A DNA stretch of 64,000 bases from Pseudoglutamicibacter cumminsii (GTDB lineage Bacteria > Actinomycetota > Actinomycetes > Actinomycetales > Micrococcaceae): assembly GCF_003143995.1 (NCBI RefSeq), contig NZ_QFWG01000001.1, positions 186,001 through 250,000 on the forward strand, in the 5' to 3' direction. Below the pieces are notes generated by a model. That model worked only from the letters and a program-made list of their open reading frames with translations. It was not told the origin of the DNA and searched no databases. Position 1 is the first letter of the stretch, and every line of letters starts with the position of its first letter. This document shows, in pieces, positions 1-64,000 of the stretch. Position numbers and translations under genes: made by a program.

Positions 1-281
1 CGTTTGCGGGTACCGTCCTTTCGACCCTCAAGGCGTGGGAAGACGAAGAGTTCTGCAAGACCAAGCTCGGCTTGGATGCCCCACTTGGATCGATTGACCG
101 CTCCAAGCTCAACGTCAAGGGGTCCTCGCTCGCGGCAGGCCACCCGTTCGCTGCGACCGGCGGCCGCATCATCGCGTCTGCCGCGAAGATGGTCCACGCC
201 AAGGGCAACAAGGCACGCGCGCTCGTATCTGTGTGCGCGGCAGGCGGCCAGGGTGCCGTAGCAATCGTGGAGGCTTTCTAA
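1..281 (+). CDS. Acetyl-CoA acyltransferase (thiolase), C-terminal fragment
   Basis: The reading frame is open from base 3, so the gene begins outside the window; 92 residues are visible. They carry the thiolase C-terminal signatures: the GHPFAATG histidine motif and the CAAGGQG block with the second active-site cysteine. The enzyme cleaves 3-ketoacyl-CoA or condenses two acyl-CoAs. Its TAA stop overlaps the ATG of the next gene by one base (TAATG), so the two are probably translationally coupled. A thiolase followed by a long FabG and a MaoC dehydratase is the mycobacterial fadA2-fabG4-htdX order, so this is likely the FadA2/FadI type. That assignment rests on context and a fragment. Confidence 0.9.
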   Translation, partial: FAGTVLSTLKAWEDEEFCKTKLGLDAPLGSIDRSKLNVKGSSLAAGHPFAATGGRIIASAAKMVHAKGNKARALVSVCAAGGQGAVAIVEAF

Positions 282-1630
282 TGGCTGATCAGTACATGAA
301 GTTCACCCAGGCTGGGTTCGGTAAGTTCCTGAGCAAGAAGCTCGGGTTGCCGCGCCCAACCACGTTGCGCCGCTACGAAGAAGGAGCGCCGCTCGTGCCC
401 GGCACGGCGGTCGTGATCGGGCTGGAATCTCACCACGACAGCGCCAAGAAGGTCGCGGATCTGCTCGGAACCTGGGGCATCAACGCAACGGCTCATCCAG
501 ACTCAGTCCGCGGCGACATCGGCGCGATCATCTTGTGCACCGAGGAAATCAGCGATCCGGCTGAGCTTTCCCACGTCGCGATGACCGCGTCGCCTCTGGT
601 CAAGAAGCTTGCGCGCACCGGCCGCGTCGTCGCGCTCATGCGTCCGGCCGACCAAGCCGCGAACGTAGCGCAAGCCAGCGCACGCGGCGCCGTGACCGGC
701 ATGATGCGCTCTCTCGCGCGCGAACTGCGCTGGGGCTCCACGGGCAACGGCATCGTTCTGGACAACGCGGTCGACGTCGACGCACCGAGCGTTCAGGCGG
801 CACTTCGCTTCCTGCTCTCGGGCCGCTCGGCCTACGTTGACGGTCAGTTCATCGAGGTCACCAGCTCGCAAGGCACCCTTCCGGAGAACCCAGAGAAGCC
901 ACTCGACGGCAAGGTTGCCGCTGTCACGGGTGCCGCCCGCGGCATCGGCGCGGCCATCGCCAAGACCCTGGCACGCGACGGCGCACGCGTCATCGCGATC
1001 GACATGCCAGGCGCATCCGAATCCCTCACGAAGGTCGCCAACGAGATCAAGGGCACCGCGCTTCAGCTCGACGTGACGGCCGCAGACGCGGGTGAGCGCA
1101 TCATCGAACACGCACGTCAGTTGCACGGCGGCCTCGACATCGTGATCCACAACGCCGGCATCACGCGTGACAAGCTGCTCGCCAACATGGATGAATCGCG
1201 TTGGAACAGCGTCATGGCAGTCAACCTCGAATCCCAGTTGCGTATGAACAAGCAGTTGCACGATGCGGGGCTCGAAGGTCTGCGCGTCGTGACGCTCGCC
1301 TCGACCTCCGGAATCGCCGGCAACCGAGGCCAAACAAACTACGCCGCCTCGAAGGCAGGCGTAATCTCGATGGTTGCGGCCGAAGCCGAGAAGTTCGCGG
1401 CCAACGGCGGCTCGATCAACGCGGTTGCTCCGGGATTCATCGAGACCGACATGACCGCCAAGATCCCGCTCGGCCCGCGCGTTGTTGGTCGTCTCGTGAT
1501 GCCGAGCCTTCAGCAGGGTGGCCTGCCCGTCGATGTTGCAGAAGCGATCAGCTTCCTCGCATCGGACGGCGCGGGCGGCGTCAACGGCCAGACTCTGCGC
1601 GTGTGCGGCCAGAGCCTGATCGGAGCGTAA
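281..1630 (+). CDS. fabG4: 3-oxoacyl-[ACP]/acyl-CoA reductase, high-molecular-weight FabG4 type
   Basis: This 449-residue short-chain dehydrogenase is much longer than ordinary FabG (about 245). The N-terminal half is a degenerate Rossmann-like domain. The C-terminal half carries the working SDR motifs: TGAARGIG near residue 216, NAG near 291, and YAASK with Tyr354 and Lys358. This is the HMwFabG/FabG4 architecture, which reduces 3-oxoacyl-CoA or ACP, usually with NADH. The start at 281 is chosen because it overlaps the thiolase stop and gives the MADQYMKF N-terminus; the upstream GTG/ATG starts lie inside the thiolase. It is followed by an HtdX-like dehydratase only 2 bases after its stop, so the three genes look like one operon. 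Confidence 0.9.
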   Translation: MADQYMKFTQAGFGKFLSKKLGLPRPTTLRRYEEGAPLVPGTAVVIGLESHHDSAKKVADLLGTWGINATAHPDSVRGDIGAIILCTEEISDPAELSHVAMTASPLVKKLARTGRVVALMRPADQAANVAQASARGAVTGMMRSLARELRWGSTGNGIVLDNAVDVDAPSVQAALRFLLSGRSAYVDGQFIEVTSSQGTLPENPEKPLDGKVAAVTGAARGIGAAIAKTLARDGARVIAIDMPGASESLTKVANEIKGTALQLDVTAADAGERIIEHARQLHGGLDIVIHNAGITRDKLLANMDESRWNSVMAVNLESQLRMNKQLHDAGLEGLRVVTLASTSGIAGNRGQTNYAASKAGVISMVAAEAEKFAANGGSINAVAPGFIETDMTAKIPLGPRVVGRLVMPSLQQGGLPVDVAEAISFLASDGAGGVNGQTLRVCGQSLIGA

Positions 1631-1632
1631 AC

Positions 1633-2568
1633 ATGGACATCCGTTATCTGGACGCGCTGCCAAGCCTCGGGAAGATCTACGCGAAAGCCGGAACGGAGGC
1701 CCTCAAGAAGCGGCCGAAAAAGGTCGCGCAAGGCAGCCTTCCAACCTACGGAGTAGGCGTACGCGACGTCACGATCTCCAGGGAAACCGTCAACGCCGTC
1801 AATCGCCACGTCGGGGCGCCAACCCGCGATTCCGTGCCGAGCATCGTGCTGTTCGGAACGGCGTTCCCGCTACTGATCGAGTTCATGCGTCAACCGGAGT
1901 TCCCGTTGCCGATGCTCGGGATGATCCACCTGACCAACACGGTTGAGCATCGCCGCAGCATCGTTCCGGGAGAGAAACTCACGTTCGAGGTGCGGCCGAT
2001 TTCGCTCGACGCGCACCACGCAGGTGCGACGTGCGAGATCGAAACGCGCGTGCTCGACGAGGCCGGCGACGTGGTCTGGAAGGGAACCGGCGTGTTCCTT
2101 GCCAAGGGAGTTTCGCTAGACGGCGCGCAGAAGCCTGCGCGTCCCGAGCACGAGGTGCCTGAGCTCCCGCAGATGAACGCACAGTGGAGCTTCGGTCCGG
2201 GGGAAGGCCGCACGTGGGCCGGGATCTTGGGTGACTACAACCCGATCCACCTTTCGAACCTGAGCGCGAAGTTGCTGGGCATGAAGACCGCGATCGTTCA
2301 CGGCGCAGACCTCGCGGCTCGCGCGCTCGCAGCAGTAGAGCCAGCCGACGCGACTGCGTGCGGGGGCTACGAATGGCACATCGAATTCGGTGCTCCCGTT
2401 CCGATCCCGTCCCGCATCAGCTTCAGCCAAACTGCGGGCAAGAAGGCGGAGAGCGCTAGCCAAAACCCTGGAGACGACGACGCCGGATTCGTCGGCTTCA
2501 CCGGATTCAGCACCCGCAAGAAGCCGCGGGTCCACTTCACAGGCTATGTGCGTCTACTGAGCTCATAA
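1633..2568 (+). CDS. MaoC-family (R)-hydroxyacyl dehydratase, HtdX-like
   Basis: The 311-residue protein has an N-terminal hotdog-like half and a C-terminal MaoC hotdog with the hydratase-2 motif GDYNPIHLSN (Asp201, His206), followed by an IVHGADLAAR helix. It would interconvert (R)-3-hydroxyacyl and trans-2-enoyl thioesters. With the thiolase and FabG4-like reductase it forms a set able to elongate or degrade acyl chains, as in mycobacterial fadA2-fabG4-htdX. The ATG at 1633 lies 2 bases after the previous stop; the open frame continues upstream only inside fabG4. The last 32 bases overlap the 3' end of the convergent mshA gene. Confidence 0.87.
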   Translation: MDIRYLDALPSLGKIYAKAGTEALKKRPKKVAQGSLPTYGVGVRDVTISRETVNAVNRHVGAPTRDSVPSIVLFGTAFPLLIEFMRQPEFPLPMLGMIHLTNTVEHRRSIVPGEKLTFEVRPISLDAHHAGATCEIETRVLDEAGDVVWKGTGVFLAKGVSLDGAQKPARPEHEVPELPQMNAQWSFGPGEGRTWAGILGDYNPIHLSNLSAKLLGMKTAIVHGADLAARALAAVEPADATACGGYEWHIEFGAPVPIPSRISFSQTAGKKAESASQNPGDDDAGFVGFTGFSTRKKPRVHFTGYVRLLSS

Positions 2569-3721
2569 CCGCCTGGCGGTAGAGCTCCACAAGCGTTGAG
2601 GCGGTGGACTCCCACGAGAAATGCCGGCCGTGATCCGCGGCCGCAGTAACAACCTCGTGGGGGACACCGCCATTCGCCCACGGAGCCAAGGCTCGCGCCC
2701 ATTCGCGGGGATCACGCGAATGGACCAACAAACCGTCAACGCCGTCGTCGATCAAATCAAGCAAACCACCCGCGGCATGTCCAACCACGGGAGTTCCGGT
2801 CGCCAGCGCCTCCGCAGCAACTAAGCCGAATGTCTCGTGACGCGACGGAACCAGAACAACATCCGCGGTCCGGTACATCAACGCGAGCCGATCCTGCATC
2901 ATCGGCGGAATGAACGCGACCTTATCCTCAACACCACCTTCGCGCGCCCGCGCCACTAGATCCAGAGAACCCGGCCCGGACTGATCACCGATCATGACCA
3001 AGCTGGACTCCAGGCTGGCGTCCGTCAGCTCAGCCAGAGTATCCAGCGCGACGTCCGGGCCTTTATAGTCCTGAAAGCGTCCAGCAAACAGCATCTTGAG
3101 GCCGCTGGCAGAAACAGGCCACTGAGCTGCCGGGCCACCCGGATAAAACACGTTGCGATCAATTCCCGGGCGCACGATCCTGAGCTTTTCCGGTGGAACA
3201 CCAACGTCGAGGCTCAGCTCATCGCGGTCGGTCGCGGTGTTAGCCGTCAGCGCGAACGTTTCGGCCGCGATGCGTCGTTCAGTTTGCTCGCGGAATGTTT
3301 CCGCAGGGCTAGGGGAGTGGCCGTGGTGCCGCTTGCGGGCAGCCGTCGTGTGGAACGTTGCGATCACCGGCCGGCCGTGAGCGGCCTTGAGCGCGGCATC
3401 TGCGGAGAGCCAATAATGCGCGTGAATCACATCGGCACCACGGAAAGAAGGATGGGCAGACAACTGTCGCGCGAACTCATCCGTGTACTGCGGGAGGACT
3501 TCCTTGGCGGCATCCGCTGGGCCTGCAGGCAACGTGTGGACGCGGTATCCCGGAGCCACTTCAACGGTTGAGTGATCGCCTCGCGTGAAAACATCCACGG
3601 TTGCTCCAGCGGCCGCGAGCGCACGCGACGTCTGGTCCACGAAAATGTTGAGGCCACCGGCATCACCCCCGCCAGCGGTGGCACGTGGCGACGTGTGCAT
3701 GCTGATCACGGCGACGTGCAT
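2537..3721 (-). CDS. mshA: D-inositol-3-phosphate glycosyltransferase MshA
   Basis: This 394-residue GT4 glycosyltransferase starts with the MshA hallmark MHVAVISMHTSP followed by GGGDAGGLNIFV. The nucleotide-sugar site shows HAHYWLSA, FAGRFQDYKGPD and the E-x7-E motif in HETFGLVAAEALATGTPV. MshA transfers GlcNAc from UDP-GlcNAc to 1-L-inositol 1-phosphate, the first step of mycothiol synthesis. The ATG at 3721 is preferred over a start 9 codons upstream because it gives the usual N-terminus and has a GGAG ribosome-binding site 9 bases upstream. The gene is monocistronic and converges on the HtdX-like gene with a 32-bp 3' overlap. mshC for a later step lies 4 kb away on the other strand. Confidence 0.93.
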   Translation of the reverse strand: MHVAVISMHTSPRATAGGGDAGGLNIFVDQTSRALAAAGATVDVFTRGDHSTVEVAPGYRVHTLPAGPADAAKEVLPQYTDEFARQLSAHPSFRGADVIHAHYWLSADAALKAAHGRPVIATFHTTAARKRHHGHSPSPAETFREQTERRIAAETFALTANTATDRDELSLDVGVPPEKLRIVRPGIDRNVFYPGGPAAQWPVSASGLKMLFAGRFQDYKGPDVALDTLAELTDASLESSLVMIGDQSGPGSLDLVARAREGGVEDKVAFIPPMMQDRLALMYRTADVVLVPSRHETFGLVAAEALATGTPVVGHAAGGLLDLIDDGVDGLLVHSRDPREWARALAPWANGGVPHEVVTAAADHGRHFSWESTASTLVELYRQAVMSSVDAHSL

Positions 3722-3869
3722 TTGGTCACACTCCAGGCAAGGGCGCAAAAGGGAACGAAGGAAAGCAAAACCAGCAAAAACGCCGGTATATGCGTTCTCA
3801 TTCTAAGGCTCAGCGCACTTTGCGGATAGCTTGAGCGTCACTCTTACGACACACAGACGTCCCCTCGTT

Positions 3870-3898
3870 TTGGCATTCTGGAAAACCATGTGTAAAGT
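3870..3898 (+). promoter_or_regulatory. Probable promoter of tRNA-Leu
   Basis: TTGGCA (3870-3875) and TAAAGT (3893-3898) are separated by exactly 17 bases, close to the housekeeping consensus. A transcript would start near 3905, leaving a leader of about 48 bases before the tRNA. This is motif reading only. Confidence 0.45.
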
Positions 3899-3952
3899 CT
3901 TTTCTGTTGTCTGCGGCCAGCACCGCTGAAAAGGAACTGGCCAAAGCCGCTC

Positions 3953-4038
3953 GCGCGGGTGGCGGAATAGGTAGACGCGCTAGCTTGAGGTGCTAGTCCT
4001 CGCATAAGAGGGTGGGGGTTCAAGTCCCCCTCCGCGCA
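3953..4038 (+). tRNA. tRNA-Leu (anticodon GAG)
   Basis: The 86-base gene folds as a class II tRNA. The acceptor arm pairs GCGCGGG with TCCGCGC and is followed by discriminator A. The anticodon arm CTAGC/GCTAG carries loop TTGAGGT, so the anticodon is GAG. A long variable arm (CCTC...GAGG) and a TTCAAGT T-loop closed by GGGGG/CCCCC identify leucine. The 3' CCA is not encoded (CGA follows), as is common in actinobacteria. It is a single tRNA gene followed by a strong hairpin. Confidence 0.96.
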
Positions 4039-4070
4039 CGAACTGCCCAGGGTAGAAAAACCCGGCGCAG

Positions 4071-4113
4071 AAAAGCCCCGGCTTTCCGATTCGGAAAGCC
4101 GGGGCTTTTAGTT
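4071..4113. terminator. Terminator hairpin after tRNA-Leu
   Basis: A perfect 19-base inverted repeat (4071-4089 and 4091-4109) with a single T at the centre is flanked by AAAA on the left and TTTT on the right. It would work as an intrinsic terminator in either direction. Confidence 0.85.
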
Positions 4114-4216
4114 TTCCTAGCAACATGTTTCACGAGCAGCAGCTTGTTTCAAGAGCACTGCCATGACGAAGTTTCGTAGCTCTAAGCGCAGTATCTGATG
4201 CGCGTGAGCTGGGTTC

Positions 4217-4222
4217 TAGACT
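4217..4222 (+). promoter_or_regulatory. -10 box (TAGACT) close to the M20 peptidase start
   Basis: TAGACT ends 7 bases before the second ATG (4230) of the M20 peptidase gene, the spacing of leaderless mRNAs. The same TAGACT-to-second-ATG layout occurs before the DUF3054 gene. Confidence 0.4.
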
Positions 4223-4223
4223 T

Positions 4224-5606
4224 ATGAACATGTCAGACTCCGTGAGCAAGGCATCGGACACCGAGCCACGCTACTCAAGTGAACACGCCCCCGACGCACA
4301 GACGCGGGAGGCCCTCGATAAGGAAGTCGTGGACATCTGCCGCGACCTCATCCGCATCGACACCACCAACCGCGGCAGCTTCCCTGACGGAGCCAACGAA
4401 CGCCCCGCGGCAGACATGGTGATGGAACTTCTCCAGGAGGTCGGTCTTGAACCGACCCTGTACGAAGCCGCGCCAGGCCGTGCCAGCGTCGTTGTGCGCA
4501 TCGAAGGCCGTGAACCAGGCCTGCCTGCGCTTGTAGTCCATGGGCACCTCGACGTCGTCCCTGCGCAAGCCGAAGACTGGTCCGTTGACCCGTTTGCCGC
4601 TGAAATCAAGGACGGCATGATCTGGGGCCGCGGAGCCGTAGACATGAAGAACATGAACGCGATGATCCTCACCGCAGTGAGAGACATGGCGCGCCGCGGG
4701 ATCAAACCACGACGAGACCTCATCGTCGCGTTCTTCGCAGACGAAGAAGCCGGCGGCGAATACGGCGCGCTGTGGCTCGTCAAAAACCATCCCGAGGTTT
4801 TCGAAGGCGCAACCGAAGCCATCAGCGAGGTCGGCGGCTACTCGACCACGATCAACGGCGAGCGCGTCTACCTCGTTCAGACAGCTGAAAAGGGCCGCGC
4901 GTGGGGCGCGCTGACAGCCCACGGACGCGCCGGCCACGGTTCCGCTGTGACCAACGAGAACCCCATCGTGCACCTGGCGAGCGCGATCGCGCGCATCGCA
5001 GGCGATGAGTGGCCGCGCGAATACAACGAGGCCACCGCGGCGCTGCTCGAAGGCATCGCGCACATTACGGGTACCGAGTTTGATCCGGAGAATCCTCAGC
5101 CGCAGCTCGATGCGCTGGGCCCAACCGTGAAGTTCATTGCGAACACGCTACAGACCACGAGCAACCCGACCGTTCTCAAGGCGGGCTACAAAGACAACGT
5201 GATCCCGCAGGAAGCCGTTGCCCGGCTCGATGTGCGTACGCTCCCTGGCCAGCACGAAGCGACCCTGGAACGCATTGCGGAGTTGGCGGGCGAGTACGTG
5301 ACCTACAGCGTCGACCATCACCGGCCGTCTGTGAGCGCGCCGATCGAGGCTCCGATCTTCGATGCGATGCGTGAAGCGCTCAACCGTCACGATCCAGGCT
5401 GTCACGTGCTCCCGTACATGCTCGGCGCAGGTACTGACAACAATGCGCTGGCTGATCTGGGGATCAACGGCTACGGTTTCGCACCGCTCCTGTTGCCCGC
5501 CGAACTGGACTTCACCGGGATGTTCCACGGCATCGACGAACGCGTGCCGATCGATTCGATCATCTTCGGCCGGGCTGTGCTCTCCGAGTTCCTCTTGGAT
5601 TACTAA
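4224..5606 (+). CDS. M20/M25/M40 family metallo-hydrolase (peptidase or deacylase)
   Basis: This cytoplasmic zinc hydrolase is 460 residues long (458 from the second ATG at 4230). The metal-site motifs are visible: HGHLDVVP, WGRGAVDMKN and the catalytic DEEAGGEYGA. The dimerisation (lid) domain follows in the middle, and GAGTDNNALADLG near the C-terminus supplies the last ligand region. The family includes dipeptidases, ArgE and DapE, and the sequence alone does not separate them. No ribosome-binding site precedes either ATG, while a TAGACT box lies 7 bases before the ATG at 4230, so that start on a leaderless mRNA is attractive. The next gene starts 70 bases downstream on the same strand. 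Confidence 0.88.
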   Translation: MNMSDSVSKASDTEPRYSSEHAPDAQTREALDKEVVDICRDLIRIDTTNRGSFPDGANERPAADMVMELLQEVGLEPTLYEAAPGRASVVVRIEGREPGLPALVVHGHLDVVPAQAEDWSVDPFAAEIKDGMIWGRGAVDMKNMNAMILTAVRDMARRGIKPRRDLIVAFFADEEAGGEYGALWLVKNHPEVFEGATEAISEVGGYSTTINGERVYLVQTAEKGRAWGALTAHGRAGHGSAVTNENPIVHLASAIARIAGDEWPREYNEATAALLEGIAHITGTEFDPENPQPQLDALGPTVKFIANTLQTTSNPTVLKAGYKDNVIPQEAVARLDVRTLPGQHEATLERIAELAGEYVTYSVDHHRPSVSAPIEAPIFDAMREALNRHDPGCHVLPYMLGAGTDNNALADLGINGYGFAPLLLPAELDFTGMFHGIDERVPIDSIIFGRAVLSEFLLDY

Positions 5607-5676
5607 CTCGACTTCTAGCGCCCAAGATGAGCGCCCAAAGCTCTTAGAACTTTTCTACGTATGAAAGGACATCACC

Positions 5677-6828
5677 GTGTCTGACCGCGTTACTGCAATC
5701 TTGACCCCTGGCCTGCTCGCAACCCTGCGGGAGCGCGCACCAGAATTGGACCAGAACAACGAGTTCGCGTTCCAAGACGTGCACGACCTGGCCGAAGCCG
5801 GTTATTTCACAGCGACGCTGCCGATTGAGGAAGGCGGTGCGGGCTGGACCTTCGCTGACCTCGTGCGTGCCGAGCGGCTGCTCGCTGCAGCGGCGCCTGC
5901 CACGGCGTTGGCGGTGAACATGCACCAGGTGTGGTGCGGCGTCGACATGATCCTGCGTTCGTGGGGCGATGAGCGGCTCGCGTTCATGCGCAATTGGGTT
6001 GCTGAAGGTGAGCTGTTGGCTTTCGGTGTTTCAGAGCCGGGTAACGATGCGGTTCTGCTGGATTCGTACACGGAAGCCACGCCGGTTGATGGCGGCTACA
6101 GCCTCAACGGCCTCAAGGTCTTTACGTCGCTGGGCCCAGCGTGGACGCGCCTCGGGGTGATGGGTAAGCACGACGGCAAGCTGCTGTACGGCTTTGTTGA
6201 GCCGCAGGACGGCGTTCAGCGCGTCGGGGAGTGGGATGCCCTGGGCATGCGCGCTTCGGGTTCGTTCGCGACCAAGCTCACGGATGCTTTCATGAAGGAA
6301 GACACGATTCACACCCGCTTTGAACCGTGGGATGCCACCGAGCCGTTGGTTTCCGCGATCTTCGCTTCGTTCCTGACGCTCACGGGTTCTGTGTATGTAG
6401 GTATCGCGGATCGCGCGCTCGAGCTTGCTCGCCAAAGCGCGAGCGAACGCACGTCTCGCTCGACGGGTCTCGCATTGTCGCAGCAGCCTGCCGCGCGTGC
6501 GCCGATCGCTGAAGCTGGAATGAAGCAGATTGCGCTCGATGCAGTGGTTGAGTCGGTCGTCAACGAGCTCGATGGGGGACTCGCCCCGAGCCCCGAGACC
6601 GTGGCACGGTGGGTGACCTTGCGCACTATGGCAACGGATATCGCTCAGTCTCACATCGAGACCGCTCGTGCGCTCTCCGGCGGCGCAGGTTTTACTCGCA
6701 CCTCAGAGATTTCGCGTCTGTACCGCGACATCGCTGCGGGTATCCACCACCCGTCCCAGCGCCCATCGGCCATGGAATCTGTGGCCAACTGGCTGGTTGG
6801 TCCAGTGGAACACACCGCGAACAGCTAG
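5677..6828 (+). CDS. Acyl-CoA dehydrogenase family flavoprotein
   Basis: The 383-residue protein begins at a GTG with a GAAAGGA ribosome-binding site. The fold features of FAD acyl-CoA dehydrogenases are present: an all-helical N-terminal domain with the EEGGAGWTFADLV segment, a central beta domain (GVSEPGND, LNGLKVFTS), and a C-terminal helical domain with ARALSGGAGFTRTSEISRLYRD. It would oxidise an acyl-CoA or act as a related flavin monooxygenase. The substrate cannot be read. The usual GFGG-type flavin loop is replaced by LSGGAGF, and I could not place a clear catalytic glutamate, so a divergent member is possible. Confidence 0.82.
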   Translation: MSDRVTAILTPGLLATLRERAPELDQNNEFAFQDVHDLAEAGYFTATLPIEEGGAGWTFADLVRAERLLAAAAPATALAVNMHQVWCGVDMILRSWGDERLAFMRNWVAEGELLAFGVSEPGNDAVLLDSYTEATPVDGGYSLNGLKVFTSLGPAWTRLGVMGKHDGKLLYGFVEPQDGVQRVGEWDALGMRASGSFATKLTDAFMKEDTIHTRFEPWDATEPLVSAIFASFLTLTGSVYVGIADRALELARQSASERTSRSTGLALSQQPAARAPIAEAGMKQIALDAVVESVVNELDGGLAPSPETVARWVTLRTMATDIAQSHIETARALSGGAGFTRTSEISRLYRDIAAGIHHPSQRPSAMESVANWLVGPVEHTANS

Positions 6829-6846
6829 GTTGCATCCCTGTAGCGC

Positions 6847-6852
6847 GATAGT
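6847..6852 (+). promoter_or_regulatory. -10 box (GATAGT) close to the uppP start
   Basis: GATAGT ends 8 bases before the GTG of uppP, consistent with a leaderless or nearly leaderless transcript. Confidence 0.3.
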
Positions 6853-6860
6853 CTGCAGAG

Positions 6861-7697
6861 GTGGAATGGTTATACGCAGCGATCCTCGGCCTCGTTCAGG
6901 GGCTGACTGAGTTTCTTCCGATCTCTTCCTCTGCGCACTTGCGCATCGCGGGGTCTTTCCTGCCTGGCGGGTCTGACCCTGGTGCGGCATTCACCGCGAT
7001 CACCCAGTTGGGTACCGAGACCGCGGTCTTGCTGTTCTTCTGGCGCGACATCGTGCGGATCATCAAGCAATGGTGTCTCTCGCTCGTGGGGAAGGTGTCC
7101 CGGAAAGACCCCGATGCGCGCATGGGCTGGCTGATCATCATCGGCTCGATCCCGATTGGCGTGCTCGGTTTGCTGCTCGAGAGCTACATCGACACGACCT
7201 TCCGCAGCCTCTGGATTGTCGCGTTCATGCTGGTGTTCTTCGGCTTGCTTTTGGCCGCCGCGGATGCGTTGGGTAAGCAGCGCCGTGAACTGAAGGACCT
7301 CACCGTCAAGCACGGTATTCTCTACGGTTTCTTCCAAGCGCTCGCTCTGATCCCAGGTGTGTCCCGTTCCGGTGGAACCATCACGGGTGGTTTGGCGCTC
7401 GGGTACTCACGTGAAGCCGCAACGCGGTATTCGTTCCTTTTGGCGATTCCGGCTGTCATGATTTCGGGTGGCTATAAGCTCGCGAAAGCAATGAGGGACG
7501 GTTTTGATGGACCGTATTCCGCAGGCCCTACCGCGCTTGCGACCGGTGTCGCGTTCGTTGTCGGCTTCGTCGTGATCGGCTGGCTGCTGCGCTACATTTC
7601 AACCCATTCGTTCCGCTTGTTTGTCTGGTACCGCATCGCGCTGGGATTCATCCTGTTCGTACTCTTGGGGCTTAATCTCATCGACCCGATGATCTAA
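6861..7697 (+). CDS. uppP: Undecaprenyl-diphosphatase UppP (BacA family)
   Basis: The 278-residue polytopic membrane protein carries the BacA signatures: [16 protein letters not shown] near the N-terminus and [13 protein letters not shown] near the middle, which supply the active-site Ser, His, Glu and Arg. It dephosphorylates undecaprenyl diphosphate at the membrane to recycle the lipid carrier of peptidoglycan synthesis, and overproduction gives bacitracin resistance in this family. The GTG start gives the usual short N-terminus ([14 protein letters not shown]). The downstream gene mshC and the PAC2 gene are frequent actinobacterial neighbours of uppP. Confidence 0.95.
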
Positions 7698-7771
7698 GCG
7701 AACTAGACACGCGATAGCCTCGAGTCATACGAGTTGTGCTCGCGTTCAACCCCGTACCCTAAGGAGACCCC

Positions 7772-9073
7772 GTGCAGTCTTGGCCACGCCCTAACGTCCC
7801 GCAGGTTCCCGGACAACCACCCGTCATGCGGTTGTTCGACACGTCGACCGGGGCTATCGAGGAGGTCAGGACCACTGACCGCGCATCGATCTACGTGTGC
7901 GGAATTACCCCTTACGATGCGACTCACCTGGGCCACGCGTCGACGTACGTGACCTTTGACCTGCTGATCCGCCAGTGGCTCGATGCTGGGCTTGAGGTCA
8001 ACTACATCCAGAACGTGACCGACATCGATGACCCGCTCCTTGAACGTGCGGAAGCCACCGGCGTGGACTGGGAATGGCTGGCTGAGGACCAGACGAACCT
8101 GTTCCGTGGCGATATGGAGGCGCTGCGCGTCATCCCGCCACACCATTACGTGGGTGCGGTTGCCGCGATTCCTTGGGTTGTCGAAGGCGTGGAGAAGATG
8201 CTCGCCGACGGGGTGGCCTATCGCGTGGACGGCACCGACGGGGAACCGGACGGCGATGTCTACTTTGACTCAGCTGCAGCCGCATCGGATGCGTGGCGGC
8301 TTGGCGACGTATCCCACTACGACGCCGAAACCATGAACGAGTTTTTCGCTGAACGCGGCGGCGACCCGAAACGCCCCGGCAAGCGTGACCCCCTGGATCC
8401 GTTGCTGTGGCGCGTGGCACGCGAAGGTGAGCCGTCCTGGGACGGCGGAACCCTGGGCGATGGCCGCCCCGGCTGGCACATCGAATGTTCCGTGATGGCG
8501 GCGCGCCTCAACGACGGCCCGCTCACGGTCCAGGCCGGCGGCAACGACTTGATCTTCCCGCACCACGAGTTCTCTGCCGGGCACACGGCTGCGGTCTCGG
8601 GGCATCGCCTCGCGGATCACTATGCGCACACGGGCATGGTCGGGCTTGAAGGCGTCAAGATGTCCAAGTCGCTCGGCAACCTTGTGCTGGTTTCGAAGCT
8701 GACGGCGGCGGGCCGTGATCCGCGCACTATCCGCGCGGTCATCCTGGATCACCACTACCGCGGCGATTGGTCGTTCGAAGACAGCGACCTGGACCGCGCA
8801 GACCAGCGCCTCGCGGCGTGGGAGAAGGCCCTGGGCCACACGAGCCGGCAGCAAGCCGAAGACGTGGTCGCTCGCATTCGTACGGCCCTGGCGAACGACC
8901 TCGACGCGCCGGCTGCTTTGGTCGCGCTCGACGAATGGGCCGGGGCCGTCGATGCGTCGGCTAAGGGTGCGGATGCTGCTGATGCGGAGGCAGCCGGCTT
9001 GGTTGCGGATGCCGTCAACGCGTTGCTGGGTATCGAACTCAAGCCAGCTCAGAGCTGGCAACTAGGGGGCTAG
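7772..9073 (+). CDS. mshC: L-cysteine:1D-myo-inositol 2-amino-2-deoxy-glucopyranoside ligase MshC
   Basis: This 433-residue class I CysRS-like ligase opens with [14 protein letters not shown], typical of MshC rather than CysS. The HIGH-type motif is HLGHA near residue 51, the zinc site includes the cysteine in [12 protein letters not shown], and the KMSKS loop is intact ([10 protein letters not shown]). MshC joins cysteine to GlcN-inositol with ATP, the third enzymatic step of mycothiol synthesis. The GTG start is supported by AAGGAG 6 bases upstream. The stop TAG is the first of a series of CTAG-containing 7-mers (9068-9109). Confidence 0.95.
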
Positions 9074-9109
9074 CGGCTAGCGGCTAGGAGCTAGAGCCTA
9101 GGAGCTCGG
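9068..9109. repeat. Six degenerate 7-bp GGCTAGC units at the mshC/PAC2 junction
   Basis: Six consecutive 7-mers start at 9068: GGCTAGC, GGCTAGC, GGCTAGG, AGCTAGA, GCCTAGG, AGCTCGG. The first contains the mshC stop and the CTAGGAG of the fifth holds the PAC2 stop on the other strand. A 7-base period puts TAG in all three frames, and because CTAG is palindromic the same holds on the minus strand. Confidence 0.8.
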
Positions 9110-10087
9110 GTTCTCGCGTCCTGAAAGGTATCGACGCAGTTCCTCGGCGATCTTTTCGCCGTCAATCCGCTCGTGCGCCGGTGCCTGATCGTTTTCGGCC
9201 TGCCGTTCTTGCAACTGCGCTACCAAGGCGGACATGCGCGGGTCGTCCTCGACCGCATCGTCAAGCGCTTCCTCCCATTCCTTGGCGTGCTCACGCAAAC
9301 TGTCGGTCGTCAGGTCCAGGCCCAAGTGCTCATCGAGCGCCGCAATCAAAGCGAGCTGCGCCTTAGGCGACTGCGTCGCAGCAACATAGTGCGGCACGTC
9401 GACCCACACATCCAAAACAGGCAGGCCCGCGGCCCACGCCGTATCGGAAAGCACCGAGACAATACCTGCGGGACCCACGTCATCGGACTGTTTCGCGTTC
9501 GTCAACGAACGCAAAACACGCGAATCCGACGTCAGGCGAGCGGTCACGTCCGAACTGTGCGGGATCTGCTCGGCGGTCGCGTGAAGAGCGGTCACCATCA
9601 CGACGTTCAGGGCCTCAGCATGCATCAAGACCTCCCCAACAAAGGAGATCCACTGCAAGTTGGGTTCGGGACCCAAAGCGATCACGGCATCCAACCCGGT
9701 AGGGGTGCGGAAGCGGTGTAGGCGCGTCGTTGGCCACGAGAGTTTCAGGCTCCCGTTGGCTCCGGCTACGCGAGACGGGCGGTTGACGCGGAAATCGTAG
9801 TAGTCCTCGGGATTGAGCTTGGCGGCGACCGTCTGATCGACGTGTTCCAAAATCCATTCAGCCGCACCGGTCGCGGCTTGACCCGCGTTTTCGAAACCAC
9901 CGAAAGCCGCGATCAACACCGCGGGGCGCCGCTCGTCTGCGCTGGAACCTGAAACCGGCTGAGCACGCACCCATTCCTTGACCGAATTGAACGCTTCTGT
10001 GTGCTCGTGTTCGCTGTTCACGTTTTCGGCCTCCTCAACCGGGTAGTAGTTTCGCGGTGCGTGTGGACGTAATGCAGTGGACGCCAT
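9098..10087 (-). CDS. PAC2 family protein
   Basis: The protein is 329 residues long from the ATG at 10087. The PAC2 (proteasome assembly chaperone-like) fold is indicated by RRPAVLIAAFGGFENAGQAA near the start, the EPNLQWISFVGEVLMHAEAL helix region and a C-terminal helical tail (DPRMSALVAQLQERQ). Actinobacterial PAC2 proteins have no settled biochemical role. They are often encoded beside mshC and uppP, as here. The frame is open for 26 more codons upstream, but that extension has no family resemblance. The gene converges on mshC. Confidence 0.85.
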   Translation of the reverse strand: MASTALRPHAPRNYYPVEEAENVNSEHEHTEAFNSVKEWVRAQPVSGSSADERRPAVLIAAFGGFENAGQAATGAAEWILEHVDQTVAAKLNPEDYYDFRVNRPSRVAGANGSLKLSWPTTRLHRFRTPTGLDAVIALGPEPNLQWISFVGEVLMHAEALNVVMVTALHATAEQIPHSSDVTARLTSDSRVLRSLTNAKQSDDVGPAGIVSVLSDTAWAAGLPVLDVWVDVPHYVAATQSPKAQLALIAALDEHLGLDLTTDSLREHAKEWEEALDDAVEDDPRMSALVAQLQERQAENDQAPAHERIDGEKIAEELRRYLSGRENPSS

Positions 10088-10193
10088 GCAATGGAAGCAA
10101 CGCAGGGGTTTAACGGCCTCTGTAATCGTTACCCTAGTCACCCTGACGGCGAGTGAAAAGGGCAACCTTGCACAGAGCCGCCGTTTGAGCCCC

Positions 10194-10199
10194 TAAGAT
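10194..10199 (+). promoter_or_regulatory. -10 box (TAAGAT) of a leaderless rip-type transcript
   Basis: TAAGAT is followed by 7 bases and the ATG at 10207, with no ribosome-binding site between. This is the leaderless layout. Confidence 0.45.
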
Positions 10200-10206
10200 A
10201 TGAGTC

Positions 10207-11349
10207 ATGCCTACCGAACGTGCCACGCATCCGTGGTACAACCGCCCGCTCCCTCTCGGGAGTATCGGTGGCGTACCCGTTTCGTTGTCGACGTCATGGT
10301 TTTTCGTCGCAGTCGTGCTCGCTATCGCGGTTGCGGTGGTGGTTCAGGACTGGCTACCGGGAACGTCTACGCCTGTTGCGATTCTGATGGGGCTTCTGCA
10401 GACCCTAGCGTTGATGTTCTCGGTGCTGATCCACGAGGTGGCTCACGCTCTGGTCGCTAAGGCTTTGGGCTGGAAGACCACCGGCATCGAGGTCACGCTG
10501 TGGGGCGGGCACACGAGTTTCACCACAACGAATCCGAAGGCTTCGCAGTCTTTCCTAGTCTCGATCGTGGGGCCTCTGACTAACCTCGCGCTCGCGGCCG
10601 TCATCTATTCGCCGGTGTGGTTTGGCGTTGATCTTCCGGAAGGGCCGCTGCGCTTCTTTATTCTGATGACGGTGGTCGCGAATCTCGCGATCGGTGTGTT
10701 CAATCTGTTGCCTGGTCTGCCGCTGGATGGCGGCCGGGTTGTTGAATCGATTGTGTGGGGTCTCGCTGGCCGTCAGCCGATCGGGACGATCGTCGCCGGC
10801 TGGCTGGGTGGCATTCTGGCTCTCGCGGCTGGCGTGGGCGTCGTCGTGTTCTTGTTGCGGGCGGAGCAGCGTGTCACATTCGTGACGCTTTTGATGCTTC
10901 TGGTCATGATTGTCCCGTTGCTCGATGGCGCTATTAAGTCCGTGCGGATCGGCCGGTTGCGCTTACGGATCGAAGGCATGCAGGCGGGCCACTTGGTGAG
11001 CCCGGTGGTGCGCCTTGCGCCTCATGCTTCTGTTGCCGATGCGGTTGAAGCCGGCGTTTTTGAGGACACCGTGGTCGTGGTGTTGAGTCCGGATGGCACG
11101 CGTTTGTTACGGGTGCGTCCGGAGCCGCTGCGCAGGATGGCCCCGGCTGTGTACGCAGGTACGCCCGTTATGCATGTTGCGGTTGATGCGATGGATGCCC
11201 ACGTTGTGTCCGCTGAGGCTGACGGTGATATTTTGGCTCGGGCCGCGCTGGATTCGGAGACGGGGACGGTGCTGGTCGTGGATTCGCGGCAGCGGTGCAT
11301 TGGCGCTGTGCGTCGTGAAAGCGTTGTTAAGGCGCTTGAAGGGCGCTGA
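10207..11349 (+). CDS. Site-2 protease family zinc metalloprotease (Rip3-like, M50)
   Basis: The 380-residue membrane protease has about six hydrophobic segments in the first 240 residues. The zinc motif HEVAH lies in the second segment (VLIHEVAHALVAKALG) and the third ligand in NLLPGLPLDGGRV. The C-terminal 130 residues are soluble and look like a degenerate CBS-pair domain. Rip3-type enzymes cleave membrane substrates within the bilayer, often anti-sigma factors; the substrate here is unknown. It is the first gene of a run leading through trmI into the Pup locus, which is a conserved arrangement in actinobacteria. trmI starts 16 bases after the stop. Confidence 0.9.
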   Translation: MPTERATHPWYNRPLPLGSIGGVPVSLSTSWFFVAVVLAIAVAVVVQDWLPGTSTPVAILMGLLQTLALMFSVLIHEVAHALVAKALGWKTTGIEVTLWGGHTSFTTTNPKASQSFLVSIVGPLTNLALAAVIYSPVWFGVDLPEGPLRFFILMTVVANLAIGVFNLLPGLPLDGGRVVESIVWGLAGRQPIGTIVAGWLGGILALAAGVGVVVFLLRAEQRVTFVTLLMLLVMIVPLLDGAIKSVRIGRLRLRIEGMQAGHLVSPVVRLAPHASVADAVEAGVFEDTVVVVLSPDGTRLLRVRPEPLRRMAPAVYAGTPVMHVAVDAMDAHVVSAEADGDILARAALDSETGTVLVVDSRQRCIGAVRRESVVKALEGR

Positions 11350-11365
11350 ACGAAAGGACTGGATT

Positions 11366-12418
11366 GTGGCTGTTGGTGCTGAGCATCGTCGTGGACCGTT
11401 CAAGGTTGGCGACCGGGTGCAGGTCACGGATGAGCGCCGGCGTGTGCATACTCTGACCCTCAAGGAGGGCGGGGAGTTCCATACGCATGTTGGTGTTTTG
11501 TTCCACGATCAGCTGATTGGCCAGCCTGAGGGCAGCGTCGTCGAGAACACGGAAGGTGTTCGCTATCAGGCGCTGCGTCCGTTGCTGAAGGATTTCGTGT
11601 TGTCGATGCCGCGTGGCGCGACGGTCGTGTACCCGAAAGACGCGGGGCAGATCGTGACGATGGGCGACATCTATCCGGGTGCGCGCGTCGTGGAGGCCGG
11701 CGTTGGTTCTGGCGCGCTCACGATTTCGTTGTTGCGCGCGGTGGGTGACACGGGCATGGTTCATTCGTTCGAGCGTCGCGAAGAGTTTGCCGACATTGCG
11801 CGTGGCAACATCGCCGCGATGTTCGGTGAGGTTCCGCCGTCGTTCCGGTTGTCTTTGGGCGATTTCCAGGAGCGCGTGGTTGAGGAGCATGAGCCGGGCA
11901 GCGTGGACCGCGTGGTTTTGGACATGCTTTCGCCGTGGGAATGCATCGACGCGGTGGCGACCGTTTTGGCCCCGGGCGGGGTGTGGGTCAACTACGTTGC
12001 GACGGTGACTCAGCTGTCCCGCGTGATCGAGGCGATTCGCGCGGACGGTCGCTTCACTGAGCCTGAGGCCTTCGAGTCGATGGTGCGCGGCTGGCACGTT
12101 GAGGGTTTGGCTGTGCGCCCGGATCACCGGATGGTGGCTCACACTGGTTTCTTGATGACGGTGCGCAGGCTCGCTGACGGCGCCGTCGGGATCCCCGGAG
12201 CCCGGCGCGTCAAGGAAGTGAACTTCCCTGCGGAGGATGTGTCTGCGTGGACTGCCGACCACGATCCCGAGGCCTGGACTCACGAGGGCTTGGGCGAACG
12301 TGGCTTGTCGGCTAAGAAGCTGCGCCGCTCAGCGCGCGACGCGGTGGCGATGGGGCGCGCCGCGGGCGCCGAACTTCCCGATGCGGGCAGCGGAGCGGAA
12401 GTCACGAAGTCTGAGTAG
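11366..12418 (+). CDS. trmI: tRNA (adenine-58-N1)-methyltransferase TrmI
   Basis: The 350-residue SAM-dependent methyltransferase has the class I motif VEAGVGSGALTISLLRAVG preceded by the TrmI-specific MPRGATVVYPKDAGQIVTMGDI. It methylates A58 in the tRNA T-loop as a tetramer. The GTG at 11366 is chosen because GAAAGGACT lies just upstream and the protein then begins VAVGAEHRRGPFKVGDRV, the usual N-terminal beta-barrel domain; the frame is open further upstream only inside the M50 gene. TrmI directly before arc is a conserved neighbour of the Pup system. Confidence 0.93.
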   Translation: MAVGAEHRRGPFKVGDRVQVTDERRRVHTLTLKEGGEFHTHVGVLFHDQLIGQPEGSVVENTEGVRYQALRPLLKDFVLSMPRGATVVYPKDAGQIVTMGDIYPGARVVEAGVGSGALTISLLRAVGDTGMVHSFERREEFADIARGNIAAMFGEVPPSFRLSLGDFQERVVEEHEPGSVDRVVLDMLSPWECIDAVATVLAPGGVWVNYVATVTQLSRVIEAIRADGRFTEPEAFESMVRGWHVEGLAVRPDHRMVAHTGFLMTVRRLADGAVGIPGARRVKEVNFPAEDVSAWTADHDPEAWTHEGLGERGLSAKKLRRSARDAVAMGRAAGAELPDAGSGAEVTKSE

Positions 12419-12459
12419 GTAGCGGAGTCACGCTCGTGCTCGGCGTAGTTGCCAACACG

Positions 12460-12465
12460 TAGGGT
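12460..12465 (+). promoter_or_regulatory. -10 box (TAGGGT) of a leaderless arc transcript
   Basis: TAGGGT followed by six bases (GGACGT) and the ATG of arc matches a leaderless start. recO on the other strand has a near-identical box and gap (TAGGGT, GTAGGT, ATG). Confidence 0.5.
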
Positions 12466-12471
12466 GGACGT

Positions 12472-14130
12472 ATGAGCGATCAAGCAACCACCCCGTCGTC
12501 CTCACCGGCTCCAGGTGCTGAGGCAGCGAGCGAGCTTGCAGAGGTTAGAAGCCGCAACGTCGAGCTGTCCCGCCGAACCGAAGATTTGAACCGGCAGAAC
12601 GCCCGGCTCGTGGATGCGTTGCGTCGTTCACGTGAGGCGATCGACGGGCTACGGGCTTCGTTGGAGCGGGACGGTGACTTCCCGCTAACGCATGCCGTGG
12701 TGTTGGCTCGGCATGAAGCGATCACTGACCGAACCCGCGCGATCCCGGGGGCATCCGGGGCAGGCGTGGACATCCTTCACGCTGGCCGAACCGTACGCAC
12801 CGGGATTTCGCCTTTGTTGGAAAGCGATCTTGTTGTCCCCGGCGCCGAGGTCTTGGTCAACGAGTCACTCATCGTCGTGGCGGTTCTTGGCCAGCGGGAG
12901 ACCGGTGCCGTGATGACGGTGGTCGACACGCTTGATGCCGATCGGCTTGTTGTGTCGATGCGGACGGGGGAGCGGGTTGTCGTCCGGGCGGCGCAGGCTC
13001 TCGTGCGACGCGGTGTGCGGCCTGGTGAGCTCGTGCTCGTGGACGCCAAGACGGACATGGCGTTGTCCACGATCACGGTGGATTCGGGGACCTCTGGTCT
13101 GCAGTTGGCTGAGGTACCGCAGACGACGTACCAGATGATCGGCGGCTTGGATCAGCAGATCACGCAGGTGCGTGACGCGATCGAACTCCCGTTCATCCAC
13201 CGCGAAAAATTCGAAACGTACGGCCTCGAAGCCCCACGAGGGGTTCTGTTGTATGGCCCTCCAGGGACCGGCAAGACGATGATCGCGCAAGCCGTCGCCC
13301 ATGCGCTGAGCGAGCAGACCGGTTCATCCGCATACTTCCTCAACGTCAAAGGCCCCGAACTGCTCGATAAGTTCGTGGGCGAAACCGAACGCCACATCCG
13401 CCTGATCTTCGACCAGGCCCGCGAACAAGCGGCAGCAGGCCACCCCGTCGTTGTGTTCTTCGATGAGATGGACGCACTGTTCCGCACCCGCGGAACCGGT
13501 GTGTCCTCCGATGTTGAAACCACGATTGTGCCGCAGCTTCTCGCCGAAATCGACGGGGTAGAGAAGCTTTCGAACGTACTCGTGATCGGCGCGACCAACC
13601 GCGCCGACATGCTTGACCCTGCCCTTTTGCGCCCTGGGCGCCTCGACGTCAAGGTGCGCATCGAACGCCCCGACCGCGCGGCAACGCTCGACATCCTGAG
13701 CCGCTACCTCAACACCGACACCCCACTTGCCGCAAGCGAGCTCAGCCGGCACACCGGTGCGGCCGCGGCGGCCGCCCACTTGCGCGAAGTAGTGGCCCAC
13801 GAAGTCTTCGAGGTTGAGGCGCCGCTGTTTGAATGCCTGGATGACGACGGCGGAACCCACTACATCGGTAGGTCGCAGCTCATCTCGGGCGCGGTGATCA
13901 AAGCGATCGTGGACCGGGCTAAGCGAACCGCCATCAAACGCGACATCGAAGGCGGCGAACCGGGCCTCGATGAGTCCGCGGTGCGCTCAGCCGTGCAGGG
14001 CGAGTTCGCGCACTCGGGGCACATGCCAACGCAAGGATCCCCGGACGAATGGGCCCGCATCCTGGGCCTCAGCACGCCAGCCGGCACCCGCATCGTGAGC
14101 GTGCGCCGCATCGAACACAGCGAGCAGTAG
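12472..14130 (+). CDS. arc: AAA ATPase forming ring-shaped complexes ARC (Mpa family)
   Basis: This 552-residue Pup-recognising unfoldase has an N-terminal coiled coil (about residues 20-66) that binds Pup, then tandem OB domains, then the AAA module. Walker A is GPPGTGKT at 262-269, Walker B VVVFFDEMDAL near 326-336, and the arginine-finger region NRADMLDPALLRPGR. It unfolds pupylated proteins with ATP. Mycobacterial Mpa ends with a flexible tail and GQYL, which docks on the 20S core; here the protein stops at RIVSVRRIEHSEQ, so that tail is missing. This agrees with the absence of prcBA downstream. dop starts 2 bases after the stop. Confidence 0.96.
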   Translation: MSDQATTPSSSPAPGAEAASELAEVRSRNVELSRRTEDLNRQNARLVDALRRSREAIDGLRASLERDGDFPLTHAVVLARHEAITDRTRAIPGASGAGVDILHAGRTVRTGISPLLESDLVVPGAEVLVNESLIVVAVLGQRETGAVMTVVDTLDADRLVVSMRTGERVVVRAAQALVRRGVRPGELVLVDAKTDMALSTITVDSGTSGLQLAEVPQTTYQMIGGLDQQITQVRDAIELPFIHREKFETYGLEAPRGVLLYGPPGTGKTMIAQAVAHALSEQTGSSAYFLNVKGPELLDKFVGETERHIRLIFDQAREQAAAGHPVVVFFDEMDALFRTRGTGVSSDVETTIVPQLLAEIDGVEKLSNVLVIGATNRADMLDPALLRPGRLDVKVRIERPDRAATLDILSRYLNTDTPLAASELSRHTGAAAAAAHLREVVAHEVFEVEAPLFECLDDDGGTHYIGRSQLISGAVIKAIVDRAKRTAIKRDIEGGEPGLDESAVRSAVQGEFAHSGHMPTQGSPDEWARILGLSTPAGTRIVSVRRIEHSEQ

Positions 14131-14132
14131 AC

Positions 14133-15851
14133 ATGACTGAAACGCAGTATCCAGTTCCAGATGGGCTGACAGCGGCCGGCCTCGTGGGCCGAACGCCCGG
14201 CGAGCGCGTCATGGGAACCGAGACCGAATACGGGATCATCGCGCCCGGCTCAGAACTCACGCCAACGCAGCTCTCCGCGGCGGTTGTCACGGCGATGGGG
14301 GAGGCGCTTGAAGAGCTCGGCTCGGCGAGCGCTACGGCCCCGTGGGATTACCTGCACGAGCGCCCTCTGGATGATGCTCGTGGATTTTCGGTGCGGCGTG
14401 CCGACGCTCACGAATCGCAGCTGACGCATGAGGGTGCCTCTGTCGCGGCTGGAGCTTCGGTAGCTGGCGACTGTGCCGGCGCTGGAACGGGCGCTGCCGG
14501 AGCGGGTGCGTCTGGCGGCCGGATCCTCATGAACTCGGTTTTGGGCAACGGCGCGCGTTTCTATGTCGATCACGCGCACCCCGAGTACTCCTCACCCGAG
14601 ACCACAAATTCTTATGATGCCGCGGTGTGGGATCAAGCGGGGGACCGCCTCGCGAGCGTGGCCGCCCGCTACGCGAGCGAGCGCATCGGGCACGAAGTGA
14701 TCCTGCACAAGAACAACGTTGACGGCAAGGGCGCCTCGTACGGGACGCACGAGAACTACTTGACGCCGCGGGCTCTGCCGTTCGACGCGCTAGTTGCGGG
14801 GCTGTTGCCGTTCTTCGCGTCGCGGCACATCGTGTGCGGTTCGGGCCGCGTCGGGCTCGGGCAGTTCGGGGAGCAGGCAGGTTTTCAGATCTCGCAGCGC
14901 GCTGACTATTTCGAGCAACGCGTTGGGCTGGAGACGACGTTGCGGCGGCCCCTGGTCAACACGCGCGATGAACCACACGGGCAGAGCGATCGCTTCCGCC
15001 GGCTGCATGTGATCGTTGGGGACGCGAACTGTTGGGGCGTTTCGACCCAGGTTCGGCTCGGTGCAACGAACTGGGTTTTGCGGCTCATCGAAGCGGGGCG
15101 TATGCCGCGCATCGAGCTCGCCGACCCTGTTGCGGCCGTCAAGGTGTTCTCTCAGGATCCGTCTCTTCGCGCCACAGTTACCACGGTTGATGGCCGCAGC
15201 CTCAGCGGTCTGGACATCCAGGAAATGTTCCTGGAAGCAGCAGAGACGTATGCGGCAGAGGACAGGGCGGCAGAACAGGCGGCGTCCGATGCGGTCAGCT
15301 CTGGCGCTGAACGTGGCGTGCTCGTCTTGTGGCGCCGGATCGTCGATGCGTTGCGCGCAGACGATCCGGTGGCCGACCGGCTGGTTGAATGGCGCGGCAA
15401 ATACTCGTTGTTGCGTGCCTATGCGGCTAGAGCCGGCCTTGACGCCGCGGACCCCGCCACATGGGATGCAGACCAGCTGAAACTGATCGACCTTCAATGG
15501 TCTGACCTGCGGGCAGGCAAAGGGCTTGCGTGGGCGCTCGAACGCGCCGGCAAAGCAGAAACCGTACTCGCGGAAGCCGACATCCAAGCCGCACTCACCA
15601 CACCTCCAGCGACGACCCGGGCATGGGCACGCGGCCAGGCCGTGAGCACATTCGGAACCCAACTGACATCCGCATCGTGGGACAGCCTGACCTTCGACGT
15701 CGACGGCCGCATCGAACGCATCGACATGCCGGTTCCGTGGGCCGCAACCAAGCACGAAGTCAGCACCTTATCGCTCGGTGAGTTCTGCACCGGCATCGAG
15801 CAGTCAACACACGCCCACGAACCCAGCCCGAGCGACCCACACACCCTCTAA
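14133..15851 (+). CDS. dop: Pup deamidase/depupylase Dop
   Basis: The 572-residue glutamine-synthetase-like enzyme has GTETEYG at residues 28-34, the catalytic aspartate in FYVDHAHPEYSSPE (Asp146), the nucleotide-binding KNNVDGKGASYGTHENY, and NTRDEPH. Dop deamidates the C-terminal Gln of Pup and removes Pup from substrates. It is longer than the roughly 500 residues usual in mycobacteria: about 26 extra N-terminal residues, and an enlarged Dop loop (about residues 86-130) filled with Ala, Gly and Ser, which tells Dop from PafA. The ATG at 14133 is 2 bases after the arc stop; a longer open frame lies inside arc. Its C-terminus ends about 60 bases before pup. Confidence 0.95.
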   Translation: MTETQYPVPDGLTAAGLVGRTPGERVMGTETEYGIIAPGSELTPTQLSAAVVTAMGEALEELGSASATAPWDYLHERPLDDARGFSVRRADAHESQLTHEGASVAAGASVAGDCAGAGTGAAGAGASGGRILMNSVLGNGARFYVDHAHPEYSSPETTNSYDAAVWDQAGDRLASVAARYASERIGHEVILHKNNVDGKGASYGTHENYLTPRALPFDALVAGLLPFFASRHIVCGSGRVGLGQFGEQAGFQISQRADYFEQRVGLETTLRRPLVNTRDEPHGQSDRFRRLHVIVGDANCWGVSTQVRLGATNWVLRLIEAGRMPRIELADPVAAVKVFSQDPSLRATVTTVDGRSLSGLDIQEMFLEAAETYAAEDRAAEQAASDAVSSGAERGVLVLWRRIVDALRADDPVADRLVEWRGKYSLLRAYAARAGLDAADPATWDADQLKLIDLQWSDLRAGKGLAWALERAGKAETVLAEADIQAALTTPPATTRAWARGQAVSTFGTQLTSASWDSLTFDVDGRIERIDMPVPWAATKHEVSTLSLGEFCTGIEQSTHAHEPSPSDPHTL

Positions 15852-15910
15852 CACGCCGGTTTGTAGCATGGAAGATAACGAGAACCGGCCCACGAGCTAA
15901 GGAGAACAAC

Positions 15911-16102
15911 ATGGCTCAGGAACGTATTAACCAGCAGAGCTCAACACCTGCGGAACAGAGCAGCGAAACCGTCGACGCCCCGCAGATCAACACGCAGGGT
16001 CAGGACGCCGGTGTGGACTCGATCCTTGACGAAATCGACGGCCTCCTGGAAACCAACGCCTCCGAATTCGTCTCCGGCTACGTCCAAAAGGGCGGGCAGT
16101 GA
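15911..16102 (+). CDS. pup: Prokaryotic ubiquitin-like protein Pup
   Basis: This is a 63-residue, mostly disordered protein ending in VQKGGQ, the form that Dop must deamidate to GGE before ligation. The C-terminal half carries the conserved VDSILDEIDGLLETNASEFV helix that binds the ARC coiled coil. Only one lysine is present (in VQKGGQ). A clear ribosome-binding site (AAGGAGAAC) precedes the ATG. The stop TGA overlaps the pafA GTG (GTGA), so the ligase is translationally coupled to its tag. No proteasome subunit gene lies between the two. Confidence 0.98.
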   Translation: MAQERINQQSSTPAEQSSETVDAPQINTQGQDAGVDSILDEIDGLLETNASEFVSGYVQKGGQ

Positions 16103-17592
16103 GCCTAGACAATGTAGCCGCGAACCGCATCGTAGGCCTGGAGACTGAATACGGGCTCGCCTACAGCGCCCGCAGCGGCCGCGCACCAGAGGTCGACGAC
16201 GTCGCTAAGCACCTGTTCCAGCCGGTGATCGACTGGGGGAGGGCCACGTCGGTGTTCCTGCCGAACGGTTCGCGGCTCTACCTCGATGTGGGGTCTCACC
16301 CCGAGATCGCGACCGCGGAATGCTCGCTACTGAGCGAAGTCCTCGAGCAAGACCGAGCGGGAGCGCGAACTCTCGAACGGCTCGCACAGATAGCGCAAGA
16401 TGCCTGGGAGGACTCCCCGCACCCTGGAACCATCCACCTGCTGCGCAACAATGTGGACTCGGCAGGTAACGCGTTCGGTTGCCACGAAAACTATATGATT
16501 CCGCGCAAACTCGGTGCCGCACGTCTTGCGCACACGCTCATCCCGTTCTTGGTGACTCGCCCGCTGATTTGCGGGGCGGGCCATATCCGTCTGATCGATG
16601 ACCGGCCGCGGTACGTGCTTTCTCCGCGCGCCCGGCACATGTGGGAAGCCGTGTCATCTGGTTCGACGCGCTCCCGCCCGATGATCAACACGCGCGATGA
16701 ACCACACGCGGATGCCGCGAAGCATCGCCGCCTGCACGTGATCGTGGGGGACACCAACGTCTCAGAGGCATCAACGCTTGTGAAGATCGCTTCGACGTGG
16801 CTTGTGCTGGATTGGATCGAAGCCGGCGGCAGGTCTGAACTCGGAGAGATTGATCAGCCCGTGGATTCGCTGCGTGCCGTGTCTGATGACGCAGACGGCC
16901 ACACGATGCTGACCTTCGACACGGGGCGCCGCATGAGCGCGGTTGACGTTCAAGACTATTTCTATGAACAAGCCGCAGCACACGCTCAACGCAACGGCGC
17001 AATCGAGCGCGATCCGCTGATGCGTACCGCGCTGGATCTGTGGCGCCAGACGCTCGATGCGTGGCATGCCGAAGACCTCACTAGCGTCGCGACGACGCTG
17101 GATTTTGAAGCGAAGCGGCGCCTTCTGGACCGCTACGCGCAACGCCGAGGAGTCGACTGGGACGATGCCTCGGTACGCCGCCTCGAGCTCGCCTATCACG
17201 AACTCGCTCAGCCTCATGCCGCGTCACTCCAGGAAAAGCTCGAGACATCCGGGCTGCTTGAACGCATCACAACGCCCGATGCGGTTGAGACTGCACGTGT
17301 ACGTCCTCCTCACACGACGCGAGCGCTATCCCGCGGCGCCTTGATCGCGGCGAGCCACGCAAGCGGGGCAAGCTATAAAGCGGACTGGATGACGTTCCGG
17401 CTCAGCGACGTAACCGAGACCAAAGTCCTCATGCCAGACCCACTTGAGGCCGCATCGTCGGCTGCATCTGAGCTCATTTCCACGCTTCCTGGGAGCCATA
17501 AGGGCACGGAACCTGAAGCGAGTGCCGCCGCGATCATCGACGCGGTTTTCTCAAGCCTTGACGAAGACTCTATGGTCCCCGGCGGACTGTAG
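16099..17592 (+). CDS. pafA: Pup-protein ligase PafA
   Basis: The 497-residue glutamine-synthetase-fold ligase shows GLETEYG at residues 13-19, the catalytic aspartate in LYLDVGSHPE (Asp63), RNNVDSAGNAFGCHENY and NTRDEPHADA. It lacks the Dop loop. PafA phosphorylates the C-terminal Glu of Pup and joins it to substrate lysines. The GTG start overlaps the pup stop by four bases. The block after the aspartate reads HPEIATAEC where most homologues have HPEYATAEC. Other actinobacteria carry prcB and prcA just before this gene; here it follows pup directly. Confidence 0.96.
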   Translation: MSLDNVAANRIVGLETEYGLAYSARSGRAPEVDDVAKHLFQPVIDWGRATSVFLPNGSRLYLDVGSHPEIATAECSLLSEVLEQDRAGARTLERLAQIAQDAWEDSPHPGTIHLLRNNVDSAGNAFGCHENYMIPRKLGAARLAHTLIPFLVTRPLICGAGHIRLIDDRPRYVLSPRARHMWEAVSSGSTRSRPMINTRDEPHADAAKHRRLHVIVGDTNVSEASTLVKIASTWLVLDWIEAGGRSELGEIDQPVDSLRAVSDDADGHTMLTFDTGRRMSAVDVQDYFYEQAAAHAQRNGAIERDPLMRTALDLWRQTLDAWHAEDLTSVATTLDFEAKRRLLDRYAQRRGVDWDDASVRRLELAYHELAQPHAASLQEKLETSGLLERITTPDAVETARVRPPHTTRALSRGALIAASHASGASYKADWMTFRLSDVTETKVLMPDPLEAASSAASELISTLPGSHKGTEPEASAAAIIDAVFSSLDEDSMVPGGL

Positions 17593-17675
17593 AGTTAACC
17601 CACAAGACGTAACGTCACGCATTCTGTAACGTCACGGCGGCCCCGCCGTGTGCAAACTGAGAAGGAAGGTTTTCA

Positions 17676-18662
17676 GTGCGCAAATTAGCTGCTGCAACCC
17701 TGGCCGGTGTGCTGGCCTTGTCCCTGGCCGCATGCTCAGGTTCGAAAGAAGAACCAGAGAATTCCACATCGGGGGATGCGCAACTTCAAACCCCTTCACA
17801 GAGTGCTGACAAGGGCGACGCAAGCAAGCCCGTCGACTTGAGCTCGGTCAAGATCACTCATGACGGCAAGGACTCCGTATCTGCTGAGTTCGATACCCCG
17901 CTCAACGGCAACAAGCCGCTAGCGAAGGTCATCAACAAGGGCGACGGCCCCAAGGTCAAGGACGGCCAGAGCCTCCAGCTGCGCATGGCGACGTTCGATG
18001 CAGCCACCGGCAAGGAACTCCAGCCGGGTAGCTATGAGCAGGCACAAGGTCTGACCCTGGAAAAGGATGCTCTGGCTGGTGTCGAAGGGCTGTACGAGGG
18101 TCTCAAGGAAGCCACGGTAGGCTCCGATATCGCTTACTTCATCACGACCCCTAACCTGGATAGCCCGCAGCTGTGGGTCATCCACGTTGAGGAAGCGAAA
18201 GACCCTTCCGTGCAGTGGAAGAAAGCCACGATGCGCGGCGATAAGCCAACGGTCGACAAGGGCAAAAACGACACCTACACGGTCAACATTCCTAAGTCGG
18301 ATGCGCCTAAGAAGCTGATCGTCGATGTCATTGACGAAGGTAAGAAGGGTCCGAAGGCCACCAAGGAATCCAAGGTGACCGTCCGGTACGCCGGCGCGAA
18401 ATGGTCTGACGCTAAGCAGTTCGACGGCAACTTCGATGCTCCAGAGTCCACTTCCTTCGGCCTCAACCAGGTCATCGAAGGTTGGACGGAAGGCCTCGAG
18501 GGCCTCAAGGCTGGCACGACCGTGTTGCTCACGATCCCGGGCGAGAAGGCATACGGCGAAGAAACCCCGGGCCAGCAGAGCAGCTCGCCAATGGGCACGC
18601 TCGTATTCCTCGTGACCATCGAGAAGGTCGAAGACCAGGGCGACCCTCGCGACAACGACTAA
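17676..18662 (+). CDS. FKBP-type peptidyl-prolyl isomerase lipoprotein
   Basis: The 328-residue exported protein has a signal peptide with lipobox LAAC (Cys near residue 20), then a Ser/Gln-rich linker. A degenerate FKBP-like domain (about 65-180) is followed by a clear FKBP domain (about 215-320) with NQVIEGWTEGLEGLKAG and PGEKAYGEE. It would catalyse proline isomerisation outside the membrane. The GTG start has AGAAGGA upstream. It sits just after pafA and before a second, cytoplasmic FKBP; this pair is a usual neighbour of the Pup locus in actinobacteria, without known connection to pupylation. Confidence 0.9.
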   Translation: MRKLAAATLAGVLALSLAACSGSKEEPENSTSGDAQLQTPSQSADKGDASKPVDLSSVKITHDGKDSVSAEFDTPLNGNKPLAKVINKGDGPKVKDGQSLQLRMATFDAATGKELQPGSYEQAQGLTLEKDALAGVEGLYEGLKEATVGSDIAYFITTPNLDSPQLWVIHVEEAKDPSVQWKKATMRGDKPTVDKGKNDTYTVNIPKSDAPKKLIVDVIDEGKKGPKATKESKVTVRYAGAKWSDAKQFDGNFDAPESTSFGLNQVIEGWTEGLEGLKAGTTVLLTIPGEKAYGEETPGQQSSSPMGTLVFLVTIEKVEDQGDPRDND

Positions 18663-18730
18663 CCAGCGGGCGATATAGCCTCGCTGATCACACGTGCCAG
18701 AACAGGGTGCCAGAACAGGAGAGAATCACC

Positions 18731-19132
18731 ATGTCATTCGGACAGCGTAACTTCGACCTCGACCGGGAAAAGCCAGAAATCGATTTCCCGGGAGCCGATG
18801 TTCCTACTGAGTTGAAGATCATTGACGAGATCGAGGGCACCGGCTCCGAGGTCAAGCGTGGATCCCACGTCACGACCCACTACGTCGGCGTCGCGTTCTC
18901 TTCGGGTGAAGAGTTCGACGCATCGTGGAACCGCGGCCAGCCGCTCGAATTCACGGCGGGCATTGGCCAGGTCATCCAGGGATGGGACGAAGGCCTGCTC
19001 GGCATGAAGGTCGGTGGCCGTCGTCGCCTCGAGATCCCAGCGAACCTCGCATACGGCGAGCACGGAGCGCCTCCAGCGATCGGCCCTAACGAAGCCCTCA
19101 TCTTCGTTGTCGACTTGCTGGCCGTCCGCTAA
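18731..19132 (+). CDS. FKBP-type peptidyl-prolyl cis-trans isomerase, cytoplasmic
   Basis: The 133-residue single-domain FKBP has GSHVTTHYVGVAFSSGEEFD, GQVIQGWDEGLLGMKVGGRR and IPANLAYGEHG, which form the binding pocket. No signal peptide is present. The ATG at 18731 is preferred: AGGAGAGAATC lies upstream, and the open frame before it lies inside the previous gene. It is likely cotranscribed with the lipoprotein FKBP 68 bases upstream. Confidence 0.93.
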   Translation: MSFGQRNFDLDREKPEIDFPGADVPTELKIIDEIEGTGSEVKRGSHVTTHYVGVAFSSGEEFDASWNRGQPLEFTAGIGQVIQGWDEGLLGMKVGGRRRLEIPANLAYGEHGAPPAIGPNEALIFVVDLLAVR

Positions 19133-19184
19133 ATCCACGTACCCGATGCGCGCGAGCTAAGCGCGTAGCGTAGAGATACAGCCC

Positions 19185-21290
19185 GTGAGCACAAGCAACA
19201 TCAAGCCTGTGAGCCCTGCGGCGAAAGCCGTGGGGCTCATGCGCGTGCTCACATCAACCCGCATCGGGCTCACAGCAGCCATGCTCCGCGATCGTATCCC
19301 CGATTATCAGGGCTTAAGCGACGCAGCTTTCGAGCGCGCATTCGAACGCGACAAGAGCCGCCTGCGTTCCCTCGGAATCGAGCTTACGGTCGAAAAGCTT
19401 GAGGCAGACGCCCTCGGGGAGGTGCGGTACCGGATCGACCTGCCCGCGCATCGGCTGCCTGAACTGCATCTGAGCGATCAAGAACGTCTTGTGACCGCGC
19501 TAGCCGCGGCCGCTGTGGGCGGTAGCGGATGGGGATCTCACGCGCGTCGGGCATCCGTGCGGCTTGGGGGAGTGAGCACATCATCGCCTGGCGCTGGCGC
19601 TGGTGCGCGCGCTGAGCTGTCGGGCCCGCCGGACGCGGCCGAGGCGCTCATCCTTGCAGCTTTGTGCGAATATCCGGTCTCTTTCGATTACCGCGCGGCG
19701 AACGGTGAGCGCACCGAACGCCGGATCCTGCCGTGGGGCGTTGGTCAGCTGGCGGGCCGCTGGTATGTGTTCGGGGGCGACATCGAGCGCGGCGGCGAGC
19801 GCATGTTCCGTTTGGATCGAATCCAGGGGAGTGTTGCGCAGGCAAATGCTCGCAAAGCCGAGATGATCCACGAGATCTATGGGCGCCCAGACAAGTTTTC
19901 GATGCGGGACGAGCTCGCCCGGCTCACGCATCGTGACCTGCTCCAGGAGGTGTGGGTTGCTCTGCCGGAAGGGGCGGGCGCTGAGCTGAAAGCCCGCGGC
20001 CGCTCCATGGTGGAGGACCGTGGTGTTGAGGTTGTCGCGGTCGATGGCGTGTATTCCGATGTGATTCGCGAGTGCGCGGCCGTTGGTGCCGCTGTTGTGG
20101 GGCCCGGTGATGTTGCCCAGGACCTCGCGGATACCGCGCTGATTGAGGCAGCACTGGCCGCACATGATTCGGCTGGTGAGGATCAGTCGTCGCCGCGTTT
20201 GCGTTTATCTGCAGGCGGAAGGCCGTCGACTGATCAGGTTTTGGCAGACGTCATCAGTTTGGCTTCGGTGATTCAGTCTGAAGGGGCCCAAGATATTGAC
20301 GAGCTTGCTACGCGTTTTGCGGTGCCTCGTTCTGAGATTGAGCGCTGGCTTGCCACACTCGAGTTGGGTGCGCACATCGTAGAAGACGTTTCAACCGATC
20401 AGGCGAGCTTCGGGCTACGCCTTGATGGCAATACCGTTGAGCTGTCCGCCGATGAGGGGCTCACGTATCCGCTGAACGTTTCACTTCAGGAAGCTACGGC
20501 TTTACTGCTGGGTTGTGAGCTGTTGCTGTCCGTCCCTGGCCTCGGACCGTCAGTGCACGATGCGGCGGACGCCGTGGTTGAAAAGCTCACGCAGGCGCGT
20601 GCGCAACTCAACGATTTCAGCGCGATCGTGGCGAGCGAACCCGGACAGCATCGCGGTGAAACCTTGCGGTTTGCTGAGATGCTGGGGCAGGCCATTGCTG
20701 AACAGCGCACGGTGCATATGCGCTACGCGAGTTTCGAAGCGACGACCGAACGGAACATCGACCCGCTCACGCTTGTCCGCTTTGACGACAAGCTGTATGT
20801 GAGGGCGTGGTGTCACCTGCGTGGTGGGGAACGCACGTTCAACGTTGAGCGGATCGTCAATCTGGAAGTGACTGACAAGCAAGCAACCCACACGTTGTCT
20901 GATGAGCGCCCAGCGACCTCTACCGGCTTTGCAAGCGGCGGTGGCTTTGTAGGCGGCGATCGCGGTACCGAAGCGTTGCTTGGGTTCGGGCGGGATTCCC
21001 AGTGGATGGTTTCCTCGTTCCGGCCGAGCGTGACGCGGCGGACGGACACGGAGGTCATTGCTCGAGTTAACGTTGTGAGCGTTGAATCGATTGCCCGAAC
21101 TGTTGCCGAAACCGGTGGTGACGTGCGAATCGTCTCGCCTCCGCAACTGCGTGATGACGTCCGTGCGGCGCTTGAAGACCTGCTGGAGAGTTCACGCCGT
21201 TGCCGTACAGTGGGCACTGAGCTGGTTTCTCAACTAGCTGTTACACCCACAAAGAATCCCAACCCCACAAGCAAACAGGAGCAAAAGTGA
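19185..21290 (+). CDS. pafBC: PafBC, fused WYL-domain transcriptional activator of the DNA damage response
   Basis: The 701-residue protein contains two complete copies of the HTH-WYL-WCX layout: a first winged helix (about 10-70) and WYL domain with RWYVFGGD near 192, then a second HTH (about 350-400) and WYL domain with KLYVRAWCH near 540. In mycobacteria PafB and PafC are separate; natural fusions are known from Arthrobacter. PafBC activates LexA/RecA-independent damage-response genes. Despite its place in the Pup locus it does not act in pupylation. The GTG start follows a TAGAGATA box by about 8 bases. The stop overlaps the next GTG (GTGA). Confidence 0.93.
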   Translation: MSTSNIKPVSPAAKAVGLMRVLTSTRIGLTAAMLRDRIPDYQGLSDAAFERAFERDKSRLRSLGIELTVEKLEADALGEVRYRIDLPAHRLPELHLSDQERLVTALAAAAVGGSGWGSHARRASVRLGGVSTSSPGAGAGARAELSGPPDAAEALILAALCEYPVSFDYRAANGERTERRILPWGVGQLAGRWYVFGGDIERGGERMFRLDRIQGSVAQANARKAEMIHEIYGRPDKFSMRDELARLTHRDLLQEVWVALPEGAGAELKARGRSMVEDRGVEVVAVDGVYSDVIRECAAVGAAVVGPGDVAQDLADTALIEAALAAHDSAGEDQSSPRLRLSAGGRPSTDQVLADVISLASVIQSEGAQDIDELATRFAVPRSEIERWLATLELGAHIVEDVSTDQASFGLRLDGNTVELSADEGLTYPLNVSLQEATALLLGCELLLSVPGLGPSVHDAADAVVEKLTQARAQLNDFSAIVASEPGQHRGETLRFAEMLGQAIAEQRTVHMRYASFEATTERNIDPLTLVRFDDKLYVRAWCHLRGGERTFNVERIVNLEVTDKQATHTLSDERPATSTGFASGGGFVGGDRGTEALLGFGRDSQWMVSSFRPSVTRRTDTEVIARVNVVSVESIARTVAETGGDVRIVSPPQLRDDVRAALEDLLESSRRCRTVGTELVSQLAVTPTKNPNPTSKQEQK

Positions 21291-21700
21291 ATTGGTTCAT
21301 GTGGACCTTGTTATGGCTCGCGCTTTCGTTGGGCCTGATTGCGATGCTCGCGTGGGGTGTCCTGCATCTGTGGCGTAAGTTCCGCGCGTCGATGGTGGAT
21401 GTTGCACAGGCGGGCGACAAGGTTGCCGATGCGCTACAGACTGAAGCCGATGAGGTTCCTTCTTTGCCAGCTGAAGATCGTCACGGAACCCCAGTGGGCT
21501 GGGACGCTACGTTCGCTGACCCAACCGTGGTGCGTGCTGGCCGGGCCATCAAGCGTGACGAACGTGTTGAAGCGCGCCGGAAGCGGCGCATCGACATGCT
21601 GTGGGCCACCGGGCGTCCACGCCGCTGGGGTGACATCCACGACAACGACGAGGCGGATATGGATGGGACTGCCGTCGCGGATGAGCCTCGCGGCGTGTGA
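21287..21700 (+). CDS. Small membrane protein of unknown function
   Basis: The 137-residue protein has a single N-terminal transmembrane segment (about residues 3-30, MWTLLWLALSLGLIAML) and a charged cytoplasmic tail rich in Arg and Asp. I do not recognise a family. It is translationally coupled to pafBC by a GTGA overlap and lies before tatA, where actinobacteria often have a small uncharacterised membrane protein. The C-terminal part (VEARRKRRIDMLWATGRPRR) is basic and could contact membrane lipid or nucleic acid; that is inference. Confidence 0.75.
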   Translation: MNWFMWTLLWLALSLGLIAMLAWGVLHLWRKFRASMVDVAQAGDKVADALQTEADEVPSLPAEDRHGTPVGWDATFADPTVVRAGRAIKRDERVEARRKRRIDMLWATGRPRRWGDIHDNDEADMDGTAVADEPRGV

Positions 21701-21846
21701 ACTGTGCGGGCAATGTGAACTGGGCGCCCCAGTAACCGGAACGTTGATCACCGAGACCGTAGGGCCCCTGCACTAGAATAAGAGAAGCGAGCTGACAACC
21801 CATGTTTGGCGGGTTGTCTCACCGAACACTATAAGGAGCAGCAACT

Positions 21847-22119
21847 ATGCATCCGCCGTCACCCATGGCCTGGGCGATCATCATTGTCGTCATTCTTGTG
21901 CTCTTCGCGTTGCCCAAGTTGCCGAAGATCGCGCGCAGCCTGGGTGAATCTACCCGCATCTTCAAGTCGGAAATGCGGCAGATGAAGAAGGACGAAGAAG
22001 CGGAACGTAACGCCAGCAAGGACGGCGCCGCGGAGTCCGGCACGGCTGAGAACCAGGCGAAGGAACCTCTCGAAGGCCGCATCGTAGACACCCCGCAGGC
22101 TCGGGAAGACAACAAGTAA
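21847..22119 (+). CDS. tatA: Twin-arginine translocase subunit TatA
   Basis: The 90-residue protein has one N-terminal transmembrane helix (AWAIIIVVILVLFALPKLP), the LPKLPKIARSLGES hinge and amphipathic helix, and a charged tail, the TatA/E layout. It forms the pore of the Sec-independent exporter with TatC. The start codon ATG has TAAGGAGCA upstream. The hinge reads ALPKLP where most have FGxxKLP. tatC begins 9 bases after the stop, so the two are one operon. The Rieske protein QcrA in this window is a typical Tat-related client. Confidence 0.93.
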   Translation: MHPPSPMAWAIIIVVILVLFALPKLPKIARSLGESTRIFKSEMRQMKKDEEAERNASKDGAAESGTAENQAKEPLEGRIVDTPQAREDNK

Positions 22120-22128
22120 TTCTCAGCG

Positions 22129-22950
22129 GTGTCGAGTACTCGGCGGAAGAATACCGGCGGGCATATGCCCTTAAAGCGGCACTTTAAAGAGTTCCGCAAC
22201 CGGCTCATCGTTTGTGTTATTACGCTACTGATCACGTCCATCGTCGGCTTTTTCCTCTATAAGCCGGTGATGGCGTTCCTGATCAAGCTTGTTTCCGACC
22301 TCGGCGGAATCATCAACTTCGGTTCGGCGATCGCTCCGCTCGATGTGATGATCAGGGTTTCGCTGTGGATCGGCATGGTCCTGGCGGCGCCGATGTTCAT
22401 TTGGCAGATCTGGGCGTTCATTGTCCCGGGTCTGCTACGGAAGGAAAAGCGGCTCACGATCTCGTTTATGAGTGCCGCGATCCCACTGTTTTTGCTGGGT
22501 GTCGCGCTGGGTATCTATGTGATCCCTCACGCGCTGCGGTTCTTCCTTTCGCTGACTCCTGACAACGCGGGCAACATCATCCTGGTTAATGATTTCCTCC
22601 CGTTCGTGACGCGATTGACGATCGCCTTCGGTATCGCGATGGTCCTGCCAGTAGGCATGGTGGGGCTCAACGTGGCCGGTATTTTGCCGGCGAAATCGAT
22701 CCTGAAACACTGGCGCATCACGGTATTCCTCATCACCGTGTTTTCTGCGATTGCGGCGCCGGGCGGCGATGCGCTGAGCATGTTCTTCATCGCAGGCCCG
22801 ATGTTGGTCTTGTTTATCGCGGCGACGTTCTTCTGCTGGGTCCTTGACCGGCGGCGTGCAAAGCGTGAAGCGAAAGCACGCGTTGCCGGACCTAGCGAGG
22901 TTGAGGCGCCGCGTACCGTTTCCGCGCCTAAAGGAAGTGATGATCTTTAG
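22129..22950 (+). CDS. tatC: Twin-arginine translocase subunit TatC
   Basis: The 273-residue polytopic membrane protein has the TatC N-terminal MPLKRHFKEFRNRL, six hydrophobic segments and FIWQIWAFIVPGLLRKEKR after the second segment, with the conserved cytoplasmic loops. It binds the twin-arginine signal. The GTG at 22129 gives a short basic extension (SSTRRKNTGGH) like other actinobacterial TatC proteins; an ATG at 22165 starting MPLKRH is an alternative. The soluble basic C-terminal tail has about 35 residues. Confidence 0.94.
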   Translation: MSSTRRKNTGGHMPLKRHFKEFRNRLIVCVITLLITSIVGFFLYKPVMAFLIKLVSDLGGIINFGSAIAPLDVMIRVSLWIGMVLAAPMFIWQIWAFIVPGLLRKEKRLTISFMSAAIPLFLLGVALGIYVIPHALRFFLSLTPDNAGNIILVNDFLPFVTRLTIAFGIAMVLPVGMVGLNVAGILPAKSILKHWRITVFLITVFSAIAAPGGDALSMFFIAGPMLVLFIAATFFCWVLDRRRAKREAKARVAGPSEVEAPRTVSAPKGSDDL

Positions 22951-23076
22951 AAGACACCGTGATTGAGGCGTGCATTTGCGCAGCAAACATCGTCCGTATG
23001 TAACTCTTTGAGACCGCCACCATGGGTTCCTCTGTGAGAGGCCCAGCCCGAGTCAAGAATGTATCGAGGACAAGAC

Positions 23077-26000
23077 GTGTCATCTGAAGTAGAGGGGCTC
23101 AGCCCCGCCGAACGTTTCCAAGCAGCCGCGGAACGGCAGCGTCGGAGCCGGACCGAAGTGGGCAGGTTCGCATCAACGTTTTCGTTCGATTTGGATGAGT
23201 TTCAGCTCTCGGCCTGCGAAGCCCTTGAAGAGGGCCGCGACGTGCTGGTGGCGGCACCTACGGGAGCCGGCAAGACCATCGTGGGCGAATTCGCGGTTCA
23301 TTTGGCGCTTGCCCGTGGAACTAAGGCTTTCTACACGACCCCGATCAAGGCGCTATCGAATCAGAAGTTTTCTGACTTCGCCCAGACGTATGGCGCACAC
23401 AACGTCGGCCTGCTGACGGGGGACACGAGCATCAATTCGGAAGCGCCCATCGTTGTCATGACCACCGAGGTCCTCCGCAACATGCTCTATGCGGGGTCGA
23501 CGACACTCGATGGACTCGAATATGTGGTCATGGATGAGGTGCACTATCTAGCGGATAAGGACCGGGGTGCTGTCTGGGAAGAAGTGATTCTGCACTTGCC
23601 ACAGCGGGTTCAAGTTGCCTCGCTATCGGCCACGGTTTCGAACGCTGAGGAGTTCGGCGGCTGGTTGAACTCGGTGCGTGGAGCCACCGATGTTGTGGTG
23701 ACGGAGCACAGGCCAGTCCCGTTGAGCCAGCATGTTTTGGTGGGTAAGCAGCTGGTAGATCTGTTTGCTGAGGATGTTTCTTTCGACGAGACCGCGGGTG
23801 TCGATCAGCTCGTGAATCCGCACTTGATGCGGTTGGCGCAGCAACAGAATTCTCGCGATGGTTTGCGGGACTGGCGTTCGCCTCGCGGCGGTTCACATGG
23901 GCGTGATGAGCGTGGACGCCGCGATCAGAAGGGTCGCCGCGGCGGGCGTCATGGCCGCGGCCGCGGGCGTCAAGGTGGACGTTCGCGGCGTGCCAAGGAA
24001 TTCAAAGAGGATGCGCTGCGCTATAGCCGCGGGGAGACATACGCGGCTCACCGTGCTGACCGCAGCGAGCACGCGCGCATTGGGCATGAGCAGCATGAGG
24101 AATATCATCTGGTGCCGTCGCGGGCGCAACGCCCTGACGTCGTGATGACGCTTAAGAAAGCTCAGCTACTTCCTGCGATTGTTTTCATTTTCTCGCGTAA
24201 GCAATGTGATCTGGCGGTTCAGCAGTGCATCAACGCGGGTCTTCGGCTTGCAGATAAGCATGAGCAACGGCTGATTCGCGAAGAGCTCGATGATGTGGCC
24301 CAGAACCTGCCAGCTGAAGATCTCGATGTGCTGGGTTACTGGCAGTTGCGTGAGGGCCTGTTGCGGGGTGTTGTGGCGCATCACGCGGGTATGGTTCCTG
24401 TCTTCAAGGAAGCCGTTGAGAGGCTGTTTGTCCGTGGCCTGATCAAGGTCGTCTACGCGACCGAGACCCTTGCGCTCGGTATCAATATGCCGGCGCGCTC
24501 GGTAGTTCTTGAGAAGCTCGATAAGTTCAACGGCGAAACTCACGTGCCGATTACGCCGGGGGAGTACACCCAGCTCACGGGCCGTGCTGGCCGCCGAGGC
24601 ATCGATGTTGAGGGCCACGCTGTTGTGACGTGGCATCGTGGCATGGAGCCGGGCGAGGTTGCCGGTTTGGCTTCTAAGCGTACGTACCCGCTGAACTCTA
24701 GTTTCCGCCCGACGTACAACATGAGCCTGAACCTCGTGCGGCGCTTGGGCGCTCCGAAGGCCCGTGAGGTCCTCGAACGTTCATTTGCCCAGTACCAGGC
24801 TGACGCATCGGTTGTTGGTCTTGCTCGCCAACTCGATTCACGTGAAGAGTCCCTCGATGGCTACGCGGAGGCGATGGCTTGCCACCTGGGCGACTTCAAG
24901 GAGTACGCGCAGCTTCGCGCCGAGCTTTCGGCGGCGGAGAAGGCCGCATCGTCGGGTCGGAATCGGGCGCGCAAGAGCGCGATAGAGATGTCCTTGGATT
25001 CGCTGATGCGCGGTGACATCATCGAGGTCGGGGGACGCCGTGGGCTTGGCGTGGTCGTTGTGACGCAGCCGAGCCCATCTTTGCGGGATCCGCGGCCATT
25101 CGTTGTCACGATGGAAGGCGCGGGCCGCCGCTTGAGCGTCAACGACCTGGACACGCCGGCCGAGGTGCTGGCTCGTGTCAAGGTGCCTAAGTCCTTCAAG
25201 GGAGCCTCCCCGAAGGAGCGCATCGAGCTGGCCCGCCGCGCACGCAACGCCGTCGCCAACAGCTCGCAGAAACATCGTCAGGCGTCAGTGGGCTTCGCAT
25301 TCCCTGGACAGCAGGATGCGACAGAGCGCATCGAGGAGTTGCGTTCTAAGCTGAAGGCTCATCCGTGCCATCAGTGCCCCGAGCGGGAACAACACGCGCG
25401 CTGGGCCGAACGGTATCAGCGTCTCAAGCGGGAAACGGACCGGATCCACGGCGAGATCCAGGCGCGAACCAATTCGATCGCGCGGACTTTCGACCGTGTG
25501 TTGCACGTTCTGGAAGAAGTCGGCTACGTCAAGGGCAGGGGCCAAGAAGCTCGGGTCACGGATGCCGGCACAGTGATGTTGCGCATGTACGGCGAACGCG
25601 ACCTGCTGACGTGCCTCGTGGCCAACACGGGCCTGTTTTCTGGTTTGTCTCCGGCCGCGATGGCGGCCGCCGCGACGATGTTTGTTTTCATGCCTAAGCG
25701 CGATGCGGATGTGGTTCCGCACGTATGGCCGACCGGTGTGCGTCCCATCTGGGATGAAGCCGTCAGCATCGCTGAGGAGCTCACTCACCTCGAGAAGAAG
25801 CACCACATCGAACCCACGCCGGCACCGGACTGTTCGCTCGTTCAGCCGATGCACAGCTGGGCCATGGGCGAAGACCTCGCTGACGCGCTGTTCGCCTCGC
25901 CGATCGAGGCTGGCGATTTTGTGCGTTGGGCTAAGCAGACCATCGATTTTCTGGGTCAAATCGCGAGCAACGAGGCGATCGCGCCAGATGTGTGTGCGAC

Positions 26001-26094
26001 CGCATCGGCCGCTGCAGACCTGATCTCGCGAGGCATCGTGGATGCGTCATCGGTGATTGAAGAAGCGTTAGAAGAAGAGGAAACAGGTGACTAA
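23077..26094 (+). CDS. Ski2/Mtr4-type DEAD/DEAH box RNA helicase (HelY-like)
   Basis: This superfamily 2 helicase has about 1005 residues, with Walker A APTGAGKT, DEVH box (VVMDEVHYLADKDRG), SATVSN, and motif VI QLTGRAGRRG, followed by a DSHCT domain at the C-terminus (PMHSWAMGEDLADAL). An Arg/Gly-rich insertion (about residues 270-315, RGGSHGRDERGRRDQKGRRG) interrupts the linker between RecA domains and may bind RNA. The GTG at 23077 is chosen for GAGGA 6 bases upstream; an ATG at 23059 in frame is possible. A HelY-like helicase after tatC is a standard actinobacterial arrangement. The last 8 bases overlap the next gene. Confidence 0.93.
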   Translation: MSSEVEGLSPAERFQAAAERQRRSRTEVGRFASTFSFDLDEFQLSACEALEEGRDVLVAAPTGAGKTIVGEFAVHLALARGTKAFYTTPIKALSNQKFSDFAQTYGAHNVGLLTGDTSINSEAPIVVMTTEVLRNMLYAGSTTLDGLEYVVMDEVHYLADKDRGAVWEEVILHLPQRVQVASLSATVSNAEEFGGWLNSVRGATDVVVTEHRPVPLSQHVLVGKQLVDLFAEDVSFDETAGVDQLVNPHLMRLAQQQNSRDGLRDWRSPRGGSHGRDERGRRDQKGRRGGRHGRGRGRQGGRSRRAKEFKEDALRYSRGETYAAHRADRSEHARIGHEQHEEYHLVPSRAQRPDVVMTLKKAQLLPAIVFIFSRKQCDLAVQQCINAGLRLADKHEQRLIREELDDVAQNLPAEDLDVLGYWQLREGLLRGVVAHHAGMVPVFKEAVERLFVRGLIKVVYATETLALGINMPARSVVLEKLDKFNGETHVPITPGEYTQLTGRAGRRGIDVEGHAVVTWHRGMEPGEVAGLASKRTYPLNSSFRPTYNMSLNLVRRLGAPKAREVLERSFAQYQADASVVGLARQLDSREESLDGYAEAMACHLGDFKEYAQLRAELSAAEKAASSGRNRARKSAIEMSLDSLMRGDIIEVGGRRGLGVVVVTQPSPSLRDPRPFVVTMEGAGRRLSVNDLDTPAEVLARVKVPKSFKGASPKERIELARRARNAVANSSQKHRQASVGFAFPGQQDATERIEELRSKLKAHPCHQCPEREQHARWAERYQRLKRETDRIHGEIQARTNSIARTFDRVLHVLEEVGYVKGRGQEARVTDAGTVMLRMYGERDLLTCLVANTGLFSGLSPAAMAAAATMFVFMPKRDADVVPHVWPTGVRPIWDEAVSIAEELTHLEKKHHIEPTPAPDCSLVQPMHSWAMGEDLADALFASPIEAGDFVRWAKQTIDFLGQIASNEAIAPDVCATASAAADLISRGIVDASSVIEEALEEEETGD

Positions 26095-27817
26095 GCCGGT
26101 CATGTACGTCGGCGCTGCGATTTACGCGCCGGAGGACCCGTTCGCCACAGCGATGTTGGTTGAGAACGGAACCATCGCGTGGATGGGAACCCACGCTGCC
26201 GCGAAGAGCATCATGTCGGACGCGATGACCGTGGTCGATGTAGAGGGGGCGCTGATCGCTCCGGCGTTCGTGGATTCGCACGCGCACATCACCGAGACGG
26301 GCCGGCACTTGGCAACCCTCCAGCTGGATCATGTCCGCTCCAAGCAGGAGTTCCTCGACGAATTGTCCCGCTACGCTAAGGGCCTTGATCCCAAGCAACG
26401 CGTGCTGGCTTCCGGTTGGGACGAAACCCTGTGGGACGATCCAGGGGCACAGGACAGCTCCGATGCTGATGCGGATACCGACGCGAATGCTGCAGTCTTG
26501 CCGACTGTCGCGGAGCTGGACCGTGCTGTGGGCTCGCGCCCGGCGTACGTGCTTCGCCGGGATCTGCACACGGCTCTCGCTTCGAGCGCGGCGCTGACTG
26601 CGGCCGGGCTTGAGGTTCCATCCGGGGATCTTGACGGTGCATGGATGAGCGAGCATGAACATCACGTTCTGCGCGAGTGGGCGCTCACTGCAAGCGACGA
26701 CGAACTCCGCTTATGGCAACGCACAGCTCTGAGCAGCTTCGCGAAAACCGGGCACGCGCTGGTCACGGAGATGTCGGCGCCCCACGTGTCTGGCCGCCGG
26801 GACCTCGATGTTCTGCTCGCCGCGCGAGAGAAAGAAGCGCAGGCGCTCCCCTCTGTTCATGCGTTCTGGGCGCAGCTTGTCGAGACCGAAGCGGAAGCGC
26901 GGGAGCTCGCCGCCTCTTTCACCTCCAACAGCCGATACCGGCGTCTGGCGGGCATCGGCGGGGACTTGTCGATGGACGGCTCGATCGGCGCCTATACGGC
27001 GGCTTTGCGGCACGACTATGCGGATGCGCCGGGGGAGAAGGGGCAACTACTGTTGACCCCGCAACAGGTTGCTGCGCACGTGATTGCGTGCGTCAACGCT
27101 GGCATTCCAACCGGTTTCCACGCGATCGGCGACGCCGCTTTGGACGCTTTGCTCGAGGGGTACAGGATCGCCGCTGAGGAGGTGGGCGCGCGGGCTATCC
27201 GTCAGCAGCGTCACCGCATCGAACACGCTGAGATGTTGGATGCCCATCACATCGAGGCGATGTTGGAGTTTGGCCTGACCGCGAGTGTTCAGCCTCGTTT
27301 CGATGAGTTGTGGGGCCACGCGGGCGACATGTATGACGCTCGCCTTGGTGTTGAGCGTGCGGCAAGCATGAACCCGTTCGGTTCGCTATCTGCGGCAGGC
27401 GTGCCGCTCGTGTTTGGCTCGGATGCGCCGGTGACTCACGCTTTGCCGTGGAAGACGATTCGTTCCGCTATGCATCACCACGATGCGGATCAGACTCTTC
27501 CCGCACGCGCAGGTTTCCTCGCGCACACGCGCGCCGGCTACCGTGCACTCAACATCCCTGACCCAACCGCTGGTGTATTGCGTTGGGGTGCCGCTGCGAC
27601 GTTCGCGATCTGGGAGCCGAGTGAGCTCGTCGTGGGGTCGACTGACCTTTCACGAACCAGTTTCTCGACGGACGCGAGAGCCCGTACCCCGATGCTTCCG
27701 GACCTTGAAGCCGATTCCTTGCCGGAATGCTGGGCTACCGTTCGTCACGGCGAGATCCTGTGGGACGGCAAGGGCTTGCACGGTGAACTTCACAGCGGAT
27801 CGGAAGGGCTAGAATGA
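26087..27817 (+). CDS. Amidohydrolase family protein (YtcJ-like)
   Basis: The 576-residue metal-dependent hydrolase has the amidohydrolase signature DSHAHITETG, the mid-protein GFHAIGDAALDALLEG and HRIEHAEMLD histidine motifs, and GSDAPV near the C-terminus with the last metal ligand. This matches the YtcJ/amidohydrolase-3 subfamily, whose substrates are mostly unknown. A low-complexity acidic insert (SSDADADTDANAA, near residue 125) interrupts the early part. The GTG start overlaps the helicase end by 8 bases and the stop overlaps the ppm1 ATG (ATGA), so the three genes look cotranscribed. Confidence 0.88.
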   Translation: MTKPVMYVGAAIYAPEDPFATAMLVENGTIAWMGTHAAAKSIMSDAMTVVDVEGALIAPAFVDSHAHITETGRHLATLQLDHVRSKQEFLDELSRYAKGLDPKQRVLASGWDETLWDDPGAQDSSDADADTDANAAVLPTVAELDRAVGSRPAYVLRRDLHTALASSAALTAAGLEVPSGDLDGAWMSEHEHHVLREWALTASDDELRLWQRTALSSFAKTGHALVTEMSAPHVSGRRDLDVLLAAREKEAQALPSVHAFWAQLVETEAEARELAASFTSNSRYRRLAGIGGDLSMDGSIGAYTAALRHDYADAPGEKGQLLLTPQQVAAHVIACVNAGIPTGFHAIGDAALDALLEGYRIAAEEVGARAIRQQRHRIEHAEMLDAHHIEAMLEFGLTASVQPRFDELWGHAGDMYDARLGVERAASMNPFGSLSAAGVPLVFGSDAPVTHALPWKTIRSAMHHHDADQTLPARAGFLAHTRAGYRALNIPDPTAGVLRWGAAATFAIWEPSELVVGSTDLSRTSFSTDARARTPMLPDLEADSLPECWATVRHGEILWDGKGLHGELHSGSEGLE

Positions 27818-28557
27818 CCACTGTGCGTGTACTGACTATCATCCCTACCTATAACGAGATCGAGACTCTCGAAAGCATTGTCAAGCGGGTCCGTTCAGCT
27901 GTACCGGACGTCGACATTCTGATCGCTGACGATAATTCCCCGGACGGTACCGGCAAGCTTGCCGATGAGATCGCGGAGCATGACTCTCAGGTTTTCGTTC
28001 TGCATCGTCCTGGTAAGCAGGGCCTCGGCGCTGCTTATCTTGCAGGTTTCGCCTGGGGCAAGGAACGCGGCTACGACGTCTTGATTGAGTTGGATGCGGA
28101 TGGCTCGCATCAGCCGGAACAGTTGCCTCGTTTGCTCCGTGCGATTGAGCGCGGGGCGGATGCAGTGATCGGTTCCCGTTGGGTGCCTGGGGGAGAGGTC
28201 AAGAATTGGCCTGCGTCCCGCAAGGTTCTTTCGAAGGCGGGATCGTTTGTTTCCCGTTTCTTCTTGGGGCTCAATCTCAAAGACATCACTGCAGGCATGC
28301 GTGCCTACAAGGCTGAGATTCTTACGGATGAGTTGCTCGGTTCGATCGAGTCCGTGGGCTACGGATTCCAGATCGATATGACGTTCCAGATTGCGTTGGC
28401 TGGCCACAAGATCGTGGAGGTTCCCGTGACCTTCATCGACCGTGAGCTGGGTGAGTCGAAGATGAGCGGCAACATCATCGTTGAGGCGCTACTGAACGTG
28501 GTCAAGTGGGGTTTGAAGGCTCGCGCCAAGAAGCTCGCGAGCTTGCTTAGAGGTTAG
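27814..28557 (+). CDS. ppm1: Polyprenol monophosphomannose synthase (GT2, Ppm1 catalytic domain)
   Basis: The 247-residue soluble GT2 glycosyltransferase has IIPTYNEIETLE, the DDNSPDGTG nucleotide site, the DADGSHQPEQLP metal site and RWVPGGEVKNWPASR, as in dolichol-phosphate-mannose synthases. It transfers mannose from GDP-mannose to polyprenyl phosphate, the donor for lipoglycans and protein O-mannosylation in actinobacteria. It has no N-acyltransferase domain, so it corresponds to the catalytic D2 part of mycobacterial Ppm1. The start overlaps the amidohydrolase stop. A strong hairpin follows. Confidence 0.92.
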   Translation: MTTVRVLTIIPTYNEIETLESIVKRVRSAVPDVDILIADDNSPDGTGKLADEIAEHDSQVFVLHRPGKQGLGAAYLAGFAWGKERGYDVLIELDADGSHQPEQLPRLLRAIERGADAVIGSRWVPGGEVKNWPASRKVLSKAGSFVSRFFLGLNLKDITAGMRAYKAEILTDELLGSIESVGYGFQIDMTFQIALAGHKIVEVPVTFIDRELGESKMSGNIIVEALLNVVKWGLKARAKKLASLLRG

Positions 28558-28594
28558 AAGTCCACGGCGAGAAGCCTGCGGCTTGAAACGCAAA

Positions 28595-28639
28595 GCGTGT
28601 GGGCGGTGTCGACATCCAATGTCGACACCGCCCACGCGC
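28595..28639. terminator. Hairpin between convergent ppm1 and rbpA
   Basis: A 21-bp stem (28595-28615 and 28619-28639, one G-T wobble) has a 3-base loop. There is no T-run on either side, so it may stop transcription as a T-less hairpin or protect 3' ends. Confidence 0.7.
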
Positions 28640-28672
28640 TTAAGTTCAGCGGAAGCGTTTACTTCTTTGAAT

Positions 28673-29020
28673 TCACTTTTTTGGCTTCTCTCCGCGGGCT
28701 TCGCGGAGCTGGTTCAAGCGGTCCTTGAGGATCACTTCAAGCTCGTCGAACGAGCGGCGTTCAAGCAGCATATCCCAGTGGGTGCGGACCGGCTTTTCTT
28801 TGGTCGGTTCCTCTTCGCCACCGTCAATCCGCTTAGCCTTCTTGCCGGTCTTGGTGTACCAAATCGTAGGTACTTCGGCTTCGAGGGCGAATACGACGTC
28901 CATGCGTTCGCCGTCTTCGGTCTCGTATGTCACGGTCTGGCGTGCTGCAGGTTCAACGCCCGCTTCGGACTCCATCGACTGAGACCCAAGACGCATACCG
29001 CGTAGGCTGCGATCGCTCAC
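28673..29020 (-). CDS. rbpA: RNA polymerase-binding protein RbpA
   Basis: The 115-residue protein starts MSDRSLRGMRLGSQSMESE and contains the HWDMLLERRS sigma-binding helix at residues 81-90, both hallmarks of RbpA. It binds RNA polymerase and the principal sigma factor and stabilises open complexes; it is essential in mycobacteria. The core domain (about 30-65) contains no cysteine, so it cannot hold zinc as the Streptomyces protein does, matching the mycobacterial type. The gene stands alone and converges on ppm1 with a strong hairpin between. Confidence 0.95.
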   Translation of the reverse strand: MSDRSLRGMRLGSQSMESEAGVEPAARQTVTYETEDGERMDVVFALEAEVPTIWYTKTGKKAKRIDGGEEEPTKEKPVRTHWDMLLERRSFDELEVILKDRLNQLREARGEKPKK

Positions 29021-29071
29021 ACATTCTCCTCAGTGTTAGCTTGTCGTGATGATTCATTCTCCGGGTTCAAC

Positions 29072-29107
29072 AACGGTGAGTGCGAGATTATTCCCGCACT
29101 CACCGTT
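29072..29107. terminator. Hairpin after the SPFH gene
   Basis: A perfect 13-bp stem (29072-29084 and 29095-29107) has a 10-base loop, just downstream of the SPFH gene on the minus strand and upstream of rbpA. No T-run follows on either side. Confidence 0.6.
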
Positions 29108-29124
29108 ATACCTGGAAAAGTAAT

Positions 29125-29172
29125 GCGTTAGTTCTTGTCAGCGTTAGTTCTTCTCGGCGTTAGTTTTTCTCG
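29125..29172 (-). repeat. Three 16-bp units with in-phase stop codons at the SPFH gene end
   Basis: On the minus strand three consecutive 16-base units read GAGAAAAACTAACGCC, GAGAAGAACTAACGCT, GACAAGAACTAACGCA. The first contains the gene stop (TAA, 29160-29162). The period of 16 puts TAA in all three frames (29160, 29144, 29128). Confidence 0.8.
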
Positions 29173-30137
29173 TCGGGCTCGGCAGAGCCGTCCTTGTCAG
29201 CAGAGTCGGCGCCGAACGCGCTACCGAAGCTCGCGCCAGGCGCACCGAACGCGTTGCCGAGGCCCTTCATAGCGTCGGTCACGTCGGTTGGGATGAACCA
29301 CAGCTTGTTGGACTCGCCTTCGGCGATCTTAGGCAGCTGCTGCAGGTACTGGTAAGCAAGCAACTTAGGCGACGCATCAGCCGAGTGGACGGCCTCGAAG
29401 ACGTTGCGGATCGCTTCAGCTTCACCCTGCGCACGCAAGACGGCGGCCTTCGCTTCACCTTCAGCCTTGAGGATCTGAGCCTGGCGCTCACCTTCAGCGG
29501 TCAGAATCTGGGACTGCTTGACACCCTCAGCGGTGAGGATCGCGGCGCGGCGGTCACGTTCAGCGCGCATCTGCTTTTCCATCGAGTCCTGAATCGACAT
29601 TGGCGGGTCGATCGCCTTGAGCTCAACGCGGGATACGCGGATGCCCCACTTGCCGGTCGCCTCGTCGAGGACGCCACGGAGCTGGCCGTTGATGCGGTCA
29701 CGGGAGGTCAGCGCTTCTTCAAGGTTCATGCCACCCACGACGTTACGCAGAGTGGTGGTGGTCAGCTGCTCAACCGCGCGGATGTAGTTCTCGATCTCGT
29801 AGGTCGCGTCCTTCGCGTTGGTCACCTGGTAGTAGACGACCGTGTCGATGTTGACCACGAGGTTGTCTTCGGTGATGACAGGCTGCGGCGGGAAGGTCTG
29901 GACCTGTTCACGAAGGTCGATGACCGGGCCGAGGCGGTCGATGAAAGGAACCACAAGCGTCAGGCCGGCTTTAGCTGTGCGGTGGTAGCGACCGAGGCGC
30001 TCAACAATGCGTTCGCGGGCCTGCGGGATGATGTGGATGGACTTGACGAGGACGATGAGCGCAATGATCACGACCACGAGCGCCACAACGAGCGCCGGGG
30101 AGATGAATGGCTCCGAAGAGGATTCAAACGGTGACAT
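29160..30137 (-). CDS. SPFH/Band 7 membrane protease regulator (stomatin/HflK-HflC-like)
   Basis: The 325-residue protein has one N-terminal transmembrane segment (about residues 14-34), then a Band 7 domain (IIPQARERIVERLGRYHRT through the RVSRVELKAIDPP segment, about 38-200). A long charged coiled coil with repeats of LTAEGERQAQILKAEGEA follows (about 205-260), then a Gly/Ala-rich tail ending in charged residues. Such proteins oligomerise into membrane microdomain scaffolds. It follows a small NfeD protein with a 3-base gap; NfeD-SPFH pairs are a conserved operon. The C-terminal codons are repeated in tandem beyond the stop. Confidence 0.92.
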   Translation of the reverse strand: MSPFESSSEPFISPALVVALVVVIIALIVLVKSIHIIPQARERIVERLGRYHRTAKAGLTLVVPFIDRLGPVIDLREQVQTFPPQPVITEDNLVVNIDTVVYYQVTNAKDATYEIENYIRAVEQLTTTTLRNVVGGMNLEEALTSRDRINGQLRGVLDEATGKWGIRVSRVELKAIDPPMSIQDSMEKQMRAERDRRAAILTAEGVKQSQILTAEGERQAQILKAEGEAKAAVLRAQGEAEAIRNVFEAVHSADASPKLLAYQYLQQLPKIAEGESNKLWFIPTDVTDAMKGLGNAFGAPGASFGSAFGADSADKDGSAEPDEKN

Positions 30138-30140
30138 GTT

Positions 30141-30602
30141 TTAGCTTTCGTATGTCCGGACAGGGGAGATGTAGGCGGTTGCACCCTGGACACGATCGAT
30201 GACGACGTGTTCGCCGGGTGCGATGCCTTGAGCGAGGGTCGTGCGGGCGGTCCAGGTGTCGCCGTGAACGCGAATCAGCCCGGTGTGGTGGGTGACGCGC
30301 TCGACCACGACGGCGTGGCTGTTGATGAGTCGGTCAACATTGGAGCGACCGTCTGATGTTCGTTTACGCAGCATCCGCATCGCGAAGGGGCGCAGCGTCA
30401 ACATGAGGATCAGCGAAACCGCGCTGAACACGATGAGCTGGAGCCAGAACTCGGCATCTGCCAGCGCAGTGAAGGTCGCGACAAGCGCGCCGCCTGCAAG
30501 CATCGCGAACCATAAATCCAGCGATAGCATTTCGATGCCCAGCAACAGGAGCATCACGACGAGCCAGAAGGCCCACCCGTTTTCGAGGATCCATTGCATC
30601 AT
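30141..30602 (-). CDS. NfeD-family membrane protein
   Basis: The 153-residue protein, counted from the first of two adjacent ATGs (30602), has a transmembrane pair (about residues 8-75: FWLVVMLLLLGIEM, WLQLIVFSAVSLILM). A C-terminal OB-fold domain follows (about 95-150) with VERVTHHTGLIRVHGDTWTA, the NfeD pattern. NfeD proteins work with SPFH partners in membrane quality control. The open frame extends 30 codons upstream, but that part has no family resemblance. No strong ribosome-binding site is seen. The SPFH gene follows 3 bases after its stop. Confidence 0.88.
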   Translation of the reverse strand: MMQWILENGWAFWLVVMLLLLGIEMLSLDLWFAMLAGGALVATFTALADAEFWLQLIVFSAVSLILMLTLRPFAMRMLRKRTSDGRSNVDRLINSHAVVVERVTHHTGLIRVHGDTWTARTTLAQGIAPGEHVVIDRVQGATAYISPVRTYES

Positions 30603-30643
30603 GGCTTTATTTTCGCATGAGTCATACTTTTTTGGGAGCTTAT

Positions 30644-31603
30644 TCAGGCTTTTGCGGGAGTTTGTGTGAAAGCGCTGACTTGAACGTTGCACGAGACGCT
30701 CAGCTGAGCCAGCTCAGTTTCTTCAGGGGAGAGCTCGATCGATTCGCGTTCAATGCGTTTGGCGATCTCGTCTCGGCTCTGGTGGTGGCCTGCAGGTCCC
30801 ATGTGCGCTAGCGCGGCAACCGCATCGTGAGTCAGTTGCATCGAACGTTTGATGGTGTATTCGCCAGCAAGCTCGAACCCGTGGCGGCGGGCTTCTTCGC
30901 TGAGATGCTGTTGCTTGTCCTCCTGAATGCTCAAAAGGCCCGCGAGCCCTCGTATTTCCACGAGGTGCTCAGGTAGGGGAGTCACAACGATCAGAGCGCC
31001 CCGAGGCTTGAGGACTCTGTGGAATTCTTCCCAGTTGCGCGGCGCGAACACGTTGAGGATCGCGTCGGCACAATGCGAAGCCACGGGCCATGGGCGCCAC
31101 ACATCCCACACAAGCGACAACGCGCCATCGACCTGCGCCGCGCGTTGGGCCGCCGCCGGCGAGATATCGAATCCAATCCCACGGGCGTATCCGGCTAGCC
31201 CATCCAAAGCGTGCTTGAGGTAGTAGCCCGTCCCGCATCCGGCGTCGAGCATGAGAGGAGAGGCATTTGAATCCTCGATCCCGATGGCGTGGCCTGCGTG
31301 TTCCGCGATTGCGGTGCGGATGGCTTGTGCGATGGGTTCGTAGTAGCCGGACTCGAGGAACTCGACCCGCGAAGCAACCATCTCGCGGGTGTCCGGCGTG
31401 AATGAGGTTCCGCGTCCGGTGAGCAGGTTGATGTGGCCTTGGCGGGCCGCGTCGAATCGGTGGCCCTCGGCGCACGATGCGAAGGACGGCTTTCCGTGTT
31501 CCCTGCGGTGAACGGTCAGCGCAGCTGAGTCGGTGCCGCACACAGGGCACGTGAGCGGCCAGGGAGCGTTGCCTGCTACGGTGTATGTATTATCTATTGT
31601 CAT
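30644..31603 (-). CDS. 23S rRNA (guanine-N1)-methyltransferase RlmA-like
   Basis: The 319-residue methyltransferase from the ATG at 31603 has an N-terminal zinc finger (CPVCG...CAEGHRFD), followed by DAARQGHINLLTG, the RlmA hallmark. The class I SAM site LDAGCGTGYY comes next, then NVFAPRNWEEFHRVLKP. RlmA(I) methylates G745, and RlmA(II), found in Gram-positive species, methylates G748 and sensitises to tylosin. Which base is modified here cannot be read. The longer frame upstream (31 codons) is not supported by family similarity and overlaps the region before def. Confidence 0.85.
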   Translation of the reverse strand: MTIDNTYTVAGNAPWPLTCPVCGTDSAALTVHRREHGKPSFASCAEGHRFDAARQGHINLLTGRGTSFTPDTREMVASRVEFLESGYYEPIAQAIRTAIAEHAGHAIGIEDSNASPLMLDAGCGTGYYLKHALDGLAGYARGIGFDISPAAAQRAAQVDGALSLVWDVWRPWPVASHCADAILNVFAPRNWEEFHRVLKPRGALIVVTPLPEHLVEIRGLAGLLSIQEDKQQHLSEEARRHGFELAGEYTIKRSMQLTHDAVAALAHMGPAGHHQSRDEIAKRIERESIELSPEETELAQLSVSCNVQVSAFTQTPAKA

Positions 31604-31647
31604 GGCATGAACCCTTGTGCAAGGGGAGTGATAGCGATATGATCGCT

Positions 31648-32265
31648 TTAGAAATGCAACGCTTCCCGGGCTTCGTCGGCCGTTGGTGCGGCCCACATGT
31701 GCGCGTAGTTCTCGTCTGTGCAGATGCTGCGGATATGGGCCTTGTCGATGTAGATGATGCCAGCGAGGTGGTCGGTTTCGTGCTGGAAAATGCGGGCCTG
31801 CCAGCCTGAGAGTTCACGCGTGTGCTGTTGTCCGTCAAAGCCAAGCCAGGTCGCGCGGATGTCTGCAGGGCGTTCGACTGCAGCGGTGTAGCCAGGCATT
31901 GAGAGACAACCTTCGTAATGGGTTGCTGTGCGGGTTCCGATCGGCTCATAAGACGGATTGAGTATGACCATGAGCTCGAGCTTTTCGCGCTCGCGCGCCT
32001 GAGCGAAACTTTCTGGAATGTCGTACATGTCCTCAAGAACGGCTAGACGCAAGTTGACGCCAACTTGAGGTGCTGCGACACCAACGCCTGGCGCATCGTG
32101 CATTGTGGCAACCATGCGGTCGATGAGCTCACGCAACTCAGGTGTGTCGTTGCCGTCCCAGTCGTTACATACCTGGCGCAAAACTGGGTCGCCGACGTGC
32201 ACAAGCGGCAAAGGCTGTACGGACTCGTCGTGTGTTTCATTGAGTTCAGCGGACATGTGCATCAT
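31648..32265 (-). CDS. def: Peptide deformylase
   Basis: The protein is about 205 residues long and has the three deformylase motifs: GVGVAAPQVG, EGCLSMPG with the cysteine ligand, and QHETDHLAG with the metal histidines and catalytic glutamate. It removes the formyl group from nascent proteins. The start is uncertain between three close ATGs (32265, 32262, 32256); none has a strong ribosome-binding site. The last two motifs place it in the PDF family with certainty. rlmA follows downstream with a 44-base gap. Confidence 0.93.
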   Translation of the reverse strand: MMHMSAELNETHDESVQPLPLVHVGDPVLRQVCNDWDGNDTPELRELIDRMVATMHDAPGVGVAAPQVGVNLRLAVLEDMYDIPESFAQAREREKLELMVILNPSYEPIGTRTATHYEGCLSMPGYTAAVERPADIRATWLGFDGQQHTRELSGWQARIFQHETDHLAGIIYIDKAHIRSICTDENYAHMWAAPTADEAREALHF

Positions 32266-32474
32266 TATCGCACTGCGGTTGTGTGTAGATGTTTGTGTCT
32301 CAGTCGCACTGTGCAACTTACATCTAAGGCTCACTGTGTATATGTCTGTGCGGTACGTTCCGTCCTAACCAATATAAAGCGCCGATAATCTACATTATGT
32401 CAAGTAGCGCTTAGGGGCACGCCCAAGCGCCGAGATGTTCCCTCATGTGACGCTCCGTGCGCCCCTCTCCCGCA

Positions 32475-32480
32475 TAGACT
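32475..32480 (+). promoter_or_regulatory. -10 box (TAGACT) close to the DUF3054 start
   Basis: TAGACT followed by 7 bases and the second ATG (32488) gives the leaderless layout; the same box and spacing precede the M20 gene at 4224. Confidence 0.4.
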
Positions 32481-32481
32481 A

Positions 32482-32853
32482 ATGAGTATGCAACGTTTCG
32501 TGTGGATCCTGTGGCTCATCGTCGACCTCGCACTCATGGTTGTCTTCGCAACCACCGGGCGTAGTTCGCACAATGAGGAACTCAGCGCAGGCGGCATTTT
32601 CCAGGTCGCATGGCCGTTCATGGTTGCTGTTGTTATCGCATTCGCTGTGACGCGTGGATGGGAAACCTACTGGAAGATCTGGCCGCACGGTTTTATTTAT
32701 TGGGGCCTCGTCGTCATCCTGGGCATTTTGCTGCGTGTTATCGCCGGCTCGACCGCGGCTATGCCGTTCATCCTCGTCACGGCAGGTGTTTTGTTCTTGT
32801 TCCTGATTGGCCGGCGCATGATCAGCGGACTGTTCATGCGCCACCGGGTCTAG
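32482..32853 (+). CDS. DUF3054 family membrane protein
   Basis: The protein has 123 residues (121 from the second ATG at 32488) and four hydrophobic segments: FVWILWLIVDLALMVVF, FMVAVVIAFAV, WGLVVILGILLRVIAG and FILVTAGVLFLFLIG. These spacings, with the WETYWKIWPHGFIYWG loop, match actinobacterial DUF3054 proteins. Function is not known. The gene runs divergently from def and alone; no terminator hairpin is seen before the next gene. The position of the -10 box favours the ATG at 32488. Confidence 0.85.
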   Translation: MSMQRFVWILWLIVDLALMVVFATTGRSSHNEELSAGGIFQVAWPFMVAVVIAFAVTRGWETYWKIWPHGFIYWGLVVILGILLRVIAGSTAAMPFILVTAGVLFLFLIGRRMISGLFMRHRV

Positions 32854-32977
32854 TTGACATGGTGAGTGGCCACTTCCCCACTGTTTCTACGAGTTAACGC
32901 GTATGTACGCCGCGTTCGTTCTCCGCGCGTAAAGTGGCTAACAGGACCTAGATAAAAGGACTTAGATAAGGATTGTC

Positions 32978-33259
32978 ATGATTACTGCATTCGTCATGAT
33001 CGACGTTGAAGCCGACCGCATTCCAGAAACCGCTCAGCAGATTTCGGAGCTCGACGGCGTATCTGAGGTTTATTCCGTTGCGGGTGGCGATTGGGACCTC
33101 ATCGCGATCGTCCGCGTCATGAACCACGAAGACCTCGCCGAGGTCATCCCAAACCACCTCAACAAGGTTCAGGGTGTCGTGTCCACGACGACGAACATCG
33201 CCTTCCGTGCTTTCTCGCAACACGATCTCGAAGCCGCATTCTCGCTCGGCCTCGAATAG
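32978..33259 (+). CDS. Stand-alone Lrp/AsnC ligand-binding (RAM) domain protein
   Basis: The 93-residue protein matches the effector half of Lrp/AsnC regulators (ITAFVMIDVEADRI, GVSEVYSVAGGDWDLIAIVR, TTTNIAFRAFS) without any DNA-binding domain. Such stand-alone domains bind amino acids and oligomerise, probably modulating other regulators. A ribosome-binding site (AAGGA) precedes the ATG. The divergent-convergent layout places it head to tail with a strong hairpin before trpD. Confidence 0.9.
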   Translation: MITAFVMIDVEADRIPETAQQISELDGVSEVYSVAGGDWDLIAIVRVMNHEDLAEVIPNHLNKVQGVVSTTTNIAFRAFSQHDLEAAFSLGLE

Positions 33260-33288
33260 AGCTCAGTGGCGATATTTCCTTTAACGCT

Positions 33289-33330
33289 GTGAGGCGTGGC
33301 TAGCTCCGAAACGAGCTAGCCACGCCTCAC
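33289..33330. terminator. Bidirectional terminator between the Lrp-like gene and trpD
   Basis: A perfect 18-bp stem (33289-33306 and 33313-33330) has a 6-base loop (CGAAAC) and TGTTT on the right. It lies between convergent genes. Confidence 0.85.
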
Positions 33331-33357
33331 TGTTTAAGTCTAGTCTGCCTAGGTTGC

Positions 33358-34407
33358 TTAGCTTTCTTGGGTGGCGGAGACCCATGCTTCAAGCACCTTC
33401 TGAGCGGCGCCCGAATCGATCGATTCCTCTGCGGCGCCGTACTTTGCGGCTATCCGGTCCTTGAAAGAGCCCGTCGCGTCTTGATCGAAAGCAACCAAGG
33501 CGGCTGCCGTGTTGAGCAGAACCGCATCGCGAATAGGACCCTTCTCCCCCGCCAGCACATCGCGCACAACCTGAGCGTTGTGCTCAGCGTCCGCGCCACG
33601 CAAGTCGTCCAGGGTGGCCCGTGGGACACCGATGTCCTGGGCATCAAACATGAAGGTTTCGATATTGCCGTCACGGACTTCCCACACCTTATTAGACGCG
33701 GTGGTCGTGAACTCATCGAGGCCGTCTTCGCCGCGGAACACGAGTCCTCGCTTACCGCGCTTGGCCAGAACGCCAGCCATGATCGGCGCCATCGGGGCGA
33801 TAGCACAACCAATCACTGAAGCGCTCGGGTCGGACGGGTTGGTGAGTGGGCCCATGAAGTTGAAGGCCGTCGGCACTCCAAGCTGAGCACGCGCCGGAGC
33901 TGCAAACCGCATCGATGGGTGGAACACCTGAGCAAAGCAGAACGTGAGCCCAGCCTTCTCAAGGACAGGCAGGAGCTTCTCCGGTTCGATGTCGAGCCGG
34001 ACGCCGAGCGCCCCGATCACATCAGCTGAGCCCGACGAGCTGGATGCTGCACGGTTACCGTGCTTGACGACGCGTGCACCCGCGCCGGCGCATACGAGCG
34101 AAGCCATCGTCGAAATATTTACGGTGTTCTGGCGGTCGCCGCCAGTGCCGACGATGTCGAGGGTCTCCCCCGTTACATTGAGCGGACGAGCCGCCGCGAC
34201 CATCGAATCAACGAGGCCGGTGAACTCATCAACCGTTTCACCCTTGGCCCTCAGCGCAACCAGAAAGCCGGCAACCTGGGCGTCGGTTGCGGAACCTTGC
34301 ATGATTTCGCGCATTGCCCACGCGGCTTGAGCAGTCGTGATGTCACGACCATCCATAAGTGGTGCGAGGATCTGGGGCCAGGTGAAAGTTTCATTAGTCA
34401 TCGTCAC
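33358..34407 (-). CDS. trpD: Anthranilate phosphoribosyltransferase TrpD
   Basis: The 349-residue protein shows the PRPP site GTGGDRQNTVNIST, the KHGNRAASSSSGSADV segment and the later motif FLVALRAKGETV near the N-terminus, as in TrpD. It joins anthranilate to PRPP in tryptophan synthesis. It is separate from other trp genes and lies divergent from ctaE, an arrangement common in actinobacteria. The first start is GTG at 34407, six bases after a TAATCT box, which suggests a leaderless mRNA; ATG at 34401 is the alternative. Confidence 0.94.
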   Translation of the reverse strand: MTMTNETFTWPQILAPLMDGRDITTAQAAWAMREIMQGSATDAQVAGFLVALRAKGETVDEFTGLVDSMVAAARPLNVTGETLDIVGTGGDRQNTVNISTMASLVCAGAGARVVKHGNRAASSSSGSADVIGALGVRLDIEPEKLLPVLEKAGLTFCFAQVFHPSMRFAAPARAQLGVPTAFNFMGPLTNPSDPSASVIGCAIAPMAPIMAGVLAKRGKRGLVFRGEDGLDEFTTTASNKVWEVRDGNIETFMFDAQDIGVPRATLDDLRGADAEHNAQVVRDVLAGEKGPIRDAVLLNTAAALVAFDQDATGSFKDRIAAKYGAAEESIDSGAAQKVLEAWVSATQES

Positions 34408-34413
34408 GTGGTC

Positions 34414-34419
34414 AGATTA
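34414..34419 (-). promoter_or_regulatory. -10 box (TAATCT) of a leaderless trpD transcript
   Basis: On the minus strand TAATCT is followed by six bases (GACCAC) and GTG, the leaderless spacing. Confidence 0.5.
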
Positions 34420-34598
34420 CAAGGTCACGGGGCAACAAGCGGTGAACGTGACGACAATCATGTAACTCTTTGAGGTTAAGACACGCCAGGTGCCGTATAA
34501 GCCTAAGAGCGACATGCCGCAGCCTATGTTGCGAAACCTCTAAAAGCCTGTGAGTAAGCGGCTAAACGGTCATGCAAGACATCTGCAGCGGCGTGCCG

Positions 34599-34628
34599 TT
34601 GGGCAAAATCGATCTAAATAGGGATAAT
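34599..34628 (+). promoter_or_regulatory. Promoter of ctaE-qcrCAB, leaderless
   Basis: TTGGGC (34599-34604) and GATAAT (34623-34628) are 18 bases apart, and six bases (GGTTCC) separate GATAAT from the ctaE GTG. No ribosome-binding site fits, so the message probably starts at or next to the start codon. Confidence 0.6.
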
Positions 34629-34634
34629 GGTTCC

Positions 34635-35285
34635 GTGACCACTGCGACTTCATCACTCAGCAAGCAGGGGCAGGCCATTCCTCGCCGCCCCAACATGGTG
34701 GCCGTCGGAACCATCGTTTGGCTGTCGTCCGAACTGATGTTCTTCGCGGCTCTATTCGCCATGTATTTCACCCTCAAGGCCACAAGGCCAGACGTCTGGG
34801 CAGCGGATACCCAGCATCTGGCCTTCCCTCTTGCCTTGATTAACTCGACGATCCTCGTGCTTTCGTCGTTCACCTGCCAGATTGGCGTGAACAAGGTCGA
34901 AGCACACGGTAAGCCTGCGGTTCCGCGGCGTACCGGTGGAATCTTCGAGATCAGCAAGTGGGGGCTGGCGGAATGGTTCATCCTGTCGTTCCTGATGGGT
35001 GCCATCTTCGTTGCCGTGCAGTCCTTCGAATACGCCGAACTTGTACAGGCAGGCGTGACGTTCTCGTCCTCGGCCTTCGGTTCCGCCTTCTTCATCACCA
35101 CGGGCTTCCACGGCCTCCACGTGATCGGCGGTCTGATTGCCTTCCTGATCGTCATTGGACGTACTTACATGGCACGCAACTTCGGTGCCCATGAAGCGTC
35201 CTCTGCCATGGTCGTCTCCTACTACTGGCACTTCGTTGACGTAGTGTGGGTGGCCCTGTTCATCATCATCTACATCCTGAAGTAG
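34635..35285 (+). CDS. ctaE: Cytochrome c oxidase subunit III (aa3), CtaE
   Basis: The 216-residue protein has five hydrophobic segments and the subunit III core ([56 protein letters not shown]). It supports proton-pumping by the aa3 oxidase. The GTG at 34635 gives the standard actinobacterial length; an earlier in-frame ATG (34572) would place the promoter inside the gene. It heads ctaE-qcrC-qcrA-qcrB, the operon of the bc1-aa3 supercomplex in Actinobacteria. Confidence 0.93.
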
Positions 35286-35343
35286 TACGCGGCCTAGCCC
35301 GTCATCACTTCATTGCCCACAAACCCGAATTGAGGATCCGCAC

Positions 35344-36144
35344 GTGAAGGCTTTGTCCCAGCGCCGGCGATCGCCCCTCGCTCTCCTCGCCTTGCTTGTG
35401 CTCGGCTTGGTAGCGACCGGTGGTGTATACACAATTGCCGGTTCCGTAACTTCCGCCAATGCTGAAGCCCAGGCTGTAGCCGAGGGCGACGTAGAAAACG
35501 GCGGCAAGCTTTTCTCTGCTAACTGCGCAACCTGCCACGGCGTTAACGCCGAAGGCACCCCTGCTGGCCCAAGCCTGATTGGTGTAGGTGCAGCATCGGT
35601 TGACTTCCAGGTTGGCACCGGCCGTATGCCTATGCAGATGCAGGGCCCACAGGCTCAGATCAAGCCAAAGCAGTTCTCCGAGCAGCAGACCGCCGACCTT
35701 TCGGCTTATGTCGCTTCCCTCGGTGCAGGCCCAGCTATTCCGTCTGACGACGTTCTGGACCACTCCAACCTGACTCCAGAAGAGATCGCTGACGGCGGTA
35801 CGATCTTCCGCGTCAACTGCGCTATGTGCCACAACGCTGGTGCATCCGGTGGTGCTCTGACCCGCGGTAAGTACGCACCAACCATTCACGGCGTTTCCGA
35901 GAAGCACATCTATGAGGCCATGGTCACTGGTCCTCAGAACATGCCAGTCTTCAACGACACCAACCTCCCGCCTGAGCAGAAGCGCCAGGTTCTCGGTTAC
36001 CTCAAGATGCTTGAGAACGAGGGCAACCCAGGCGGCTTCCCACTCGGTGGTTTGGGTCCTGTGGCTGAGGGTCTGTTCATCTGGACAGGCGGCCTCGCCC
36101 TGATCATCTCGTTCACCATCTGGATCACGTCGCGTCGCGCCTAA
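35344..36144 (+). CDS. qcrC: Diheme cytochrome c subunit of the bc1 complex, QcrC
   Basis: The 266-residue protein has an N-terminal membrane anchor (about residues 12-34) and two haem-c motifs, CATCH near residue 61 and CAMCH near 159. A C-terminal transmembrane helix near 240-260 (IWTGGLALIISFTIWIT) anchors the protein. It carries electrons from the Rieske cluster to the CuA of the oxidase, replacing a soluble cytochrome c. The GTG start has GAGGATCC upstream. This is the classical actinobacterial diheme c1. Confidence 0.95.
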   Translation: MKALSQRRRSPLALLALLVLGLVATGGVYTIAGSVTSANAEAQAVAEGDVENGGKLFSANCATCHGVNAEGTPAGPSLIGVGAASVDFQVGTGRMPMQMQGPQAQIKPKQFSEQQTADLSAYVASLGAGPAIPSDDVLDHSNLTPEEIADGGTIFRVNCAMCHNAGASGGALTRGKYAPTIHGVSEKHIYEAMVTGPQNMPVFNDTNLPPEQKRQVLGYLKMLENEGNPGGFPLGGLGPVAEGLFIWTGGLALIISFTIWITSRRA

Positions 36145-36225
36145 TGATCCACGTGCTCCCCGGCTCCGGCCGGGGACGCATACGTCATCTCCACTTGCAC
36201 ATCTAAGAGAAGGTAGTAAGCCACT

Positions 36226-37281
36226 ATGAGCGACGAACGTCACGGCAACCCGCACACGTCGGGTGCCGTCGATCCGGTCGGTCAGGGAGGAACTTCTAAG
36301 GAGTTCCAGAACCCCGGTCTACCGCCGCACACCCCGCGTATCACCGACGTTGATCCGAAGGCAGAAAAGCGAGCATCTCGCCAGGTCTTCGTTTTGTTCC
36401 TGATCTCGATCCTGGGAACAATCCTGTTCTTCTTCGGTTACTTCGGTGTCGGCCACACCGGCATCGAAATCGGCACCAAGCTGCGTCTGCAGAACACCCT
36501 CATCGGTCTGGGTACCGCATTCGCGATGCTCGGCATCGGTCTCGGCATCATCCACTGGGCTAAGTCCCTCATGCCAGACCACGAGGTCATTGAAGAGCGC
36601 CACGAGCTTGCCCCAGAGGCTGGCCGTGCTGAAGCTCAGCAGATGATCGAAGAGATCATTGAAGAGTCCGGTATGAGCCGCCGTAAGGTCCTCACCGGTA
36701 CCCTCATCGGTGCAGCAGCAATCGCACCGCTGCCAGCGATCTTCATGTTCCGCGACCTTGACCGCAGCAAGAAGACCGCAAACCAGATGGTCGACCAGCT
36801 TCGTCACACGATGTGGCACGAAGGTGTTCGCCTGGTTCGTGACCCTTCCGGTCTGCCAATCAAGGCTTCCGACATCCAGATCGGCTCCGCAGTACACGTC
36901 ATCCCTGAAGGCCTCAACGAGCTCAAGGAGAACAAGCTCAACGAGAAGGCCAAGGCTGTTGTGCTGGTCATGCGCCTGTCTGAAGAGAAGATGCACATCT
37001 CCCCTGGCCGTGAAGACTGGCACGTCAACGGCATCGTTGCATACTCCAAGATCTGCACCCACGTCGGTTGCCCGATCGCACTGTACGAGCAGCACACACA
37101 CCACCTGCTGTGCCCATGCCACCAGTCGACGTTCGACCTCACGCAGGAGTGCAAGGTTGTCTTCGGCCCGGCGTCGCACGCTCTGCCGCAGCTTCCAATC
37201 ACCGTTGACGATGAAGGCTTCCTTGTCGCCCGTAGCGACTTCCAGGAGCCTGTCGGCCCGAGCTACTGGGAGCGTGGTTGA
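36226..37281 (+). CDS. qcrA: Rieske iron-sulfur subunit QcrA
   Basis: The 351-residue protein has three N-terminal transmembrane segments (around residues 48-66, 85-107 and 160-175), as is typical of actinobacteria, and a C-terminal Rieske domain. The cluster motifs are CTHVGC and CPCHQS near residues 280-305, each supplying one Cys and one His, with an extra disulfide cysteine pair. It passes electrons from menaquinol to cytochrome c. A YxRRxK-like SRRKVLTG segment precedes the third membrane helix and resembles a Tat signal. AGAGAAGGTAG lies upstream of the ATG. qcrB starts 5 bases after the stop. Confidence 0.95.
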   Translation: MSDERHGNPHTSGAVDPVGQGGTSKEFQNPGLPPHTPRITDVDPKAEKRASRQVFVLFLISILGTILFFFGYFGVGHTGIEIGTKLRLQNTLIGLGTAFAMLGIGLGIIHWAKSLMPDHEVIEERHELAPEAGRAEAQQMIEEIIEESGMSRRKVLTGTLIGAAAIAPLPAIFMFRDLDRSKKTANQMVDQLRHTMWHEGVRLVRDPSGLPIKASDIQIGSAVHVIPEGLNELKENKLNEKAKAVVLVMRLSEEKMHISPGREDWHVNGIVAYSKICTHVGCPIALYEQHTHHLLCPCHQSTFDLTQECKVVFGPASHALPQLPITVDDEGFLVARSDFQEPVGPSYWERG

Positions 37282-37286
37282 TCACT

Positions 37287-38954
37287 ATGACCAACACAGT
37301 GACTGAATACCAGGCAAAGACCAAAACTGGTCGCATTGCCAACTTCGTTAACACCCGTACCGGCGCTCAGGCGCTTGTCAAGGAGTTCGGCCGCAAGGTC
37401 TTCCCAGACCACTGGTCATTCATGTTCGGTGAGGTTGCCCTCTACTCGTTCGTGATCCTCCTGCTGTCCGGTACGTTCCTGACGTTCTTCTTCGATCCAT
37501 CGATGACGCACGTCACCTACACCGGCTCCTACCCTGGCCTCCAGGGGATCGGCATGTCGGCGGCCTACCACACCGCACTCGACCTCTCGTTCGACGTTCG
37601 CGGTGGCCTGTTCATGCGCCAGCTGCACCACTGGGCTGCACTGCTCTTCGTAGCTGCAATGTCCGTTCACATGCTGCGCGTGTTCTTCACCGGCGCGTTC
37701 CGCCGTCCACGTGAACTGAACTGGGTTGTCGGTTGCGTACTGCTCATCTTGGGCCTCGCGGCAGGCTTCACCGGCTACTCCCTGCCAGACGACCTCCTCT
37801 CCGGTAACGGTCTGCGCATTATCGACGGTGTTATCAAGGCGATCCCGGTCGTCGGTACCTACATCTCGATGTTCCTGTTCGGTGGCGAGTTCCCAGGCGA
37901 ACACATCATTCCTCGCCTCTACGTGCTGCACATCCTTGTGGTTCCAGCGATGATCCTCGCAATGATCGTTGTCCACTTGATGATGGTCGTAGTGCACAAG
38001 CACACCCAGTACCCTGGCCCAGGCCGCACCAACAACAACGTTGTCGGCTACCCAGTTGGTCCTGTTTACGCAGCAAAGGCTGGCGGTTTCTTCTTCGTCG
38101 TCTTCGGTGCGTTGGCATTCATCTCGGGTGTATTCCAGATCAACGCGATCTGGCACTACGGTCCATACGACCCGTCGCCGGTCTCCGCTGGTACTCAGCC
38201 TGACTGGTACATCGGTTGGGTTGACGGCGCGTTGCGTCTCATGCCAGGTATGCTCGGCGACTTCTCGTTCGAGCGTCACATATCCTTCCCATGGGGCGAC
38301 AACACCTTCGCATTCGCAGTGCTCTTGCCAGCGCTCGGCCCGGCACTGTTCCTGTTTGCGCTGATGTTCGGCTGGCCATGGATCGAACGCTGGATCACCA
38401 AGGACAACCGCGAGCACCACATCCTCGACCGTCCACGTAACGCTCCGTTCCGTACGGCCGTTGGTGTTGCAGGTGTGATTTTCTACTGCGTCATGTGGGC
38501 GGCAGCGTCCTCTGACCTCGTAGCAACGCACTTCAAGGTTTCGCTCAACGACGTCACCTACTGGTTGCGCGTCCTGTTCTTCCTGGGCCCAATCCTCGGC
38601 TTCATCATTACCCGCCGTATCTGCCTCGCGCTTCAGCGTAAGGACCGCGAGACCGTCTTGCACGGTAGCGAATCCGGCATCGTTCTGATGAGCCCAGAGG
38701 GTGGCTTCCACGAGAAGCACACCCAGCTCAGCGAGTACGACCGCTGGCAGCTGGTCTCCTACAACTCGCCTGCCTACATCCCGGCTCAGCCTGATGAAGA
38801 CGGCAAGATCACCAAGAAGGAGCGTCGCCGCGCCAAGTGGGCCAAGTTCTTCCTCGAGGACCGCGTCGCACCGGTCACCCCGGCAGAACTCGAAGCAGCT
38901 CACGAACACCACGATGAGATCGAAGGATCTGATCACCGTTCGGTAGAGAAGTAA
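37287..38954 (+). CDS. qcrB: Cytochrome b subunit of the bc1 complex, QcrB
   Basis: The 555-residue integral membrane protein has haem-binding histidine pairs in HHWAALLFVAAMSVHMLRV and HILVVPAMILAMIVVHLMM, and the quinol site motif near PDWYIGW. An extended C-terminal soluble region of about 120 residues (YDRWQLVSYNSPAY...) is characteristic of actinobacteria. It oxidises menaquinol and is the target of telacebec in mycobacteria. The ATG at 37287 is preferred over the TTG at 37278 that overlaps the qcrA stop. A strong hairpin follows. Confidence 0.95.
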   Translation: MTNTVTEYQAKTKTGRIANFVNTRTGAQALVKEFGRKVFPDHWSFMFGEVALYSFVILLLSGTFLTFFFDPSMTHVTYTGSYPGLQGIGMSAAYHTALDLSFDVRGGLFMRQLHHWAALLFVAAMSVHMLRVFFTGAFRRPRELNWVVGCVLLILGLAAGFTGYSLPDDLLSGNGLRIIDGVIKAIPVVGTYISMFLFGGEFPGEHIIPRLYVLHILVVPAMILAMIVVHLMMVVVHKHTQYPGPGRTNNNVVGYPVGPVYAAKAGGFFFVVFGALAFISGVFQINAIWHYGPYDPSPVSAGTQPDWYIGWVDGALRLMPGMLGDFSFERHISFPWGDNTFAFAVLLPALGPALFLFALMFGWPWIERWITKDNREHHILDRPRNAPFRTAVGVAGVIFYCVMWAAASSDLVATHFKVSLNDVTYWLRVLFFLGPILGFIITRRICLALQRKDRETVLHGSESGIVLMSPEGGFHEKHTQLSEYDRWQLVSYNSPAYIPAQPDEDGKITKKERRRAKWAKFFLEDRVAPVTPAELEAAHEHHDEIEGSDHRSVEK

Positions 38955-38972
38955 GCTTCAACACCACACAGT

Positions 38973-39014
38973 CAAAGGGTGGGTTCGAAACTATGGTTTC
39001 GAACCCACCCTTTG
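38973..39014. terminator. Hairpin after qcrB
   Basis: A perfect 19-bp stem (38973-38991 and 38996-39014) has a TATG loop. No T-run follows. It closes the ctaE-qcrCAB operon. Confidence 0.8.
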
Positions 39015-39071
39015 CGTTACCCGGGCTCTGTCGACAGCATCCTTCTAGCCAACAGCCACGCTCAACTGGTG

Positions 39072-39082
39072 TGTATGATACA
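39072..39082. promoter_or_regulatory. Palindrome TGTATGATACA upstream of the ABC-F gene
   Basis: A perfect 5-1-5 palindrome overlaps a good -10 element (TATGAT, 39074-39079). HutC-type GntR repressors often bind TGTAT/ATACA-like palindromes, and such a regulator is encoded 1.7 kb away. The functional link is inference. Confidence 0.4.
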
Positions 39083-39153
39083 TAGTCATGAACAAATGAA
39101 CTCCACCCCCGCTTCTAACGGCAGCAGTCGGCACGCTATAGGTGCCCATTGTG

Positions 39154-39170
39154 TTGCTAGAACCTAGCAA
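39154..39170 (+). promoter_or_regulatory. Short hairpin just before the ABC-F ribosome-binding site
   Basis: TTGCTAG and CTAGCAA form a perfect 7-bp stem with an AAC loop. It ends 5 bases before the CAGGAG ribosome-binding site. A three-codon ORF (ATG AAC AAA TGA, 39088-39099) precedes it in the same leader. Confidence 0.35.
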
Positions 39171-39186
39171 TGCTCAGGAGATCACT

Positions 39187-40803
39187 ATGCCTTCCATCAA
39201 GCTCGATCATATTTCTTTCGCATACGGTTCACACCAGGTACTAGATGAGGTGTCACTCAACGTTGGTGATGGTGAGCGAGCCTTCCTTGTGGGACCCAAT
39301 GGCTGTGGCAAAACCACGCTCCTGAACTTCGCCTCGGGGCTACTTAAACCAGACAGCGGTCGTATCACCTCCGGGGTTGTTGGCGCACCGATTCCAGAAC
39401 CGGAACGCTTCAGCGGTACTGTAGCGGAGTATTTTGCGACCGCGTTGGCACCGTTGCATGAACTGTCGAGACGCTTCGAAGAAACCACTGCATCGCTATC
39501 TACTGGCGACACCGGCGTCGAGCGCGAATATGACCAGCTTTTGGCAGCGATGACCGCACGCGATGTCTGGTCACTCGAAGCACGCCTAGATGAAACACTT
39601 GAAGGCCTAGGTCTAGGGGCGCTTTCTGGTTCTTCGGAGCGTCTGCTCACGAGTCTCTCCCCCGGTCAGCGTGCACGCCTTCACTTAGCTACGCTACTCA
39701 CGCTACGACCAGACGTGCTGATACTCGATGAACCGACAAATCACCTGGACCGTGAGGCGATCGACTTCCTCACCGCGATGGTCTCCAGGTGGCCCGGCCC
39801 TGTGCTTGCAAGCAGTCACGACCGTTTGTTCATTGAGAACGTTGCGACTGTCATCTACGACATGGACATCACGGTTTGGCAAGAGCTCGCTAGAGCAGAA
39901 GGCCACGAGCTTACAGGTGGACTGTTCCGTAACGGTGGCAACTACTCGCAGTATCTCGACGCGAAAGAAAAAGCTAGGCAATCACATCGTCAGATTCACG
40001 CCGAGCAACAAGCAGATAAACGTCAGATACGCGAGCACCGTAACGAGAGCATGACAATCGCGCGCGGCGGGGTACGTCTCAAGACCGCGAGGGGTATGGC
40101 AAAGAAGTTCTTCGCCGACCGCGCAGCCGCGACATCCGTCAAACGCACACGCAACGATGACGTCAAGCTAAAGCGACTAGAAGAGCGCGAAGTCCGTAAG
40201 CCACGCGACTATCAACTCGAACTCAGCATCCCAACTCCAAAGCCACAAGAAGGCCTAGCTCTCAGCATTCGGCACGTTGCTGTCGAGCACCGGCTGACAC
40301 CGTGCGACCTCGACCTATCTGCCGGTGAACACCTTCTTGTAACTGGCGAAAACGGTGCCGGAAAATCGACTTTGCTGCAGTGGATCGCCACCGCTCAGCC
40401 GCCCGAGGGCGTCCTCTCGTCAGGGAGCATAACTCGCAAGGAGCCCGTGACTATGGTTCCGCAACGACTTCCAATGGAAAACGACCCGGGGTTCACCGTT
40501 GATACTTGGTGCAACGGTGTGGGCGAGCTCGGTAAGGGCGTCATCCACCCAGCAATGTGGTCTACCCCGATTCCTGAGTTGTCGGATGGAAACCAACGCA
40601 GAGCGCAATTAGCTGTTGCCATATCAGCACACCCGACAACACTGATCGTGGATGAGCCAACCAACTATCTGGATCTCGACACCATCGAGTCGTTGGAACG
40701 AGCCTTACGTGACTGTCCGGGAACACTGATCATAGCGAGCCACGATCGGTGGCTGATAGAGCATTGGCAGGGCCGCCATCTCCATCTGCAGTCATGCAGT
40801 TAA
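39187..40803 (+). CDS. ABC-F family ATPase, probable antibiotic-resistance (ribosome protection) type
   Basis: The 538-residue soluble protein has two fused ABC domains. First: GPNGCGKTT, LSPGQRARLHLA and LILDEPTNHLD. Second: GENGAGKST, a degenerate signature LSDGNQRRAQLAVA and LIVDEPTNYLD. Between them lies an inter-domain linker rich in Arg and Lys (about residues 260-345). No membrane segment exists, so it belongs to ABC-F. Members reach into the ribosomal peptidyl transferase region and dislodge antibiotics; self-resistance proteins TlrC and CarA are of this size. Specificity is not readable. AGGAG precedes the ATG at 39187. Codon use is less GC-biased than in the neighbours, suggesting transfer. 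It converges on gntR. Confidence 0.85.
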   Translation: MPSIKLDHISFAYGSHQVLDEVSLNVGDGERAFLVGPNGCGKTTLLNFASGLLKPDSGRITSGVVGAPIPEPERFSGTVAEYFATALAPLHELSRRFEETTASLSTGDTGVEREYDQLLAAMTARDVWSLEARLDETLEGLGLGALSGSSERLLTSLSPGQRARLHLATLLTLRPDVLILDEPTNHLDREAIDFLTAMVSRWPGPVLASSHDRLFIENVATVIYDMDITVWQELARAEGHELTGGLFRNGGNYSQYLDAKEKARQSHRQIHAEQQADKRQIREHRNESMTIARGGVRLKTARGMAKKFFADRAAATSVKRTRNDDVKLKRLEEREVRKPRDYQLELSIPTPKPQEGLALSIRHVAVEHRLTPCDLDLSAGEHLLVTGENGAGKSTLLQWIATAQPPEGVLSSGSITRKEPVTMVPQRLPMENDPGFTVDTWCNGVGELGKGVIHPAMWSTPIPELSDGNQRRAQLAVAISAHPTTLIVDEPTNYLDLDTIESLERALRDCPGTLIIASHDRWLIEHWQGRHLHLQSCS

Positions 40804-40808
40804 AAGCT

Positions 40809-41696
40809 CTACTGGCGCCTGAGATCAAGCCTGATCGGGAATGCCTCAGGCCTGTAGAACGTACCGCTGAAGATCACCACGTTGTCGCCTGAGAACTGGT
40901 GACGCACGATCTGCAGGAGTGCCGCCTTAGAGTTCAGGTTGAGCATCCGCTCCTGCAACAGCGTTGCTGTTACAGCCTCAATCTGCTCCAATGAGCGATC
41001 CAACGAAACATTGCATCGTTCAGCTAAGTGCTTTTCGATCTGAGCGCTCGGGCGGCCCTCCAAGAGGCCTGGCACGCGGCGCAATGCCACATACATCTCT
41101 TCGACTGCAGCAGGCGCCTCATCCGCGCTATGGAGGCGCTGCAGATACAGGATCTCCTCCCCCGGCTCAATACGTAGCTCACGAGCGAGAAGATTCGTTG
41201 CCTTGACGACTTCGTGACGAATCAGACGCACGCTTGGAGTGCGATGCCGCAAACGCATCTCCTCTGCGAACGTGCGCAACCCGTATGTAGGCGGTGTTGC
41301 TTGAGGCCGGGCTGAACGGGTCCCCCTACCAGGCTGTACCCGCACGTAACCTTCCCGCTCCAACGTCTCTACCGCAGTTCGTAGCGTGGTGCGGGAGACC
41401 TGGAGTGCCTCAGCCAGTGGCCGCTCCCCCGGCAGCCGCACACCGGGAGGTATTTGCAGTAGTACGCCGCGTAGAGCTTCTGTGAGGCCGTCTGAGCGCT
41501 TATACGCTTCTCGACTGCGCTGACCACGCTGTGCCGGGCCTTGAGCGCCCATAGGATGTTGTCTCCAGGTCTCAACGAGTGCTTGGAGGATGATGTCTGT
41601 GCTTGCAACTAGTGGAGCGGAGTTGGCTGGGACTGAGGTGTCTACGCTCGATGATGTTCTAGTAATGCTCTCGGTGATAACTGACGAGTTCTTCAT
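40809..41696 (-). CDS. GntR-family (HutC type) transcriptional regulator with UTRA domain
   Basis: The 295-residue regulator has a winged helix at about residues 65-130 (LPGERPLAEALQVSRTTLR, YVRVQPGRG) and a UTRA ligand-binding domain (about 150-290) with LYLQRLHSADEAPAAVEEMY and FSGTFYRPEAFPIRLDL. HutC-type repressors are usually released by small ligands. A Ser/Thr-rich extension of about 60 residues precedes the HTH; the ATG at 41696 is kept because AGGA lies 6 bases upstream, though an ATG at 41552 would remove most of the extension. It ends 5 bases from the convergent ABC-F gene, so it may control it. Confidence 0.85.
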   Translation of the reverse strand: MKNSSVITESITRTSSSVDTSVPANSAPLVASTDIILQALVETWRQHPMGAQGPAQRGQRSREAYKRSDGLTEALRGVLLQIPPGVRLPGERPLAEALQVSRTTLRTAVETLEREGYVRVQPGRGTRSARPQATPPTYGLRTFAEEMRLRHRTPSVRLIRHEVVKATNLLARELRIEPGEEILYLQRLHSADEAPAAVEEMYVALRRVPGLLEGRPSAQIEKHLAERCNVSLDRSLEQIEAVTATLLQERMLNLNSKAALLQIVRHQFSGDNVVIFSGTFYRPEAFPIRLDLRRQ

Positions 41697-41796
41697 GGAA
41701 GGTCCTGCCGCAGAAGGAATGACACGTGAAGATAAGAAACGACGAGGGCTTACGTCTCAACTATATCCACTAAAGCTCGTTTACCTGGTTAAACAG

Positions 41797-41832
41797 CTGC
41801 GGGCTCCCACACCGTAGTGTGGAAACCCGCAG
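41797..41832. terminator. Hairpin after ctaF
   Basis: CTGCGGG pairs with CCCGCAG and CCACAC with GTGTGG across a CTC/AAA internal mismatch and a CGTA loop. It ends the ctaC-ctaD-ctaF direction. Confidence 0.65.
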
Positions 41833-41849
41833 TCTGAATCAGCTAATGA

Positions 41850-42251
41850 TTAGTGGCGGTAGGAGCCACGGTTGAGCTCGAATGCCCAGCCGATGACGCC
41901 GACTGCTACAGCACCAAGGCCGATGTAGAAAACCCACCAGCCGATAGCCAGGCCCGCGAAGCCGATAGCTACGCCGGTACCCAACATGAGTGGCCACCAG
42001 GACCATGGGGTGAACTGGCCGTAGATGCCTGCACGATCAGCGATCTCGCCGTCATTGTTATCTTCTGGCAGAGCATCAGACAACTTGGCGTGCTTGTTGA
42101 AGTAGTAACCGATCATGCCGGTCATCAGACCGAGCAGAACCAGTGCTGGGAAGCCAACCCACTCTTCGAAGTTAGTCAGGAAACCGTAAACGATTCCGAC
42201 CGGGATGAAGAAGAAGATGCCAGCAAGGAAAAAGTAACCGCTAGTTTTCAT
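41850..42251 (-). CDS. ctaF: Cytochrome c oxidase subunit IV (actinobacterial), CtaF
   Basis: The 133-residue membrane protein has four hydrophobic segments (YFFLAGIFFFIPVGIVYGF, ALVLLGLMTGMIGYYF, and two at 95-125) and the GQFTPWSWWPL motif of the actinobacterial subunit IV. It completes the aa3 oxidase. It follows ctaD with 7 bases between stop and start, so the genes are coupled. Confidence 0.93.
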   Translation of the reverse strand: MKTSGYFFLAGIFFFIPVGIVYGFLTNFEEWVGFPALVLLGLMTGMIGYYFNKHAKLSDALPEDNNDGEIADRAGIYGQFTPWSWWPLMLGTGVAIGFAGLAIGWWVFYIGLGAVAVGVIGWAFELNRGSYRH

Positions 42252-42258
42252 AACCTAA

Positions 42259-43980
<1,722 letters not shown>

Positions 43981-43986
43981 GAGTCA

Positions 43987-44885
43987 TCACTTCCCTTCTC
44001 GGCTCGGCTCTTCTTCGCCGGTCAGACGGTGGTAGGAAGGGTCGTTAGTCGGAGTAACCTCAAGGCGGTTGTACTCCTCCTTCAGGCTGCCCTTCTCCAT
44101 CTTCGCGAGCTGCTTCTTGAATTCTTCCTCAGAAACAACCTTCACCTGGAAGATCATCTCGGAGTGGTATTCACCACAGAGCTCAGCACACTTACCTGGT
44201 AGGTGCCTTCCTTCTGCGGGGTGAGCCACATGTGGTTCTGCTTACCTGGGATCATGTCCATCTTCTGAAGGAACGCAGGAATCCAGAACGAGTGGATCAC
44301 ATCACGCGAGTTCAACTGGAAGTGAACCGGAACGTTAACTGGGAGGTAGAGCGTTGGGAGCTTGGACTCGTCAACGACCTTGCCTGGCTCGTGCACCTGG
44401 GTCGTGACCTGGTAGCGCTGTTCGCCCTCGTAGTCGTAGTTGAAGTCCCAAGCCCACTGCTTGCCGTAAACGTTAACGGTCAGCGGAGAGTCAACTGGAG
44501 TGTCGACCTTCTGCTGGGTGCGGTGGGTGAAAATAAAGAAGGTCATGACAATGGCGATCGGGACCGCCGTGTAGAAGACCTCGAGTGGCAGCGAGTAGCT
44601 CAGCTGCTTTGGATAGCCGGTATCGCCCTTGCGGCGGCGGTAGGCAACGATGCACCACAGAGCCAAGCCCCAGGTAATCACACCGATTACCAGCGAGGCG
44701 ATCCAGGAGTGATTCCACAGCTCAGCGAGTGCGCGAGTGTGGTTGGTCGTGTCCAGATCTTCCAGGGGCAGGAAGCCATTCTTGGACACGGGGGTGCATC
44801 CCGCGAGGGCTAGTGCCCCAACGGCAAGGATCCCGCCGAAGACCTTAGTCTTGACGCGACCGCTGGTCCGAACTTGCGAACTCAC
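43987..44885 (-). pseudogene. ctaC: Cytochrome c oxidase subunit II, CtaC, interrupted by a -1 base frameshift
   Basis: The GTG at 44885 (AGGAAGGG upstream) opens a lipoprotein signal (LALAGC) and two transmembrane helices, then the cupredoxin domain to EGTYQ. The frame then runs into SVLSSVV and stops at 44154. The expected continuation GKCAELCGEYHSEM, with the CuA cysteines, is in another frame that runs to the normal end at 43987. Adding one G at about 44196 (CAG-GGT) restores one protein of about 299 residues. Either the base call is wrong, or the gene is newly broken; ctaC is usually needed for the aa3 oxidase. No classical slippery heptamer is seen. Confidence 0.85.
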
Positions 44886-45031
44886 AGACGGCCCTTCCTC
44901 TTGAGTGTATGCGGATGACGTGATGTGTAAGCGGCGGCCAGTCCTAGAACTGGCACACCTACTCTTATAAGAGAGTACCGCTCTTTGGCTTTCGGCGCAC
45001 AGTTGGCACGCCGAAAGCACTTAATAGTTGG

Positions 45032-45382
45032 TCAGTGGAACGAGTCGCCGCATGCGCATGAGCCTGCAGCGTTCGGGTTGTCGATCGTGAAACCGACTTT
45101 CTCGATGGAATCTTCGAAGTCGACGGTCGATCCCGCAAGATATGGGGCCGACATCTGGTCCACGATGAGTTCAACGCCGTCGAAATCGCGGATGGCGTCG
45201 CCGTCCAGGACTCGCTCGTCGAAGTACAGCTGGTAAATCAGTCCAGAGCAGCCGCCCGGTTGAACAGCTACACGCAGACGAAGGTCATCGCGACCTTCCT
45301 GCTGAAGCAGTTCACGGACCTTACCGGCAGCGCCGTCGGTCAAAGTGACTTCGTGGCTTGCAGTTTCTGCAGCAGTTGTCAT
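45032..45382 (-). CDS. erpA: Iron-sulfur cluster insertion protein ErpA (HesB/IscA family)
   Basis: The 116-residue A-type carrier has the three conserved cysteines: GGCSGLIYQL and the C-terminal CACGDSF. It transfers Fe-S clusters to target enzymes. ATG follows GGAGGTTT. It is placed between ctaC and the M20 dipeptidase, as in many Micrococcales. A hairpin (45436-45471) lies upstream. Confidence 0.94.
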   Translation of the reverse strand: MTTAAETASHEVTLTDGAAGKVRELLQQEGRDDLRLRVAVQPGGCSGLIYQLYFDERVLDGDAIRDFDGVELIVDQMSAPYLAGSTVDFEDSIEKVGFTIDNPNAAGSCACGDSFH

Positions 45383-45435
45383 GAGAAAACCTCCATACCC
45401 AACACGCAGTGTCTCAGCGTGCCGTGTTTTGTGCG

Positions 45436-45471
45436 GTGTTCGATGGCGGTTTTTCTACCGCCATCGAACAC
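45436..45471. terminator. Hairpin between the M20 dipeptidase and erpA
   Basis: A perfect 15-bp stem (45436-45450 and 45457-45471) has loop TTTTCT. It follows the dipeptidase on the minus strand and lies in the region before erpA. Confidence 0.75.
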
Positions 45472-45502
45472 TCTGTGTTGTCTCTAGTGTAGACCCCGGG
45501 TC

Positions 45503-46918
45503 TTAGCGGTTTGAGGCGCTTGAAGCGAGGTGCGCGAGCAGCAATGCTTCGGAAAGCGTGGCCTTGTAGAAGTCTTCAATGTGAAGTGATTCGTTGGCCG
45601 AGTGTGCTCGCGTGTCTGGGTCCTCGATACCTGTGACGAGAATCTCAGCGTCTGGGAAGACTTCCTGCAGATCACCGATGAATGGGATCGATCCACCCAA
45701 GCCCATTTCTACCGGCTTGACGTTCCATGCCTGCTCGAGCGCCCACATCTTCGCCTGAGCTGCCGTGGACGATGTGTCGGTTGCAAACGATGGACCAACC
45801 TCGGTGGTCTTGTACGTGATCTGTGCGCCAAAGATGTTCTGCTTAGCGAAGTGATCTTCCATCGCCTTCGCAGCTAGTGCTGGATCCTGTCCCGGGGCCA
45901 GACGCACCGATACCTTGCCGCGCACCATCGGGATGATTGTGTTCGAAGACAACGAAACGTTGGTGATGTCCATACCGATGAGCGAAATGGCTGGCTTACG
46001 CCACAAGCGGTCTGCGATCGAACCGGTACCAGCGAGCTGCAAGCCATCGACGACGTTGGCGTCGGCACGGAAATCAGCTTCCTCGTAATCGATCTCAGCG
46101 CTGGAAGCGGTCGCGAGTCCCTCTACCGCCACGTCGCCGTTCTCATCGTGGAGGGTCGAGACCAAGCGGGCCGCGATCGTCGGGGCATCCAAAACAGGCC
46201 CGCCGAATACACCCGAGTGAACCGCATGCTCGAGTACGCGTACCTCGAACTCACCTGCAGTCAAGCCGCGCAGCGACGTGGTCAGTGCGGGCTGACCTAC
46301 CTTCCAGTTGCTGGAATCGGCCACGATAATGACGTCGGCCTTGAGCGCATCGCGGTTTTCCTTCAGGAAGTTGGCGAAAGACGGCGAACCGGCTTCCTCC
46401 TCCCCCTCAATGAAGTACGTGAGGCCCAAGCCCGTTGCTGCTGCGACCTGATCGACAGCGCGCAGTGCGCCGAGGTGGACCATGATGCCGGCCTTGTCGT
46501 CGGCGGTTCCGCGCCCATACAGGCGCCCATCGACCTCGGTTGCCTTCCAAGGATCCGTGTTCCACAGCTCGAGGTCACCGGTTGGCTGCACATCGTGGTG
46601 CGCGTACATCAGAACAGTAGGCATGCCCTCAGCGGCCTCACGACGCGCGATGACCGCAGGACGGCCCTCTACCCCATCGGGACGGGCGGCCGAAAGGATG
46701 CGGACATCATCCAGGCCAGCGGAACGGAAAAGCTCCGCAACAGCCTCGGCCGAGTCGATAACAGGCTGTGGATCGAGGTCATCCCATGCGATCGATGGGA
46801 TCTCAACGAGTGCGCTGAGCTCATTGATGAGATGCTCGCGTTGGCCGTCAACTGCGGCGCGGAGCTGATCGATGATCTCAGAAGGCACAGCGGAATGAGT
46901 TGGGTTTGTAGGTGTCAT
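45503..46918 (-). CDS. M20/M25/M40 family dipeptidase
   Basis: The 471-residue zinc peptidase has motifs YAHHDVQPTG, YGRGTADDKAG and the catalytic EGEEEAGSPSF, followed by a lid domain and the C-terminal GGSIPFIGDL with the last ligand. This resembles the CndA/Dug1-type dipeptidases. The ATG at 46918 gives a normal N-terminus; the frame is open for 103 more codons upstream, but those overlap the divergent DUF3043 gene. TAGTGT lies 7 bases before the ATG, a leaderless layout. It runs divergently from DUF3043 with 82 bases between start codons. Confidence 0.92.
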   Translation of the reverse strand: MTPTNPTHSAVPSEIIDQLRAAVDGQREHLINELSALVEIPSIAWDDLDPQPVIDSAEAVAELFRSAGLDDVRILSAARPDGVEGRPAVIARREAAEGMPTVLMYAHHDVQPTGDLELWNTDPWKATEVDGRLYGRGTADDKAGIMVHLGALRAVDQVAAATGLGLTYFIEGEEEAGSPSFANFLKENRDALKADVIIVADSSNWKVGQPALTTSLRGLTAGEFEVRVLEHAVHSGVFGGPVLDAPTIAARLVSTLHDENGDVAVEGLATASSAEIDYEEADFRADANVVDGLQLAGTGSIADRLWRKPAISLIGMDITNVSLSSNTIIPMVRGKVSVRLAPGQDPALAAKAMEDHFAKQNIFGAQITYKTTEVGPSFATDTSSTAAQAKMWALEQAWNVKPVEMGLGGSIPFIGDLQEVFPDAEILVTGIEDPDTRAHSANESLHIEDFYKATLSEALLLAHLASSASNR

Positions 46919-46925
46919 AGAACCA

Positions 46926-46993
46926 ACACTAATACGAGCAACGTGTGCAAGAACACGTCGCTGTTCGGTAAACAGTGCAAAGACCGATAAGAT
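46926..46993. promoter_or_regulatory. Divergent leaderless promoter pair (dipeptidase / DUF3043)
   Basis: On the minus strand TAGTGT (46931-46926) is 7 bases before the dipeptidase ATG. On the plus strand TAAGAT (46988-46993) is 7 bases before the DUF3043 GTG. Neither gene has a ribosome-binding site in the gap. Confidence 0.5.
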
Positions 46994-47000
46994 AAGGGCC

Positions 47001-47600
47001 GTGTTTGGTCGTAAAAAGAATGAACAGGCGGGGAACACCCCGGAACCTGTAGTGGAAGAAGACAAGGGCAGGGCACCTGGCGCCAAGAAGGGTCCTACCC
47101 CATCGCGCCGTGAACAGGAAGCAAAGAACCGCCGCCCTTTGGTGGGCGGTTCCCCGGCAGTCTCGAAGCAACGCGAACGTGAGCGCCGCGCCGCAGAAGC
47201 CGCACGCATCCGTGAAGGCATGCGCACCGGCGATGAGCGTTACCTGCTTGCCCGCGACAAGGGTCCGCAGCGTCGCTACGCCCGCGAGTTCATCGACGCC
47301 CGCACATCCATCGGTGAGACGTTGCTCATCGTTGTAGTGCTGTTCCTCGTGACCTCGCTCCTGATGTCTTCGATCCTTCCACCTGAAGCACAGGCCAACA
47401 TGGTCTTCATCATGTGGATCTACCTGTTCATCGTGATCGTGGACGGGATCTGGGCTAGCCGCCAGCTCAAGAAGCGCTTGCTCGCGAAGTTCGGCGAAGT
47501 CCAAAAGGGGACGATGTGGTACGCGTTCATGCGTGCGCTGCAGTTCCGTCCGATGCGCCAGCCTAAGCCGCAGAATAAGCGCGGCCACTACCCAGAGTAG
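47001..47600 (+). CDS. DUF3043 family membrane protein
   Basis: The 199-residue protein has a long charged N-terminal half (Lys, Arg and Glu rich), the conserved YLLARDKGPQRRYAREFID segment, then two transmembrane helices (TLLIVVVLFLVTSLLM, NMVFIMWIYLFIVIVDGIW), matching DUF3043. Function is unknown, but it is widely found next to an M20 dipeptidase in actinobacteria. The GTG start is placed by the -10 box 7 bases upstream. Confidence 0.88.
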   Translation: MFGRKKNEQAGNTPEPVVEEDKGRAPGAKKGPTPSRREQEAKNRRPLVGGSPAVSKQRERERRAAEAARIREGMRTGDERYLLARDKGPQRRYAREFIDARTSIGETLLIVVVLFLVTSLLMSSILPPEAQANMVFIMWIYLFIVIVDGIWASRQLKKRLLAKFGEVQKGTMWYAFMRALQFRPMRQPKPQNKRGHYPE

Positions 47601-47650
47601 ACCTGACGAATCGAGTAGAACTCACCAACTCAGGAGAGCTCACGAGGTAG

Positions 47651-47693
47651 AAACGGTTCGGGACCCACCTGCATGGTGGGTCCCGAACCGTTT
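47651..47693. terminator. Terminator between convergent DUF3043 and pyrD
   Basis: A perfect 19-bp stem (47651-47669 and 47675-47693) has a TGCAT loop and begins AAA and ends TTT. Confidence 0.85.
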
Positions 47694-47725
47694 AAGGAGC
47701 CTGCTATCGACGCGTGTGCCGAGTT

Positions 47726-48793
47726 TTACTTCCGGCCATAGGCTTTCTTGAGGGCACGGTTGATGCGGTGCACCCAGAACGGCCCCTCATACAGGAAAGC
47801 CGTGTAGCCCTGAACCAGATCCGCGCCGGCCTCGATGCGCTCAACGACGTCGTCACCAGACGTCACGCCACCAACGGAGATGATTGCGATATCTTTCGGA
47901 AGGGACTCTCGCAGGATCTCTAGGACCTCGATCGAGCGCTCGCGTAGTGGGCGGCCGGACAAGCCACCCGCGCCGAGAGCCGCAACCTCATTCGTTGGCG
48001 TCGAAAGTGGCTCACGCTTAATCGTCGTGTTGGTAGCGATGACCGCATCCAGGCCCAGGTCCTGAGCCAAACGGGCTACATCGCGAACGTCTTCGTCCGC
48101 GAGGTCCGGGGCAATCTTGACAGCCAGAGGCACGTGGCGATCAGTGACCACCGCATCGGCCTCTTCACGCACCGCAGTGAGCAGCGGACGCAACGATTCG
48201 ATGTCCTGGAGCATCCGTAAGCCCGGCGTATTCGGCGAGGAAACGTTGACAACCATGTAATCGGCGTACGGAGCCAGCGTGCGAGCCGAAAGACGGTAAT
48301 CATCAACCGCGTTCTCGAGCTCAACAACCTTGGTCTTGCCGATGTTCACGCCGATGATCGGGCGGATGCCCGCGCGGCGGCTCAAAACCTCACGCGTGCG
48401 CGCCAAACGCGGTGCGATCGCGGCCGCGCCTTCGTTATTGAAGCCCATGCGGTTGATGAGCGCCTTGTCCTCCACCAGACGGAACAGACGAGGCTGAGGG
48501 TTGCCGTCTTGTGCCTGGCCCGTCACCGTTCCGACTTCGATGTGGCCGAAACCAAGGTTCGTGAGCGCGGTGGTGCCGTCTCCGTGCTTATCGAAGCCAG
48601 CGGCCAGACCAAACGCCGAAGGGAACGTCAGCCCCATGACGCGCACAGGCGTCGATGGGCGGGTCCAGCGCCGCAGGACCGCGCCGAGGCCGCACTTCTC
48701 AGCCAACTTGATCATCGAAAAACCGATGTGGTGCGCCTTCTCAGCATCCATGCCCGAGAACGCAAGCTTAAAAAACGTAGGGTAAAAACGCAT
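47726..48793 (-). CDS. pyrD: Dihydroorotate dehydrogenase (quinone), class 2
   Basis: The 355-residue protein is a membrane-associated FMN enzyme. The class 2 N-terminal helix pair (FYPTFFKLAFSGMDAEKAHHIGFSMI) precedes the barrel with GFGHIEVGTVTGQAQDGNPQPR, NRMGFNNEG, NVSSPNTPGLR with the catalytic serine nearby, and SVGGVTSGDD. It oxidises dihydroorotate with menaquinone in pyrimidine synthesis. The ATG at 48793 with AGGAAG 7 bases upstream is used rather than the TTG one codon earlier. Confidence 0.95.
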   Translation of the reverse strand: MRFYPTFFKLAFSGMDAEKAHHIGFSMIKLAEKCGLGAVLRRWTRPSTPVRVMGLTFPSAFGLAAGFDKHGDGTTALTNLGFGHIEVGTVTGQAQDGNPQPRLFRLVEDKALINRMGFNNEGAAAIAPRLARTREVLSRRAGIRPIIGVNIGKTKVVELENAVDDYRLSARTLAPYADYMVVNVSSPNTPGLRMLQDIESLRPLLTAVREEADAVVTDRHVPLAVKIAPDLADEDVRDVARLAQDLGLDAVIATNTTIKREPLSTPTNEVAALGAGGLSGRPLRERSIEVLEILRESLPKDIAIISVGGVTSGDDVVERIEAGADLVQGYTAFLYEGPFWVHRINRALKKAYGRK

Positions 48794-48852
48794 CAAGCAA
48801 CTTCCTGATCAACACAACTGCCCGGATCACAACAACGCTCACAATGCATGAG

Positions 48853-49695
48853 CTAAACCTCTGCTCCGCCTGAGTTGGCCGGCGGCGCTTCATGCGGAGA
48901 ATCCAACGAAACCGGCTTATTCACCGCACCACCAAAACGGCGGTCCCGCGAAACATACTGCTCTAAGGAATGCCAGAACACTTCGCGGTTCATGTCCGGC
49001 CACAACGTGTCTAGGAAAACCAATTCGGCGTACGCGGACTGCCACAGCAAGAAGTTCGAGATCCGCTGCTCCCCCGAGGTACGCAAGAACAAATCAACGT
49101 CGGGCAGGTCCGGCTGATACATCCGCGCGCCTAGCGCTTTCTCCGTGATCCCTCGCGCAGAGACCGCACCGGAAGCGTAATCGGATGCCAAAGCCTGGAC
49201 CGCGTGCATGATCTCGGAACGGCCGCCGTAATTGACACACATCACTAGATCCATCACGGTGTTGTTCCGCGTCATCTCTTCGGCAGTCTGCAATTCAGAA
49301 ATGACGGACTTCCACAACCGCCCGGGTTCACCAGACCAGCGGACACGAACACCCCACTCGTTCAACGTGTCACGTTGCCGGCGCAAAACATCGCGCGACA
49401 AACCCATCAGGAAGCGGACCTCTTCAGGGCTGCGCTTCCAGTTCTCAGTAGAAAACGCGTACACCGAAACATGCTTGATGCCGGCCTCAATAGCGCCAGC
49501 AACAACATCCAGAAGCGCCTGCTCCCCCGCCCTGTGCCCCTCTGTGCGTGGCAGGCCCCGCTGATTCGCCCATCGGCCGTTGCCATCCATCACGATGCCA
49601 ACATGACGAGGCAATAAAGACTTCTTATATCCCGGAGCGAAGCGGACAGGCCCCTCGCCCGGGGCGGGAACCGAAGCGGAAGAAACATCAGCCAC
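48853..49695 (-). CDS. uppS: Isoprenyl (undecaprenyl) diphosphate synthase UppS
   Basis: The 280-residue cis-prenyltransferase has HVGIVMDGNGRWANQRGLPR with the catalytic aspartate, STENWKRSPEEV, and RTSGEQRISNFLLWQSAYAE near the C-terminus. It makes the C55 (or shorter) polyprenyl diphosphate for cell-wall synthesis. The start is the ATG 20 bases after the recO stop, and the order uppS-recO-leuA is a usual Micrococcales order. An N-terminal extension of about 30 residues precedes the core. Confidence 0.95.
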   Translation of the reverse strand: MADVSSASVPAPGEGPVRFAPGYKKSLLPRHVGIVMDGNGRWANQRGLPRTEGHRAGEQALLDVVAGAIEAGIKHVSVYAFSTENWKRSPEEVRFLMGLSRDVLRRQRDTLNEWGVRVRWSGEPGRLWKSVISELQTAEEMTRNNTVMDLVMCVNYGGRSEIMHAVQALASDYASGAVSARGITEKALGARMYQPDLPDVDLFLRTSGEQRISNFLLWQSAYAELVFLDTLWPDMNREVFWHSLEQYVSRDRRFGGAVNKPVSLDSPHEAPPANSGGAEV

Positions 49696-49715
49696 TATGA
49701 GCGCAAACCTCCGAC

Positions 49716-50480
49716 CTAAACTTCCTGCGCGCGATCCAGCACACTCAACGACTTAACCGAACGTTCGAGGTGCCACTGCACATATTGTGTCACGATCTCA
49801 CCGGCCTGCCGCATCGTTGCCTGATCGGCGCGCTGAACCCTCTCCCACTCCCCCGTGTTCAAGGCATCCAGCAGGTCCATGACCTCAGGCGAGGGACTGC
49901 GGGAGCCAGCGGGACGGCAATCGGGGCACACAGCTCCACCGAGCGGAACGTTGACACTGCGATGAGGGCCAGGCATACCGCATCGAACGCATTCAGCGAA
50001 CGACGCCGCCCAGCCTGCCACGGCCAGCGAACGCAGAATATAGGAATCCAGCACAGCGAACGGATGCAACTGGCTGTTCGCAAGCGCATTCAGCGCCCCG
50101 TAGAGCAGCGTGAACTGCGTGTGGGTCGAATCCGCATCATCACGCGTGAGCTTTTCGGCGACCTCAACCATGACGGCGGCGCAACTGTAGCGAACATAGT
50201 CCGCGCTCAACGCGGCGCCGTATGCCTCCACGATCTGCGCCTGCGTCACGGTGTCCAGGTTCCGGCCCTTAGCGAACTGAGCGTCGATGACCATGCCCGG
50301 TTCCAGCACCGCACCGAACCGCGAGGACGTCCGACGGACACCCTTCGCGACAGCCCGCACCTGACCGTGCGCCTGCGTCAGCAACACCACGATGCGGTCA
50401 GCCTCCGCGAGCTTGTAATGGCGCAACACAACAGCGCGATCCCTGAAGGAACGCGCCGAGAAAGTTGAACCACGGGCCAT
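49716..50480 (-). CDS. recO: DNA repair protein RecO
   Basis: The 254-residue protein has the OB domain (RDRAVVLRHYKLAEADRIVVL...GVRRTSSRFG), a helical domain and the four-cysteine zinc finger (CVRCG and CPDC, residues about 178-203). It loads RecA at single-strand gaps in the RecFOR pathway. The start ATG is six bases after TAGGGT, a leaderless layout nearly identical to that of arc. It is followed by uppS. Confidence 0.93.
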   Translation of the reverse strand: MARGSTFSARSFRDRAVVLRHYKLAEADRIVVLLTQAHGQVRAVAKGVRRTSSRFGAVLEPGMVIDAQFAKGRNLDTVTQAQIVEAYGAALSADYVRYSCAAVMVEVAEKLTRDDADSTHTQFTLLYGALNALANSQLHPFAVLDSYILRSLAVAGWAASFAECVRCGMPGPHRSVNVPLGGAVCPDCRPAGSRSPSPEVMDLLDALNTGEWERVQRADQATMRQAGEIVTQYVQWHLERSVKSLSVLDRAQEV

Positions 50481-50486
50481 ACCTAC

Positions 50487-50492
50487 ACCCTA
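50487..50492 (-). promoter_or_regulatory. -10 box (TAGGGT) of a leaderless recO transcript
   Basis: TAGGGT, six bases (GTAGGT), then ATG on the minus strand; the same box and gap length occur at arc. Confidence 0.45.
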
Positions 50493-50510
50493 TATACAGG
50501 AGCTGACACA

Positions 50511-50554
50511 CGTGTGGGTGGGGTGCGCGGTTGAATGCGCACCCCACCCACACG
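50511..50554. terminator. Hairpin after leuA
   Basis: A perfect 18-bp stem (50511-50528 and 50537-50554) has an 8-base loop, just beyond the leuA stop and before the recO promoter. Confidence 0.8.
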
Positions 50555-50568
50555 GACTGAATGTTTGA

Positions 50569-52332
<1,764 letters not shown>

Positions 52333-52386
52333 TTAGCTCCTGTAGACAACGAAGGTGCAACGGCCGGGCGCGAAAGTTTCCGCAAC

Positions 52387-52482
52387 AAAAGACTCCGCGA
52401 CGAGATTCGGCCGAAACGTTGATCTGCAACGTGCTTACCGAGCGGTAACGCTCAGGTTCAGGACTCTGGCATCTCGTCGCGG
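52387..52482 (-). promoter_or_regulatory. leuA attenuator region
   Basis: A 12-base segment in the leader-peptide reading frame (52471-52482) is perfectly complementary to 52395-52406, and the second arm is followed after four bases by TTTT (52390-52387). The pairing could act as a terminator, with the first arm covered when a ribosome stalls at the CTT codons just upstream. Two small hairpins lie in the loop. The model is inference from the sequence. Confidence 0.6.
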
Positions 52483-52514
52483 CAAGCAAGAAGAAGCATG
52501 CGCACCGTGATCAT
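52458..52514 (-). CDS. leuA leader peptide
   Basis: An 18-codon ORF too short for standard gene calling encodes MITVRMLLLACRDEMPES and then TGA. It has three adjacent CTT leucine codons (residues 7-9) about 130 bases upstream of leuA. TAGGTT lies 7 bases before its ATG (52527-52522), so the transcript probably starts at the peptide, as in other actinobacterial amino-acid leaders. Stalling at the Leu codons when leucine is scarce would change the downstream folding. An internal ATG (codon 6) is an alternative start. Confidence 0.65.
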   Translation of the reverse strand: MITVRMLLLACRDEMPES

Positions 52515-52586
52515 GTGTACAAACCTAACACTCGCCTCAAGTGCGGTCGCATATTCATGACGAAACAGCGTTAGAAAGCGAAACGG

Positions 52587-52606
52587 GGCCTTTGAAAACT
52601 GAGGCC
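52587..52606. terminator. Weak hairpin after era
   Basis: GGCCT and AGGCC with a 10-base loop lie just past the era stop on the minus strand. The stem is only 5 bp, so the role is uncertain. Confidence 0.25.
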
Positions 52607-52612
52607 ATCCGC

Positions 52613-53542
52613 TTAGAAACCAAAACGATCAAGGTGCCGGGCGTCGCGTTGCCAGTCCTTGGCGACCTTGACCCGGATGTCGAGGTAGACCTTGGTTCCG
52701 AGCATCGCTTCGATCGAGCGGCGGGCGCGTTGCCCAACGTCGCGCAACCGCGAGCCACGCTTTCCGATCACGATGGCTTTCTGCGAGTCGCGCTCAACGT
52801 ACAGCGTCGCGTAGATGTCGGTCAGCGGGTTGTCTTCGGGGCGGTCTTCGCGCGGTTCCATCTCTTCGATGGTCACAGTCAGGGAGTGCGGAAGTTCCTC
52901 GCGGACACCCTCAAGAGCCGCTTCGCGAATGAACTCCGAAACGAGCTTGAGCTCAGGCTGGTCCGTGACATCGCCGTCCGGATACAGTGGCGGAGAAACC
53001 GGCATGTGTTCAGCCATCACGTTTTCAAGCGCGTCAAGCTGGTCGCCCTTAACCGCGGAGACAGGCACGATGTCCTTGAAACCGCCGGGCAACAGCTCGT
53101 CCCCCATCGCCTGGACCTCGAGCAAGTGGTTCGCGACCCTCGCCTTGTCAACCGTGTCAGTCTTAGTCACGATCGCGATGACCGGCGTGCGCTTAACCTT
53201 GGCGAGCTGTTCAACGATGAACCGATCCCCCGGTCCTACAGCCTGATTTGCGGGCGTGCAGAAACCGATGACATCGACTTCCCGCAAAGTGTCTTCAACT
53301 AGGTCGTTGAGCCGGTGCCCCAACAACGTCCGCGGGCGGTGAATACCCGGAGTATCAACCAGGATGAGTTGAAAATTCTCGCGATGAACTACACCGCGGA
53401 TCGTGTGCCGGGTTGTCTGTGGCTTATTCGACGTGATCGCGATCTTCTGCCCCACCAACGCGTTAGTCAGCGTCGACTTTCCTGCATTAGGGCGGCCAAC
53501 AAGGGAAATAAAACCTGCGCGGAAATCGGAACTTGAAGTCAT
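52613..53542 (-). CDS. era: GTPase Era
   Basis: The 309-residue protein has G1 GRPNAGKST, G3 DTPG, G4 TKTD and the effector region PQTTRHTIRG, followed by a C-terminal KH domain with VIGKRGSRLRDVG. Era binds 16S rRNA and takes part in small-subunit assembly. The ATG directly abuts the stop of the upstream CNNM protein gene (no gap). Together with ybeY and phoH this is a ribosome-maturation cluster. Confidence 0.96.
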   Translation of the reverse strand: MTSSSDFRAGFISLVGRPNAGKSTLTNALVGQKIAITSNKPQTTRHTIRGVVHRENFQLILVDTPGIHRPRTLLGHRLNDLVEDTLREVDVIGFCTPANQAVGPGDRFIVEQLAKVKRTPVIAIVTKTDTVDKARVANHLLEVQAMGDELLPGGFKDIVPVSAVKGDQLDALENVMAEHMPVSPPLYPDGDVTDQPELKLVSEFIREAALEGVREELPHSLTVTIEEMEPREDRPEDNPLTDIYATLYVERDSQKAIVIGKRGSRLRDVGQRARRSIEAMLGTKVYLDIRVKVAKDWQRDARHLDRFGF

Positions 53543-55015
53543 CTAGTGGCGCTCGCTTTCACGGTTCGTCGAAGTCCGCGGAGCTTTCCTAACGGACCCA
53601 TCTTCACTGTCCAGTGTGCCACGCGATGCCTTGTGGCCTTCCCTCGCCTCATGCTCATCTGTTCGCTCGGCACGCAGGCGTTCATAGCGTTGCATCGTGG
53701 ACTCGTCGTCATCCCCGCCAAAGTCATCAACGAACTCATCGGCAGAGCCCTCCGAATCAAAGCCACTCGAAACTCGCGGCTCAACCTCGGTAACCCTGAT
53801 CTTGCCGGGACGGTTGCGGCGGCCTTCAAGGGTCATGACTTCTAGACGCAAACCATCGATTTCAGCAACGGAACCCACAATCGGAACCTTGCCGATGAGC
53901 TTGCCGATCAAGCCAGCCACTGTGTCGACATCCTCATCGCGCAACTCGCGGTCAAACAGCTCACCGAGGTGCTCAATCTGGAAGCCCGCATCGACTTCGT
54001 AGCTGCCGTCCTCGAGCTGCGTGTAATCCGGTGTATCCGTGTCGTATTCGTCGTCGATGTCGCCGACAAGTTCCTCAAGCAAGTCCTCGAGGGTGATCAG
54101 GCCGGCCGTGCCGCCGTACTCATCCACGACAATCGCGAAGTGGGTGGATTCGCGCTGAAACTCTTGCAACAGTTCGTTCACGTGCTTCGAGTCCGGTACG
54201 AATCGCGCACGCCGAGCAACCTCAAGAACGTTCGTCGCGTTGAGTTCATCCGAATACAGGTTGCCGATCACATCTTTGAGGTGAACGACGCCGCGAACGT
54301 CGTCGTTGTCTTCACCGATCACCGGTACACGTGAACAGCCCGAACGCATGAACAGCCGGATCGCGTCTTCAGCCGAAGAATCGGCAGAGATCGTGACCAT
54401 GTCAGTGCGAGGGACCATGAGGCTGCGAACCAGCGTGTCATCGAGCTCGAAAACCGAGTGGATAAGTTCCGCTTCGGCATCGTCGATCTGATGAGTTTCC
54501 GACGCCCGCTCCAGCATGTCGCGGAAGTGCTCCTCCGTGAAGAAGGTAGCGCCGGGGCGGGCGCCCTTCGGGGTCGCCATCGAAACAAGCCACGAGGACA
54601 CCGGACCGAGCAACCACGTCACGAAACGCACAATCCACGCCGTAAAGAGAACGGTTTTCTCTGCGTGCCGCTGACCGTACTGACGCGAGGCAAAACCAAC
54701 GACGAGGATCGAAAGAACCGCTGTCACGAGCGCTGCAAGACCTGCAGCGGCCAAAGGGTGCGGGAAAACGTAGAAGAATGCACAAGCCAGCGCGATGCCC
54801 GCCAAAGATTCAGTCCAGACGCGCCAGAACCTGATGGCGTAGGTGTGCTGAGTCGGCTTTGCGAGGATTTTCCGCAAAAGATTGCGGCGCGGATGGTCAG
54901 TGAGCTCTTCAGCCGCCGGGCGAGATAGCGCCAAAAAGGCGGCCTCCGCTGTGCTCAATAGCCACGCCAGAGCAAAGAAAAGGCTCGCGGCGCAGAACAA
55001 TAAAACGCTGGTCAT
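53543..55015 (-). CDS. CNNM/CorC-type transporter-associated protein (hemolysin family)
   Basis: The 490-residue protein has an N-terminal CNNM membrane domain (about residues 1-150), two CBS domains (VPRTDMVTISADSSAEDAIRL and VVDEYGGTAGLITLEDLLEE regions, about 205-330) and a CorC/HlyC domain (about 345-420). A long acidic tail (SDEFVDDFGGDDDESTMQRY) follows. The family is linked to magnesium and cobalt export and is often named hemolysin without toxin activity. It is four bases from ybeY upstream and directly followed by era. Confidence 0.92.
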   Translation of the reverse strand: MTSVLLFCAASLFFALAWLLSTAEAAFLALSRPAAEELTDHPRRNLLRKILAKPTQHTYAIRFWRVWTESLAGIALACAFFYVFPHPLAAAGLAALVTAVLSILVVGFASRQYGQRHAEKTVLFTAWIVRFVTWLLGPVSSWLVSMATPKGARPGATFFTEEHFRDMLERASETHQIDDAEAELIHSVFELDDTLVRSLMVPRTDMVTISADSSAEDAIRLFMRSGCSRVPVIGEDNDDVRGVVHLKDVIGNLYSDELNATNVLEVARRARFVPDSKHVNELLQEFQRESTHFAIVVDEYGGTAGLITLEDLLEELVGDIDDEYDTDTPDYTQLEDGSYEVDAGFQIEHLGELFDRELRDEDVDTVAGLIGKLIGKVPIVGSVAEIDGLRLEVMTLEGRRNRPGKIRVTEVEPRVSSGFDSEGSADEFVDDFGGDDDESTMQRYERLRAERTDEHEAREGHKASRGTLDSEDGSVRKAPRTSTNRESERH

Positions 55016-55018
55016 AAG

Positions 55019-55495
55019 TTAGTGGGTTTCAGTTTCTTTCGGTGCTGGTCGGTTCAAGAACTTTTCAAGCAGCTCACGTTGCAAGCCGAACATTTCCGCC
55101 TTAGCTTCAGGCTCATCGTGATCGAAACCGAGCAGATGTAGGAACCCGTGGGTCAGCAGAAGGCAGATCTCATCTTGAGTTGAATGGCCATGAGCCTTTG
55201 CCTGCTTTGCCGCAACGGTTGGGCTGATCACGATGTCGCCCATGACTCCCGGCGGTGTCGGACGTTGCGGTGTTCCCGGGCGAAGCTCGTCCATAGGAAA
55301 GCTCATGACGTCAGTTGTATCCGGGAGGTCCAGCCAGTCGATGTGGAGCTGTTCCATCGCCTCATCATCGATGAGGGTCACGCCGAGCTCAGCATCCGGG
55401 TGGATGTAGAGCTCATCCATCAGGAACGCGGCGAGCGAGCCAAGTTGTTCGAGATCGCATTCGTGTTCGGTCTCGTTGTGGATCTCAACGCTCAT
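55019..55495 (-). CDS. ybeY: Endoribonuclease YbeY
   Basis: The 158-residue zinc nuclease has the motif HGFLHLLGFDHDEPE with three histidines. It matures the 3' end of 16S rRNA and works in rRNA quality control. Its ATG overlaps the phoH stop (ATGA) and the CNNM gene begins four bases after its stop. Confidence 0.96.
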   Translation of the reverse strand: MSVEIHNETEHECDLEQLGSLAAFLMDELYIHPDAELGVTLIDDEAMEQLHIDWLDLPDTTDVMSFPMDELRPGTPQRPTPPGVMGDIVISPTVAAKQAKAHGHSTQDEICLLLTHGFLHLLGFDHDEPEAKAEMFGLQRELLEKFLNRPAPKETETH

Positions 55496-56673
55496 GCCGT
55501 TTCAGGCTCCTCTGTTGTCGTCTGGCGGTGCTGTGCTTGCTTGTGTTGTGCGTGATGATTGTGATCGTTGCGAGGCTCGCGCGCCCTCTTAGCCTTGCCG
55601 GTGCTCAAGCGCTGATGGTCTTCATCCCACTTCTGGTAGGCGTCCACGATCTTGCCGACCAAGCGGTGACGTACGACGTCCTCAGCTGAGAGCTCGCAGA
55701 TTGCGATGTCATCGATGCCGTCGAGGATGTCCAGAACCACACCGAGACCCGAGGTTTTCCCGCCAGGGAGGTCGATCTGCGTGATGTCGCCCGTCACGAC
55801 CATGTGTGAACGGAAACCCAGACGCGTCAGGAACATCTTCATCTGTTCGGCGGTCGTGTTCTGAGCTTCATCGAGGATCACGAACGCATTGTTCAGCGTA
55901 CGGCCACGCATATAAGCCAGCGGGGCAACCTCGATGGTTCCCGCGGCAATCAAACGCGGAATCGACTCGTGCTCGACCATGTCATGCAGAGCGTCATACA
56001 GAGGCCGCAGGTACGGATCGATTTTGTCTGAGAGCGTTCCCGGCAAGAAACCAAGGTTCTCACCGGCTTCGACCGCGGGGCGAGTCAAGATGATCCGGTC
56101 AACCTCACCGGACTGCAACGCTGCAACCGCGCGTGCCATAGCCAGATACGTCTTACCTGTACCGGCCGGCCCCACCCCGAACGTGATCGTGTGGGCGTCC
56201 ATAGCCTCAACATAAGCCGCTTGGTTATTCGTCTTCGGGCGGATGCTCTTGCCGCGATGACGCAAAATCTCACCCGTCACCGCAGGATCAGGATTAGCGG
56301 CAGCTTGCTGACGCTCAGCCATAATCCAGCGCTCAATAAGCGTTGCCGTGACCGCGTTGCCTCCGGCCGCTGCTGCACGAGCCTGCTCGACGACGCGGCG
56401 CACAGCCTTAACATCATCGACCGGCCCAGCAACGTCGAGGGAATCACCGCGAGGAATCAACGTGACCTCGGGCCACACCCCGCCAACAATCCGTAAGAGC
56501 GTGTCTGCGGGACCGAGGCTCGCAACCATAGCCTGGTCAGATTCGAAATCGATGCGTGCGCGCGCAATACCGGCGTCCCCAGCGGAACCAGTCGCGGACG
56601 GTTTTGCTGAGCTGTTCTTAGATGTGAAGGGCACGTGCGTGCTCATCCTCGCTTCGGTAGATATGAAGTTCAC
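55492..56673 (-). CDS. PhoH-like ATPase
   Basis: The 393-residue protein has an N-terminal KH-like region, then the PhoH ATPase with GPAGTGKTYLA and VILDEAQN, followed by the motif GDITQIDLPGGKTSGL. PhoH proteins are RNA-linked P-loop ATPases and commonly sit next to ybeY. The C-terminal tail is rich in His, Gln and Asn (NDHNHHAQHKQAQHRQ). The start is uncertain: GTG at 56673 or ATG at 56646 (STHVPF). Its stop overlaps the ybeY start. Confidence 0.9.
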   Translation of the reverse strand: MNFISTEARMSTHVPFTSKNSSAKPSATGSAGDAGIARARIDFESDQAMVASLGPADTLLRIVGGVWPEVTLIPRGDSLDVAGPVDDVKAVRRVVEQARAAAAGGNAVTATLIERWIMAERQQAAANPDPAVTGEILRHRGKSIRPKTNNQAAYVEAMDAHTITFGVGPAGTGKTYLAMARAVAALQSGEVDRIILTRPAVEAGENLGFLPGTLSDKIDPYLRPLYDALHDMVEHESIPRLIAAGTIEVAPLAYMRGRTLNNAFVILDEAQNTTAEQMKMFLTRLGFRSHMVVTGDITQIDLPGGKTSGLGVVLDILDGIDDIAICELSAEDVVRHRLVGKIVDAYQKWDEDHQRLSTGKAKRAREPRNDHNHHAQHKQAQHRQTTTEEPETA

Positions 56674-56807
56674 GCCAGACCCGGCCGAGCCGGAATCTAT
56701 CTTCAGTTTAGGACGCCTCGCATGTGTTCTCTATAGAAACCAAAGCGAGGCTTGCAAACGGTGCAGAACTTCGCTGACAGCTTTAATCTTGCGCTGTATT
56801 CTCCGAT

Positions 56808-57656
56808 TTATTTTTCGGCAAGGACATGACGGGTTAGGACCGTTCCGACAGCACCCGCTGTAGATGCGCGCAGAATATGCGGCCCCAACGACACCAAAAC
56901 CGCACCTGCCTGTGTTAGCGAGCCAACCTCGTCGGGAGAAATGCCGCCTTCCGGGCCGACCGCAAGCATCACATCGACATCCCACTCTGGCGCAACATCG
57001 GCAGCCTTCTCTTGGGTCTTCTCTGGGGCCTCGCTGTTAGCTTCAGCTTCCGATGGGGTTGCTGGCTCGGTCTGAACGCGGGCCGCGTGCGCGGCAAGAA
57101 CTGTGGCGAGATGGTCGCTTGCGTCCTCATGGCACACGGCAACAAGGACTCCCCGCTTGCTGGCTTCAGAAACCGCATTCACGAGTTGCTTGGTGGTCAC
57201 CATTGAACCCACAACGGGCTGTTCAGCCCGACGCGACTGTTTAGTCGCGCGAACGGCTGTATCGACCCACTTTTGATGCGCCTTCGCAGCGCGGTCCCCA
57301 CGCCAGCGGACAATCGAGCGGTCCGCTTGCCAAGGAATGAACGCGTCGGCCCCGATCTCGACGCACGTCTCGACAGCCTGCAGATCGCGGTCATTCTTCG
57401 ACAACGCCTGAATCAGCCCAACACGTACCCCGGAGGATGTGTGCAGGATCTGCTCAACCTTGACTGAGACAGCCTCTGTATCCACGCGTTCCAGCGTCAC
57501 GACCGCCGCGCGCCCCGCTCCATCGACAACCTGGATCGACTCGCCAGGCTCGAAACGCATCACGCGCACGTGATGAGCCTCAGACCCACACAGCTCGTAA
57601 ACGCCGCCCGGCTCCCAGTGCGTGGCCGCCGGGTCCATGAACGATTTCAGCGACAC
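56808..57656 (-). CDS. rsmE: 16S rRNA (uracil-1498-N3)-methyltransferase RsmE
   Basis: The 282-residue SPOUT methyltransferase has HHVRVMRFEPGE at the PUA-like N-terminus, QALSKNDRDLQAVETCVEIG, AVGPEGGISPDE and the knot motif LGPHILRASTA. It methylates U1498. An Ala/Glu/Pro-rich insert of about 33 residues (about 198-230) lies just before the knot. The GTG start at 57656 is 3 bases past the dnaJ stop, so translation is coupled. Confidence 0.93.
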   Translation of the reverse strand: MSLKSFMDPAATHWEPGGVYELCGSEAHHVRVMRFEPGESIQVVDGAGRAAVVTLERVDTEAVSVKVEQILHTSSGVRVGLIQALSKNDRDLQAVETCVEIGADAFIPWQADRSIVRWRGDRAAKAHQKWVDTAVRATKQSRRAEQPVVGSMVTTKQLVNAVSEASKRGVLVAVCHEDASDHLATVLAAHAARVQTEPATPSEAEANSEAPEKTQEKAADVAPEWDVDVMLAVGPEGGISPDEVGSLTQAGAVLVSLGPHILRASTAGAVGTVLTRHVLAEK

Positions 57657-57659
57657 CGT

Positions 57660-58775
57660 CTAGCCTCGGAACTTATCGCGCAAACGGCTCATGAAACCCC
57701 GCTGGGCGAGCTTGCCCTGGGTGAACTGCTCGTCACGGGCTTCAGCGAGCTTCTCCAACAGCTCGCGCTGATTCTCGTCGAGGTTCTTAGGCGTCTCAAC
57801 GTTGACCGTGACCTTCAGATCACCGCGGCGACCGCCACGCAACGACGGAACACCCAAACCAGTCAGCGTTAGGGTCTCGCCGGACTGGGTTCCGGGCTGA
57901 ATATCGAGCTCTTGGTCGCCATCGAACGTCTCGAGCTTGACCTCGGTACCCAGAGCAGCCTGCGTCATCGGAACCGACAATGTCGCGTGCAAATCGTTAC
58001 CGATGCGCTCAAAGGTCGCGTGGTTCCGAACGCTGATCTCAAGGTAAAGGTCGCCGTTCGGGCCGCCACCTGGGCCAGCCTCACCCTCGCCTTGCAACTG
58101 GATCCGGGTACCCGTGTCCACGCCGGCAGGGATCTTGATGGTCTTCTCGGCCTTCTCACGCACACGACCCTCACCGCTACACTCAGGGCACGGCTTGACC
58201 AGGCGCGAACCGTAGCCCGCACACGCAGGGCACTCAGCGAGAGTCATGACGTCACCGAGCATCGACCGTACCGGGCGCTGAATATGTCCCGAACCGTGGC
58301 AGGTCTCGCACGTCACTGGCTGTGTATCGCCCTCGGTGCACGAGCCGTGGCACAAGGAACACACGACCGCAGTAGAGACCGTGATATTGACTTCCTTGCC
58401 CTGGACAGCATCAACAAGGTCAATCGGGACCCGGACGAGCCCGTCGCGGCCCGGCTGAGTACGCGACTTCGGCTGCGGGCGGCCACTCCCGCCGCCACCA
58501 AAGAACGCATCGAAGATATCGGAGAAGCCACCGAATCCGCCGCCACCGAAACCACCAGCAGCGCCGTTCTCATCGCCCGTACGGTCATAATTGCGGCGCT
58601 TATCCGGATCAGACAGAACCTCATAGGCGTGGGTCACCGCCTTGAACTTCTCGTGAGTATCCTCACCAGGGTTCAAGTCCGGGTGCAGCTGACGCGCAAG
58701 CTTGCGGTACGCGCGCTTGATTTCCTCATCCGAAGCGTCCTGGGAGACCCCAAGGGTTTCGTAGTGGTTAGCCAT
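57660..58775 (-). CDS. dnaJ: Molecular chaperone DnaJ (hrcA-linked)
   Basis: The 371-residue co-chaperone has a J domain (HPD near residue 32), a Gly-rich linker (FGGGGFGGFSDIFDAFFGG), four zinc repeats of CxxCxGxG type (CSLCHGSC, CETCHGSG, CPACAGYG, CPECSGEG) and a C-terminal substrate domain. It stimulates DnaK ATPase. Downstream of hrcA (56 bases between), it is presumably controlled by the CIRCE operator. Actinobacteria have a second DnaJ elsewhere. Confidence 0.95.
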   Translation of the reverse strand: MANHYETLGVSQDASDEEIKRAYRKLARQLHPDLNPGEDTHEKFKAVTHAYEVLSDPDKRRNYDRTGDENGAAGGFGGGGFGGFSDIFDAFFGGGGSGRPQPKSRTQPGRDGLVRVPIDLVDAVQGKEVNITVSTAVVCSLCHGSCTEGDTQPVTCETCHGSGHIQRPVRSMLGDVMTLAECPACAGYGSRLVKPCPECSGEGRVREKAEKTIKIPAGVDTGTRIQLQGEGEAGPGGGPNGDLYLEISVRNHATFERIGNDLHATLSVPMTQAALGTEVKLETFDGDQELDIQPGTQSGETLTLTGLGVPSLRGGRRGDLKVTVNVETPKNLDENQRELLEKLAEARDEQFTQGKLAQRGFMSRLRDKFRG

Positions 58776-58831
58776 GACGTTAGTAAGTCGCTTTCCTTCG
58801 CTGTTCTCGTCGGGTGTGAATTGGCGTGCTT

Positions 58832-59905
58832 TTAGCTAGAAAGAATCCGGTTCAGGTAACGCGCGATTGCACGCACCGCGCCCATCGAGCCTGAATAATC
58901 CATGCGCGTAGGCCCTAAGACACCGAGCATCGCCGAACGGTTCTCTCCGTAGCTGCTGGCCACCACCGAGGTGTCCGTGAGCTCGGCATGCGTATTTTCG
59001 CTACCGATGCGCACCACAACCTGGTCTTCATCTACTTCCATTTCTGAAAGCAAACGCAACAAGACAACCTGTTCTTCAAGGGTCTCCAACAAACCAGTGA
59101 GGTCCTTACGGAAGTCCTGCTGTGAGCGGGCAAGGTTCGCAGTGCCCGAAAGTACTACCCTATCGACCTGGTGCGCCGTAAGGGCCGAAGCGACCGCGCG
59201 AGCCACAGCGTGAGCGAAGTCCAGAAGCTGATGCGGAAGGTTGAACCCAGTCGGGTCGCCAGGTGGCTGTGCGGCCACAGACGTCAAAACGTCAGTCACC
59301 GCATGCAACGGTTGCCCCACGATGTGCTCAGCGATCTGATCGCGTACCAACGCAACATCAACATCGGACACCTCATGTGGAGCCTGCACCATGCGCTGAG
59401 TGACATCGCCGTTGCTCGCGATCACCACAACCAAGGCTTGCCCTGGGCCCATCGTGAGGATCTCAACGTGACGGATCCGCGTGTTCGAAACATTAGGGAT
59501 CTGGATGACAGCAACCTGCTGAGTCAACGCTGAAAGCGCGCGAGCCGTGCGCGCGAGGACGTCATCGAGCTCTTCCGCGCCGTCCAAGAGCTTGTGGATC
59601 GCGCGACGCTCGGCAGCTGATAGCGGCTTAATGTCTTCGATGCGGTCCACAAAGTAGCGGTAACCGCGCTCGGTCGGGATGCGGCCAGCGGACGTGTGCG
59701 GAGCCTCAATGAGCCCCTGCTCTCCCAAAACGGCCATGTCGTTACGGATCGTGGCCGCAGACACGCCAAGGTTGTGGCGTTCAACGAGCGCGGCGGAACC
59801 GACAGGCTCACGCGAGTTCACGTAATCGTCCACGACGGCACGCAACACATGCACGCGACGCGCAGTTGCGCGGCTCATCGGCTTGTCGCTGTCTGGGCTG
59901 ACCAC
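58832..59905 (-). CDS. hrcA: Heat-inducible transcription repressor HrcA
   Basis: The 357-residue repressor has the N-terminal winged helix (YVNSREPVGSAALVERHNLGVSAATIRNDMAVLGEQGLI) and the HrcA-specific ASAGRIP-like TSAGRIPTERGYRYFVD. It binds CIRCE and senses heat through GroEL. The GTG start is at 59905, and a perfect CIRCE is 46 bases upstream, so the operon hrcA-dnaJ is self-regulated. Confidence 0.96.
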   Translation of the reverse strand: MVSPDSDKPMSRATARRVHVLRAVVDDYVNSREPVGSAALVERHNLGVSAATIRNDMAVLGEQGLIEAPHTSAGRIPTERGYRYFVDRIEDIKPLSAAERRAIHKLLDGAEELDDVLARTARALSALTQQVAVIQIPNVSNTRIRHVEILTMGPGQALVVVIASNGDVTQRMVQAPHEVSDVDVALVRDQIAEHIVGQPLHAVTDVLTSVAAQPPGDPTGFNLPHQLLDFAHAVARAVASALTAHQVDRVVLSGTANLARSQQDFRKDLTGLLETLEEQVVLLRLLSEMEVDEDQVVVRIGSENTHAELTDTSVVASSYGENRSAMLGVLGPTRMDYSGSMGAVRAIARYLNRILSS

Positions 59906-59950
59906 GTGAACTCCCCCTACCTCGCTAGAACGTTGGCGGTGCCCTCAAGT

Positions 59951-59977
59951 TTGGCACTCTAAGGGCTCGAGTGCCAA
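59951..59977. promoter_or_regulatory. CIRCE operator
   Basis: TTGGCACTC (59951-59959), a 9-base spacer and GAGTGCCAA (59969-59977) form a perfect 9-9-9 CIRCE element upstream of hrcA. One substitution on each arm from the TTAGCACTC consensus keeps the symmetry. Confidence 0.95.
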
Positions 59978-60090
59978 TTGTATCGGGTGAGGGTCAAGCA
60001 ACGCTTGGGCTCTGCCTCGGCGCGCCCATCAGCTGAGGCGGCCCGTGCCGGTTACCCTCAGTGTCAGCGCCTAACTAAAGGAGTCACGTG

Positions 60091-60942
60091 ATGGATTGGA
60101 GCCAGTGGGGTCCCGGATCTATTTCACAGCCTGCCCGCAAAGCCCCACGTAAAGTCGCGGCGCAGGTAGGGCTTGTTCTGGAAGACGTCGAAACCGGATT
60201 CGTCGGCGAAGTCATAAGAACGGAACGCTCAGGTGGGGTGCGGGTGCTCGAACTAGAAGACGGACGCGGCGTCCGGCGCTCGTTTCCCGCGGGCTTCGGG
60301 TTCTGGATCGACGGTGAACCGGTTGAAATCGTTGAGCCGGCCTCGGTCGCAGAACCCCCGCAAGTGACTAAGATTTCCGCTTCCGGATCCGTGTATGTCG
60401 AAGGAGTCCGCGCGAAAACAGCGCGTGCCGCACGGATCTGGGTTGAAGGCATCCACGATGCCGCGCTGATCGAAAAAGTGTGGGGCCACGACCTTCGCGT
60501 TGAAGGCATCGTCGTGGAGCCGATGCACGGAGCCGACGACCTCGCCGGCCTCATTGAAGAGTTCCAGCCCACCTCGCAACGCAAGCTTGCGATCCTTCTG
60601 GACCACCTCGTCGAAGGTTCTAAGGAAAGTCGCTTGGCTGCCGACGCGATGCGCGTGCCAGGTGCCCGCGAGCACGTACTGATCGTGGGGCATCCGTTCG
60701 TTGACGTGTGGGAAGCGGTCAAGCCTCAGAAAGTCGGCTTGGGCGCGTGGCCGCAGATTCCTCGAGGGCAGGACTGGAAGCGCGGGATCCTGCGCCACCT
60801 CGGTTGGCCCTCGGATACGGACGCCGACGTCGGGGCTGGTTTCTCGCGCATCCTTGAGTCGGTCTCGACCTACGCAGACCTTCGTCCCGAGCTACTGGGC
60901 AAAGTTGAGCACATGATCGACTTCGTGTCAGCTGAGGCATGA
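60091..60942 (+). CDS. DUF3097 family protein
   Basis: The 283-residue soluble protein matches DUF3097: the N-terminal SH3-like segment (LVLEDVETGFVGEVIRTE), the VYVEGVRAKTARAARIWVEGIHDAALIEKVWG domain resembling a TOPRIM-like fold, and a C-terminal tail ending VEHMIDFVSAEA. The function is unknown, but it is widespread in Actinobacteria close to hrcA and hemW. ATG at 60091 is preferred over the GTG one codon earlier because AAGGAG lies 7 bases upstream. Confidence 0.88.
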   Translation: MDWSQWGPGSISQPARKAPRKVAAQVGLVLEDVETGFVGEVIRTERSGGVRVLELEDGRGVRRSFPAGFGFWIDGEPVEIVEPASVAEPPQVTKISASGSVYVEGVRAKTARAARIWVEGIHDAALIEKVWGHDLRVEGIVVEPMHGADDLAGLIEEFQPTSQRKLAILLDHLVEGSKESRLAADAMRVPGAREHVLIVGHPFVDVWEAVKPQKVGLGAWPQIPRGQDWKRGILRHLGWPSDTDADVGAGFSRILESVSTYADLRPELLGKVEHMIDFVSAEA

Positions 60943-61092
60943 GGGCTTCTTGCGATGAAGCGAAACAATCAGCGAAAGCATGTGAGGAAAAACACTTAAG
61001 ACGCGTTTCTGTGGCGAGTGGCCTACAACGTGATAGCCCTCAAAGCCATTAGACTGAAATGAACGCCAACACCCAAAGGAGAGGACAGTCGC

Positions 61093-61494
61093 GTGACGAA
61101 CCCGACGCCTGGGAAGCCACAGCAGCCTCGTGACAGAGAGCTGTCATCTGAAGCCCTCCCGTTGGCTCCAAGTGAAGACCGCCGCTGGGCAACCGTCGCG
61201 CATTTCAGCGCCATCGCAGGTTTCATCCCGGCCATGATCATCCACTACCTCTTCAAGGATCGTGGACCATTCACGGCACAGGAATCGCGCGAGGTTGTCA
61301 ACTTCACGCTACCGCTGTCGATCCTCATGTTCGTGCTTATGCTTTTGGCGATCTTCATCCCGGGAATCGGCTCGATCTTCGCTGTACTGCTCGTTGCGGT
61401 CTGGCTGTTCATGACCTTCTCCGGTATCGTCGCCGGCGTTGAAGTCAACAAGGGCCGGCCATACCTGTACCGCTTCAACATGCGCTTGTTCTAG
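61093..61494 (+). CDS. DUF4870 family membrane protein
   Basis: The 133-residue protein has the DUF4870 pattern: WATVAHFSAIAGFIP, three hydrophobic segments, and NFTLPLSILMFVLMLLAI after the ESREVVNF stretch. It sits in the membrane with a short soluble N-terminus. Function is unknown. The GTG start is supported by AAAGGAGAGGACAG. Confidence 0.87.
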   Translation: MTNPTPGKPQQPRDRELSSEALPLAPSEDRRWATVAHFSAIAGFIPAMIIHYLFKDRGPFTAQESREVVNFTLPLSILMFVLMLLAIFIPGIGSIFAVLLVAVWLFMTFSGIVAGVEVNKGRPYLYRFNMRLF

Positions 61495-61502
61495 CGGCGC
61501 TG

Positions 61503-62756
61503 TTAGCTGTCAATCAGTTCGAGGACGAGTCCGTCAGCGAGCAAACGCCCCTTCAACGTCAAAACGAAACGGCTATCTTCCGAAGCTTCCAGTTGCGTGT
61601 TGCCAGAAGCGTCAACGATGTTGCCCAGGCCGCGTGCAACAAATCCAGGCAGACGCCCACGCTCACGCTCAGACAAAAGCGAGACCGGAAGCCCGCTAGC
61701 TAAGCGAATCGAGAGCATGATGTTCTCAAGATGCGTCGCATCAGCGGACGGGACTTCACGCCCCAAGGCCGGAGAAACACCCGCATCAATACGCTGTTGA
61801 TACGCGGCAGGATGCTTCACATTCCACCAACGGATGCCGCCGATGTGCGAATGCGCCCCCGGACCGATCCCCCACCAATCCTGGTTCCGCCAATACGCAA
61901 CATTATGGCGGGCCTGATGCTGCTCAGAGCGAGCCCAATTGGACACCTCATACCAACTGAAACCAGCATCCGCGAGCGCCGCATCAGCCAGCTCGTACTT
62001 CTCAGCGTGATCATCCTCATCGACCGCTGGGACTTCGCCGCGGCGCATCTGAGCCGCCAACTTGGTGCCCGGTTCAACAATGAGCGAATACGCCGAAATA
62101 TGGTCCGGCTCCATCGCCAAGGCGGCGTCGAGTGACGTCCGCCAATCATCGATGGACTCCCCCGGTGTCCCATAAATCAGGTCGACCGAAACATCCAAGC
62201 CAGCTTCGCGAGCCCATTGAACCGCCTGCGGTACACGCTCCGGGCTGTGAGTCCGATCCAGCGTGGCCAGCACATGGGGAACAGCGGACTGCATCCCGAA
62301 AGAAACGCGCGTGAAGCCTCCCGCTTTGAGCTGAGCGAGCGACTCTGGCGTGACCGAATCCGGGTTCGCCTCCGTGGTAACTTCCGCATCGGGCGCCAAA
62401 CCATACAGCGAACGCGCACGATCAAGGATCATCACCAGGTCATTAGCAGGCAACAGCGTTGGCGTGCCGCCGCCGAAAAACACGGTCGACAATTCACGAG
62501 GTTCGGCGTCGGCCTTGCGAAGCACATCAGCCGAGAAATCGAGCTCACGAGCCGCCGCCAGCGCGTACGTATCTTGGCTAGCGCCATGCCCCAGTTCGGT
62601 CGCGGTATACGTGTTGAAATCGCAATAACCACACCGGACCGCGCAAAACGGGATATGAACGTAGAGGCTCAACGAACGCTCACGCGCATGCGCAACCGAC
62701 TCGGGGCTGAGCGAGCCATCGGCAGGGGCAGGATCCCCTTCCGGAAGTTGAGCCAT
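61503..62756 (-). CDS. hemW: Radical SAM family heme chaperone HemW
   Basis: The 417-residue protein has the radical SAM cluster motif in HIPFCAVRCGYCDFNTYT and GGGTPTLLP, then a C-terminal HemW domain. It carries heme to respiratory proteins rather than catalysing coproporphyrinogen oxidation; the older name HemN-like is misleading. The cysteine pattern CxxxCxxC is intact. Its ATG overlaps the lepA stop by one base, so it is translationally coupled to lepA. Confidence 0.94.
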   Translation of the reverse strand: MAQLPEGDPAPADGSLSPESVAHARERSLSLYVHIPFCAVRCGYCDFNTYTATELGHGASQDTYALAAARELDFSADVLRKADAEPRELSTVFFGGGTPTLLPANDLVMILDRARSLYGLAPDAEVTTEANPDSVTPESLAQLKAGGFTRVSFGMQSAVPHVLATLDRTHSPERVPQAVQWAREAGLDVSVDLIYGTPGESIDDWRTSLDAALAMEPDHISAYSLIVEPGTKLAAQMRRGEVPAVDEDDHAEKYELADAALADAGFSWYEVSNWARSEQHQARHNVAYWRNQDWWGIGPGAHSHIGGIRWWNVKHPAAYQQRIDAGVSPALGREVPSADATHLENIMLSIRLASGLPVSLLSERERGRLPGFVARGLGNIVDASGNTQLEASEDSRFVLTLKGRLLADGLVLELIDS

Positions 62757-64000
62757 TACTTCTTCTTACCGCCGTTGTCGTCCGAAGATAGCGCCGCGAT
62801 GAAGGCTTCCTGTGGGACCTCAACACGGCCCACCATCTTCATGCGCTTCTTACCTTCCTTCTGCTTCTCAAGCAGCTTGCGCTTACGGCTAATGTCACCG
62901 CCGTAACACTTGGCAAGAACGTCCTTACGGATAGCACGGATGTTTTCACGCGCAATGATGCGGGAACCGATAGCCGCCTGGATCGGGACCTCGAACTGCT
63001 GACGCGGGATCAGCTCGCGCAGACGGGAGGTCATCATGACGCCGTAAGAGTAGGCGTTGTCCTTGTGCGTGATCGCAGAGAACGCGTCCACACGCTCTCC
63101 CTGAAGCAGAATATCGACCTTGACGAGGTCGGCTTCCTGCGAGCCGTCGGCCTGCCAGTTCAGGGACGCATAGCCGCGGGTGCGCGACTTCAAGTGATCG
63201 AAGAAATCGAACACGATCTCAGCCAACGGCAAGCGGTAACGCATCTCGACGCGTTCCTCAGACAAGTAGTCCATGCCCATCATGTGGCCGCGGCGGCTCT
63301 GGCACAGCTCCATGACAGCGCCGATGAATTCGGCCGGGGTGATGACCGTGGCCGAAACCATCGGCTCAGTGATCGACTTGAGCTTGCCGTCCGGGAACTC
63401 CGATGGGTTCGTCACGTGAACGTGCGAACCGTCCTCCGTCACGACGTCGTACTCAACGTTCGGTGCCGTGGAAATGAGGTCCAGATTGAACTCGCGCTCA
63501 AGACGTTCGCGAATGATCTCAAGGTGCAACAGGCCAAGGAAGCCCACGCGGAAGCCGAAGCCCAAGGCTGCGGAGGTTTCCGGCTCATAAACAAGCGCGG
63601 CATCGTTGAGACGCAACTTGTCGAGAGCGTCACGCAACACCGGGAAGTCGGAGCCATCGATCGGGAACAGACCCGAGAAAACCATTGGCTGCGGCTCGTC
63701 ATAGCCGGCCAAGTGCTCGGACGCCGGATTCGTGAAGTTTGTGACCGTGTCACCGACCTTCGACTGGCGGACATCCTTAACACCCGTGATGAGGTAGCCC
63801 ACCTCGCCCGCTGCCAAGCCATCCGTCGGGATCGGGCCCGGCGAAGAGACACCGATCTCAAGCAATTCATAGCTCACGCCAGAAGACATCATCTTGACCT
63901 TCTCGCGCGGCTTAAGCCGGCCATCGACCACCCGGACATACGTGACCACGCCGCGGTAGACGTCGTACACCGAGTCAAAAATCATTGCGCGAGCCGGGGC
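62756..64000 (-). CDS. lepA: Elongation factor 4 (LepA), C-terminal portion
   Basis: The gene continues beyond the right end; 415 codons including the stop are present. Reading starts with [19 protein letters not shown], the domain II entry of LepA, and goes through LepA-specific C-terminal blocks ([47 protein letters not shown]). Its G domain lies outside. LepA is a ribosomal GTPase that can back-translocate stalled ribosomes. hemW follows directly. Confidence 0.97.

Follow-up and report, generated by a model that had tools for sequence, protein, structure and literature searches.

A pupylation locus without 20S proteasome genes in Pseudoglutamicibacter cumminsii and the order of docking-tail and proteasome loss among its relatives

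Micrococcus luteus, a member of the Micrococcaceae, is one case of pupylation in a bacterium that has no proteasome. The type case of proteasome-less pupylation loci is Corynebacterium (PMC3511204, PMC8223512, Front Mol Biosci 2021), and the cited part of a 2012 review in BMC Biology gives the general form of such loci as one without 20S genes, with pup directly before pafA and with an ARC that lacks the interaction motif (PMC3511204). In the passages cited for C. glutamicum, ARC acts on pupylated ferritin in such a way that its iron is released (PMC12288473, PMC8223512). These same sources bear out the corynebacterial precedent that had been named in the original prediction made on the DNA studied here (PMC3511204, PMC8223512, PMC12288473).

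We analysed a stretch of 64,000 nucleotides from the genome of Pseudoglutamicibacter cumminsii, which is called the window below. Like the Corynebacterium-type loci, it keeps arc, dop, pup and pafA, with pup directly before pafA, and has neither a 20S core, nor the C-terminal motif of ARC, nor Bpa. It differs from them in belonging to another genus, and the order in which tail and 20S core were lost is worked out here within the Micrococcaceae. The complete Pup-proteasome loci of Arthrobacter and others contain the same Pup genes as the window, but prcB and prcA lie between pup and pafA, GQYL is present on ARC (76 of 79 20S-bearing genomes in the family) and Bpa is encoded (over the cut-off in 67 of the 79); all of these are missing from the window.

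Gene content and selection at the locus

As predicted, the window carries arc, dop, pup and pafA intact and side by side, all four on the forward strand. The Mpa/ARC AAA+ unfoldase is encoded by arc (12472-14130, 552 aa), which matches TIGR03689 with 604.7 bits (cut-off 504.75), and the Pup deamidase/depupylase by dop (14133-15851, 572 aa), which matches TIGR03688 with 523.8 bits (cut-off 492.3) when the profile query begins two codons upstream of the start at 14133. Pup itself (15911-16102, 63 aa; TIGR03687, 66.2 bits, cut-off 41.45) ends in GGQ, a form that requires deamidation by Dop ahead of ligation. For the Pup ligase PafA (16099-17592, 497 aa), TIGR03686 is the best family despite a score of 510.3 bits, which is below the cut-off of 551.3. 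The direct overlap of pup and pafA at the usual prcB/prcA site, also part of the original prediction, amounts to four bases and falls where prcB-prcA stand in 20S-bearing relatives. A PafB-PafC-like regulator, a usual neighbour of pup loci, is encoded on the same strand in a single frame (19185-21290), with WYL in two stretches and HTH_PafC.

Comparison of the window with L010 gave dN/dS values of 0.075 for arc, 0.084 for dop, 0.076 for pup and 0.089 for pafA, at a partly saturated dS of 0.7-1.6, and comparison with L009 gave 0.10, 0.15, 0.05 and 0.16, respectively. Because they are conserved at a dN/dS of 0.05-0.16 inside the genus, the four genes are not chance frames, and the low ratios show that the Pup pathway remains under selection.

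The ARC docking surfaces and the search for a 20S core

The window ARC terminates in RIVSVRRIEHSEQ, and its C-terminal end, STPAGTRIVSVRRIEHSEQ (14071-14127, forward strand), was compared by alignment with Mpa (7px9, 609 aa). The Mpa GQYL stretch has no counterpart in it, because the alignment stops at residue 547 of 552 in the window protein and at residue 587 of 609 in Mpa, past which Mpa continues for 22 residues, up to GQYL, and the window ARC for only 5. The pattern GQY(L/F)-stop had no match in the own genome, which, together with the alignment, confirms that this Arc lacks the GQYL tail. The cited part of a study of Mpa describes residues 501-505 (ANGDK) as a beta-hairpin that makes a second contact for 20S docking (PMC8755798). 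This 20S-contacting hairpin is not conserved in the window ARC, which has DDGGT in its place. At least four of the five hairpin positions match in 61 of 83 ARCs that have both 20S and tail, of which 76 are from the family and 7 from beyond it. None of the 68 20S-less family ARCs and none of the 3 tail-less ARCs of 20S-bearing family genomes reaches this level; an exception is found outside the family, where one of two 20S-less ARCs of f17 keeps AGGDK.

The rest of the protein comprises OB domains and an AAA domain, preceded by an N-terminal stretch predicted from sequence to form a coiled coil. Walker A/B, the pore loop KFVGE and the arginine-finger stretch were all found, and we take these motifs to have the roles that their names imply.

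The whole-genome search for prcA and prcB suggested with the original prediction was made with PF00227, which covers 20S and HslV. It gave no match in the own genome (32 contigs, 98.55% complete) or in any of three further genomes drawn from the genus, two of them single-contig; as a control, it was positive in 10 of 14 known genomes. Bpa had no match in the own genome or in the three further genomes of the genus, and a BLAST search for PrcB and PrcA (E 1e-4) found neither in the 69 pup stretches of 20S-less genomes, the window included, a few of which end at contig edges. With no 20S found in the genome and the Pup genes intact, the proposal that the proteasome was lost and pupylation kept holds. 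In a search for the activator Cpa, made over 20 genomes and with no positive control, Cdc48 was over the cut-off in none, and no two-module match was seen among the matches listed.

Tail loss and 20S loss in the family

The combination of Pup with no 20S is ordinary in the family and the order. The 20S is lacking in 70 of 149 Micrococcaceae genomes, 69 of which retain Pup (the lone miss is an 82% complete genome), and 60 of 198 genomes in the order are Pup-positive and 20S-negative.

The original prediction had treated the missing tail as an independent pointer to 20S loss, and this part does not stand. The contrary case that it had named, prcBA beside a tail-less Arc, occurs in 3 of the family's 79 genomes with 20S; across the order, a profile built on the ARC end detects it in 27 of 122, and the actual ends were read in 22 of the 27. 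The reverse is seen in G204, in which 20S is deleted, yet GQYL is kept on ARC and on Bpa. Absence of the tail was therefore rejected as proof of 20S loss. The link between tail and 20S is not significant by independent pairs, of which three of six changed in the same direction, three showed no difference and none was opposite (p 0.25). Genus g12, from another family, has kept 20S; its Bpa ends in GNYL and its ARC carries a different tail, of the pattern [SP][DS]L[VLI].

The 28 tail-less rows, from 11 genera, formed one clade (SH-aLRT 100), and 3 of them still carry 20S. This tree was built from 58 of the 161 rows of a first tree, without L174, L180-L182 and L171. That first tree (FastTree) had drawn the fast outgroup rows L174 and L180-L182 inside the family and had also misplaced L171, for which the Dop frame had supplied the PafA sequence, and its Dollo counts (20S 12, tail 5, Bpa 11) were not relied on. 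Placing the clade's 25 20S-less rows in one group, which was chosen after the tree was seen, was rejected (p-AU 2.8e-5), and with it a single 20S loss in the tail-less clade, under the model used and if prcBA was never regained. In the 11-genus clade, the tail thus appears to have been lost once, prior to several 20S losses, an order that presupposes loss of prcBA with no regain. The loss that had been ascribed to this lineage is one of the 11-genus clade and not a property of this lineage alone.

Horizontal regain of prcBA in g74 and g89 is disfavoured by the PrcBA tree, in which the copies of the three tail-less 20S-bearing rows are sisters (100) and group with family rows (support 87); no branch of this tree separates the outgroup from the rest, and some of its rows are long. 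Regain in g74 and g89 through recombination of the pup-pafA segment may still have occurred. The active-site and pocket stretches are kept in these PrcBA. In the tail-less 20S-bearing pair, dN/dS was 0.11-0.12 for prcB and prcA, and pafA, pup and dop had values of 0.02-0.05, at a saturated dS; since prcBA is under the weaker constraint, the 20S core of this pair may be on its way out. A relic in L036 has a significant PrcA part (score 107 versus a best of 49 in shuffles; 71-96 with three other PrcAs) and a PrcB part that is not significant alone (54, where the best of 200 shuffles reached 56; with three other PrcBs, 29-42).

A proposed uncoupling of pupylation from degradation

We infer that the locus probably encodes a degradation-free pupylation system, with ARC as a stand-alone Pup-dependent unfoldase and with the tail lost before prcBA. 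Dop would deamidate Pup-GGQ, PafA would ligate Pup to lysines of target proteins, and Dop would later take it off again. Powered by ATP, ARC would draw proteins that bear Pup through its pore and let them go in unfolded or disassembled form, with no transfer into a 20S chamber. The system would descend from a complete Pup-proteasome locus; the ancestor of the 11-genus Micrococcaceae clade would have lost the ARC docking tail, probably along with the hairpin contact, with prcBA still there, and prcBA would have been deleted several times afterwards, with one of these deletions on the branch leading to this genus.

By analogy with C. glutamicum, one possible client of ARC may be the genome's single ferritin (PF00210, E 1.9e-34), whose best NCBIfam name, non-heme ferritin, has a score of only 69.3 bits against a cut-off of 178. 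The system of the window resembles that of C. glutamicum in lacking 20S, in having a ferritin encoded and in its intact ARC ATPase motifs, and its ferritin is a putative target of pupylation. The ferritin role cannot be general, because in 21 of the 70 20S-less genomes of the family all ferritin-fold matches are weak (E no better than 8.5e-23) and by their score class are read as Dps-like; these relatives seem to be without such a ferritin, and in them ferritin release is unsupported as a common reason for the retention of Pup.

An alternative in which pupylation is a reversible mark only, with ARC doing something else or merely binding Pup, would agree with Dop and PafA being constrained about as strongly as ARC; we regard it as unlikely, given that the five ATPase motifs tested, pore loop included, are kept in all 68 20S-less family ARCs examined and that arc still adjoins dop and pup in the window. 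Delivery by ARC to another protease, such as ClpP1P2 or FtsH, with Pup still a degradation tag, appears quite improbable: ATP-dependent proteases are general in bacteria, and places of about 690 aa in the genome searches are presumably FtsH, but no new shared C-terminal motif was seen by eye in the 20S-less family ARCs, and the C-termini vary within the genus itself (...EHSEQ versus ...EPAGDQ). Decay of the whole locus since the loss of the proteasome, which would fit the PafA score below its curated cut-off and the long branches of several 20S-less groups, is highly implausible and was rejected on the dN/dS values, the frames also being intact and Pup being so widely retained in 20S-less relatives. 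The idea that prcBA sits in an assembly gap or elsewhere deserves practically no credence and was rejected, for although the assembly is in contigs and slightly incomplete, pup and pafA overlap directly, PF00227 is also missing from the single-contig genomes of the genus, and Bpa is absent too.

Our preferred reading, a degradation-free system, makes the window a further example, in a small genome, of pupylation without degradation. Pupylation without 20S is itself already known from relatives, and the order of tail and 20S loss is the new element; other relatives suggest that the unfolding motor was uncoupled from the proteasome first and that the genes of the proteasome vanished later. The family offers a series of coupled systems, 20S with a tail-less ARC, 20S deleted with the tail kept, and both lost, which lets relatives be compared for roles of Pup beyond degradation. 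Tentatively, and with doubt slightly prevailing, we propose that ARC and Pup were freed from 20S in several actinobacterial lineages at a time when these still encoded the core, and that in g74, two g89 genomes and g12 Pup-ARC unfolding goes on alongside a proteasome to which ARC cannot dock through GQYL. If this is true, Pup in the cells of g74, g89 and g12 would not be a degradation tag, despite the presence of a proteasome.

Pup locus of the window and search for the 20S core

The Pup locus of the window lies on the plus strand and comprises arc (12472-14130), dop (14133-15851), pup (15911-16102), whose product has the C-terminus GGQ, and pafA (16099-17592). All four genes are as the original prediction described them, with an overlap of 4 bases between pup and pafA. 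Domain searches identified the proteasomal-ATPase OB domains and an AAA domain in ARC, which keeps Walker A, Walker B, KFVGE (presumably the pore-loop stretch), the G-A-T-N-R stretch and RPGRLD. Residues 28-547 aligned with residues 54-587 of Mpa (7px9, 609 residues); past the end of the alignment, Mpa extends for 22 residues to GQYL, the tail that docks the 20S core, whereas the window ARC extends for 5 only. Two solved structures of the Pup ligase, chains 4bjr (4-487) and 4b0t (4-463), align with PafA, in which ETEYG is conserved as well as LDVGSHPE, the same as in 4b0t, versus LNVGSHPE in 4bjr.

PafB and PafC appear to form one protein of 701 amino acids (window 19185-21290), and one long PafB-PafC frame was also seen in most family loci read, with several loci giving no hit. 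In four loci of genus g83 (L050, L052, L055, L157), dop and pup are separated by roughly 0.5-2 kb of additional DNA; a frame on its reverse strand starts MRLWTLHPR and may resemble pyrimidine-dimer DNA glycosylases.

The proposed absence of the 20S genes was borne out by a whole-genome search: PF00227, a model that catches HslV besides the 20S, had no match in the organism's genome, a 98.55% complete assembly of 2.09 Mb in 32 contigs. It had none either in G206, G230 and G251, which belong to the same genus; two of these are assembled as single contigs. Bpa had zero matches in these four genomes, and a GQY(L/F)-stop pattern had none anywhere in the own genome. We presume that Micrococcus luteus, also of the Micrococcaceae, is one of the 20S-less loci in published figures. 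It is named in legends of figures that include such loci (PMC8223512, PMC4254994), and a 2012 review (PMC3511204) describes, for organisms without proteasome genes, pup directly before pafA and an ATPase without the interaction motif; the window locus is a further case of this already described arrangement.

ARC docking contacts and the 20S core in the Micrococcaceae

Among 149 genomes from 32 genera of the family, PF00227 was present in 79 and Pup in 148, the sole miss being G253, which is 82% complete; Pup was found in 69 of the 70 20S-less genomes. The 20S was missing from every sampled genome in 13 genera, and genera g89 and g94 were mixed. Across the order Actinomycetales (198 genomes), PF00227 was present in 122 and Pup in 181; Pup without 20S was found in 60, neither in 16, and the 20S only in one, 77% complete.

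Stretches around pup were obtained for all 79 20S-bearing and 69 of the 70 20S-less family genomes, window included, G253 being omitted for its lack of a Pup match. At the Arc C-terminus, GQYL was present in 76 of the 79 20S-bearing genomes versus one of the 68 20S-less ARC ends seen (that of G306 came from L158, and the one of G330 is truncated where its contig stops). The single 20S-less case is L036, from G204 (g80). That a tail-less Arc would occur only without prcBA did not hold: L082 and L083 (g89) and L086 (g74), three of the 79, have a tail-less ARC despite the 20S, with prcBA at the usual place. Bpa was unmatched in 11 of the 79, and a twelfth, G262, gave a sub-threshold fragment only. 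G277, G293 and G198 have the 20S without Bpa and without a tailed ARC, and no frames longer than 65 residues ending in GQY(L/F) were found in them; PMC4254994 reports the 20S without ARC and Bpa in Propionibacterium acnes.

A second contact with the 20S, the Mpa beta-hairpin ANGDK (501-505), was seen by cryo-EM and is described as unconserved in 20S-less species (PMC8755798). Of 83 tailed ARCs from 20S-bearing genomes (76 from the family, 7 from outside), 61 agree with it at four or more of the five positions and 22 are exceptions with fewer than four; none of the 68 20S-less or the three tail-less 20S-bearing family ARCs reaches four. The window ARC reads DDGGT; one of two 20S-less ARCs of family f17 retains AGGDK, an exception. 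Therefore, both contacts have changed in g74 and g89, though the core genes remain.

In a tree of Arc, Dop and PafA (58 rows, 1386 columns, LG+C20, last kept ARC columns excluded), the window falls inside a group with support 100 whose 28 rows, from 11 genera, are all tail-less; within this clade the 20S occurs only in g74 and two g89 rows. Grouping the clade's 25 20S-less rows was rejected (p-AU 2.8e-5, for a group chosen after the tree was seen). Parsimony gives four changes for the tail and seven for the 20S; if the 20S can only be lost, the tree reads as 9-12 losses in the family. On the PrcBA tree, the g74 and g89 proteins are sisters (100) within the family rows (87), on long branches. 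In these proteins the TT-start of the mature beta subunit is retained, as are GDRRAT, MEKVF and the lysine stretch of PrcA. The comparison of L082 with L083 gave dN/dS values of 0.118 (prcB) and 0.108 (prcA), versus 0.02-0.05 for pafA, pup and dop, with dS saturated. The PrcBA tree, the kept residues and these ratios favour cores that were inherited, are still constrained and are changing faster, rather than cores that were regained. Over independent pairs, the tail accompanies the 20S in three of six, three show no difference and none the opposite; the resulting p of 0.25 cautions against over-reading the order of tail and 20S loss. In the open-access literature consulted, we found no printed claim of tail loss before 20S loss or of a 20S coexisting with a tail-less ARC.

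A likely recent deletion and ARC ends in other families

G204 has an 88-codon frame between pup and pafA. The end of this frame matches the PrcA C-terminus (score 107 versus 49, the best of 200 shuffles), and its start resembles the PrcB start with a score (54 versus a shuffle best of 56) that alone is not significant. A recent 20S deletion is likely, the frame being what looks like a remnant in which a PrcB start has been joined to a PrcA end. The Bpa of G204 also keeps a GQYL end, in a partial frame missing the N-terminal 50 model positions. Published work reports bpa absent wherever prcBA is absent (PMC4254994, PMC8223512) and the motif missing from ATPases of organisms without 20S genes (PMC3511204); because G204 keeps both bpa and GQYL on ARC without the 20S, it is an exception to both rules.

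When profile A1 of the ARC C-terminus was run on the order genomes, it reached the GQYL end in 93 of 122 20S-bearing genomes; two were unmatched and 27 fell short (14 from genus g12 of family f6, 11 from f20 and 2 from f11). Among the matches listed, none of the 76 20S-less genomes reached it. None of the 14 g12 ARC ends, all read, is xYL, and 12 carry [SP][DS]L[VLI], the others being L174 and L278. This tail could be a new docking signal or point to a new partner. No g12 hairpin has at least four matches, and the mean is 2.6 of 5, versus 1.5 in 20S-less family ARCs; because the hairpin is intermediate, docking by another route is possible. The tail shared by L266-L277 differs from the GNYL of Bpa in the same genus, where Bpa was detected in 13 of 14 genomes, with GNYL in all 10 ends read and three matches stopping at 121/161. 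Among the g12 genomes, Bpa went unmatched in L278 (G170) alone, where ARC is also without the shared tail; the PF00227 match of this genome is split into three pieces, though a PrcB frame with active-site motifs is readable.

ARC ends were read in 6 of the 11 f20 genomes, five of them GGR[QH][VL]E[LA]. Because the hairpin is partly kept (at least four matches in 3 of 6), the f20 ARC may still dock the 20S. Loci L279, L281-L283 and L180 of this family come from genomes with the 20S, without a Bpa match and with this conserved ARC end.

Possible use of the Pup system without a 20S core

Within the window's genus, arc, dop, pup and pafA have dN/dS values of 0.05-0.16, compared with 0.18-0.23 in pafBC and 0.005-0.034 in a neighbouring gene that resembles a tRNA methyltransferase. 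In the established chemistry of the system, Pup is activated by Dop, ligated by PafA and removed by Dop. With its motor intact but no chamber, ARC would unfold and then release Pup-tagged proteins. Some 20S-less relatives (L012 and L016 of g4, L042-L045 of g5) have a Pup ending in GGE, not GGQ, and therefore deamidation by Dop is unneeded there.

Reviews (PMC12288473, PMC8223512) present C. glutamicum as the model for ARC without the 20S. Since the own genome encodes one ferritin-fold match (best name non-heme ferritin, at 69.3 bits below that model's cut-off of 178), a use on ferritin as in C. glutamicum is conceivable here by analogy. In 21 of the 70 20S-less family genomes every ferritin-fold match is weak and, if these matches are Dps-like as their score class suggests, ferritin would not be the shared reason for keeping Pup in the family.
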